DNA of 41,434 nt from Bacteroidota bacterium (GTDB taxonomy: Bacteria > Bacteroidota > Bacteroidia > Bacteroidales > JADFUO01). The stretch spans positions 1 through 41,434 of the forward strand of contig JAUXFX010000005.1 of assembly GCA_030622635.1 (NCBI GenBank). Direction: 5' to 3'. Under the pieces are notes generated by a model. It did not search any database. It was not told the DNA's origin and saw only the letters and a program-made list of their open reading frames with translations. Shown here piece after piece: positions 1 through 41,434 of the stretch. Position 1 is the first letter of the stretch. Each line of letters begins with the position of its first letter. The translations under genes were made by a program, and so were the position numbers.

Positions 1-282
1 ATCGTTCCGATGTTCATGAATATAATCGAAACTACAATTCTCAGGCAGTACGAAACGTTCCCTTTTCATTTTACGCTGTATCAGCTGCTCATCATCACCA
101 TACTTTTTTTTATACTCTTCATAAGTATCTTTCCATATATCACTCAGGTATTTAATGAACATAAATACCAGTATGTAATTCTTATACTCCGATGAATCAA
201 AAGCACCGCGGAAGGTATCGCATGCTTCCCAGAGGGTTTTGTTGATTTGTTCTTGTGTTGGTCGTTTGTTGTTATTTTCCAT
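1..282 (-). CDS. hsdM: Type I restriction-modification methyltransferase subunit M, N-terminal part (cut by window edge)
   Basis: Reading the minus strand from ATG at 282-280, 94 codons stay open to the window edge. The translation opens MENNNKRPTQEQINKTLWEA and continues with CDTFRG, SSEYKN and FIKYLSD, which is the helical N-terminal domain of HsdM N6-adenine methyltransferases. The catalytic domain (NPPF motif) lies outside the window. The gene starts 17 bp after the stop of the specificity gene upstream on the same strand, so the two are probably co-transcribed. HsdM binds S-adenosylmethionine and, with HsdS, methylates adenine in a bipartite site. Whether an hsdR follows cannot be seen. 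The family call is confident; completeness is unknown. Confidence 0.9.
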   Translation of the reverse strand, partial: MENNNKRPTQEQINKTLWEACDTFRGAFDSSEYKNYILVFMFIKYLSDIWKDTYEEYKKKYGDDEQLIQRKMKRERFVLPENCSFDYIHEHRND

Positions 283-299
283 TTTATTCTTTTTGTTTT

Positions 300-893
300 T
301 TAGTTACCATGATTTTTAGTTATTAAATTTGACAAAATTGAATTAATTAAAACAGTGCGTTTATCCTTGATTTTATCAAGAATTGTCTCTTCTTTCTTTG
401 ACAATCTATAGAGGTCAGCAATTGTGTGTTGAATTTCTAGTGGAGGTATGATGATCTCCAAGTTATTCAAAGCTGCTTTGTTAACGTTAGGGATATATGA
501 TCCAGCCCGATTACTTTCAATAAAAGCCTGTGCTTTGGGGCTATTGATATACCAACACAAATATGAGGGAAGTGTAAAGTCTACATTAGTCCTCAAAACA
601 AAAAATGCTGATGCTGCAATAGCCGGTTTATATTGTTCATCATAGTATACCGCAAAATTGTTAGCACCTTTTGCCATGAATAAAATATCGCCTTTGTGTA
701 AAATGTGTTTTTTGTTAATCTTTCCACTATATAATTTATGAGGTTCATCAATAATACCTGTCCGATCATCAGAAATATTACGCATCTGAATAACATAAGT
801 ATTTCCTTTAGGATTATTTTGTATTTTTGTCCTAAAGGAATACCCACTGTTGATATTGGCGATGTCTTTTAATTTGTATCTTTGATAATCCAT
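300..893 (-). CDS. hsdS: Type I restriction-modification specificity subunit S, half-length (single TRD)
   Basis: The 197-residue product has one target-recognition domain (about residues 5-165: YKLKDIANINSGYSFR near the start, then GDILFMAKG, and the closing IPPLEIQHTIADLY motif). A helical conserved region (about 165-192) follows. Classical HsdS is about 400 residues with two TRDs, so this is a natural half subunit. Half-S proteins are known to act as homodimers recognising palindromic bipartite sites, which is inferred here. No stop-interrupted second half is visible: after its stop there are 17 bp and then hsdM. S-before-M order is less usual. The ATG at 893 is preceded by a TAGGAG-like ribosome site and a good Bacteroidota promoter (923-954). 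Confidence 0.88.
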   Translation of the reverse strand: MDYQRYKLKDIANINSGYSFRTKIQNNPKGNTYVIQMRNISDDRTGIIDEPHKLYSGKINKKHILHKGDILFMAKGANNFAVYYDEQYKPAIAASAFFVLRTNVDFTLPSYLCWYINSPKAQAFIESNRAGSYIPNVNKAALNNLEIIIPPLEIQHTIADLYRLSKKEETILDKIKDKRTVLINSILSNLITKNHGN

Positions 894-922
894 AAAAATA
901 AACTCCTAATGACTTTGCTGCA

Positions 923-954
923 CAAAGATACAAAATAAAAGTATATTTATCAAA
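923..954 (-). promoter_or_regulatory. Bacteroidota-type promoter of hsdS-hsdM
   Basis: On the minus strand TTTG (954-951) is followed after 20 bp by TATCTTTG (930-923). This matches the phylum consensus of TTTG at -33 and TAnnTTTG at -7. Transcription would start about 25 bp before the hsdS ATG, and the leader carries TAGGAG. Confidence 0.7.
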
Positions 955-1125
955 TATATTCCAACATAATTTATAGGATGTAATTTTAATCGAATTTTCT
1001 TGAAGGGACTAATAATCACTACTACAGATGGCTACAGCCAATTTCTATGGGTGGAAAAGTTATTAACAATTGAGCTTTGATAAAACACTTTGTGCTTATT
1101 AATGCATTATTTAAAATTACCATTT

Positions 1126-1158
1126 AAACCTGACAGGTTTTCAAAACCTGTCAGGTTT
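1126..1158. repeat. Perfect 15-bp inverted repeat, terminator-like
   Basis: AAACCTGACAGGTTT (1126-1140) and its exact reverse complement (1144-1158) are separated by three bases. Each arm is itself almost palindromic. It lies 66 bp beyond the stop of the HDAC-family gene on the minus strand and could end its transcript. The CCTGACAGG core looks like a dispersed Bacteroidota intergenic repeat, which is inferred rather than checked. Confidence 0.65.
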
Positions 1159-1223
1159 GGTAATGCCTATTGGTTCCATTTTCTGCATATTTCTTTTTCG
1201 TTTCATCATTAAAATTTTCCTTC

Positions 1224-2108
1224 TTACCCCAACGACATATTTTGATCATATTTGATTTTTGGTGGCAATGCTCCTTTATTTACACCTTCAATAAAAAGGT
1301 CAATACATTTTCTGATATCCGGATGGTATCCGCCTTCCAGAACTGCAAAAATATTTTTAAATGAACGCCTGAGTTTAAGTCCGCATTTAAAATATGTGTC
1401 AAGAGAATATTTCAAACCAAGAATATTATCTTTATAATATCCATCAAAGCCGGCAGAAACACCAACTACATCAGGTTTAAAATCCCTTGCCTTTACAATT
1501 GCATCATCCATAGCTGCAAAAAATTCCTTATCACCGCTACCGGCTACTAATGGATAATTAATTGTAAATCCTGTTCCTTCTCCGGTTCCTGTTTCTTCCG
1601 GCATTCCTGTGAATGGATATGCATAAAGCTGATGCATTGAACAATACAGCACTTTATTGGAATCATAAAAAATTGATTGGGTGCCATTGCCATGATGTCC
1701 GTCAAAATCCAGAATAAAGACTTTTTTGCCTTCGTTAACAAGCTTTTGGGTGGCAATGGCAATATTATTGAAAAGACAAAATCCGGCAGCTCTTTCTCTT
1801 CCCGCATGATGACCTGGCGGGCGAATCACAGCAAAATCGTTTTGTTCGGATGCCATAATGCTCAACCCGACAGCAGTGCATGCTGCTTCATAAGATGCAG
1901 GATTCAGTTCTATTTCGGCAACAATATCTCCGTGTTTACATGCATCTTTTATTGCCTGTATGTATTTTTCGTCATGTACCAGTGAAAAATATTTTTCGCC
2001 CTCAGCTTCAATATCTTTCTGGTCTGAAAAATCGCTTATACGATATGCTCCTTCAGCATAACTATCAACATTATGCAGGAGGAATTTTTTATTAAAAAGA
2101 ATTTTCAT
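1224..2108 (-). CDS. Histone deacetylase family / acetylpolyamine amidohydrolase-like Zn hydrolase
   Basis: The 294-residue arginase/deacetylase-fold protein has a complete active site. RPPGHH (96-101) provides the tandem histidines. DFDGHHGNG (134-142) provides Zn ligands Asp136 and His138. SAGFDG supplies the third Zn ligand, Asp222. LEGGY carries the catalytic Tyr261. Bacterial relatives remove acetyl groups from polyamines or other small amines, or from lysines (AcuC type); the substrate cannot be read from sequence. No signal peptide is seen, so it should be cytoplasmic. It stands alone between two intergenic palindromes. The length is at the short end for the family (about 300-350), but all motifs are present, so it looks functional. 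Confidence 0.9.
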   Translation of the reverse strand: MKILFNKKFLLHNVDSYAEGAYRISDFSDQKDIEAEGEKYFSLVHDEKYIQAIKDACKHGDIVAEIELNPASYEAACTAVGLSIMASEQNDFAVIRPPGHHAGRERAAGFCLFNNIAIATQKLVNEGKKVFILDFDGHHGNGTQSIFYDSNKVLYCSMHQLYAYPFTGMPEETGTGEGTGFTINYPLVAGSGDKEFFAAMDDAIVKARDFKPDVVGVSAGFDGYYKDNILGLKYSLDTYFKCGLKLRRSFKNIFAVLEGGYHPDIRKCIDLFIEGVNKGALPPKIKYDQNMSLG

Positions 2109-2148
2109 CTGTTTATATTTGTAAAAAATAATTTTATCCCAGTGTGAG

Positions 2149-2168
2149 CCGACGGGTTAACCCGTCGG
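2149..2168. repeat. Perfect 20-bp palindrome
   Basis: CCGACGGGTTAACCCGTCGG reads the same on both strands. It lies 41 bp upstream of the HDAC-family start and 124 bp upstream of the nSTAND gene, in the divergent gap. It could be a dispersed repeat, a transcript hairpin or an operator. There is no T-run to make it a clear terminator. Confidence 0.7.
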
Positions 2169-2291
2169 TTTCATATTATGTATTTATACAAAGTTAAAAA
2201 AAATCATTAAATCAAATTTTTATTTAAATTTGGATTTTATAAATTAGTTATAAAAAATAATATATATTTACTGTTTATTTAACAGCTTAAA

Positions 2292-5200
2292 ATGGCAAAA
2301 TCAAACATTCACATCAATCCTTTTCCCGGAATACGAAGCTATGAAATACATGAAGATGATTTATTCTTTGGCAGAGAATTGCAGGTTAAAGAACTGATTT
2401 TAAGGTTAAATAAAACCCGTTTTCTGGCAATTGTCGGTTCATCAGGATGTGGTAAGTCATCATTGATAAGAGCAGGTTTAGTTCCAACTCTTTTAAAAAA
2501 AAAAATTTATAAAAGTAAAACTAAATGGAACCTTTGTGTTTTTAAGCCCGGTGACGACCCTATCGGTAATATGGCTGTTGCACTTGCCCAAACAGATGAA
2601 TCGGATAAAACTCCGGCAAATATAAATTCATCTGAAAAGGAAAAAATCGAAAAAGTTCTAAAATCAGGAGAGGATGGTTTAACAAAAGTTATTCTGGAAC
2701 AGACTAAAAACACCAATAGCAAATACCTTATTGTTATTGACCAGTTTGAGGAGTTGTTCAGATTTAAAAAAACCAGAACGAGTTTTCATTCAATAATTGA
2801 AGCAACAGATTTTGTAAATCTTATTCTGAATACAATAAATAATAAAGAAATTCCGGCATATATCGTATTATCCATGCGCACGGATTTTTTGGATGATTGT
2901 ACTGAATACAGAGGATTAACCGAAACAATTAATCAGGGTTATTATTTGGTTCCCCGAATGAATACGGATGAAATAGAATCGGCAATAACCGGACCTGTAA
3001 AAGTATGTGGAGCTGAAATTTCTAAGCAACTTGTCAGGCAATTAATAGATGATGTAGGTGATGATCCTGACCAGCTTCCTATACTTCAACATGCTTTAAT
3101 GAGAACGTGGGATTACTGGAAAATTAATCGTATTGGAAACAAACCGATTGATATTAGCGATTATAAAGCTATAGGAACAATGAAAGAAGCCCTTTCGTTC
3201 CATCTTGAAGAAATATATAATGAACTAAAAGATCCACAAAGCAAGCATATTGCAGAAAAGCTTTTTAAAGCATTAACTGATTTCGGCGAAAACAATAAGG
3301 GAACACGCAGGCCAACTCAATTAAGCGAAATATGTATCCTTGCCGATGCTAAAGAAAAAAAAGTCATTAAAGTGATTGATAGTTTCAGGGAAACCGGAAG
3401 AGCGTTTTTAATGCCTCCTTATGATGTAGCTTTAAATGCTGATTCAACAGTTGATATTTCGCATGAAAGCATTATGAGGGTTTGGGTGCGTTTAAGAATA
3501 TGGGTTGAGGAAGAAAGCCGGTCAGCTCAGCTTTATCTTCGCCTGTCAAAATCGGCTGAACTGTTTCAGGAAGGAAAATCGGGTTTGTGGGTAAACCCCG
3601 AACTACAACTTGCTTTAAAATGGAGAGAACAAAATAAACCCAATGCAACATGGGCTATACGTTATGATCCTGCATTTGACAGGGCTATTAATTTTTTGGA
3701 TTATAGTAATAAGGAATTTGAACTGGAAATTGCAAGAAAAGAAAATCAACAAAAAAGAAATCTAAAACGAGCCAAAAACTTTGCAATAATACTCGGGGTA
3801 GCTTCCATTATTTCAATATTGTTCCTTATTATTTCGTTGAACCTGAGATTTAAGGCAGAAGCCAGCAAAAAAAAGGCAATTGAAAAAGAAAAAATCGCAA
3901 TTTTTGAAACCAAAAGAGCAGAGGAGCAGCGTAAAGAAGCAATTATGCAAAAAAAGATTTCGGAGCAGCAACAGCAAATTGCCGAACAGCAAAAGATTAT
4001 CACAGAGGAGCAAAAACAATATGCTGTAAAACAACAAGTTATTGCCGAACAACAACGAAAAAAAGCAGTTATACAGAAAAAGAAGGCTGATGAGGCAACC
4101 AATGAAGCTATTAATGCAAGAGATGAAGCGGAAACTCAACGGAAAGAAGCAGTAAATCAAAAGCAAATTGCGGATAAGGAAAAAATAAAAGCCGAAAATT
4201 CTGAAAAAAATACTAAACGCTTACGTCTGCTGGCTATAGCAAGATCAATGGCTATTCAATCAGCAAAAATTCAAAAAACAACTAAAAGCGATCTACCCGC
4301 TTTATTGGCATTGCAGGCATATAAATTTAATAAAGAAAATCAAGGGATAAAAAACGACCCTGATATATATAATGCTTTAGCCAATATAGCCGATCCGAAA
4401 ATAATTTTCAGGGAACATGAAGATGGTGTAAGGTCGGTTGCCGTTGCCGAAAACATAAATAAATTATTTTCATGCAGTGATGATGGTACTGTTAAAATTT
4501 GGGATATTAATAAACCTGAGCAAAAACCGGAAATACTAAACTCAGGTTCTTATGGAAAAAACGGTTTCAGATGTTTAGCCATCAGTCCCAATGAAAATAC
4601 TCTTGCAGCCGGCACTTTTAATGGAAATATTTTGTATTGGAATATTAAACAAAATAATCCCGCTCTAAGAACCCTTGATAATCATACTTCAATAGTGAAT
4701 AAAATTTGTTTTATTGATAATAATACACTTGTTTCGGTAAGTTCGGATAGAACCCTGAGATTGTGGCATCTTGATCAAAATGATGATCCTTCAATAGTTA
4801 TGAAAAAATTCAATTCAAAAATAATATCCCTAAGTTATTGTCAGCAAACAAAACAGTTAGCTTGTGGTTGTGAAAATGGTGAAATCAATCTTTTTAACCT
4901 TGAAAATCATAATGAAGCTCCCATACAAATTCAGTCGGCCGGTAATCCGGTTTTGTCATTAGCTTTCAGTAGTGATGGTAAAATTCTTGCGAGTGGTAAT
5001 ATTAAAGGTATAATAAATTTATGGAAGTTAGATGATAAAAATTCCAAACCTGTAGAGTTGATAGGACATGTTTCAAGAGTTAATGAACTTGAATTCAGCC
5101 CTAATGGGAAAACTTTAGGTTCATGCAGTTACGATGGAACCATTAGGATTTGGAATTTTAATAATTCAGAAGAACAACCCATAGTTATTGATGATAATGA

Positions 5201-5411
5201 TTCATGGGTGTATGATATTACTTTTACTCCCGATGGAAACAGGCTTGTATCAGCAGGGGCTGATAAGACTGTAAGAGTATTTATTATTAAACCGGATATA
5301 CTTACAAATAATATTTATGATAAAATTTCAAGGAATATTTTGCCGGATGAATGGAATAAATACATTGGTTCGGATATTGAATATGAAAAAACAGTTCCGG
5401 ATATACCATGA
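2292..5411 (+). CDS. nSTAND ATPase with transmembrane helix, coiled coil and seven-bladed WD40 propeller
   Basis: The 1039-residue protein begins with NPFPGIRSYE and LFFGRE, the entry motif of novel-STAND NTPases. Walker A is GSSGCGKSS (49-57) and Walker B is LIVIDQFEE (146-154). The NTPase and winged-helix region runs to about 430. A hydrophobic segment at about 498-520 is a probable transmembrane helix. A Gln/Lys/Glu-rich coiled coil (about 520-640) follows, and then seven WD-type repeats (about 703-1005, with KIWD, LYWN, RLWH, NLWK and RIWN ends). The C-terminal tail with DEWNKYIG resembles other STAND-WD40 proteins. STAND proteins are ATP-driven scaffolds that oligomerise on sensing a ligand. 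Here a membrane-anchored sensor is likely. A defence role is possible because a type I RM system lies nearby, but the head position in a signalling and receptor run suggests envelope signalling. Confidence 0.87.
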   Translation: MAKSNIHINPFPGIRSYEIHEDDLFFGRELQVKELILRLNKTRFLAIVGSSGCGKSSLIRAGLVPTLLKKKIYKSKTKWNLCVFKPGDDPIGNMAVALAQTDESDKTPANINSSEKEKIEKVLKSGEDGLTKVILEQTKNTNSKYLIVIDQFEELFRFKKTRTSFHSIIEATDFVNLILNTINNKEIPAYIVLSMRTDFLDDCTEYRGLTETINQGYYLVPRMNTDEIESAITGPVKVCGAEISKQLVRQLIDDVGDDPDQLPILQHALMRTWDYWKINRIGNKPIDISDYKAIGTMKEALSFHLEEIYNELKDPQSKHIAEKLFKALTDFGENNKGTRRPTQLSEICILADAKEKKVIKVIDSFRETGRAFLMPPYDVALNADSTVDISHESIMRVWVRLRIWVEEESRSAQLYLRLSKSAELFQEGKSGLWVNPELQLALKWREQNKPNATWAIRYDPAFDRAINFLDYSNKEFELEIARKENQQKRNLKRAKNFAIILGVASIISILFLIISLNLRFKAEASKKKAIEKEKIAIFETKRAEEQRKEAIMQKKISEQQQQIAEQQKIITEEQKQYAVKQQVIAEQQRKKAVIQKKKADEATNEAINARDEAETQRKEAVNQKQIADKEKIKAENSEKNTKRLRLLAIARSMAIQSAKIQKTTKSDLPALLALQAYKFNKENQGIKNDPDIYNALANIADPKIIFREHEDGVRSVAVAENINKLFSCSDDGTVKIWDINKPEQKPEILNSGSYGKNGFRCLAISPNENTLAAGTFNGNILYWNIKQNNPALRTLDNHTSIVNKICFIDNNTLVSVSSDRTLRLWHLDQNDDPSIVMKKFNSKIISLSYCQQTKQLACGCENGEINLFNLENHNEAPIQIQSAGNPVLSLAFSSDGKILASGNIKGIINLWKLDDKNSKPVELIGHVSRVNELEFSPNGKTLGSCSYDGTIRIWNFNNSEEQPIVIDDNDSWVYDITFTPDGNRLVSAGADKTVRVFIIKPDILTNNIYDKISRNILPDEWNKYIGSDIEYEKTVPDIP

Positions 5412-5467
5412 TTAAAATAAGTTTAAGCTTATTGACTTGAACTAAATAATAAAAATAATTGTCTTTT

Positions 5468-8062
5468 ATGCACTTGAAAAAAAATAAATTAATTAAATAT
5501 CAACTATTTGTATTTCTTTTTATAAGTAGTTTTCTTTTTCCGGAAATTACAATAGCACAGGAAGTATGTGGAGAAGTAGCTTTAAATGAAGCCAGAAAAA
5601 ATTATGAAACAGGCAATTTTAATAAAGTCATTTTATTGCTTAAACCTTGTATAAAAAAAGAATTCAATGATAAACAAAAGATACAGGCATACAGGATATT
5701 ATCGGAAACTTATATTGCTTTGGATTCACTTTTAAGTGCTTATGATGCTGCTTTTTCATTAATTAACATAAATCCGAATTTTGAACCCAACTTGTTTGAC
5801 CCTCCCAAATTTATTAAAATGATCAATGAAATAAAAAAGATAGGGGCTGTTCAGCAGGTTACTTCGGTTTCAAAAAAGTCTGAAAATTTACTGGAAGCAC
5901 CTGCAACAATTATTTTAATTACGCGTGAAGAAATTGACAGAAGAGGTTATGTTGATCTTGTACAATTGCTCAAGGATATTCCCGGATTTGATATTTCAAT
6001 GTTTTTCGGACCTGAGTATGCCAATATTTACCAAAGGGGATTCAGGCAGAATAACACTGAAAAAACCCTGATACTTATTGATGGAATTGAAGATAATGAT
6101 CTTTGGACAAACTGGGCTTATATCTCGCGTCAATACTCAATTACAAATATTGAAAGAGTGGAAGTGATTTATGGACCTGCATCAACCATGTATGGTCCAA
6201 ATGCTTTTGCAGGTGTGATAAACATAATTACAAAAGGGCCAAAAGATATAATTAAAGAAGGAAAAAATTTTGGTATTAGTGCCCAGTCAGGTTATGGGTC
6301 GTATAATTCTAAATATCTTGATTTAACTCTTGCAGCCGGAAAAAATAATATATCTTTTTCTTTAACAGGACGAATTTTCTATTCCGACGAGATGGATATT
6401 TCAAGCCAGCCCGTATTTGATTTTGATGCTTCTGCTTATGATACTGTTAATTATTTTAATCATCTTAATATAAATCAAGATGCAAAGAAATATGTTGAAG
6501 ATAACAACTTGCCATGGTCAAGCCCTTATTATGCAATAAATGCTGATACTTCAAAAATTACTCTAACTCCCGAAGGTTCTGAACTTGCCCGGAATCTTGA
6601 TAAATCAGGTTATGATATGGTTGTTGATGGCGAAGCTGTTGGTTTTTCAAATAAAACTAAAGCCTGGTACCTGAATGGAAAATTTAATATCGGTGATTTT
6701 TCGCTGGGTTTTCAAACATGGAAAAAAAACGAAGGTGGACTTACACAATTTACCGATGCTTATGCAACAGGAATAACTGCCTGGAGTCCGTTTCTTTCGT
6801 TTATCTATGCTAAATATGAAAAACAAATAAATGATAAGATTGATTTCTCAAGTTTAATTTCTTATAGAATACATCAGGTTGATGAATCAACAAGATTGGT
6901 AGCTGTATCAAATTATGCACGAGGTAACTGGGGAATAAAAGATTTGGTAGAAAAAAGAGAACCTGTATGGAATCAAATTTATCTTTATGAAATGTCAAAA
7001 CAATTGCGTACTGAAATAAAAGTTTTATATCGGCTAAGCTCCCGTTTTGATATTATTACAGGTATCGAACTAAGGAACAGTCAGTTGCAAGGTAATTATC
7101 TTGTAGATGTTAATGGGCAATATCCCCAGGATTCGGGAGTGTTCAGCGGGCCGGCTGAAGGTGGAAATCAATTTAATATTTTTGATTTGGGTTTCTATTC
7201 ACAGGCTACTTACAGTGTTTTAAATAATTTGAAATTTACTCTTGGTGCAAGATTAGATTATAATAGAATCAGGACTAACGGAGGTTTTGGTACTGAAATC
7301 AGTCCGAGGATTGCGATAGTTTATGCCCCGAAAAAGTTTATTTTTAAAGCAATCTATTCAAGAGGCATACAAAATGTTTCTAACTGGACCAAGTTCTCAA
7401 CAGCAGGTAATCGTATTCCAAATCCAAAGCTTGGAACCGAAACCATACAAAATCTTGAGGTTGCCGGATCATGGAATATTAATGAATTTTTCTTTGCAGA
7501 TATTGTATTATATAATTCCAGAATAAAAGATGTGGTGGGTAAAAGACCTTATCCGAAAAATCCAGAATATGTGCAAAATGCTAATATTGGTGAGTTTAAT
7601 ATAATCGGATTACAATCAAATATTACTTATAAATCAAAAACTTTTTCAGCTTATCTGAATTATACTTTTACCGATCCCAAACAAATTGTTGACGAAACAG
7701 GTGAAATTGATAACAGGGTAGGAGACATTGCAAGCCATCAAATTAATGCCGGGCTGAATAAACTATTTTTTAAAAAGTTTAATTTTAACTTGAGGATGAA
7801 TTATATAGGCGAGAGAAAAACAGGACCCGGAACCACAGTTCCTTTGAATGATTTTACTTTTCCTTCGGTTATTATTTTCAATACTACATTAGGTTATCAA
7901 AATATTGTACAGGGATTAACTTTACAGCTAATTTGTAATAACCTGTTTAATGAAAAATATTATGATCCAGGTGTTAAACTTGCTGACGGATATACAAATC
8001 CATCAAGATTTTTGCAAAGGGACAGGAATTTTATGATTAGAATACTTTATGATATAAACTAA
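5468..8062 (+). CDS. TonB-dependent outer-membrane receptor with TPR-like N-terminal extension
   Basis: The 864-residue protein starts at ATG 5468; an in-frame TTG at 5459 would only add three residues before the Lys-rich signal peptide (MHLKKNKL, hydrophobic stretch, cut near ITIAQ). About residues 30-120 look like a small TPR-type helical region. The plug domain follows (about 127-245: APATIILITREEIDRRGY, LLKDIPG, LILIDGIED, IERVEVIYGPAS, FAGVINIITK), then a beta-barrel. There is no carboxypeptidase-like extension and no SusD-type lipoprotein nearby, so it is not a SusC polysaccharide porin. The ligand is unknown. It starts 56 bp after the nSTAND gene and is followed 10 bp later by the formyltransferase-fold gene. 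Confidence 0.9.
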   Translation: MHLKKNKLIKYQLFVFLFISSFLFPEITIAQEVCGEVALNEARKNYETGNFNKVILLLKPCIKKEFNDKQKIQAYRILSETYIALDSLLSAYDAAFSLININPNFEPNLFDPPKFIKMINEIKKIGAVQQVTSVSKKSENLLEAPATIILITREEIDRRGYVDLVQLLKDIPGFDISMFFGPEYANIYQRGFRQNNTEKTLILIDGIEDNDLWTNWAYISRQYSITNIERVEVIYGPASTMYGPNAFAGVINIITKGPKDIIKEGKNFGISAQSGYGSYNSKYLDLTLAAGKNNISFSLTGRIFYSDEMDISSQPVFDFDASAYDTVNYFNHLNINQDAKKYVEDNNLPWSSPYYAINADTSKITLTPEGSELARNLDKSGYDMVVDGEAVGFSNKTKAWYLNGKFNIGDFSLGFQTWKKNEGGLTQFTDAYATGITAWSPFLSFIYAKYEKQINDKIDFSSLISYRIHQVDESTRLVAVSNYARGNWGIKDLVEKREPVWNQIYLYEMSKQLRTEIKVLYRLSSRFDIITGIELRNSQLQGNYLVDVNGQYPQDSGVFSGPAEGGNQFNIFDLGFYSQATYSVLNNLKFTLGARLDYNRIRTNGGFGTEISPRIAIVYAPKKFIFKAIYSRGIQNVSNWTKFSTAGNRIPNPKLGTETIQNLEVAGSWNINEFFFADIVLYNSRIKDVVGKRPYPKNPEYVQNANIGEFNIIGLQSNITYKSKTFSAYLNYTFTDPKQIVDETGEIDNRVGDIASHQINAGLNKLFFKKFNFNLRMNYIGERKTGPGTTVPLNDFTFPSVIIFNTTLGYQNIVQGLTLQLICNNLFNEKYYDPGVKLADGYTNPSRFLQRDRNFMIRILYDIN

Positions 8063-8072
8063 AATTATCATT

Positions 8073-8864
8073 ATGTCGGGTAATAAGGAATTTCAAAATA
8101 TTAAAGTAAAAACCATCAAAGATATTAAGTCTCAATGGGGCGGATTGATTATTCCTGACAAATCTGTAAACCCTGAAAAAAACGATAAAGGATTAAGAGT
8201 TTTGGGATTTGGAAGTACATACCCCGGCTACCTCATTATTGAAGCATTAAAAAGATTTGAAAAGAAATATCCTGAAAAAATTAATATTGTTGGGTTTGCA
8301 ACTGATGATGCAACAAATCCCAAAGCAAAAATTTCTGTAAAAAAACGAATTTGGCGTCTGTATTCTGAAAAAGAAAAAAATGAGCTTGTGAATAAAGTGA
8401 AATATTCTGCACTTTCGTTTGGAATACCTTGCTACACAGGCGAAGTTAAAAATGAATTTTTTAGAGAATTATTAAAAGAATGGAATCCCGAATTGATTAT
8501 TGTTTGTGGTCTGGGGCAAAAATTAGATAAAACGATTTTAAATTATCCGGGTTTTGGAATATATAATAACCACCCTTCCGATTTAAGAAAATTTGTCGGA
8601 ACCGGGGCAAAACCTTATGAAGGAACTATGGAACAAGGTGATACGGAAACCAGACTGACTATTCATCATGTTTCGGAAGAAATTGATAAGGGTAGGATAG
8701 TTGGTATGTCGCCTCCCATAAATATTTTAGCGGAAAACGGAAATTATCCTGAAGACATAAGAAAATTACATGATAAAGTAACTTCCGTTTGCGGTTGGAT
8801 GGCATTGGATATTATAAATGAAGCTTTAAAAAGAAAAACAGCAAGGGCAAATTTCTCCGATTAA
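8073..8864 (+). CDS. Formyltransferase-fold enzyme (Formyl_trans_N family)
   Basis: The 263-residue protein has the catalytic triad of 10-formyl-tetrahydrofolate-dependent transferases: Asn165 and His167 in YNNHPSD, and Asp205 in EEIDKGRIVG. An N-terminal Rossmann-like start (LRVLGFGSTYPG, about 41-52) is visible. It lacks the C-terminal OB domain of methionyl-tRNA formyltransferase and is not a close purN. It may formylate a sugar nucleotide, amino acid or other amine, as do WbtJ- or VioF-like enzymes; the substrate is unknown. The gene sits 10 bp behind the receptor gene, suggesting co-translation and a shared task, such as processing a compound the receptor imports or modifying an envelope component. 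Confidence 0.78.
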   Translation: MSGNKEFQNIKVKTIKDIKSQWGGLIIPDKSVNPEKNDKGLRVLGFGSTYPGYLIIEALKRFEKKYPEKINIVGFATDDATNPKAKISVKKRIWRLYSEKEKNELVNKVKYSALSFGIPCYTGEVKNEFFRELLKEWNPELIIVCGLGQKLDKTILNYPGFGIYNNHPSDLRKFVGTGAKPYEGTMEQGDTETRLTIHHVSEEIDKGRIVGMSPPINILAENGNYPEDIRKLHDKVTSVCGWMALDIINEALKRKTARANFSD

Positions 8865-8871
8865 TTCTCTT

Positions 8872-8901
8872 GACTTTGAGAGTGGTTTTCCACGGGAAGT
8901 C
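8872..8901. repeat. Interrupted inverted repeat between formyltransferase and transporter genes
   Basis: GACTT (8872-8876) pairs with AAGTC (8897-8901) and GTGG (8882-8885) with CCAC (8890-8893) around a TTTT loop. It may be a weak RNA hairpin. No T-run follows, so termination is doubtful. Confidence 0.35.
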
Positions 8902-8956
8902 AGGGATAAGTTGATGGAACCTGTTTTTGAAAACTCACAAAAAAGATTTTTTATTG

Positions 8957-11926
8957 ATGAAACAAAAAACAGGCATACTTAAATTATTGAATATTCAGGC
9001 AGGTGAAGGCAAAGCAGTGCTTCTGCTCATGATATATTCGTTTTTCATGGGATTGTCGCTTGCATTTTTCTTTACATCTACTAATGCAATTTTCCTGACT
9101 TATTTTGAGCCGAAAATGATTCCGGTTTCTTTTATCGCTTCCGGTATTGCAGTTTATCTTGCATGGCTTCTTCTTTCGTTGATTGATAAACGGCTTTCGG
9201 TTTCCAATCAGTTAGTAGTAAAATTGTTATTCATTACAATATCCGTAGTGTTCATCAGCGTTGCAGAAAGCATAGCCGAAACAGGCTGGCTTGCATTTTT
9301 TATGTTTACATGGGTCAGAGTTATTGTTTATATTAGTTTAGTGACATTTTGGGGAGTTGCAGCCAAGCTTTTCAATATCAGACAGGGAAAACGAATTTTC
9401 GGTCTTATCAGCACAGGTGAGGTGATTTCGCTTATCATTGGCTATTTTTCAATTCCATTGCTTTTAAGATTTATGAAAACCACTGATTTGCTTTTTCTTG
9501 CTGCATTTTCCCTGATAGTTTGCGTAGTGGTTGTTATTTTAATAATTAAAAATTTTAAGGATAAACTTGAACCTGTTAAGCAAAATCCTACGGAGAAAGC
9601 TGTTAAAAATGAAGAAAAAACAAGCTGGAAATATTTAGATCTGATAAAAAAGCCGTATTTCCTTTATATTTCTCTGATGGCATTACTTCCAATTTTTGGT
9701 TATCTTTTTATTGATTTTAAATTTCTTTATCAGACTAAATTTGAATTCAACAACGACCAGCAATTAGTAGCCAGATTTCTTGGTGTTTTCCTCGGATTTG
9801 TGGCATTATTTGAATTTGTTTTAAAAATATTTGTTTCTGGCAAATTGTTAACTAAATATGGACTTAAACCAAGCCTGTTATCCTTACCTGTTGCATTGAT
9901 ATTCAGTATTGTTATGGCAGCATTTTTGGGAACAATTTATGGACCGGTAGGTTTGTTTTTTGTTTTTATAGTATTTGCACGATTATTAGAACGTTCATTC
10001 AGGGGGGCAATTTACGACCCCGCATTTCAAATACTTTTTCAGCCTATACCTGCCAACCAGCGGCTTGCCTTTCAAAGCCAGATTGAAGGAATTCCAAAAG
10101 CAGCAGGAACCGTGATTGTTGGTGTGTTTATTCTTATTCTTACAAGCTTTAGTTTCTTAAATCTTGTTCATTACTGTTATATATTTATTATTATTTTAAT
10201 TATTTGGATAAGAATTACGCTAAGGATGTATAAGGAATATAGAAACAGATTAAAACATTTACTTGCAGAAGCCCCTGAAAATGCTAAAATTCCGACACAG
10301 AAACAAAATGAAAAAAATCAATTGATTAACTCTCAGAATTTAGTTGATTCTTTTATTCAAAATAAAGACGTTAAAGCAATAGATAAACAATTAATATCTA
10401 TAGAAGAAGATATCTCGGAAGCCGAAAACATTTCGTTGGAGCAACTTGAAAAATTATCAAAATCAAAATCAGAAAAAAATAGGGAAAAAGCAGCCAGACT
10501 TTTAGGCTATTCGGGCAGATACAAAGCATTTAGCGTTTTAACAGGATTATTGCAGGATAAAAATGTTGAAGTAAAAAAAGCTGCAATAATATCATCAGGA
10601 AAAATTAAACGTATTGAATTATGGCCGCATATTATTGAAAATCTTTCATCTTCAATTTATGCAAACACTGCTGAAACAGCCATAAAACTAATTGGCGAAC
10701 CAATATTAAATGAATTGGAAAAATATTTCTGGAAAGTTTCGGAAAACAAAAATACACAACTGCGTATAATTCGCCTGATTGCAAGTATTGGTGGCGAGAA
10801 TGCAAAAAAATTATTAAAGAACAAAATGGATATTCCTGATAAAGACCTTCGTTATCAGATATTGCTTTTTTTAAGCCTGCTTGAATATCATGTTTCTCAA
10901 AATGAAGTTGCTGTTATTAAAGATGCAATTCAAAATGTTACAAACAACACAGTATGGGTTATGGCAAGTTTGGTTGATATTGGTGAAGATGATGAAACAA
11001 AAAAACTTTATAATGCTCTTCAATATGAACTTAGCGTAAAAAAAGAACAAATATTTTTACTCTTGTCGCTTTTGTATGATTCAAAAATAATGAAACATAT
11101 TCGTGAAAATATTGAAGCAGGAAATAATCAAACAAAAGTTTATGCTCTTGAAATATGCGATATGGCTGTTTCGCAGGACATTAAAGAATTGTTCTTGCCA
11201 TTGTTTGAAGACATGACACTGCATGATCGAATTCATAAATTCGATTTTCATTATCCTCAGGAAAAACTGAGCAGATTAAACAGAATAAAAGATATTATTA
11301 ATAAAGATTATACCGAAGTAAACAAATGGACCAAGGCTTGTGCAATTGAATTACTAAATAATTATGATCCGGATGAAATATCTGAAATAGCAGCAGCAAA
11401 TATAATTAATCCTAACCCGCTCTTATTAGAGAATGCGGCATGGGTGTTGTTTAACAAAAATCAGGATAGATATTTTGATACGATAATTAAATTTGAAAAG
11501 AAAGACATATTCAAACTTAAATCACTTACCAAAAATCTTAATGAAAGAATTAAAAATAATTACATATTAATTGCTGAAAAGATCAATATTTTAAAAAATA
11601 CGGAACTGTTTAAAGAAACATCAGAAATTAACCTCATTGATCTTGCAATAAATTCAATTGAAATAATTTTAAATAAAAACGAAGAATTTTCAGTTTATAA
11701 CGAAAACAAAAACTTTGTATTTCTGATGATTGACGGGCAAATTGACATTAAAGAAAATGATAAAATCCAAAAATCATTGTTTGTCAATGATTATTTCGGT
11801 AGTATCCTGGAAACTAAAAATTCGAAAGATAATTGGATTTACCAAACAAGCAAAAAGACAAAATTACTTGGTTTAGATATAAATGACATGTTTAATATAA
11901 TGGCTGAAAATGTTGAGACATACTGA
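8957..11926 (+). CDS. Npt/MFS-like membrane transporter fused to HEAT repeats and a cyclic-nucleotide-binding-like domain
   Basis: From ATG 8957 the protein is 989 residues; an in-frame TTG at 8927 adds only ten. About residues 20-425 contain roughly ten to twelve hydrophobic helices, with a pattern like the Npt/ATP-ADP translocase branch of the MFS (FFTSTNAIFLTYF, WGVAAKLFNIRQGKRIFG). About 495-830 is alpha-helical HEAT-like repeat (EKNREKAARLLGYSG, VEVKKAAIISSGKI). About 888-989 resembles a cNMP-binding domain (FLMIDGQIDI, NDYFGSI), but the phosphate-binding cassette is not well conserved. Proteins of this architecture occur in Bacteroidota. Whether it transports nucleotides or acts as a regulated membrane sensor is unknown. 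It lies directly before the sensor kinase gene, so a signalling role is plausible. Confidence 0.75.
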   Translation: MKQKTGILKLLNIQAGEGKAVLLLMIYSFFMGLSLAFFFTSTNAIFLTYFEPKMIPVSFIASGIAVYLAWLLLSLIDKRLSVSNQLVVKLLFITISVVFISVAESIAETGWLAFFMFTWVRVIVYISLVTFWGVAAKLFNIRQGKRIFGLISTGEVISLIIGYFSIPLLLRFMKTTDLLFLAAFSLIVCVVVVILIIKNFKDKLEPVKQNPTEKAVKNEEKTSWKYLDLIKKPYFLYISLMALLPIFGYLFIDFKFLYQTKFEFNNDQQLVARFLGVFLGFVALFEFVLKIFVSGKLLTKYGLKPSLLSLPVALIFSIVMAAFLGTIYGPVGLFFVFIVFARLLERSFRGAIYDPAFQILFQPIPANQRLAFQSQIEGIPKAAGTVIVGVFILILTSFSFLNLVHYCYIFIIILIIWIRITLRMYKEYRNRLKHLLAEAPENAKIPTQKQNEKNQLINSQNLVDSFIQNKDVKAIDKQLISIEEDISEAENISLEQLEKLSKSKSEKNREKAARLLGYSGRYKAFSVLTGLLQDKNVEVKKAAIISSGKIKRIELWPHIIENLSSSIYANTAETAIKLIGEPILNELEKYFWKVSENKNTQLRIIRLIASIGGENAKKLLKNKMDIPDKDLRYQILLFLSLLEYHVSQNEVAVIKDAIQNVTNNTVWVMASLVDIGEDDETKKLYNALQYELSVKKEQIFLLLSLLYDSKIMKHIRENIEAGNNQTKVYALEICDMAVSQDIKELFLPLFEDMTLHDRIHKFDFHYPQEKLSRLNRIKDIINKDYTEVNKWTKACAIELLNNYDPDEISEIAAANIINPNPLLLENAAWVLFNKNQDRYFDTIIKFEKKDIFKLKSLTKNLNERIKNNYILIAEKINILKNTELFKETSEINLIDLAINSIEIILNKNEEFSVYNENKNFVFLMIDGQIDIKENDKIQKSLFVNDYFGSILETKNSKDNWIYQTSKKTKLLGLDINDMFNIMAENVETY

Positions 11927-11963
11927 TATATATTCTTCACAAGATAATTCGAAAACAAACATC

Positions 11964-14900
11964 ATGAATAAATTAAAACATAATTTCGTTTTAAATAAAA
12001 GGAAAAAGATCATACTAAATATTTTATTTATCCTTTTTATCAAATTTTTATTTGCCCAAACCGATATTGAATCAGAAACCGGTATGCCTTTTATTAAAAA
12101 TTATGATGCTAAAGAATATAAAGCTCATACTCAAAATTTTGCTATTCAACAGGATGAAAGGGGAATAATGTATTTCGGGAATTTTGTTGGAGTTCTGCAA
12201 TTTGACGGAAACTACTGGCGAATAATTCCTACAGAAAACAACACAAAAGTATCTTCTTTGGAAATTGACAATCAAGGAATTATTTATGTTGGTGCAAGAG
12301 GTGAGTTTGGGTATTTAAATTCTGATTCAACAGGGCAGATGAGGTTTGTTAGTTTAAATCAGAAAGTTAGTAAGGAAAACCAAAACTTTTCGGAAGTAAA
12401 ATATATTTATTCAATCGGGGAAGAAATTTATTTTGTTACAAATTATATTGTTTTTATTTGGAATAACAATAATCTGCAAATTTGGAAATCAGATGATGAA
12501 ATAATCTCAGCATTCTATTCGAATAATAAATTTTATTTGCAGTTAAAAAATGCAGGCTTAGTGATTTATGAAGATATGGAACTTAATATTGTTGAAGGAG
12601 GTGAACACTTTTTCGGGGCTGCTGAAATTAAAGCCATGATCCCTGTTAGCAAAGAAGAAATAATTATTGCATGCGGAAACCAGGGGTTATTTATAATGAA
12701 AGAAAATAAAATTGAAAAATTCCCGACAAAAGCTGATAATTTTTTTGAAAAGAATAAAATTACTTCAGCAGCAGTTTTAAATGATGGAACTTATGCATTC
12801 GGCACAATCAGAAACGGGATAATAATTATGTATCCTGATGGTGAGATAAAACAATTAATCAATAAAAGAACAGGATTACAAAATGATAATGTTCAGGCTT
12901 TGTTTGTTGATAAAAATAAAACATTATGGGCAGCTTTAAATAATGGTATTTCAATAATTGAAATTCCCTCTCCGTTGTCTTATTTTGATAATAAATTGAA
13001 GCTTGACGGAGGAGTTACAGGACTTAAAAGATTTAATGGTAATTTATTTGTTTCAACTTACCAGGGATTATATTATCTAAATGAAAAAACCGGTTTATTC
13101 GAAAACATCTCCGGAATCAATACAGCCTGCTGGGCAATTATTAATGCCGGAAATTCGCTTCTGGCTGCTTCAAGCCAGGGAGTGTACCTGATTGAAAACT
13201 TTAAATCAAAGCAACTCACACAAGGATTTTCTTTATCGCTTGTTAGTTCACAATTTTCACCTTTGAAAGCTTATATTGGGCAAACTGATGGCCTGGTCTC
13301 AATTGAATACAAAAATGGTAAATGGTCAGATGCAGAAAAAATCAGGAGTATAAACAACGAAATAAGAGAATTAACTGAGGACAGCGAGGGTAATTTATGG
13401 TTCTCAACTCCTTCAGAAGGTATTTTTATGTATTCTCCCAAAAGCGACTTATTGAAGCAGTTTAATGAATCAAACGGTTTACCTGCGATTTTAGGAAATC
13501 ATCTGAATATTATTAATGGTGAAATTTTAATTTCCTCAAACGACGGTATTTATAATTATAATTACAATAGTGATTATTTTCAAAAATTTAATTTATTTGA
13601 TGAAGATACATTAACAGAATCAAGATGGGTGAATAAGATTGTTGAAGATAAAAATGGAAATTTATGGGTTACCGAAGGCGGGGAAACAAATTTGACATTA
13701 TTCAAAATGAAAAGTAACATGGGCTATCTTGAAGAACAAACTCCTTTCCTTCCTGTAGCCGATTTTGTTGTGTGGACAATTTTTCCGGATGTGGATGATA
13801 TTATTTGGTTTGGTGGTCCGGATGGATTAATCAGGTATAAAAAAAGTGTAAAAAAAGATTATAAAGACATTTTTCCGGCAATAATACGTGAACTAACAAT
13901 AAATAATGACTCAATTATTTTTAATGGTGATTTGATATTATATCAGGAAGATACAATTTCGTATCTGTGTCAAAATCCTGTTTTTGACAATAAAGACAAT
14001 ACTTTACGGTTTGAATATTCATTGCCGTTTTATGATGTTAAAGGGGAAAATAAATTTCAGGTTTATTTGGAAGGGTTTGATAACGACTGGTCTGAGTGGA
14101 CTAACGAAACACAAAAAGAATACACAAGTTTACCAAAAGAAAATTATATTTTTCACGTCAGGGCAAAAAACATTTATGATAATATTAGCGAAGAGGCAAC
14201 ATACAGCTTTAAAGTTTTATCCCCGTGGTTCCTAACATGGTGGGCTTTTGTTTTATATGTTATAATTGCAGGATTTTTAGTTTATATTATTGTAAAATTC
14301 CGCTCAATGCAATTATTAAAAGAAAAGCATATTCTTGAAGAAAAAATTGTTGAAAGAACTGCTGAGATAGTTCAACAAAAAGAAGAAATAGAACAAAAAT
14401 CTGAAGAATTAACCGATAAAAACGAAGAACTTGAAAAAATCAGTAATGTTGTAAAAGCAATAAATTCCGAAATTCATTTTTCCAATCTTTTGCAATCCCT
14501 GCTTGAAAAAACTAAAATTATTAAAGCTGTTGAAAAATCCACTGCTCTTGTTTATGATGAATCGGTGAATGCATATAAGTTTAAAGCAAGTTTGGGTTGG
14601 GATGTAAAAATACGTGAAAAAATTAGCCTGAGCCTTGAGCAGGCGGAAGAACGTTATTTAAAAAATGCCGAAGAAATTTACGAAGATATATTTATAAAAA
14701 ACGATTTTGAATTTCATAATAAAATTCCTGTACTTGATGAACTTGAAAAGCCAAAATCCATATTAGTATTGGTTATAAAAGTTGAAAATAAAGTGGAAGG
14801 ATTTCTTATTCTTGAAAATATAAGTCGCAAAAATGCCTTTGACAGTAAGGATTTGAGCTTTATTAAAAATTCAAAAGAACATATAATTTCTGCTTTTATT

Positions 14901-15752
14901 AAAACTAAAATTCTTGAAAATCTTCAAGTTACACTTAACAATTTAAAAGATACACAGAATCAATTAGTGCAATCAGAAAAACTGGCATCACTTGGTCAGC
15001 TTACTGCCGGAATTGCCCATGAGATACAGAACCCATTAAATTTTGTAAATAATTTTTCTGCCCTTACAATTGATTTGGCTGATGAATTAAAAGAATATGT
15101 TGAAGATGTTAAGGCTAAAATTAGCGAAGATTCTTACGATGACATAAAAGATGTGATTGAAACGATTGAAGGAAATGCAGAAAAAATTAATGAACATGGT
15201 AAGCGAGCCGAAAGCATTGTAAAAGGAATGCTTCAGCATTCACGAGGAAAATCAGGTGAATTTGAGGAAACCGATATAAACAATATGATTACCGAATATG
15301 TTAATCTTGCTTATCATGGAATGCGGGCAAAAGATAAAAGTTTTAATACTAAACTGACTACCGAACTGGATAATAATATTGGGAAAATTAAAATTGTACC
15401 GCAAGACCTGAGTCGGGTTATATTAAATATTGTAAATAATGCCTGTTATGCTGTTGATGAAAAAAGTAAAAAATTAAAGGAAGGCTATTCTCCTGAAGTG
15501 ATTGTTAGCACAAAAAAACTTGATAATAAAATTGAGATCAGAATTAAGGACAATGGAACAGGAATGCCAAAACATGTAATTGAAAAAATCTTTAATCCGT
15601 TTTTTACCACTAAGCCAACAGGAAAAGGCACAGGACTCGGTCTTTCTATGAGTTATGATATTGTTAGGCAAATTCATAAAGGCACATTGGAAGTAAAATC
15701 AAAAGATGGAGAGTTTACAGAATTTATAATTACAATACCTGAAAAAAATTAA
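11964..15752 (+). CDS. Propeller-type hybrid-less sensor histidine kinase (Reg_prop / Y_Y_Y / GAF / HisKA / HATPase)
   Basis: ATG 11964 gives 1262 residues and places a signal-anchor ([20 protein letters not shown]) at the N-terminus. The ATG at 11910 overlaps the previous gene and would put 18 polar residues before it. A periplasmic beta-propeller fills about 50-650, with ligand-binding-type blades ([51 protein letters not shown]). A Y_Y_Y domain (about 683-752), one transmembrane helix (about 757-779), a coiled coil and a GAF-like domain (about 826-980) follow. HisKA has the phospho-acceptor His1019 in GIAHEIQNP. HATPase_c shows N box (IVNNACYA, about 1155), G1 (DNGTGMP) and G2 (GKGTGLGLS). 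Unlike HTCS hybrids it has no receiver or AraC domain. Its likely partner is the response regulator encoded next. Confidence 0.9.
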
Positions 15753-15785
15753 TACTTTTGAAGAAGAAAAAAATAAATTAATCAT

Positions 15786-15838
15786 AATTAGTTTTTGCAC
15801 GAGCGTAACGAAGAAATTGACGTTTTCTGGCAAGCACT
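15786..15838. repeat. 53-bp intergenic repeat, copy 1
   Basis: 52 of 53 bases are identical to 22811-22863 (single T/C difference at 15793/22818). The core begins TTTGCACGAGCGTAACGAAG. TTGC/GCAA and AGAAA/TTTCT can pair to form an imperfect hairpin. This copy ends 29 bp before the start codon of the response regulator-phosphatase gene. Confidence 0.9.
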
Positions 15839-15867
15839 GATTAATTAATAATTAAAAATTTATTAGT

Positions 15868-17028
15868 ATGAAAATAATGAGCGTTGATGATGAGCCGGAT
15901 ATGGAATTATTAATACGGCAAAAATTCCGGAAGAAGATAAAAAGTGGAGAATATGAATTTGTTTTCGCTGAAAACGGTTTGGAAGCATTAACAAAATTAA
16001 TTGAACATCCCGACATAGGCATTATTTTAACTGATATTAACATGCCTGAAATGGATGGACTTACTTTACTCACAAAAATTAATGAACTGAAAAACCCTAC
16101 GCTTAAAACAGTTATCGTTTCTGCTTATGGTGATATGGAAAATATACGCACAGCAATGAATCGTGGTGCTTTTGACTTTGCAACCAAACCTATTGATTTT
16201 GAAGACCTGGAAATAACAATAAAAAAAACTATTGAACAGGTAGGAATTCTGCAAAAAGCAGAAAAGGACAGCAAACAACTTTCTGCTATCAGGCATGATC
16301 TGAAAATTGCCAAAGAAATTCAACAATCAATATTACCTAAAAAATTTCCACCTTTCCCTAATCGTAAAGATTTTGAAATCTATGCATCAATGAATTCTGC
16401 AAAATCGGTTGGTGGTGATTTTTATGATTTTTTTCTTATTAACGATGAAATGTTAGGTTTTGTAATTGCCGATGTTTCCGATAAGGGAATACCTGCTGCA
16501 ATTTACATGGCAGTTAGCAGAACAATTATCAGGGCAGCAGCTTTAACAGGTTTGTCACCTGATAAATGTATGGAGTATTCAAATGATTTGTTGTCAAAGG
16601 AAAATATTAGTGATATGTTTGTAACCGTATTTTACGGGATATTAAATACTAAAACAGGAGAAATAATTTATTCGAATGCAGGGCATAATCCTCCTTGCAT
16701 TCTTAAAAAAGACGGTACTGTTGTTGAAACAGAATTAACACATGATATTGTTCTTGGAATTATGGAAGATGCCAAATTTAAAACTAAGAACATTAGCCTT
16801 AAGCCGGGCGATACTATTTATCTTTATACTGATGGTGTGACTGAAGCAATGAACAAAAAAAATGAATTGTATTCTGAAAAAAGATTGGAAAAAGAATTGA
16901 TTCAATACAAAGATTCTTCACCGCAAGAAATAATTAATGGTATTATTTCTTCGGTAGAAGAATTTACCAAAGGAGCTGAACAATCTGATGATATTACTAT
17001 GCTGACATTAAAATATAATGGAAACTAA
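15868..17028 (+). CDS. Response regulator with PP2C/SpoIIE-type serine phosphatase output (RsbU-like)
   Basis: The 386-residue protein has an N-terminal receiver domain (1-125). The acidic pocket is VDDEPD (6-11), Asp56 in LTDINMPEMDG is the phospho-acceptor, and Lys107 in ATKPID completes the site. A short coiled linker ends in AKEIQQSILPKKFP (148-161), the usual entry to RsbU/SpoIIE phosphatases. Metal-binding motifs are VGGDFYD (181-187), ADVSDKGIPAA (201-211), YTDGVTEA and SDDIT near the end. Phosphorylation by the upstream sensor kinase should switch on dephosphorylation of a STAS antagonist, encoded two genes further on. The gene follows the kinase after 115 bp that hold a repeat, and precedes the RsbW-like gene by 17 bp. 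Confidence 0.93.
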   Translation: MKIMSVDDEPDMELLIRQKFRKKIKSGEYEFVFAENGLEALTKLIEHPDIGIILTDINMPEMDGLTLLTKINELKNPTLKTVIVSAYGDMENIRTAMNRGAFDFATKPIDFEDLEITIKKTIEQVGILQKAEKDSKQLSAIRHDLKIAKEIQQSILPKKFPPFPNRKDFEIYASMNSAKSVGGDFYDFFLINDEMLGFVIADVSDKGIPAAIYMAVSRTIIRAAALTGLSPDKCMEYSNDLLSKENISDMFVTVFYGILNTKTGEIIYSNAGHNPPCILKKDGTVVETELTHDIVLGIMEDAKFKTKNISLKPGDTIYLYTDGVTEAMNKKNELYSEKRLEKELIQYKDSSPQEIINGIISSVEEFTKGAEQSDDITMLTLKYNGN

Positions 17029-17045
17029 TTATAGGATAATTTCCA

Positions 17046-17462
17046 ATGAACAAAAAAGAGATTTCAATAGAGAATAATATTTCAGAACTTAATAAATTGC
17101 AACTGGAAATTAATAAAATTTCTAAAGAGTGGAATTTATCTCCGAAAATTTTATTTAATTTGAACCTTGCTATTGAAGAAATTGTTACAAATATTATTTT
17201 TTACGGATTTGATGATGATTTTAAACATATAATTAACATCAAATTATTTCTTGAACATGATAAATTAAAAACACAAATTATTGATGAAGGTAAGGAATTT
17301 AATCCTTTAGAAGAAGAAACTCCCGATCATATTGACAAACCCCTGGAAGAAAGAGATATCGGGGGGCTTGGAATACATTTTGTTAAAAATATAATGGACA
17401 AAATCGAATTTAAAAGAGAAAAAAATAAAAATATTTTAACATTGATTAAAAAAATAAATTAA
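17046..17462 (+). CDS. RsbW/SpoIIAB-like serine kinase (anti-sigma factor type HATPase)
   Basis: The 138-residue GHKL ATPase domain stands alone. The N box is LAIEEIVTNI (41-50, with Glu44 and Asn49). G1 is IIDEGKEFNP (78-87), and G2 is DIGGLGIHFVKN (104-115). In partner-switching systems such proteins phosphorylate a STAS antagonist and, when free, hold a sigma factor or other target. The PP2C gene lies 17 bp upstream and the STAS gene 22 bp downstream, so the three form one transcription unit. No ECF or sigma-B-like gene is adjacent, so the protein held by this kinase is not visible in the window. Confidence 0.9.
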   Translation: MNKKEISIENNISELNKLQLEINKISKEWNLSPKILFNLNLAIEEIVTNIIFYGFDDDFKHIINIKLFLEHDKLKTQIIDEGKEFNPLEEETPDHIDKPLEERDIGGLGIHFVKNIMDKIEFKREKNKNILTLIKKIN

Positions 17463-17484
17463 AAAATTTAATAATAAAACATAT

Positions 17485-17814
17485 ATGGAAATAATTGAAA
17501 AAAAAGCAGATTCGTTTGTCATTCTTAATTTAAAAGGCAGATTGGATACAACAAATTATGGCGAACTTGAAAAAAAGATCTTTGAATTACTTGAAAAAAA
17601 GGAAAATAACATAATAATTGATTGCGAAAAATTAGATTATATAAGTAGTTCTGGATTAAGAATTTTACTGATGGGATTGAAAAAATTCAAAGCCAATAAA
17701 GGTAAATTTGTTTTATGCGACCTGCAGGAAAACATTAAGGAAATTTTTGAAATATCAGGATTTTCAAGTATTTTTGATATTTATGAAAGCCAGGATGAAG
17801 CGTTAAAAGCATAA
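17485..17814 (+). CDS. STAS-domain anti-sigma factor antagonist
   Basis: The 109-residue single STAS domain has the landmarks LKGRLDTTN (16-24), IIIDCEKLDYISSSGLR (43-59) and a C-terminal FEISGFSSIF. By alignment with SpoIIAA (DSSG), Ser55 in ISSSG is the probable phosphorylation site for the kinase encoded just before it. Unphosphorylated, it should bind the kinase and release the kinase's target. It is of normal length and has no fused domains. Confidence 0.93.
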   Translation: MEIIEKKADSFVILNLKGRLDTTNYGELEKKIFELLEKKENNIIIDCEKLDYISSSGLRILLMGLKKFKANKGKFVLCDLQENIKEIFEISGFSSIFDIYESQDEALKA

Positions 17815-17878
17815 CAATTATTCAAATATTAAATCGTTATGATTTTTATATTAATTTTATTCTCTAAAAATTAATGTT

Positions 17879-18286
17879 ATGGATGAGGATATAAAATCAT
17901 TTAAGCAAAATCTTGATCAGCTGATAAAACTTTTTAAAAAGCTCAAAGACAGGACATCAGTTAATGATATTCCTGGAATAGATAAAATGATGTATCAAAA
18001 TTTTGATATGTTTTTGAACAATTATGAGATGATGAAAGACAGGCTTTCTGACGAATTGTTAAGCCAATTTGGCGAACCCATACGAATTATTATTGCTGAC
18101 CTTGTTAAAAAACTAAAAGAAGAACTTGGTGAAATTGAACACATTGAAGAAAAACAGGAAATAATAAATGACATTGAAAAAGTTGATGAATTACTTAAGA
18201 ATCCTAAACTTTCGGAAGAAGAAATAAATCGCTTATTAGATGAAAGAAAAGTCATTTCAAAATCAAAGAGTCAAGAAACAGAATAA
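17879..18286 (+). CDS. Small charged coiled-coil protein, unknown function
   Basis: I do not recognise this 135-residue protein. It is strongly helical and charged, rich in Lys, Glu, Asp and Leu, with no signal peptide, membrane helix or Cys. Heptad-like stretches lie at about 5-25 and 75-125 (LVKKLKEELGEIEHIEEKQE). The gene starts 64 bp after the STAS gene on the same strand, and ATG 17879 has no competitor. Its position makes it a candidate accessory factor or output partner of the partner-switch module, but nothing in its sequence proves this. Confidence 0.65.
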   Translation: MDEDIKSFKQNLDQLIKLFKKLKDRTSVNDIPGIDKMMYQNFDMFLNNYEMMKDRLSDELLSQFGEPIRIIIADLVKKLKEELGEIEHIEEKQEIINDIEKVDELLKNPKLSEEEINRLLDERKVISKSKSQETE

Positions 18287-18295
18287 ATTAAATCG

Positions 18296-18303
18296 TATAT
18301 TTG
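18296..18303 (+). promoter_or_regulatory. Bacteroidota -7 element before the outer-membrane protein gene
   Basis: TATATTTG fits TAnnTTTG and stands 27 bp before ATG 18331. No TTTG is found at the -33 distance, so strength is uncertain. It suggests the barrel gene can be transcribed apart from the upstream cluster. Confidence 0.5.
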
Positions 18304-18330
18304 CCAAATAAAACACAAATCAGCTTAACT

Positions 18331-18996
18331 ATGAAAAAATTACTTATTCTTCTGCTGGGATTATTTATAATAACGAGCAGTTACTCGCAAGTTGTAAATG
18401 AAAGCACAAAAAGAAAATTCAGTACAGGTATTGATATTTTTACTGATATATGGCAAAACACACCCGATGGTTTGGCGCTTTATGCTATCAACAGAGGTAT
18501 AAATGTTTTTGTAATGTACAATTACCGGTTTGGAAGCAGTAATTTAAGTTTTGCCTTTGGTTTAGGACTTTGTTCACACAACATGTATGGAAATTCTTTA
18601 CCTGAAGAAATAGATGGTGAAACAACATTTATAAAAATAACTGATTCAATAAGTTATAAAAAAAGCAAACTTGTTATCACTTATCTTGATATTCCGATAG
18701 AGTTCAGATTGAAGACCAAAAGTAAATTCAGGGCTGCTCTCGGCTTTAAAGTAGGATATTTATTAAACGTACATTCAAAATATAAAGGCGATAATTTTTC
18801 AGGAAATAATGATAAGGTAAAGCAAAAATCCACAAATGTTAAATATTTGGAATTGTTCAGGTACGGTCCGACAGTAAGAATTGGTTATCGTTGGTTTAAC
18901 ATTACTGCATATTATTCATTATCATATTTATTTAAAGCAGGTAAAGGACCTGATATGTATCCAATTTCTGTGGGAATATCATTAATGCCTTTTTAA
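18331..18996 (+). CDS. Outer-membrane beta-barrel protein (PorT / OMP_b-brl_2 type)
   Basis: From ATG 18331 the protein has 221 residues and opens with a clear signal peptide (MKKLLILLLGLFIITSSYSQ). An open TTG at 18301 would only add ten residues ahead of it and falls inside the probable promoter. The mature part shows alternating aromatic and hydrophobic strands (FAFGLGLCSHN, ITYLDIPIEFRLK, RAALGFKVGYLL, RIGYRWFNITAYYSLSYLF) and ends with a C-terminal Phe, as expected for a small outer-membrane barrel. The YLDIPIEF motif is typical of Bacteroidota porT-like proteins. The 3' end overlaps the convergent PAP2-like gene by 4 bp. Confidence 0.8.
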   Translation: MKKLLILLLGLFIITSSYSQVVNESTKRKFSTGIDIFTDIWQNTPDGLALYAINRGINVFVMYNYRFGSSNLSFAFGLGLCSHNMYGNSLPEEIDGETTFIKITDSISYKKSKLVITYLDIPIEFRLKTKSKFRAALGFKVGYLLNVHSKYKGDNFSGNNDKVKQKSTNVKYLELFRYGPTVRIGYRWFNITAYYSLSYLFKAGKGPDMYPISVGISLMPF

Positions 18997-19613
18997 TAAT
19001 ATCCTATAACAAGAAATAGAAATAGCATAAACGAAGTACCCAAAAGAAAACCCGAATAAACCTGGGCAGGATTATGGGCGTTGAGTTTTAATCTGGCAAA
19101 GCCTGTTATACCTGAACACAATACCAGTAAAATTATCAGAAAAGGAATATCTATCATCCATAAAAATGATAATCCCATCAAAGTGCCAAGCATCCCGCCG
19201 ATACCTATCATGTGAATGCTTATTTTCCAGAAAAAATTAATAATCAAAGTTAATATTATTAGAAAAGTTGCCCCTAAAATAAAGTAATAAAAAATTGGGG
19301 ATATTTGTAATTGCTTTAGCAAATAAGATGCTAAGTAATAAAAAATTATTGTCATTAAATATGGCAAAGTTCTTTCTTCCTTTGTTTTCATATATAATGA
19401 CTTTATTATTCCTATCCTTTGAAACAATATCATCATAAAAAGCGGAAAAAGAAAGGTTATCAGAAAAATCATTCCTAAAATCTGCCATTTTGCAGCTTGA
19501 GGTATTATCATTGAGAAAAAAACATTAAGGTTGAAAATTATCAATAAAGTGTAAGTAGGGATAAGCAAAGGGTGAAAAACAACGGAAAGTATTTTTGAAA
19601 CTTTAATTTCCAT
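18993..19613 (-). CDS. PAP2-like polytopic membrane protein with degenerate phosphatase motifs
   Basis: ATG 19613 gives 206 residues; a GTG at 19661 would add sixteen. About six hydrophobic helices are seen. Fragments recall PAP2 phosphatases: KTKEERTLPY where KxxxxxxRP is expected, SIHMIGIGG where PSGH is expected, and ARLKLNAHNPAQ where SRxxxxxHxxxD is expected. The Arg-Pro, Pro-Ser-Gly and final Asp are changed, although Ser, His, Arg and His remain, so lipid-phosphate phosphatase activity is uncertain. It follows rpoN by 74 bp on the same strand and probably ends the asnS-rpoN transcript. Confidence 0.7.
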   Translation of the reverse strand: MEIKVSKILSVVFHPLLIPTYTLLIIFNLNVFFSMIIPQAAKWQILGMIFLITFLFPLFMMILFQRIGIIKSLYMKTKEERTLPYLMTIIFYYLASYLLKQLQISPIFYYFILGATFLIILTLIINFFWKISIHMIGIGGMLGTLMGLSFLWMIDIPFLIILLVLCSGITGFARLKLNAHNPAQVYSGFLLGTSFMLFLFLVIGYY

Positions 19614-19687
19614 AGAATTTAGACTAAATTTATCGGGTTTAAAAAACAGAATGGATATCACTGATAATAATTATTTGTTTTCAATTA

Positions 19688-21157
19688 TTATAATTCCTTT
19701 CTAAGACGGGCTACCGGGATATTAAGTTGTTCGCGGTATTTGGCAACAGTACGGCGGGCAATGTTATATCCTTTTTCTTTAAGGATGCCTGTAAGAAGCT
19801 CATCGGTTAGAGGTTTATTTTTATTTTCAATATTAATACAATTCGATAATATTTTTTTAATCTCTCTTGTTGAAACTTCTTCGCCATTTTCTTTCTGCAT
19901 TGATTCTGAAAAGAAAGTTTTCAATAAAAAAGTTCCAAAGGGAGTTTGTACATATTTGCTGTTAGCCACCCTCGAAACTGTTGATATATCAAGGTTGACA
20001 ATTTCTGCAATATCTTTCAGTATCATTGGTTTTAAACTGATCTCATCACCGGTTAAAAAGTATTCTTCTTGATAATCCATAATAGCTTTCATGGTGATGT
20101 AAAGTGTATTTTGTCTTTGTCTTATGGCATCAATAAACCACTTGGCAGAATCAATTTTTTGCTTTACAAACATAAAAGCGTCTTTTTTTTGTTTATTTTT
20201 TTTATTTTCCGAATATGCTTCAAGCATGTTAAGGTAAGAGCGGTTCAATCGTAATTCGGGTGTGTTTTTAGTGTTCAGGGATAATTCCAAAATTCCGTCG
20301 TTATTATAAATTATAAAGTCAGGTAAGATGTATTGATTTGTTTTAGAGGTTTCGCTGAGTGAATTTCCGGGTTTAGGATTAAGTTTAAGAATTTCGTTTA
20401 TTGCTGCTTTTAGTTCATCTTCAGTTATGTTGGCCTTTTTAATTATTTTATCATAGTGTTTTTTTGTGAACTCATTAAAATATCGTTCAATGATATGAAT
20501 AGCGAGCTTAATTGCCTTATCGTTATTATCTTTTCTTTGTAATTGTAACAGTAGGCATTCCTGCAGATTTCTTGCTCCGATACCGGCAGGATCAAATTCC
20601 TGAATAATTTTTAAAACATTCAGGATTTCTTCTATATTTATTATGATATTTTGGGTAAATGCCAGGTCATCAACCATAGCATCTAAATTTCTGCTAAGAT
20701 AACCTGCATCATCCAGATTACCGATGATATTTAACCCTATTAAATATTCATTTTCGTTCAGAACACGCAAACCTAATTGTGAAATCACCATTTCATGAAA
20801 GCTAATACCGGAAGCAAAGGGGATTTCTTTTCTGTCTTCATCAGGACTTGTATTGTTAGCAGTTAATTTATAGGAAGGAATATCATCAGCATCAATATAA
20901 TCATTAAGGTCAAACTCATCATCTTTTTCGTTGTATTCTTCGGTTATTTCGTTTTCATCCTCACTGATTTCATCTTTGAGTTCTTCGTTGTTTACTTCTT
21001 CCTGTTCATCAGTATCTTCAAGTGCCGGGTTTTCTTCAATTTCCTGTTTAATTCTTTGTTCAAGGGCAATAGTAGGTATTTGCAGCAGTTTCATTAAAAG
21101 AATCTGCTGGGGAGATAATTTTTGAAGGAGCTTCTGTTGTAGTTTTTGATTTAACAT
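19688..21157 (-). CDS. rpoN: RNA polymerase sigma-54 factor
   Basis: The 489-residue protein has the full family layout. The Gln/Leu-rich activator-interacting region is at 1-50 (QKLLQKLSPQQILLMKLLQI, EIEENPALE). An acidic region (about 50-90) follows, then the core-binding region (FDPAGIGARNLQECLLLQL). A promoter-binding part (VNLDISTVSRVANSKYVQTP) is next, and the RpoN box ARRTVAKYR (467-475) lies near the end. It directs transcription from -24/-12 promoters when assisted by an AAA+ activator. One such activator is encoded in this window at 32357-33700. It lies 47 bp downstream of asnS on the same strand. Confidence 0.97.
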   Translation of the reverse strand: MLNQKLQQKLLQKLSPQQILLMKLLQIPTIALEQRIKQEIEENPALEDTDEQEEVNNEELKDEISEDENEITEEYNEKDDEFDLNDYIDADDIPSYKLTANNTSPDEDRKEIPFASGISFHEMVISQLGLRVLNENEYLIGLNIIGNLDDAGYLSRNLDAMVDDLAFTQNIIINIEEILNVLKIIQEFDPAGIGARNLQECLLLQLQRKDNNDKAIKLAIHIIERYFNEFTKKHYDKIIKKANITEDELKAAINEILKLNPKPGNSLSETSKTNQYILPDFIIYNNDGILELSLNTKNTPELRLNRSYLNMLEAYSENKKNKQKKDAFMFVKQKIDSAKWFIDAIRQRQNTLYITMKAIMDYQEEYFLTGDEISLKPMILKDIAEIVNLDISTVSRVANSKYVQTPFGTFLLKTFFSESMQKENGEEVSTREIKKILSNCINIENKNKPLTDELLTGILKEKGYNIARRTVAKYREQLNIPVARLRKEL

Positions 21158-21204
21158 ACTAAATAATTTTCATCTCAAGGTATTGATACGAGTTCCAGCT
21201 CACA

Positions 21205-22644
21205 TCAGAATTCCGCATTTTGAGGGAATCTCGGGAATGGTATAACATCTCTGATATTACCCATTCCGGTAATAAACAGCATTAATCGTTCAAAACCAAG
21301 TCCGAATCCGCTATGTGGAACAGTACCGAATTGCCGTGTTTCAAGATACCACCATAATGTTTTTTCCGGAATATTCAGTTCTTTTATTCGTTTTAGCAAT
21401 TTTTCATATTCTTCTTCTCTTTGTGAGCCGCCAATAATTTCACCGATTTGCGGGAACAGAACATCCAAAGCTTTTACTGTTTTTCCGTCATCATTTTGTT
21501 TCATGTAAAACGCTTTTATCTTTTTTGGATAATCTGTTATCATAACCGGCTTTTTAAAATGTTTTTCAACTAAATACCGTTCATGTTCAGACTGCAGGTC
21601 AATACCCCAGTTATCAATGAAAAATTGAAATTTTTTCTTTTTGTTTGGTTTTGAATTTTTAAGAATATTTATTGCTTCGGTATATGTTATTCTTTCAAAG
21701 TCATTTTCCAGAACAAATTTTAATTTTTCAATCAGTTCCATTGAGCGTTCTTCCTGTTTTTTATTTTTTTCTTCGTCAATCAGGCGTTTGCTTAGGAAAA
21801 CAAGATCTTCGTCGCAGTTATCCAAGGCATATTTAACGAGATATTTTAACATATCTTCAGCTAAGTCCATATCGTCGTTTATATCTGCGAAAGCTACCTC
21901 AGGTTCAATCATCCAGAATTCGGCAAGATGCCGCGAAGTGTTTGAATTTTCTGCCCTGAAAGTAGGTCCGAAAGTATAAACCTGTGTTAATGCAAGAGCT
22001 GCCAGTTCGGCTTCCAATTGACCGGAAACAGTAAGATTTGTTTCTTTACCAAAGAAATCTTTCTTAAAATCAACTTTTCCGTCTTCGGTAAGAGGAGGAT
22101 TTTTAGCATCAAAAATTGATACTCTGAATAATTCGCCTGCACCTTCGGCATCCGAACCTGTGATTATCGGAGTGTGAATATTATAAAATCCTCTGTCGTT
22201 AAAAAATTTATGAATTGCAAATATCATTGCATGCCTGACTCTTGTAATCGCACCAAAAGTATTAGTACGAAACCGCAGGTGTGCTTTTTCACGCAAAAAT
22301 TCCAAAGAGTGTTTTTTGGGTTGTAATGGATATTTATCAGGGTCGGCTTCACCTAAAACTTCAATAGTTTTTGCAGTTAGCTCAACCTTTTGTCCTGCAC
22401 CTTGCGATTCAATTAATTCACCATCAACGGAAATAGCAGCCCCGGTATTGATTTTATCCAATACTTTTTTTTCAAAATTATTTATATCAACAACTATTTG
22501 AATATTATTTAAACATGAGCCATCATTTAAAGCTATGAATGCTATGTTTTTACTGCTGCGTTTTGTCCGTACCCAGCCTTTCACGTTTACTTTTTTTCCG
22601 TAATCTTCCGTTTTTAATAAATCATTGATTTTTGTCCTTTTCAT
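21205..22644 (-). CDS. asnS: Asparaginyl-tRNA synthetase
   Basis: The 479-residue class IIb synthetase charges tRNA-Asn with asparagine. An N-terminal OB-fold anticodon-binding domain ([14 protein letters not shown], about 18-31) leads into the catalytic core. Motif 2 is [20 protein letters not shown]. Motif 3 is [16 protein letters not shown], followed by [12 protein letters not shown] at the C-terminus. GAGELFRVS (about 178) matches AsnRS rather than AspRS. It is full length and starts at ATG 22644. It heads a minus-strand unit with rpoN and the PAP2-like gene. Confidence 0.97.
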
Positions 22645-22800
22645 ATTTTTATATCAGGATATTTAAAATATTTTACAAAAAAACGATTTTTTATGCGTAT
22701 TATCAATGTTTTGTTGAAAATATTCATTATAAGTTGGGAATAAAAAAACTTTTATCTTTATTAAATCCGCAGTATTCAACACAGAACCATAATTTTTAGT

Positions 22801-22808
22801 TAATTTTG
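22801..22808 (+). promoter_or_regulatory. Possible -7 element before DAHP synthase-chorismate mutase gene
   Basis: TAATTTTG fits TAnnTTTG and lies just upstream of the second copy of the 53-bp repeat. No -33 TTTG is seen at the expected distance. Confidence 0.4.
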
Positions 22809-22810
22809 TT

Positions 22811-22863
22811 AATTAGTCTTTGCACGAGCGTAACGAAGAAATTGACGTTTTCTGGCAAGCACT
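22811..22863. repeat. 53-bp intergenic repeat, copy 2
   Basis: It has one mismatch to 15786-15838. Here it ends only 8 bp before ATG 22872, so it would form most of the mRNA leader and occupy the place of the ribosome-binding site. Confidence 0.9.
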
Positions 22864-22871
22864 AATTACAA

Positions 22872-23957
22872 ATGGAAGCGAAATTAAATATATTACCCTT
22901 AAAAAACTGGTTAAAATTTTACGAACCGCCATTAATAATCAGCGGACCATGTAGTGCTGAGTCAGAAGAACAACTTCTTAATACTGCAAAAGAAATTGTT
23001 AAATTAACAAATGTTAAGATTTTCAGGGTGGGAATATGGAAGCCCCGTACAAGACCTGATTATTTTGAAGGTGTTGGCAGTATTGGTCTTGAATGGCTAA
23101 AAATTGTTAAAGATGAAACAGGAATGAAAACTGCTGTTGAAGTTGCCAACTCAAAACATGTGGAAGATTGCCTGGAACACGGTGTAGATATTTTATGGAT
23201 CGGTGCCCGAACAGTTGTTAATCCTTTTTCAATTCAGGAAATATCAGAAGTTTTAAAAGGTGTGGATATTCCTGTGATGGTTAAAAATCCTGTTAACCCT
23301 GATTTGGAATTATGGATAGGTGCTTTGGAAAGAATTAATTTTGTTGGAATAAAAAAATTGATTGCTGTTCACAGGGGATTTTATTTTTTTGATAAATCTC
23401 CTTTTCGGAATGCTCCGATGTGGGAGGTTCCCATTGAATTAAAACGAATTTTTCCGGAATTGCCAATAATAGTTGACCCGAGCCATATTTGCGGAAATAA
23501 AGAATTGCTTTTACAGATTTCACAAAAAGCCCTTGATCTTGAAATGGACGGACTGATGATTGAAACTCATATAAATCCTGAAATTGCATTAACCGACGCA
23601 AAACAACAAATTACTCCTGCCGAACTAAAAGATTTAATTTCAAAACTTATAATAAGAAAAAAATCAGGCAATATTGAATTTGAAAATAAATTAGAAGAAC
23701 TAAGAGCAAAAATTGATGAAGCTGACTATGAATTAATTGATATTATTGCAAGAAGATTAGATTTGGTAAAGCAAATTGGCGAATATAAACCAAATTCTAA
23801 TATTACGATTTTACAATTAGAACGCTGGAGAAATGTTATTCAGGACAGACTGAAAAAGGGAGTTGAAAAGGGCTTAAGCAAAAAATTTTTAATTGACCTG
23901 TTTGAATTGGTTCATGAGGAATCAATTCGTTTACAGAATGAAATTATGAACAAATAA
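22872..23957 (+). CDS. Bifunctional 3-deoxy-7-phosphoheptulonate synthase / chorismate mutase
   Basis: The 361-residue protein fuses two shikimate and aromatic pathway activities. Residues 1-260 are a type I-beta DAHP synthase (SGPCSAESEEQ, FRVGIWKPRTRP, VKNPVNPD, AVHRGF, IVDPSHICGN). It condenses phosphoenolpyruvate and erythrose 4-phosphate. About 270-361 is an AroQ-type chorismate mutase (LEELRAKIDEADYELIDIIA, RRLDLVKQIGEYK), which makes prephenate. In this fusion type the mutase domain serves as an allosteric sensor of aromatic end products. The gene is monocistronic and divergent from asnS. Its leader contains the 53-bp repeat, whose function is unknown. Confidence 0.95.
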   Translation: MEAKLNILPLKNWLKFYEPPLIISGPCSAESEEQLLNTAKEIVKLTNVKIFRVGIWKPRTRPDYFEGVGSIGLEWLKIVKDETGMKTAVEVANSKHVEDCLEHGVDILWIGARTVVNPFSIQEISEVLKGVDIPVMVKNPVNPDLELWIGALERINFVGIKKLIAVHRGFYFFDKSPFRNAPMWEVPIELKRIFPELPIIVDPSHICGNKELLLQISQKALDLEMDGLMIETHINPEIALTDAKQQITPAELKDLISKLIIRKKSGNIEFENKLEELRAKIDEADYELIDIIARRLDLVKQIGEYKPNSNITILQLERWRNVIQDRLKKGVEKGLSKKFLIDLFELVHEESIRLQNEIMNK

Positions 23958-23984
23958 AATTTTATTTAACCACAAAGGCGCACA

Positions 23985-24004
23985 ATACCGATATCTATCG
24001 GTAT
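23985..24004. repeat. Hairpin behind the DAHP synthase-chorismate mutase gene
   Basis: ATACCGATA (23985-23993) is exactly complementary to TATCGGTAT (23996-24004) around a two-base loop. It is 28 bp after the stop codon and may be a transcript end or a dispersed repeat. A degenerate version appears at 31289-31308. Confidence 0.55.
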
Positions 24005-24067
24005 CACTAAGTATCACAAAGGAAATATTTGATTCTCATTATTAATTATTTTGAATTAAATTTTATA

Positions 24068-24075
24068 TATATTTG
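24068..24075 (+). promoter_or_regulatory. Bacteroidota -7 element before the repeat-protein gene
   Basis: TATATTTG fits TAnnTTTG, 24 bp before ATG 24100. An upstream TTTG (24050-24053) is only 14 bp away, closer than the usual spacing. Confidence 0.5.
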
Positions 24076-24099
24076 TCGTATTAAATTAACAAATACATA

Positions 24100-25608
24100 A
24101 TGAAAAATTTCACCATTTTATCTTTGATTGTTTTTATTGCTTTTACATTTTTATCAAACTCACTAATAAGCCAAAATCTGAAACATAAGCAAACTAATCC
24201 TGATCACTTCCTTCCCAATAAATTTCAAGGCATGGAGTTTCAGGATGAATTAAATTATCCTTATGGGGATGAATTTCACGGTACTATGTATCTGAAAAAG
24301 GGATCAAACGAACAAATCTATCTATTGGATACTGTTTTTGTATATGAAATTGATGTTACTTACCGATATACTTACACTCATGATTCAAATGGAAACAGGC
24401 TCACTTTGGTATACGAAATATGGGAAAACGGAAATTGGATAAATTATTTGAGATATACTTTCACCTATGATATTAATGGAAATACGCTAACTAGGCTCAC
24501 TGAAATATGGGAAAACGGAAACTGGGTGAATGTTTGGAGAGATACCTTTACCTATGATGCAAATGGAAACATACTGACATATCTCACTGAAGTATGGGAA
24601 AACGGAAACTGGGTGAACATTCGCATATATACTTATACCTATGATGCAAATGGAAATAAGCTAACTAAACTCTGTGAAGAATGGGAAAACGGAAACTGGG
24701 TGAACGATCGCATATATACTTATACCTATGATATAAATGGGAACATGCTGACATTACTCTATGAAGATTGGGAAAACGGAAACTGGGTGAACGTTTACAT
24801 ACTTACTTGTACCTATGATGCAAATGGAAATATGCTGACATTACTCTATGAAGAATGGGAAAACGGAAGCTGGATGAATGTTTGGAGAGATACCTATACC
24901 TATGATGAAAATGGAGGCATACTGACATTACTTACTGAAGAATGGGAAAACGGAAACTGGATGAACGATCGCATATATACTTATACCTATGATGCAAATG
25001 GAAATAAGCTAACTGTTCTCACTGAAAAATGGGAAAACGGAAACTGGATGAATGAATGGAGAATTACTTACACCTATGATATAAATGGAAATTTGCTAAC
25101 TGAACTCTATGAAGATTGGGAAAACGGAAACTGGATGAACGATCGCATATATACTTATACTTATGATGCAAATGGAAATGCAGTATCAGGAGATTGTTTC
25201 CAATGGGATGGACAAAACTGGGTTCAGGATATGCTTGGTATTATTGAGATTTACTACAATAATAGAAATGATTATGAGTGTTTTATTGCATCCCACGTTG
25301 AAGCAAGTTATATTTCTATCACAGGCATTGAAGAAGTACCGGATGAGAATATTACTGAATTTTATTGCAAGCCCAATCCGGCTTGCAGACAGACAACAAT
25401 AAATATCAGACTTGCTAATGAAATTGATGGAGAAATCGGTTTATTCAGCATCAACGGTAATAATCTCATAAAAATTTATAAAGGCATAATACAACAGGGA
25501 GAAAATAGCTTTATTTTAAACATAGAACAATTAGCTCCAGGTATGTATTTTATTAAACTGTCATCGGTCAGTTACTCAAAATCTATTAAAATTTTAATCA
25601 CAAGATAA
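24100..25608 (+). CDS. Secreted 29-residue-repeat protein with T9SS C-terminal sorting domain
   Basis: The 502-residue protein has a signal peptide (about 1-25, FLSNSLISQ). Residues 95-355 are nine perfect-length 29-residue repeats of the form D-x-NGN-x-LT-x-L-x-E-x-WENGNW-x-N followed by a strand ending TYTY. A tenth, decaying copy (about 356-386) follows. The YDANGN part recalls Rhs/YD repeats, but WENGNW does not, so homology to toxins is not claimed. About 420-502 is a type IX sorting domain (CKPNPACRQTTINI, LFSINGN, LAPGMYFIKL), which should send it across the outer membrane to the cell surface. It is probably a surface fibre or adhesin, and the ligand is unknown. Confidence 0.85.
   Translation: MKNFTILSLIVFIAFTFLSNSLISQNLKHKQTNPDHFLPNKFQGMEFQDELNYPYGDEFHGTMYLKKGSNEQIYLLDTVFVYEIDVTYRYTYTHDSNGNRLTLVYEIWENGNWINYLRYTFTYDINGNTLTRLTEIWENGNWVNVWRDTFTYDANGNILTYLTEVWENGNWVNIRIYTYTYDANGNKLTKLCEEWENGNWVNDRIYTYTYDINGNMLTLLYEDWENGNWVNVYILTCTYDANGNMLTLLYEEWENGSWMNVWRDTYTYDENGGILTLLTEEWENGNWMNDRIYTYTYDANGNKLTVLTEKWENGNWMNEWRITYTYDINGNLLTELYEDWENGNWMNDRIYTYTYDANGNAVSGDCFQWDGQNWVQDMLGIIEIYYNNRNDYECFIASHVEASYISITGIEEVPDENITEFYCKPNPACRQTTINIRLANEIDGEIGLFSINGNNLIKIYKGIIQQGENSFILNIEQLAPGMYFIKLSSVSYSKSIKILITR
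24382..25164 (+). repeat. Nine tandem 87-bp coding repeats
   Basis: These in-frame repeats encode the 29-residue units of the T9SS cargo. The GGAAAACGGAAACTGG core is nearly invariant while the interior varies, indicating recent duplication or homogenisation. The array length is 783 bp with no gaps. Confidence 0.92.
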
Positions 25609-25676
25609 GCAGAGAGAAAAATTTATTTTAACTTTTATTAGACGCACTTAATTTCACAAAATTAAATACAACTATT

Positions 25677-27032
25677 TTGGAAGACCCTGATATTGAATCA
25701 TATTTAACCATAGTGTTTTATCTCCTTGACTCTATAATCAAATCTTTTACTTTTGGCACTGTAATAAATTTTTTAATTGTATTTCTGTTGTTGTTTTTTT
25801 CAGCAATGATTTCAGGAACGGAAATTGCTTTTTTCTCGCTAACCCCCGCCCAACTCAATAAAATTAAAATAAGTACTGCAAAAAAAGATATTTTGATTAT
25901 TCGTTTACTTGAATCACCAAAACGATTACTTGCAACAATATTAATTACTAATAACTTTATAAATGTTGCGATCGTAATTTTTTCAACCTATATTGCAACA
26001 AAATTATTTAACCTCACTGATTTCCCAGTATTAGCTTTTGTAATTCAGGTAATTGTAATTACAGCTTTGATTTTGTTTATTGGTGAAATTATGCCTAAAA
26101 TATATGCAACACAATTTTCAGTGAGATTTGCAAAAATAATGGCAATACCTCTTCAGATTTTAATTAAAATAGTTTATCCTTTAAGTTTGGTTTTGGTCAG
26201 GACAACTTCGGTAATTGATAAGCGGCTTTCAAAAAGAAAACATCAGATTTCAATGAATGAACTTTCGGATGCTATTGATATTACTTCAGGTGAAGATGTA
26301 GCCGGTGAAAACACCAAAATTCTTAAAGGAATTGTAAAATTCGGAGATATTGAGGTTAAGGAAATTATGAAATCCAGAATGGATGTAACAGCTATTGACA
26401 CTGAAATTAATTTTAAGAATTTGCTTGAAATAATTCTTGAATCGGGGTATTCGAGAATACCGGCTTATGAAGAATCTTTTGACAATATCAAAGGAATTCT
26501 TTATGTCAAGGATCTATTGCCTCATTTAGGAAAGGACGAAAATTTTAAATGGCAGGATCTGCTCAGACCAGCATTTTATGTTCCTGAGAATAAAAAAATT
26601 AGTGACCTGTTGAAAGAATTTCAGGAAAAAAAGATACACCTTGCCATAGTTGTGGATGAATATGGCGGAACCTCAGGTATTATTACACTGGAAGATATAC
26701 TTGAAGAGATTGTTGGGGATATAAGCGATGAGTTTGATATTGAAGATGATGAGTTCAGCTATAAAAAATTTGATGATAATAACTATATTTTTGAAGGAAA
26801 AACTACGTTAATAGACTTTTGTAAGATTGTTAAAGTTGACCCTGATATTTTTGATGAAGTTAAAGGTGACCCGGATTCATTGGCAGGAGTGTTTCTGGAA
26901 CTTGAAGGGAAAATTCCTGATAAAGATACAAGTATAGCTTTCCGTGATTTTATATTTAAAATTATCTCGGTTGATAAACGAAGAATAAAACAAATTAAAG
27001 TTACAATTAAGAAAAATGTTGATAAAAAATAA
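25677..27032 (+). CDS. gldE: Gliding-motility-associated CNNM/CBS/CorC membrane protein GldE
   Basis: The 451-residue protein has a CNNM (DUF21) membrane domain (about 20-200: FFSAMISGTEIAFFSLTPAQ, LFIGEIMPKIYA). A CBS pair (about 220-335: EIMKSRMDVTAID, SGYSRIPAYEES, LAIVVDEYGGTSGIITLEDI) follows, and then a CorC/HlyC domain (about 350-440). Its 3' end overlaps gldD, the order found in gliding Bacteroidota, and this fixes the symbol. It is thought to assist assembly of the T9SS/gliding machinery. No ATG or GTG exists before the conserved part: the frame opens after a TAA at 25629, and the best start is TTG at 25677, an unusual start here. The usual neighbour ssb is not adjacent. Confidence 0.9.
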   Translation: MEDPDIESYLTIVFYLLDSIIKSFTFGTVINFLIVFLLLFFSAMISGTEIAFFSLTPAQLNKIKISTAKKDILIIRLLESPKRLLATILITNNFINVAIVIFSTYIATKLFNLTDFPVLAFVIQVIVITALILFIGEIMPKIYATQFSVRFAKIMAIPLQILIKIVYPLSLVLVRTTSVIDKRLSKRKHQISMNELSDAIDITSGEDVAGENTKILKGIVKFGDIEVKEIMKSRMDVTAIDTEINFKNLLEIILESGYSRIPAYEESFDNIKGILYVKDLLPHLGKDENFKWQDLLRPAFYVPENKKISDLLKEFQEKKIHLAIVVDEYGGTSGIITLEDILEEIVGDISDEFDIEDDEFSYKKFDDNNYIFEGKTTLIDFCKIVKVDPDIFDEVKGDPDSLAGVFLELEGKIPDKDTSIAFRDFIFKIISVDKRRIKQIKVTIKKNVDKK

Positions 27033-27618
27033 ATATTCTCCGGTTGTATTTCTTTTAGCCTTTCTGATAAATTTATTTTTTTCCTGTGGAAATGATTATG
27101 TTCCAAAGCCAAGAGGTTATTTCAGGATTGACCTGCCCGAAAAACAATACAGGCTTCTTGATTCAATATATCCATATACATTTGAATATCCGGTTTATGC
27201 ACAAATTACCCCCGATAAATTTGCTCCTGATGAACCTTATTGGATAAATATTGATTTCCCTAAATTTAAAGGAAGATTGCATTTAAGTTACAAAGTTGTT
27301 GATAATAACCTGGCAGATTATCTTGAGGATGCACGAACAATGGTAGTAAAACATATTCCCAAGGCAAATGCAATTAATGAGGAAATGATTATTAATGAAC
27401 ATGACAAAACATTTGGCTTGATATATGAAATAAAAGGAATAGGCGCAGCTTCACCTTATCAGTTTTTTATCACCGACAGTACAAAGCATTTTTTAAGAGG
27501 CGCTTTGTATTTTAACATAGTCCCCAACAATGATTCATTAGCTCCTGTAATTGATTTTTTGAAACAGGACATTGAGCGAATGATCAATACTTTTAAATGG
27601 AAAAGGGAAGTTAAATAA
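27016..27618 (+). CDS. gldD: Gliding motility lipoprotein GldD
   Basis: The 200-residue protein has a lipoprotein signal peptide with lipobox LFFSC (Cys24). The family signatures PKPRGYFRIDLP (about 29-40) and FPKFKGRLHLSYK follow, together with TDSTKHFLRGALYFN. GldD is a periplasm-facing lipoprotein needed for gliding and T9SS function in Flavobacterium. Its ATG lies 17 bp inside the end of gldE, so translation is coupled. Together with two sorting-domain proteins in the window it indicates that the organism has a type IX secretion system. Confidence 0.93.
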   Translation: MLIKNKYSPVVFLLAFLINLFFSCGNDYVPKPRGYFRIDLPEKQYRLLDSIYPYTFEYPVYAQITPDKFAPDEPYWINIDFPKFKGRLHLSYKVVDNNLADYLEDARTMVVKHIPKANAINEEMIINEHDKTFGLIYEIKGIGAASPYQFFITDSTKHFLRGALYFNIVPNNDSLAPVIDFLKQDIERMINTFKWKREVK

Positions 27619-27683
27619 AAATAGGCAACCATTTTTCATAATTTTTTGTCTTGAATAAATTAAACATATAAATAAAATTAATT

Positions 27684-30041
27684 ATGAAACCTGCTTTATT
27701 TTTTGTATTATTAATTATTTCTATTCATTCTTTTTCACAAGTTCAAAAATATTCAAAGGTCAAAATTTTTGCTAATGATGAAGAGTTAGAAGTTTTAGCT
27801 AAAATCGGTATTGCAGTTGATAACGGCGAATTAAAAAAAGGCATTTTTCTGATAACTGACTTATCAGAAAATGAAATTAATCTTCTTGATTCGAAAAATT
27901 TTAAATATGAAATATTAATTGATGATGTTTCAAAGTTTTACAAGGAAAGAAATGTTGCTTTTAAAGATTTAAAGGTTGATCGTACACCCGGGCAGGAATA
28001 TCCTGTTCCTGAGGATTGGGATTACGGCTCAATGGGTGGCTTTTGTACCTTAAGCGAAACGCTTGACCATCTTGATAATATGAGGTCCCAGTATCCCGGC
28101 CTTATCACTGAAAAGTCACAAATTGGTAATCTTACATCAATAGAAGGGCGTCCGATTTACTTTGTAAAAATTTCGGATAATGCAAATATTAATGAAGATG
28201 AACCCGAAGTGCTTTACACTGCCTTACATCATGCCCGCGAACCGATTAGTGTTCAGCAAATGTTGTTTTACATGTATTATCTTTTAGAAAATTATGACAC
28301 AGATTCTGATATTCAGAATTTAGTGGATAATACCGAAATGTATTTTGTTCCCTGCATAAACCCTGACGGATATGTTTACAATGAAACTACCAATCCGAAT
28401 GGTGGAGGAATGTGGAGGAAAAACAGGAGAGATAACGGTGGAGGATCGTTTGGAGTTGACCCCAACAGAAATTATGGATATATGTGGGGTTATGATAATA
28501 ATGGGTCTTCACCTGATCCATGGGCGGAAACATACAGAGGTACAGCACCTTTTTCAGAGCCGGAAAACCAAACTATCAGGGACTTTTGTAATGAAAATGA
28601 ATTTAAAATAGCATTAAATTATCATTCTTACAGCAACCTTTTACTTTCGCCGTGGGGTTACACTGAAGACACATGTCCCGACCATAATGTTTTTATAAGT
28701 TTTGCTGAAATGATGACTCAGGATAATAATTATACTTATGGACCGGGAAGCACCACAATATATCCGACAAACGGCGGTTCGGATGACTGGATGTACGGCG
28801 AGCAGGACGAAAAACCAAAAATACTGGCTTACACACCTGAAGTTGGAAGTGGCAGTGACGGATTTTGGCCGACCATACCCAGAATTATCCCTCTTTGTCA
28901 GGAGAATATGTTGCAAAATATTTTAGCAGCACGACTTGCCGGAAAATACGCTGATGTTGATAACACATCACCTTTAACTACAGGTGATCTAACCGGATTT
29001 TTTAGTTTTAATATTCAAAGACTTGGTTTAATTGACTCCACTGATTTTACTGTTTCTATCCAGCCCTTAGGCACTGAAATTACTGAAATTGGCGAACCAG
29101 TCGTTTTTTCTAATCTTGAACTTCTTGAAAGTGTTGATGATTCAATTTCTTACTCTTTAGATCCTTCAATTCAAATCGGACAGGAAATAAAATATTTATT
29201 ATCGGTTGATAACGGCGATTTTATTGTTTCCGATACAATCACTAAAATATTCGGTGAAGCATATATCATTTTTGAAGATGACGGAAACACAATCACCAAT
29301 TGGTCGGGAGGCTGGGGGATTTCAAATGACCAGTATCACTCACCAACTGGCTCAATAACAGATTCGCCTTACGGAAATTATAATAATAATCAAACTAATT
29401 CAACAACTTTAACCCAGGAACTTGATTTAACAAATTCAGTATTTGCAGTTTTAAATTTCTGGGCAATATGGGAGATTGAAGCCGGCTGGGATTATGTTCA
29501 GGTAAAAATATCTACTAACGGAGGAAGCTCATGGGAACCTTTATCAGGAAAATATACCAAACCCGGTAATAGTAATCAGGCAAGCGGTGAACCTTTATTT
29601 GACGGTTTTCAGACTTTCTGGGTTAAAGAAGAAATGAATCTGCAGGATTATTTAGGTGAAACTGTAAAATTCAGATTTACTTTAAAAAGCGATACCTGGG
29701 TAACTGAAAATGGTTTTCATTTTGATGATCTGACGGTTTCGGTAATTGATGTTTTTACTTCAGTTGACGATCTCTTCTGTGCTCCGGACATAACAATATC
29801 AAATCCAATTCCAAATCCGGCAAATTCCACAGTAAGGTTTAATTATCTGATCCCTGAAAAAATGGATGATGCTAAACTGGTAATTTATAATTCAGCCGGA
29901 CAACAAACCGGTGTTTATGATTTGAAAAAAAATCATAATAATATTATTATTTCAGTTGCCGACTGGAATCCCGGAATTTATTACTATTCAATTATCAGTT
30001 CAAAATCACGTATTAAAACTAAAAAATTGATTGTGATGTAG
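27684..30041 (+). CDS. Secreted M14-family zinc carboxypeptidase with T9SS sorting domain
   Basis: The 785-residue protein has a signal peptide (1-19, SIHSFSQ) and an N-terminal pro-like region (20-125). The M14 catalytic domain spans about 130-430. Zn ligands are His183 and Glu186 in HHAREP and His314 in LNYHSYS. Asn/Arg residues for substrate binding lie in DPNRNYG. The catalytic Glu386 is in TPEVGSGSDGF. About 530-680 is a jelly-roll/MAM-like module (FEDDGNTITNWSGGWG, GWDYVQVKIS). About 705-785 is a T9SS sorting domain (NPIPNPANSTVRFNY, WNPGIYYYSI). It should release C-terminal residues from peptides at or outside the cell surface. It starts 65 bp behind gldD. Confidence 0.93.
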   Translation: MKPALFFVLLIISIHSFSQVQKYSKVKIFANDEELEVLAKIGIAVDNGELKKGIFLITDLSENEINLLDSKNFKYEILIDDVSKFYKERNVAFKDLKVDRTPGQEYPVPEDWDYGSMGGFCTLSETLDHLDNMRSQYPGLITEKSQIGNLTSIEGRPIYFVKISDNANINEDEPEVLYTALHHAREPISVQQMLFYMYYLLENYDTDSDIQNLVDNTEMYFVPCINPDGYVYNETTNPNGGGMWRKNRRDNGGGSFGVDPNRNYGYMWGYDNNGSSPDPWAETYRGTAPFSEPENQTIRDFCNENEFKIALNYHSYSNLLLSPWGYTEDTCPDHNVFISFAEMMTQDNNYTYGPGSTTIYPTNGGSDDWMYGEQDEKPKILAYTPEVGSGSDGFWPTIPRIIPLCQENMLQNILAARLAGKYADVDNTSPLTTGDLTGFFSFNIQRLGLIDSTDFTVSIQPLGTEITEIGEPVVFSNLELLESVDDSISYSLDPSIQIGQEIKYLLSVDNGDFIVSDTITKIFGEAYIIFEDDGNTITNWSGGWGISNDQYHSPTGSITDSPYGNYNNNQTNSTTLTQELDLTNSVFAVLNFWAIWEIEAGWDYVQVKISTNGGSSWEPLSGKYTKPGNSNQASGEPLFDGFQTFWVKEEMNLQDYLGETVKFRFTLKSDTWVTENGFHFDDLTVSVIDVFTSVDDLFCAPDITISNPIPNPANSTVRFNYLIPEKMDDAKLVIYNSAGQQTGVYDLKKNHNNIIISVADWNPGIYYYSIISSKSRIKTKKLIVM

Positions 30042-30170
30042 GGTTTGTCTGAAAAACTGCAGAGTAATTAGTTTGAATATATGTTGTGTTTTCGGGGCTA
30101 TATGAATAATAATAGTATCATCAAATTCTGCTTTATCAGTGTTCATATTTATTAAATTATCTAAAGGAAT

Positions 30171-30201
30171 TTTAGTATTTTAATAAAATTGCTTACATTT
30201 G
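30171..30201 (+). promoter_or_regulatory. Promoter of the CorA gene
   Basis: TTTA (30171-30174), 19 bp, then TACATTTG (30194-30201) matches the Bacteroidota promoter form except for the last base of the -33 box. It lies about 53 bp before ATG 30255. Confidence 0.6.
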
Positions 30202-30243
30202 AGCCGCAAAAAATACTACCGGAATGTAAAAATCAATAAAAAA

Positions 30244-30251
30244 GGGGAGGG
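30244..30251 (+). promoter_or_regulatory. Strong Shine-Dalgarno sequence before corA
   Basis: GGGGAGGG stands 3 bp before ATG 30255. Such purine-rich sites are rare before the other genes here, where AT-rich leaders are normal. Confidence 0.6.
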
Positions 30252-30254
30252 TAT

Positions 30255-31163
30255 ATGATTGAAACCATAAAAATAGGCACATTAAATTGGCACCACATTC
30301 TCAACCCAACGGAAGAAGACCTTAAATATCTGAAAGATAATTTTCATTTTCATCCCCTTGATATTGAAGACTGTCGCACTTATAACCAAAGACCCAAAAT
30401 TGATATTTACGACGATTATTATTTTCTGATATTGCACTTTCCTGATTTTGACAAATCGGATATATTTTTACAAACCAAAGAGGTTAAAATTTTCTGGGGC
30501 GAAGATTATATAATTACTATCGGTCAATCGCATTGGATAGTTACCCAAATGTTTAAAGACGCCCTTGAACAGGAAGCCAGAAAAGAAGAGTTTAAAGTTA
30601 ATTCAAGCGATGCATTATTATACAAAATATTGGAAAAGCTAATGACGAAATCACTTTTGATGATACGCAAGGTAGGAAGCGAACTGGAATATATTAGCCA
30701 GGAACTATTTAGTAAACGGGCTAAAAAATCAATTGAACAAATTTCGGTTAGCAGAAAAAATGTCATATTACTCAACACTATGTTCAAGCCTCAGCTAAGG
30801 TTGTTCAGTAAATTTGAAACCGGTGCTATTAAAGGTTTTGCTGAAAACATGGAAGACTATTGGGGTAATATTCTTGACTATTACCAAAAAATGTGGGATA
30901 TGACCGAAGACTACCAGGAGTTGATCGAGGGATTGTCAAAAACATTTGATTCGCTGCAGACTAACAAGATAAATGAAATAATGAAAGTGCTTACAATGGT
31001 ATCTGCGATATTGCTTCCTCTTACTTTTATCACCGGATTATATGGTATGAATCTTGGGCTACCTTTTTCAAATGACCCGAAAGCATTCTGGATAATTATC
31101 ATTTCAATGGTAGTGATTGTCTTTTTGATGATATCATATTTCAAAAAAAGAAAATGGATGTGA
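30255..31163 (+). CDS. corA: CorA-family magnesium/divalent cation transporter
   Basis: The 302-residue protein has a soluble N-terminal funnel domain (LNPTEEDLKYLKDNFHFHPL at the start) and a long helical stalk. Two C-terminal transmembrane helices flank the signature YGMNLG (Gly264-Met-Asn266). The positively charged tail KKRKWM is typical. CorA forms a pentameric inner-membrane channel for Mg2+, and some members carry Co2+, Ni2+ or Zn2+. It stands alone with its own promoter and strong ribosome site. Confidence 0.93.
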   Translation: MIETIKIGTLNWHHILNPTEEDLKYLKDNFHFHPLDIEDCRTYNQRPKIDIYDDYYFLILHFPDFDKSDIFLQTKEVKIFWGEDYIITIGQSHWIVTQMFKDALEQEARKEEFKVNSSDALLYKILEKLMTKSLLMIRKVGSELEYISQELFSKRAKKSIEQISVSRKNVILLNTMFKPQLRLFSKFETGAIKGFAENMEDYWGNILDYYQKMWDMTEDYQELIEGLSKTFDSLQTNKINEIMKVLTMVSAILLPLTFITGLYGMNLGLPFSNDPKAFWIIIISMVVIVFLMISYFKKRKWM

Positions 31164-31484
31164 AAGAAACGATATTATTTCCATGATAATTTCAGACATC
31201 CTGACTTATCATCAACTTCCTTAAAATTATAAATTACTCCAAAGGTGAGTGTGACTTTTTAAACATTAATGGAACACCGATAACACGGATACCGATAGCT
31301 ATTAGTATGGATTTTTTACGAATATAGATATTAATTCATTATTTTTTTAACTTCGTAAATCTAAAATCGCCTGTCCCGTATCTTCAGCGTATCGGGGTTA
31401 ATCCTTGTTCTTAAATCAATTTCTGTTTTTTTATCTTGACTTACGCATAACATTGATATTCAATAATACTGAAATAAAAGTTTG
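31164..31484. other. Intergenic region between corA and ssb (convergent)
   Basis: No open frame with coding character is seen. It holds a weak imperfect palindrome at 31289-31308 related to the hairpin at 23985 and a GC-richer patch around 31375-31400 that could fold after ssb. Both are weak. Confidence 0.5.
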
Positions 31485-31898
31485 TTAGAAAGGCAAATCG
31501 TCTTCCGCTGTGGGTTCGGGTGCAGGCGGCTCCTCAACTTTGTTTTGCTGGGTTTCATTCTGGTCTCTACGTCCTCCAAGCATAGTCAAGTTATCGCCTA
31601 AAATTTCGGTAATGTATCTTTTGTTACCGTCTTTGTCGTCCCATGAACGGGTTTTTATTCTTCCTTCCAGAAAAATCTGTTTTCCTTTGTTTAAATATTT
31701 TTCAGCCACGTCTGCCAGACCACGCCACAACACAATATTGTGCCATTCGGTTTGGTCAACCCTGTTACCTTCTTTATCTTTATAACTTTCGGTTGTAGCT
31801 AACGGAAATGATGCTTTTTTAACTCCGTTTTCAAAACTAAAAATATCGGGGTCCTTTCCGAGGTTCCCAATCAAAATAACTTTATTTACTCCTGCCAT
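31485..31898 (-). CDS. ssb: Single-stranded DNA-binding protein
   Basis: The 137-residue protein has an OB fold (MAGVNKVILIGNLGKDP at the start, then TEWHNIVLWRGLADVAEKYL and KGKQIFLEGRIKTRSW). A short flexible linker leads to the acidic tip DDLPF, which binds replication and repair partners. In many Bacteroidota ssb stands directly before gldE. Here it is about 4.5 kb away on the opposite strand, so the common order is broken. Confidence 0.96.
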   Translation of the reverse strand: MAGVNKVILIGNLGKDPDIFSFENGVKKASFPLATTESYKDKEGNRVDQTEWHNIVLWRGLADVAEKYLNKGKQIFLEGRIKTRSWDDKDGNKRYITEILGDNLTMLGGRRDQNETQQNKVEEPPAPEPTAEDDLPF

Positions 31899-31996
31899 TT
31901 TTGTTTGATTTAAATGTTAATACTTTAATTATTTGCAAAATTAATTGTTTAATCATTCATTAATACAAAAAAATAAAAAATGTCGTAAATTATGTT

Positions 31997-32350
31997 TCAA
32001 GCTTTATGAAAATCATCTTTAACTTTTTGTATCACCCGGTTCATAATATCATTAAGATTATTAATGAGTTGCGGGAGTTCTTCAAGGTTGGATTTTTCTT
32101 TTGAAATATTTTCAATTAATCTTATTTCTGACTTTAATTCATTAATACTGAAGCTATCAATTGAAGATTTTAATTTATGTGAGTAAAATGAAATTTTATT
32201 ATAATCTTTTTCTTTTAAGCCTTTATTGATAATTGAAAGCATTTCGGGTGTGTTATTAAGGAAAATATCAATAATATTATCAATAACTTTTTTATTATTA
32301 CCTACAAATGCTTTTATTATTGTCAGATTATATAGTTCTCCGGAATCCAT
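31997..32350 (-). CDS. Histidine-containing phosphotransfer (Hpt) protein
   Basis: The 117-residue four-helix Hpt domain stands alone. The phospho-acceptor is His58 in YSHKLKSS, and NNTPEMLSIINKGLKEKD precedes it as in the family. Hpt proteins relay phosphate between receiver domains. It begins 6 bp behind the sigma-54 response regulator on the same strand, so the regulator's receiver is its likely partner. No hybrid kinase is adjacent to feed the pair. Confidence 0.88.
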   Translation of the reverse strand: MDSGELYNLTIIKAFVGNNKKVIDNIIDIFLNNTPEMLSIINKGLKEKDYNKISFYSHKLKSSIDSFSINELKSEIRLIENISKEKSNLEELPQLINNLNDIMNRVIQKVKDDFHKA

Positions 32351-32356
32351 ATATAA

Positions 32357-33700
32357 TTAAATTTCATCATGTTTTATCATCCTGTAAATTGTTGACTTGC
32401 CTATGTCAAGTTTTTTCGCTACCATCAATATATTATTATCATATTTTTGAAGATAATGTTTTATTATCTTGTTGATATAAACTTTTAAAGTGTTTTCTTC
32501 CAAAAGAAAATCGGTAATTGTATTTGTAGTATTAAATGAAATATCATTTTCGTCAATTATATCCGAGTTAGTTAAAACGGCTGCAAGTTCAACAATTGCT
32601 TTTAATTCACGAACATTACCGGGAAACGGATAGTTCATTAATCTTTCTTGAGCAGCAGTAGAGATGGTTAATTTCTTCATTTTATTTTCTTTACAAAATT
32701 CATCAACAAAATATTTTGCCAGTATTAAAATGTCATCACCTCTATATCTGAGTGGTGGTAATTCAATGGGTAAGCCTAATAGGCGATAATACAGGTCCTC
32801 TCTGAAATTACCTTTTTTTACTTCCTGATGCAGATTTTTATTTGTAGATACAATCAGTCTTATATCAAATTTGATAACTTCGTTTCCGCCAACTCTTGTA
32901 AGTTCTCTTTCCTGAATAACGCGCAAAAGTTTTGATTGCATACTCTTATCCATTTCACTGATTTCATCAAGAAACAAAGTACCTTTATTTGCTGTTTCAA
33001 ACCTTCCGGGTTTTCTGGTAGTAGCTCCGGTAAAAGCACCTTTTTCATGTCCGAACAATTCGCTTTCAATCAATTCTTTTGGAATTGCAGAAACATTAAT
33101 TGCTACAAATGGTTGTTTGCTTCTTGGTGAGTTGTAGTGAATGGCTTTTGCAACAAGCTCTTTACCCGTGCCTGTTTCCCCGGTTAATGAAACTAAAATA
33201 TGTGAATTGATGGCTTTTTCTATCAAACCGAATATTTTTTTTATTGCAGGGCTGTTACCTTTTATTATTTTATTAAATTCGTATTTTTTCCCGATTTCTT
33301 CTTTCAGTTCGCTGATTTCCTGTTTTAATTCAAAGTTCTCCTTTATTTTATTAATTACATTCCATAACCTGTCTTTAGTATTGTCATCTTTTACAAAATA
33401 ATCATAAGCTCCTTCTTTTAATAACTCAACAGCTGTAGTAATATCTTCCTGGCCGGAAACAATAATAACAGGTGTTTCAGAATTATATTCAAGAATGTTT
33501 TTAAGGACTTCATGTCCCGACATGTAAGGCAGTCTGTAATCAAGTGAGATAACAGAAGGATTTTTATACAGGTTTTTTAAACAATCAGAGCCAGTTAAAA
33601 ATAATTCCACTTCATAGTCGGGATTAAGAGATAAGTGATGTTTTAACATCTGACCGTATAATTCGTCATCTTCAACGATAAAAATTTTAAAAGTGCCCAT
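32357..33700 (-). CDS. Sigma-54-dependent response regulator (NtrC family)
   Basis: ATG 33700 gives 447 residues starting MGTFKIFIVEDDE. A TTG at 33727 overlaps the promoter and is rejected. The receiver domain has Asp54 in SLDYRLP and Lys in YFVKDD. The AAA+ domain has Walker A GETGTGKE (174-181), the sigma-54 contact GAFTGA (221-226), Walker B TLFLDEI (241-247) and FPGNVREL. The C-terminal Fis-type helix-turn-helix (about 405-447) includes AKKLDIGKSTIYRMI. It activates -24/-12 promoters with RpoN, which is also encoded in this window. It is co-transcribed with the Hpt gene, and its targets are not visible. Confidence 0.95.
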   Translation of the reverse strand: MGTFKIFIVEDDELYGQMLKHHLSLNPDYEVELFLTGSDCLKNLYKNPSVISLDYRLPYMSGHEVLKNILEYNSETPVIIVSGQEDITTAVELLKEGAYDYFVKDDNTKDRLWNVINKIKENFELKQEISELKEEIGKKYEFNKIIKGNSPAIKKIFGLIEKAINSHILVSLTGETGTGKELVAKAIHYNSPRSKQPFVAINVSAIPKELIESELFGHEKGAFTGATTRKPGRFETANKGTLFLDEISEMDKSMQSKLLRVIQERELTRVGGNEVIKFDIRLIVSTNKNLHQEVKKGNFREDLYYRLLGLPIELPPLRYRGDDILILAKYFVDEFCKENKMKKLTISTAAQERLMNYPFPGNVRELKAIVELAAVLTNSDIIDENDISFNTTNTITDFLLEENTLKVYINKIIKHYLQKYDNNILMVAKKLDIGKSTIYRMIKHDEI

Positions 33701-33724
33701 AATAATAATAATTTTTTTAAAGGT

Positions 33725-33756
33725 CAAAGATATAAAATATTTTTAATATTCCCAAT
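33725..33756 (-). promoter_or_regulatory. Promoter of the sigma-54 regulator-Hpt operon
   Basis: On the minus strand ATTG (33756-33753), 20 bp and TATCTTTG (33732-33725) fit the Bacteroidota promoter. The -7 box is 24 bp from ATG 33700, and this decides against the longer TTG start. Confidence 0.7.
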
Positions 33757-34198
33757 TTGAGAATAATTTCTATGATTAATTTTTAATCAAGCTTGTTTCC
33801 ATTTTTTGGAAGGTTACGATTTTTTTAACCCTCCGTAACGATAGCTGACAAACCTAAGTATCCGTCCATAAAGTCAAACAAATTTTGAATTAATCCCGAA
33901 AGCTTTCGGGACCAAATAGCAAAAAACAAATAACAAATAAATTCGAAATATCAATGATCAAAACTTGTATGGATCGGTGTTAGATATTCCAAATTCCATT
34001 GAGATAAACCCTTAACTTAATGACATTGGGGTATATGGGTATAAGGGTACTGGTTGGTATCCAGTATTTCCCTTATTTCCCCTACAACCGCAGGGCGTCC
34101 GTATGGATTCCCCTTATTTCCCCTATTCCCCGTTAGGAAATTTTTATTATTGATTAATACTGATAAGTTACCAGGGCGTTATTACGATTATGAATTGC
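33757..34198. other. Long intergenic region with palindrome and C/T-rich repeats
   Basis: It contains an 18-bp perfect palindrome (33894-33911) and, at about 34070-34125, two copies of a C/T-rich word close to CCTTATTTCCCCT. No convincing coding frame is present. Confidence 0.5.
33894..33911. repeat. Perfect 18-bp palindrome
   Basis: TCCCGAAAGCTTTCGGGA reads identically on both strands. It lies in the gap between the sigma-54 regulator promoter and the end of the TPR-AraC gene. It may be the terminator of the latter on the minus strand or a dispersed repeat. Confidence 0.65.
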
Positions 34199-35938
34199 TT
34201 ACGAGGCCGAGCGTTGAAAATATGAAGGCGTTATACCTGTTTCTTTCTTAAATACTGAGTTAAAAGATGACTTCGATGTAAAGCCCGCTTCAAAAGCAAG
34301 TGCTTCTATGGTAAGGTTCATATTTCCCGGGTCAATTAGCATTTTCCTGGCTTCAATTATGCGCTGGCGGTTAATGAATGTATTGAAATTACATTGGTAA
34401 TGATCGTTGATAACTCCCGATAGATAGGTACGGTTAGTATCCAGGAGTCGGGCACATTCATCTATAGTTATTTTTGGCTGACGGTATGCCCTGTCTTCAT
34501 GTATCAACTTTTCAAACCCCAGAAGGATATCATCTTTTTTGGCACTGGTGTATTGTTTCAGTAGCTGGTTCAGTTCGCTGTTCTTCTCATCAATTTTCAT
34601 CAGTTCAAGGTTTCTGCGGATAAGATCCTTATTGGCCCTGGAAGTCCTTACATACGACAGGACAATGAGGATAATAATAATTGCCAGCAAAATAACTCCT
34701 CCAAATAAAAAGTTGACTTTTTGCCTTTGCATTTCATTCTCTTTGTCGAGAATAATGATCTGCTGTTCTTTATGCCTTACATCAAACTTTGTTTCCAATT
34801 CGGCAATTTTTTGTTTTTGCTCTTCTGTATATATCTCATTCTTAATATCTGATTTTTCTTTATAGTACTCCAAAGCCTTTTTATATTCCCCCTTTGCCTC
34901 ATAGATTGCTATGTAAGCAATCACTATTTTAATTTTATCTTTAAGCGATGTTGTGTCAATTAACCTTTCAGCTTTGTCTGCATAAGTAAGTGCTTTTGTA
35001 AACTCCCCTGTTTTTGCATAACATTGGGCCAGTTGGCCATAATTCAGGATAAGTGATTGTTTTGCATTTGATTTTTGTGATTCGGCAACCGCAATTTCCA
35101 AATAGTGAATGGCACTATCGTAATTGCCAGTTAAGTAGTTAAGTTTACCAAGAAGTCCTGTGTTGGAAGCAATATCATGTGTATTGTTCAATTCCATTGC
35201 AATTGAAAGACCCTCTTTGGCAAATTTGATGGCCTTGTCATATTCTCCCAATTCACAATATGAATTTGCAATGGGATAACAGAATGACACATAATGTCCT
35301 TTTATTTCTGTTTTCTTTCTTATTTCATGAGCCCTTAAATAATATTCCAGTCCTTTTTCATAATTCATTTGCTGGAGATGGATATTGCCTATATTGGCAA
35401 GGATGTTGGCTCCTTGCTGTTCCTGTCCAAGTTCAATCAATATATCATACGATTTTTGATAATAAACAATTGCTTTATCAAACTCATTAAGATTATCTGC
35501 AGTTATTCCAAGTCCGTTATAACATGATGCAAAGGTTTGCTTGTCATCACCTTCTTCCATTTCATTTAAAGCAACATTGAAATAATCAGAAGCCACGGGG
35601 AAATTCCCACGGTACATTTCCAGATACCCTGAGAAAATATTTGCACGGATAAATGCATAATGCAAATTATTTTCCTTTGCAAGTTCCATCGATTGTTTCA
35701 GCATAAGCCCTGAACTATCAAGATTTGTTTGAAGATAAATGAATGCAAGGGCATTAAGGCTTTGGGCAACAGTTTTATCGTCCCCGCTTTCCCTTGCTTC
35801 TTTAATCTTCTCTAATAATTCTTTTGGATCTGCCTGTCCATAACTGATGCCGGATAAAAGCAGTCCTGACAAAACAAAGGTCATAAAAACTGTTGCAAAA
35901 CAAAAGGTTGAAAATATTAATCTTTTTCTGGTATACAT
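34199..35938 (-). CDS. Membrane-anchored TPR / AraC-type transcription regulator
   Basis: The 579-residue protein has an N-terminal signal anchor (about 1-36). About nine TPR units follow (35-390: FASCYNGLGITADNLNEFDK, YEKGLEYYLRAHEIRKK). A coiled linker leads to one transmembrane helix (about 409-432, VILLAIIIILIVLSYV). The C-terminal AraC-family HTH (about 470-579) includes LLDTNRTYLSGVIND and ALAFEAGFTSKSSFNSVFKK. The TPR part is probably periplasmic and the DNA-binding part cytoplasmic, so an envelope signal could be passed directly to DNA. This architecture is common in Bacteroidota. It is a single-gene unit, and the targets are unknown. Confidence 0.88.
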   Translation of the reverse strand: MYTRKRLIFSTFCFATVFMTFVLSGLLLSGISYGQADPKELLEKIKEARESGDDKTVAQSLNALAFIYLQTNLDSSGLMLKQSMELAKENNLHYAFIRANIFSGYLEMYRGNFPVASDYFNVALNEMEEGDDKQTFASCYNGLGITADNLNEFDKAIVYYQKSYDILIELGQEQQGANILANIGNIHLQQMNYEKGLEYYLRAHEIRKKTEIKGHYVSFCYPIANSYCELGEYDKAIKFAKEGLSIAMELNNTHDIASNTGLLGKLNYLTGNYDSAIHYLEIAVAESQKSNAKQSLILNYGQLAQCYAKTGEFTKALTYADKAERLIDTTSLKDKIKIVIAYIAIYEAKGEYKKALEYYKEKSDIKNEIYTEEQKQKIAELETKFDVRHKEQQIIILDKENEMQRQKVNFLFGGVILLAIIIILIVLSYVRTSRANKDLIRRNLELMKIDEKNSELNQLLKQYTSAKKDDILLGFEKLIHEDRAYRQPKITIDECARLLDTNRTYLSGVINDHYQCNFNTFINRQRIIEARKMLIDPGNMNLTIEALAFEAGFTSKSSFNSVFKKETGITPSYFQRSAS

Positions 35939-36202
35939 GATATCTTATGTTTTATTATATGAGGTTCGTGTTTTTTTGTAAAAATAAAAAAAATAAAGAA
36001 CGAACAATTAATTTTTTGAATAATTTTCAATATGATACTACAAATTCAGTTTATTATGCTGCCACTTGCGGTTTTTTATTATAAATAAGTGTTTATTATA
36101 CGGATTACGTTTTTTCTTGTTTATTTGAAATATTATACGTATAATCGCTGCTTAATAATGTGTTAGGTGCTAAGAGAAGTAATAACAAATGGATCGTCAG
36201 TT
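35939..36202. other. Divergent gap before the Cys/TPR gene
   Basis: It includes a 63-bp leader module (36103-36165), a 14-bp palindrome within it, and GTTAGGT (36162-36168), a perfect match to the integron core site GTTRRRY 34 bp before ATG 36203. No coding frame was seen. Confidence 0.5.
36103..36165 (+). repeat. 63-bp leader module, copy 1
   Basis: By eye it aligns without gaps to 38908-38970 at about 48 of 63 positions. Shared blocks include TTTTTTCTTG, TATTATAC and GCTTAATAAT. It stands 37 bp before the Cys/TPR gene, and the second copy is 15 bp before the RRM gene. Confidence 0.65.
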
Positions 36203-37135
36203 ATGAAAAAGGAGAAGTGTATTATTTGTTTAAATGCTAAAGGAAAACGGGTTTGTAAGATTAATGATAACTCATTAATTTGTTCTATCTGTTGTGCAAA
36301 GATTAGAACGTCCAATTGTGACGGTTGTTTTCATTACACTCAAGCAGAAAAATACGCAAAAGAAAAATCAGTGAAACAAAAATCTGAAAAATTTATAATG
36401 GCTATTGATCCTGAAATAAATGATAAAGTGGATCAAGCATTGGCAATGGCTGAAAAAGGAAATATACAATTGGGAGAAAGTATCATCTCTGCATTGCTTA
36501 ATGAGCACTACCATATTGATATGGTCCAATATGGAATGGGTGTAGTATGTTTAATGAAAAAACAATATGGTAAAGCTATTACATATTTTGATAAAGCAAT
36601 TAAGATAAACCCATATTTTGTTGAAGCCTGGTTTAATAAAGGTGCTGCTCATCAGAAAAGATTGGAATTAGGTGATACAATCAAAGCCTATCAAAAAGTG
36701 ATCGAATTTGGAGACTCGTCAGAACATTTTGTAAATCATGCAAAGGGTTTTATTAGAGACTTAGAAAAACAAATAAGAAAGAGTAGTGGTTTGAGTATGA
36801 ATGATTATTTAAAGTCGATGGATATGTTTAATGATGCTTTTGCAGCAATGGAGAGAATGGAATGGGAAAAAGCGTTATCAGGTTTCAAAAAAGTTTTATC
36901 AATGGATACACAACATACACAATCTTATGGTAATATGGGTATTTGTTATTGTCAATTAGGTAAGAAACAGGAAGCACTCGCAGCCCTTGAAAAATCTTTA
37001 GAGTTAGATCCTAAATACGAACCTGCTATAATAAATCTAAAGGTTATTTCTTCCCTTGCAGATGGTGAAAGACTACCGTTTGCTAAATTTAAGTCTGTTG
37101 ACTATTATAAAGATATTACTACAGAGAAGAAATAA
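36203..37135 (+). CDS. Cys-rich zinc-binding/TPR protein, possible cassette gene
   Basis: ATG 36203 gives 310 residues; GTG 36167 overlaps the putative core site and is less likely. The N-terminus carries closely spaced cysteines (KCIICLNAKGKRVC, CSICCAKI, CDGCFHY; about 5-50), a probable zinc-ribbon or treble-clef-like module. Then come TPRs (about 75-300: YGKAITYFDKAIKINPYFVE, QALAMAEKGN, GNMGICYCQLGKKQEALAAL). No signal peptide is seen, so the protein is likely cytoplasmic. TPRs bind proteins, and the metal module may bind nucleic acid or protein. It lies between a perfect GTTRRRY core site (36162) and an attC-like structure (37236-37368), which is how an integron gene cassette would look. 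Confidence 0.78.
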   Translation: MKKEKCIICLNAKGKRVCKINDNSLICSICCAKIRTSNCDGCFHYTQAEKYAKEKSVKQKSEKFIMAIDPEINDKVDQALAMAEKGNIQLGESIISALLNEHYHIDMVQYGMGVVCLMKKQYGKAITYFDKAIKINPYFVEAWFNKGAAHQKRLELGDTIKAYQKVIEFGDSSEHFVNHAKGFIRDLEKQIRKSSGLSMNDYLKSMDMFNDAFAAMERMEWEKALSGFKKVLSMDTQHTQSYGNMGICYCQLGKKQEALAALEKSLELDPKYEPAIINLKVISSLADGERLPFAKFKSVDYYKDITTEKK

Positions 37136-37235
37136 TTAATTAGTAATATTTTTAGATGATTTTGAATTCAAGAGAGAGAGAGAGATAAGTATTTAATATA
37201 GTATGCTAATTAAATTATAATTAGAAAGTTATCGC

Positions 37236-37368
37236 GACTAACAAGTGGCTTAAGCTGACTCGAAGGTCTCTGTGCAAATTAAGATGTTCAGAGCATCGCA
37301 TCAGTTATTATAAATTCCAAACGTTCTGTGCGCCGCAACCTTCGGGCAGCTTAGCCACAGCGTTAAAA
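37236..37368 (+). repeat. attC-like recombination site (integron cassette end), site A
   Basis: The left end is CTAAC (37238-37242) and the right end GTTA (37362-37365), matching R''/R' positions. Next to them the arms TGGCTTAAGCTG (37246-37257) and CAGCTTAGCCA (37347-37357) pair except for one extra T in the left arm. A further CGAAGG/CCTTCG pairing follows. An unpaired spacer between R and L boxes and a single extrahelical base in the left arm are the architecture of attC sites, where the integrase reads the folded strand. The R boxes match consensus imperfectly (GACTAAC, GTTAAAA). Orientation fits a cassette carrying the upstream plus-strand Cys/TPR gene. Confidence 0.5.
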
Positions 37369-37469
37369 CCCTCAATTGAGCAATACTATTGAGTGAAGTG
37401 GTATCTCATATAGAATTCATTTTTGGGAACCATCCCTGGCAACATTTTTTTGAAAATATGTAGTAAGAA

Positions 37470-37475
37470 AAGGAG
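37470..37475 (+). promoter_or_regulatory. Strong ribosome-binding site before preA-like gene
   Basis: AAGGAG stands 9 bp before ATG 37485. It is stronger than usual for this phylum and for most neighbours, consistent with a gene of foreign origin. Confidence 0.6.
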
Positions 37476-37484
37476 AAAAATAGC

Positions 37485-38669
37485 ATGGATATATCTACGA
37501 ACTATTTAGGCAAACATTTTGAGAATCCGTTTATTCTAGCCTCTGCTCCCCCAACAGCTAATGCGGAGATGATTAAAAGGGCTTTTGAGGCTGGCTGGGC
37601 AGGGGCAGTGATAAAAACTTTGATTCAAGAGCCTGTAAAAAACCTGCAAAACCGGTTTGCAACATATAAAATGGGTAAAAAAATTATTGGATTCGAAAAT
37701 ATTGAGTTATTGAGTGAATTAACCCCTGAAGAATGGTATAAGGATATTCAAAAGCTTAAAAAAGATTTTCCTCATAAAATAGTGGTGGGCAGTATTATGG
37801 GGGACGCAAAAAATAAAAATCAATGGGTTGAAATGGCTTTGGGTTGTCAGGATGCAGGAGTAGATTTTTTAGAGCTAAATTTTTCATGCCCCCACGGATA
37901 TCCAGCTAAAGGAAAAGGGGCTGCCATTGGTCAAGACCCTGAATATTCCGCTATGATTACCCTGTGGTTAAAAGAGGATAGCCGAATTAAAGTACCCATT
38001 ATCCCTAAAATGACTCCAGCCATTACCAATATTTCATCTATTGGCGAAGCTGTGGCAAACGCCGGGGCTGACGGCATTTGTGCTGTTAACACTTTTCCCG
38101 TTATAATGGGGTTCAATTTAAGAACCCTTAAACCAAAACCTGATGTTGGAGGTTATACCACTGCAGGAGGCATGTCTGGTGCAAGTTTAAAACCTGTTGC
38201 TTTGCGATGCGTAAATGATTTAGTGGAAAATCCCGGTTTGCCGGTAATGGCTTGTGGCGGGATTTCTTCAGGTTTTGATGCTGTTGAATTTATGTTACTT
38301 GGAGCTCCTGTGGTTCAGGTTTGCACCGAAGTTATGTTAAAAGGTTATTCTATTATATCCAAAATGAAAAAAGAGGTTTCCCGATTTATGGAGTGGCATG
38401 GATACTCGAGTATTAAAGAGTTCATCGGGTTAGGTACTGGTTTGACAACTCAATATTCAGAGTTAGATCAAGATTTCAAGGTAACTCCTTCTGTTGATCC
38501 TGTGAAGTGCAATGGTTGTCAGGTCTGTTTTGTTTCTTGTAGGGACGGAGGGTATCAGGCTATAAAGATGAAAGAGCATTTAGCTGTAATCATCGAAGAC
38601 AGATGTAGCGGATGCTCTCTTTGTTTTCAGGTTTGCCCCCAAGATGCAATTCAAATGGTAGAAAATTAG
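37485..38669 (+). CDS. preA: Dihydropyrimidine dehydrogenase subunit PreA-like (FMN domain plus 2[4Fe-4S])
   Basis: The 394-residue protein has a dihydroorotate-dehydrogenase-like TIM barrel (1-330). The motifs are NPFILASAPPTANAEMI, LNFSCPHG with catalytic Cys135, VPIIPKMTP, GGYTTAGGMSG and ACGGISSG. A ferredoxin domain follows (about 335-394: CNGCQVCFVSC and CSGCSLCFQVCP) for two 4Fe-4S clusters. PreA with PreT (flavin, NADH side) reduces uracil and thymine to dihydropyrimidines, or runs in reverse. No preT and no other pyrimidine-catabolism gene lies nearby, so electrons must come from a distant partner or the substrate differs. It is complete, with a strong ribosome site, inside the accessory stretch between the two attC-like sites. 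Confidence 0.88.
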   Translation: MDISTNYLGKHFENPFILASAPPTANAEMIKRAFEAGWAGAVIKTLIQEPVKNLQNRFATYKMGKKIIGFENIELLSELTPEEWYKDIQKLKKDFPHKIVVGSIMGDAKNKNQWVEMALGCQDAGVDFLELNFSCPHGYPAKGKGAAIGQDPEYSAMITLWLKEDSRIKVPIIPKMTPAITNISSIGEAVANAGADGICAVNTFPVIMGFNLRTLKPKPDVGGYTTAGGMSGASLKPVALRCVNDLVENPGLPVMACGGISSGFDAVEFMLLGAPVVQVCTEVMLKGYSIISKMKKEVSRFMEWHGYSSIKEFIGLGTGLTTQYSELDQDFKVTPSVDPVKCNGCQVCFVSCRDGGYQAIKMKEHLAVIIEDRCSGCSLCFQVCPQDAIQMVEN

Positions 38670-38676
38670 ATTTAAT

Positions 38677-38757
38677 ATGGAAATTGTTCGTGCTATTCAA
38701 CAAAAAATTGATGTTAACCTTTATAGATTGGCAAACCTTTTATTTATTCTCAAGTAA
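38677..38757 (+). CDS. Very short open frame, doubtful
   Basis: From ATG 38677, 26 codons (MEIVRAIQQKIDVNLYRLAN and six more) run to TAA at 38755-38757, 7 bp after the preA-like stop. The helical composition could be part of a lost gene or chance. No ribosome site is seen, and I do not recognise it. Confidence 0.2.
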   Translation: MEIVRAIQQKIDVNLYRLANLLFILK

Positions 38758-38899
38758 AAACCTCCACGCTCAACACCATTCTTCAGGATGTTTGTTTGGT
38801 GGGAAGCCGATACATTCGGTTTTTATTATGGGGACTATTGATTCGGTGAAAGTCGTGTATTCAACCAGTCCAACAGGATTTGCACGGATTATCAATCCG
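38756..38899 (-). pseudogene. Decayed 3'-end copy of the DUF6125-like Cys-rich gene at 39499-40257
   Basis: On the minus strand about 144 bp match the end of the intact gene (39525-39680) at roughly four of five bases. Recognisable residues include LVEYTTF, ESI, IKTECIG, NKHPEEW and AWRF. A one-base insertion breaks the frame after YPCKS (YPCKSC here). TGA replaces TGT, so WYCAW becomes WC-stop-AW, and the second Cys of CIGC is Phe. The rest of the gene is absent. It is a remnant of a duplication or of a second allele. Confidence 0.85.
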
Positions 38900-38907
38900 C
38901 GTCAACT

Positions 38908-38970
38908 AATTACATTTTTTCTTGCATATTACGTATATTATACAGATATTTGCAGCTTAATAATTTATTA
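38908..38970 (+). repeat. 63-bp leader module, copy 2
   Basis: It aligns ungapped to 36103-36165 with about 15 differences. It ends 15 bp before the RRM start codon, so it may act as the promoter and leader of that gene. The last bases (TTATTA) correspond to TGTGTTA of copy 1, where the core site begins. Confidence 0.65.
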
Positions 38971-38985
38971 CAAAAAAAAATTAGA

Positions 38986-39276
38986 ATGAATATCTATGTA
39001 GGAAATTTGTCGTACGAGGCCACCGAAGAGGACGTACGACTGGCTTTCGAGCCATTCGGCCAAGTTGAGTCTGCTATTATTATAAAAGACAAGTATAGTG
39101 GTCGATCAAAAGGTTTTGGATTCGTGGAGATGCCCTCTAAAGATGAAGCGCAATCTGCAATTGATGGGCTCAATGACACAGAGTTAAAAGGAAAAGCTCT
39201 TAACGTGAATGAGGCTCGTCCTCGCACCGAAAATCGCGGTGGTAGAGGAGGACGAGGGGGTGGCCGTCGTTTCTAG
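38986..39276 (+). CDS. RRM-domain RNA-binding protein with Gly/Arg-rich tail
   Basis: The 96-residue protein starts at ATG 38986; a TTG at 38950 falls inside the leader module. It has a single RNA recognition motif with RNP2 IYVGNL (3-8) and RNP1 KGFGFVEM (42-49). The C-terminal RGG-type tail is RTENRGGRGGRGGGRRF (80-96). Such small Rbp proteins of cyanobacteria and Bacteroidota bind single-stranded RNA and are often cold induced. The coding sequence is visibly richer in G and C than neighbouring genes. It is followed 42 bp later by an attC-like site in the same orientation. Confidence 0.93.
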   Translation: MNIYVGNLSYEATEEDVRLAFEPFGQVESAIIIKDKYSGRSKGFGFVEMPSKDEAQSAIDGLNDTELKGKALNVNEARPRTENRGGRGGRGGGRRF

Positions 39277-39318
39277 TCATCGGGATACAACATATAGAAT
39301 ACAATCATATAACATTTC

Positions 39319-39390
39319 GCTTAACAAACCGCTCAATACCGACCTGAAAAAGCTCAACGCCTTTTCAGGCGGCTTTGCTTTTCGTTAAGG
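39319..39390 (+). repeat. attC-like recombination site, site B
   Basis: A 72-bp imperfect hairpin starts with GCTTAAC (39319-39325, perfect RYYYAAC) and ends GTTAAGG (39384-39390, six of seven to GTTRRRY). Inside, GCTCAA pairs loosely with TTTGC. Then CCGACCTGAAAA pairs with TTTTCAGGCGG except for one extrahelical A. The order TAAC, spacer, GCTCAA..CCGAC resembles short attC sites such as that of aadA7. It sits behind the RRM gene in the sense expected of a cassette. A simple terminator-like hairpin is the main alternative, but it would not predict the outer TTAAC/GTTAA pair. Confidence 0.55.
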
Positions 39391-39493
39391 TTTTGTTCCA
39401 CAATATATTGATGCAATTCCAAATGTTTGGGATATGAATCTTGAATTTATAAATCCGGCTTTAGATAAAACGTTAATAAAATTATTTCCATAA
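39389..39493 (+). pseudogene. C-terminal gene remnant directly after attC-like site B
   Basis: A 34-codon frame (GFVPQYIDAIPNVWDMNLEF, then INPALDKTLIKLFP) runs to TAA 39491-39493 with no start codon of its own. The previous in-frame codon is a stop inside the GTTAAGG box. Composition and codon use look coding, and it ends 5 bp before the convergent DUF6125-like gene. It may be the last part of a gene whose front was displaced by insertion at the core site. The protein family is not recognised. Confidence 0.45.
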
Positions 39494-39498
39494 TGATT

Positions 39499-40257
39499 TT
39501 AATCTGTTTGTTTTTCCTGTAAATAAAACCTCCACGCACAATACCATTCATCAGGATGTTTGTCAGGCGGGCAGCCTATACATTCGGTTTTTATCCTTGA
39601 GTCTATTGATTCGGCGAAAGTCGTGTATTCAACCAAACCACCTGATTTGCATGGATAATCATCTAATCCTTTTCGTTTCCGGGCACTTTGAACGCGGCAG
39701 TCATTCATCTGAAAAACAAAACTGTTCGGGGTTTCTTCTGTTATTGATTGTTTGTTTACTGTGGCATACAAACGAAAATTCAATGCTTTTTTTAATCCTT
39801 CCAGTCCAGGGTTTTCAGGCAAGTTTAAAAAGCGTTTTATTGACCATGCTTCAAAAGGAGAAAATTGTCCCCAGCAAGTGTCATTACACCTTTTTGCATC
39901 AAACATGCTTCTCGAAAACTCAACTGCCTGAAACCAGACTCCATCATTTGCCAGCCAGTTTACAGCTACTTTTTCTTTTAACTCATGAAGTTTTTCTTTC
40001 GGAATATCAAGCAATGGTTTCGGAATATCATCTTCCATTTCAAAACCAAGGGTTTTCGACAATCTTTTCATCTGGATATGATAACTTTTTGAATAAGCTT
40101 CCTTGAGTATTTTTTGTGCTTTTTCGCGTCCAAACTGATGTTGCACTTCGGCATACCAAAAAGCATGATGCATCATAGTACGATGAAAAAAATCAATTAT
40201 TAACCTCGCAGTTTCTTTATGATCCAAGTCTTCCTGTGATTTCAAAATTCTTTCCAT
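39499..40257 (-). CDS. Cys-rich cytoplasmic protein, DUF6125-like
   Basis: ATG 40257 gives 252 residues (MERILKSQEDL...); a TTG at 40296 adds thirteen. The N-terminal helical part contains DFFHRTMMHHAFWYAEVQHQ (about 22-41), and SYHIQMKRLSKTLGFE follows. The C-terminal part is rich in Cys and Trp: DAKRCNDTCWGQFSPFEAWS, NDCRVQSARKRKGLDDYPC and KTECIGCPPD, with WYCAW. Spacing of Cys (CIGCP, NDC, YPC) suggests metal or cluster binding. From memory it resembles DUF6125 proteins of anaerobes and, more distantly, thiazoline-carboxylate hydrolase-like proteins; neither is proven. A decayed copy of its 3' end is at 38756-38899. Confidence 0.75.
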   Translation of the reverse strand: MERILKSQEDLDHKETARLIIDFFHRTMMHHAFWYAEVQHQFGREKAQKILKEAYSKSYHIQMKRLSKTLGFEMEDDIPKPLLDIPKEKLHELKEKVAVNWLANDGVWFQAVEFSRSMFDAKRCNDTCWGQFSPFEAWSIKRFLNLPENPGLEGLKKALNFRLYATVNKQSITEETPNSFVFQMNDCRVQSARKRKGLDDYPCKSGGLVEYTTFAESIDSRIKTECIGCPPDKHPDEWYCAWRFYLQEKQTD

Positions 40258-40303
40258 ATTTAAATATATTATGTTTTTAAAAATTAATGAGTCCAATCAA
40301 AAA

Positions 40304-40383
40304 AGCCATCGGATGACTAATATTCAAAAATCGTCAAAAAAAACAAACTGTGTATCAATTAATTAGAAAGTCATCCGATGGCT
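40304..40383. repeat. 15-bp perfect inverted repeat with 50-bp spacer
   Basis: AGCCATCGGATGACT (40304-40318) and its exact complement (40369-40383) frame an AT-rich spacer without genes. It lies between two minus-strand genes, behind the HMG-CoA-lyase-like gene. It could be a terminator, a remnant of a small non-autonomous element or a dispersed repeat. No target duplication was identified. Confidence 0.6.
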
Positions 40384-40429
40384 ATCATTGCAAATTTTAA
40401 CTTTTTATTATGTTTTCAAAATTAATACT

Positions 40430-41275
40430 TTAATTAAATATTTTTGATGCCATTTTTACAGCAGCATCAAATACATTTTTATCAATTTTATATTTAATAT
40501 TACTTTTATCAAAATAATACAGTAAATTTTTTGTGTCCATATTACCAATCAGTTTATCATCAGCCATGGGGCAGCCGCCCAAGCCATTGATAACCGTATC
40601 AAATCTTCTGCAACCGGCTTTATAGGCAGCATCTGTTTTTTCATACCAATCATTGGGTTTGGCATGCAAATGTAACCCAAATTCCACATCAGGAAATTTA
40701 GGAATTACCGTTGAAAATACAGCTTTTATTCTTTCCGCAGTTGAATTTCCAAGTATATCTGAAAAAGGAATAATTTGTATCCCAAGCCTGTAAAGTACAT
40801 CAACCCATTTCTCAACTAACTCAATATTCCACTTATCTTCATAAGGATTTCCAAAACCCATTGCTATATAAACTACAAGTTCCTTTTTTGCTTTAATACA
40901 AATATTTTTTAAAACTTCAATGGTTTGCAACGAACTTTTAATATCAGAATTAATATTTCTTTTTAGAAATGTTGGAGAAACCGAAAATGGAAAAATAAGG
41001 TATTTTATTTCATCAAAACCGGCAGCAATTTCACCTCCTTTTTTGTTTGCAACCAAAACCATTAATTTGGATTTGGTTTCTGACATATCCAATTTTTTCA
41101 AAACTTCTGCTGTATCGCTTAGCTGCGGAATTGCATCAGGTGAAACAAAACTCCCGACATCAACAGTATCAAAACCAACTTTTAATAATAAATTAATATA
41201 ATCTGCCTTTGTCTGCGTTGGGATAAATTTTTTTAGTCCCTGCATTCCATCACGGGGAGTTTCGATTATTTTCAT
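40430..41275 (-). CDS. Hydroxymethylglutaryl-CoA lyase family enzyme (HMGL-like)
   Basis: ATG 41275 gives 281 residues (MKIIETPRDGMQGLKKFIP). It has a TIM barrel of the DRE-metallolyase group: ETPRDGMQG with catalytic Arg and Asp, GFDTVDVGSFVSP, PFSDILGNS, LHLHAKPND with metal-binding histidines, and the lyase loop NGLGGCPMADD carrying the catalytic Cys. The GGCP loop favours HMG-CoA lyase (HMG-CoA to acetyl-CoA and acetoacetate) over synthases. The length fits. It starts 36 bp after a related gene that enters from the right edge, suggesting an operon for leucine or acyl-CoA degradation. Confidence 0.88.
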   Translation of the reverse strand: MKIIETPRDGMQGLKKFIPTQTKADYINLLLKVGFDTVDVGSFVSPDAIPQLSDTAEVLKKLDMSETKSKLMVLVANKKGGEIAAGFDEIKYLIFPFSVSPTFLKRNINSDIKSSLQTIEVLKNICIKAKKELVVYIAMGFGNPYEDKWNIELVEKWVDVLYRLGIQIIPFSDILGNSTAERIKAVFSTVIPKFPDVEFGLHLHAKPNDWYEKTDAAYKAGCRRFDTVINGLGGCPMADDKLIGNMDTKNLLYYFDKSNIKYKIDKNVFDAAVKMASKIFN

Positions 41276-41311
41276 CAATTTTCTCTATTTCTACTGGAAA
41301 ACGAATAGTGA

Positions 41312-41434
41312 TTACCGTCCTGTCAATGTTTTGGGAATCCTGCCATTATTAATTGTTTCCGAATGTAACCTGCGACCGATTATTTTTTCAAATATTTTCC
41401 CGATCTCAAGAACTTTGTCAACATCAACACCCAC
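41312..41434 (-). CDS. C-terminal end of an acyl-CoA/carboxyltransferase (HMGL-like) protein, cut by window edge
   Basis: The last 40 codons are visible: VGVDVDKVLEIGKIFEKIIG, then RRLHSETINNGRIPKTLTGR and stop TAA at 41314-41312. The VDKVLEIG...GRRLHSE...GRIPK pattern is like the C-terminus of HMGL-type synthases (citramalate/isopropylmalate-like). The family is uncertain from so short a piece. It is the upstream partner of the HMG-CoA-lyase-like gene on the minus strand. Confidence 0.55.
   Translation of the reverse strand: MGVDVDKVLEIGKIFEKIIGRRLHSETINNGRIPKTLTGR

Follow-up and report, generated by a model that had tools for sequence, protein, structure and literature searches.

A decayed copy of a DUF6125 3' end beside a cassette-like unit and an attI-like element in a Bacteroidales genome

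Results

Gene content at the locus

The window, the whole stretch of 41,434 nucleotides analysed here, lies on contig JAUXFX010000005.1 of a Bacteroidales genome (assembly GCA_030622635.1; below, G000). Its right end carries, on the minus strand, the end of an operon: an HMG-CoA-lyase-like gene (40430-41278), then an intact DUF6125 gene (39499-40257; 252 aa; PF19620, 237 bits). Further left the sequence is a mosaic. In the genus, and at the loci L132, L133 and L134, the lyase-like gene lies next to DUF6125 on its upstream side. Immediately after the DUF6125 gene comes a minus-strand remnant of a menG/ubiE 3' end (39388-39498), which is 97% identical to a counterpart that follows DUF6125 in G001 (L129 8812-9117) and lacks about 200 bases present there. 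The genome's own menG sits elsewhere (G000:C45). We rejected this gene, displaced, as the source of the tail because the two are just 65% identical, and the tail looks foreign.

On the left, the plus-strand preA-like dihydropyrimidine dehydrogenase gene (37485-38669) is followed by a 35-base segment, S (38708-38742). The 3' end of the preA-like gene also occurs on the DUF6125 contig of G003, where about 4 kb of other genes separate the two (G003:C286, L058 5034-9215) and G000 has only the elements described below. This G003 stretch holds several copies resembling the R element described below and an attC-like hairpin, of a kind that shuffled sequence gives as often. PreA was considered as the ancestral neighbour of DUF6125 and rejected, since in ten relatives from the order its best matches (at most 41%) lie on contigs other than that of DUF6125.

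A broken copy of the DUF6125 3' end

Between S and the operon, near the intact gene and in the same orientation, the final fifth of the DUF6125 gene is present a second time as a dead copy (38743-38899, minus strand; codons ~205 to stop). A preliminary description of the window had proposed a broken partial duplicate at this place, with coordinates correct to a few bases, and pairwise alignment bears the proposal out. In the gapped local alignment, 117 of 138 columns between 38758-38895 (minus strand) and the intact 3' end are identical, with one gap, and the score of 169 compares with at most 38 across 200 shuffles of the fragment. The same relationship appears as a direct repeat (38739-38872 and 39507-39640; 82% over 134 ungapped bases) and in a blastn search of the region against its own genome (85% over 137 bases). 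Identity of 82-85% is not chance similarity.

The three lesions named in that description are all present in the alignment. One extra base near 38872-38880 shifts the frame, a TGT-to-TGA change (the complement of 38770-38772) puts a stop in place of a Cys codon, and a second Cys has become Phe (38803-38805). Frameshifted, interrupted and confined to the 3' end, the fragment is not an open full-length gene. A 41-residue piece of it (38770-38895) still reaches 30.3 bits in a profile search with PF19620, above the cut-off of 27. Across 39 codons, 10 non-synonymous differences (stop included) and 5 synonymous ones separate it from the intact gene, a pattern as in a decaying copy. Judged from its sequence, 38743-38899 is a pseudogene with no likely function, and as such an ordinary kind of fossil. 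That the last part of the gene alone was copied or kept, as had been suggested, fits these data, as would a complete tandem copy whose 5' part disappeared afterwards.

A different DUF6125 family member was rejected as the source: the blastn search found no third copy in the window's own genome at E 0.001, and a protein search of that genome recovered the intact gene and the fragment only (the latter as codons 205-248 of 251, at 70%, with one TGA). An origin from a plasmid or virus was likewise set aside, as 38700-40300 has no match in plasmids and the DUF6125 protein no relative in viral contigs. A literature search on DUF6125 found no papers.

A cassette-like unit between fragment and gene

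The unit that separates the fragment from the operon (38909-39387) consists of a 60-base leader, R (38909-38970, plus strand), an RRM RNA-binding protein gene (38986-39276, plus strand; 96 aa; PF00076; NF058537, 110.9 bits, cut-off 100) and an attC-like site, B (39319-39390, plus strand; 72 bases, GCTTAAC...GTTAAGG), directly left of the menG/ubiE remnant. It is found again beside the same gene in G002, at 97% over 479 bases, and site B forms the right end of the shared sequence. In this one genome pair, G000 and G002 diverge just after CG|TTA of site B, which is the attC cut. Left of R, the G002 contig runs on for 71 bases, of attI-type sequence, before it ends; the window has the fragment there.

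Site B has the R''/R' boxes and the folded bottom strand of attC (z -3.85), although its last box base is not Y. A box-and-hairpin scan of 36-39.6 kb found this site alone, against 0 in 3 shuffles; in other arrays the scan returned about as many sites as in shuffles. It missed a second attC-like hairpin, A (37234-37369, plus strand; z -3.55), between a TPR gene and the preA-like gene, whose R' reads GTTAAAA. The ORF list has no integrase reading frame between 38909 and 39498, and an integron integrase had no match on the window's contig (C188) at E 0.001. One is encoded elsewhere in the genome (G000:C95; 314 bits with in-frame neighbours, cut-off 265). By its sequence, the stretch between fragment and intact gene looks like an exchangeable integron cassette.

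Copies of the R element

R has a core, TTG-N20-TATTTGC, that we take to be a Bacteroidota-type promoter motif. The window holds a second copy (36030-36165, plus strand; also delimited as 36070-36165) whose attI-type upstream part is complete and which leads the TPR gene (36167-37135). In the fetched loci we found 31 distinct R sequences at E 0.01, 30 from G000-G003 and one in L133 (copies were located in L037-L056, L074-L093, L096-L107 and L269), and there are matches also in G100 and G332, members of other families. Columns were counted over 22 of the 31 sequences, leaving out one that could not be anchored and eight under 33 bits. From -18 to -2, 15 of 17 columns are conserved at 82% or more; G at -1 stands at 77%, the TTA that follows at 91-100%, and columns +3 to +39 at 29-68%. 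Two of the counted copies (L043 and L097) were anchored wrongly, which blurs these values.

Three copies of R lie on G332:C40 (L269; 51506-51558, 50091-50145 and 45722-45776), which encodes an integron integrase (TIGR02249, 381 bits, cut-off 265). Upstream of the integrase gene, at a distance of about 350 bases, one R points away from it. The top-scoring copy on this contig lies just past the 3' end of the same gene, which is thus flanked by two copies of R. At another, 4.4 kb further from the first, 299 bases of the intI-upstream region are repeated at 92%, with the same GTTATA end. The order of R, integrase 3' end and integrase upstream region recurs in G001:C95 (L096 11592-12402; 87-89%) with the integrase gene mostly deleted, and contig G003:C389, which has an integrase gene (408 bits, one TAA), is cut short next to it, within the sequence found upstream of R. 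Two results count against an attI reading of R: no R lies beside the integrase gene on the 3,725-base G000:C95, which ends about 210 bases upstream of intI, and no integrase exceeds the cut-off in G079 or G100, genomes that may be incomplete. Given its position beside intI in G332 and G003 and its conservation up to G|TTA, R looks like attI plus a promoter, copied to many places.

At least one pair of copies is inherited in place, since R at G000:C222 and at G003:C191 has the same gene before it and the same sequence after it. At G001:C95 (the end of L096) and G001:C43 (L052), an R copy and a short flank are shared and the sequences differ just after GTTAT; the pair may represent two cassette states of one site, or an assembly fork. 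We read by eye the frames upstream of the 23 R copies scoring 30 bits or more, 3 of which have fewer than 100 bases upstream, and found a truncated gene tail at the window's R only. The idea that R generally has a gene tail beside it was rejected, because the other copies so read have no truncated tail reading away from them.

A second case in another family

Among the best 80 of 104 loci from a scan of genome contigs for relatives, tblastn found a separate short DUF6125 piece in one, L133 (JAIORY010000425.1), from the Bacteroidales MAG SMBSF30 (G079), which is placed in another family. The order there is intact DUF6125 gene, a 330-aa gene, an R-like element and a 3' fragment. The gene in the gap (L133 8830-9822) has no Pfam match. 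R is weak (27.8 bits), and blastn with the window's R and junction did not recover it. The two fragments cover nearly the same part of the gene, codons 206-249 in the window and 202-249 in L133. The DUF6125 gene has a match in 64 of the 393 genomes searched in the order; two of these (G000 and SMBSF30) have a fragment, and none has a second full copy.

In L133 the fragment has an uninterrupted frame of 47 codons and keeps its Cys residues. It is 90% identical to its own intact gene over the whole end and 92% over the body, which is sister to that gene in the tree (support 82), and it differs from the intact tail by 5 synonymous and 2 non-synonymous changes among 39 codons. Its C-terminal end, FFVEEE, is like the FYVEEE of the G002 gene, while that of the adjacent intact gene is short (FII). 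In the same tree, where the L132 outgroup sequence is misplaced inside, only a node of support 20 puts the window's fragment outside the four genes of the genus. For the intact genes, front part and tail do not conflict.

The fragment and R meet at 38895-38909, and L133 has a similar junction. Window and L133 share 17 of 22 bases of the flank between fragment and R, whereas the same flank at 28 other R copies gives at best 11/22 against the window and 10/22 against L133. About 6 of the 22 bases may be gene-derived; 12 of the other 16 are shared, counted by hand. Just before the junction both sequences seem to lack four gene bases (in L133 by eye). With a similar junction beside a different gap gene, the junction may predate the cassette now present. 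The earlier idea that a cassette insertion split an older arrangement stands in part. The intervening unit is cassette-like, by its near-identity to G002 and the attC cut, but the RRM cassette need not have caused the split, since the SMBSF30 junction has a different gene.

The genus's three other genomes (G001, G002 and G003) have the gene and show no second DUF6125 match; the stretch is complete to preA in G003 only, and the contigs of G001 and G002 end before the far side. In G003, about 25 bases separate S from an R copy to its right, and the fragment is missing from that interval.

Discussion

Origin of the fragment

We favour, with a probability of about 0.45, an account in which the fragment is the 3' end of the DUF6125 gene, displaced and no longer alive, duplicated by an attI-led insertion at the end of the operon. 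A segment consisting of R and cassettes would have inserted there and left the last ~150 bases of DUF6125 on both sides. The working gene would have retained one copy of its 3' end, with the other left beyond R. The route could have been a circle that carried part of the gene and entered by a single crossover, or any target-duplicating insertion. The far copy would then have decayed in the window's lineage, and the cassettes in between would have been exchanged, so that the window now has the RRM gene and SMBSF30 the 330-aa gene. In SMBSF30, later gene conversion would have brought the fragment close in sequence to the intact gene beside it. We infer that insertion and duplication were a single event, old and common to both lineages by descent.

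Arguing for this account, L133 repeats the order of parts seen in the window, and its flank beside R agrees with the window's better than does that of other R copies. The unit between fragment and gene recurs in G002 and ends there at the attC cut. The position of S, left of the fragment in the window and close to R in G003, looks as if G003 had deleted the fragment. The C-terminal end of the L133 fragment resembles the G002 gene rather than its intact neighbour. Counter to this, the sister relationship of the L133 fragment to its own gene implies two separate events unless gene conversion is invoked, and the poorly supported node makes any age for the window's fragment tentative. The R that precedes the RRM gene in G002 is adjoined, over the 71 bases remaining on that contig, by attI-type sequence and not by the fragment. 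Fragments occur in only 2 of the 64 genomes with the gene, the intact genes have no conflict between front and tail, and other R copies, by eye, lack truncated gene tails. The R of L133 is weak and escapes blastn, and the crossover step is not visible.

Alternatively, the gene or its end may have undergone ordinary tandem duplication. R and cassettes would then have replaced the 5' part of the second copy and that copy would have decayed, the native end never having been displaced. Direct orientation, close spacing and decay by mixed mutations are what this would leave, and it makes a special mechanism unnecessary. Such a duplication, if R invaded it afterwards, accounts for almost as much as the displaced-end reading. 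We regard it as somewhat less probable: none of the genomes with the gene has a second full copy, and fragments of two families cover a nearly identical stretch. Two independent insertions of R elements at the same place in DUF6125, one per lineage, at a specific site or a hot spot, would account for the closeness of the L133 fragment to its intact tail, since so few, mostly synonymous, differences make the two look recently parted, and for the more decayed state of the window's fragment. The common 22-base flank, absent from 28 other R copies, makes this unlikely.

The open frame and retained Cys residues in L133 raise the question of whether the fragment is still in use as a short protein or transcript end. 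With a frameshift, a stop and a lost Cys in the window, and no fragment found in the three sister genomes, such use is very improbable. An artefact merging two strains is least probable of all: the genome is in 279 contigs and several sister-genome contigs end at or near R copies, but the copies are 15-18% apart and a separate assembly, L133, has the same layout.

The fragment helps to date events at this one locus, and makes it possible to ask whether cassettes had a place behind this catabolic operon before the present ones arrived. More broadly, the attI-plus-promoter may itself have spread in these Bacteroidales. Many copies of R with no integrase would then be docking and expression sites for cassettes around the chromosome, and the integrase gene itself would be cassette-like, held between two copies. 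R could also act as a homologous joint at which flanks, the DUF6125 tail among them, are duplicated, deleted or swapped, with at least one pair of copies inherited in place in sister species. We put this forward as a tentative reading that may well prove wrong. If R is indeed attI, one integrase could serve many expression-ready docking sites in trans, which would change how integrase-less cassette arrays in Bacteroidota are understood.

Comparison with known systems

Some prophages and islands, such as e14 in icd, have the 3' end of a gene as their integration site and carry a replacement for it. The window is like these elements in having an intact gene and a displaced 3' end on the far side; it differs in that its insert of ~600 bases has no integrase gene. 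The two ends are 85% identical at the window and 90% at L133, and a mechanism of the e14 type would be hypothetical.

Few complete integrons are recorded in Bacteroidota, and integrons typically have one attI, near the integrase (PMC9024848). Clusters of attC sites without a nearby intI define CALINs (PMC9668308, PMC12444791). The window resembles a CALIN in its cassette-like genes with attC-like site B and a possible second one, A, and in having an integrase only elsewhere in the genome; it is unlike one in that an attI-like copy of R leads its array. In Xanthomonas, arrays that lack an integrase are known at fixed places, and the chromosomal integron lies downstream of ilvD (PMC12444791, in the text of which the word 'fragment' does not appear). 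The window's array likewise follows a conserved gene, but it has no intI at the locus.

R is comparable to the delta-attI cassettes of class 1 and 2 integrons, which are also attI pieces away from an integrase. According to PMC12901181, these sit inside arrays and end at GTTRRRY; the commonest is 17 nt long and replaces attC at cassette ends, and the set includes a 244-nt piece and one complete attI1. Among the best literature matches listed, none dealt in its title or abstract with long attI copies that are dispersed, and the wide scatter of long attI-like copies had no counterpart in the literature searched. R differs from delta-attI pieces in its length (~60 bases or more, with 299 repeated in G332), in its promoter-like core and in leading genes at many loci.
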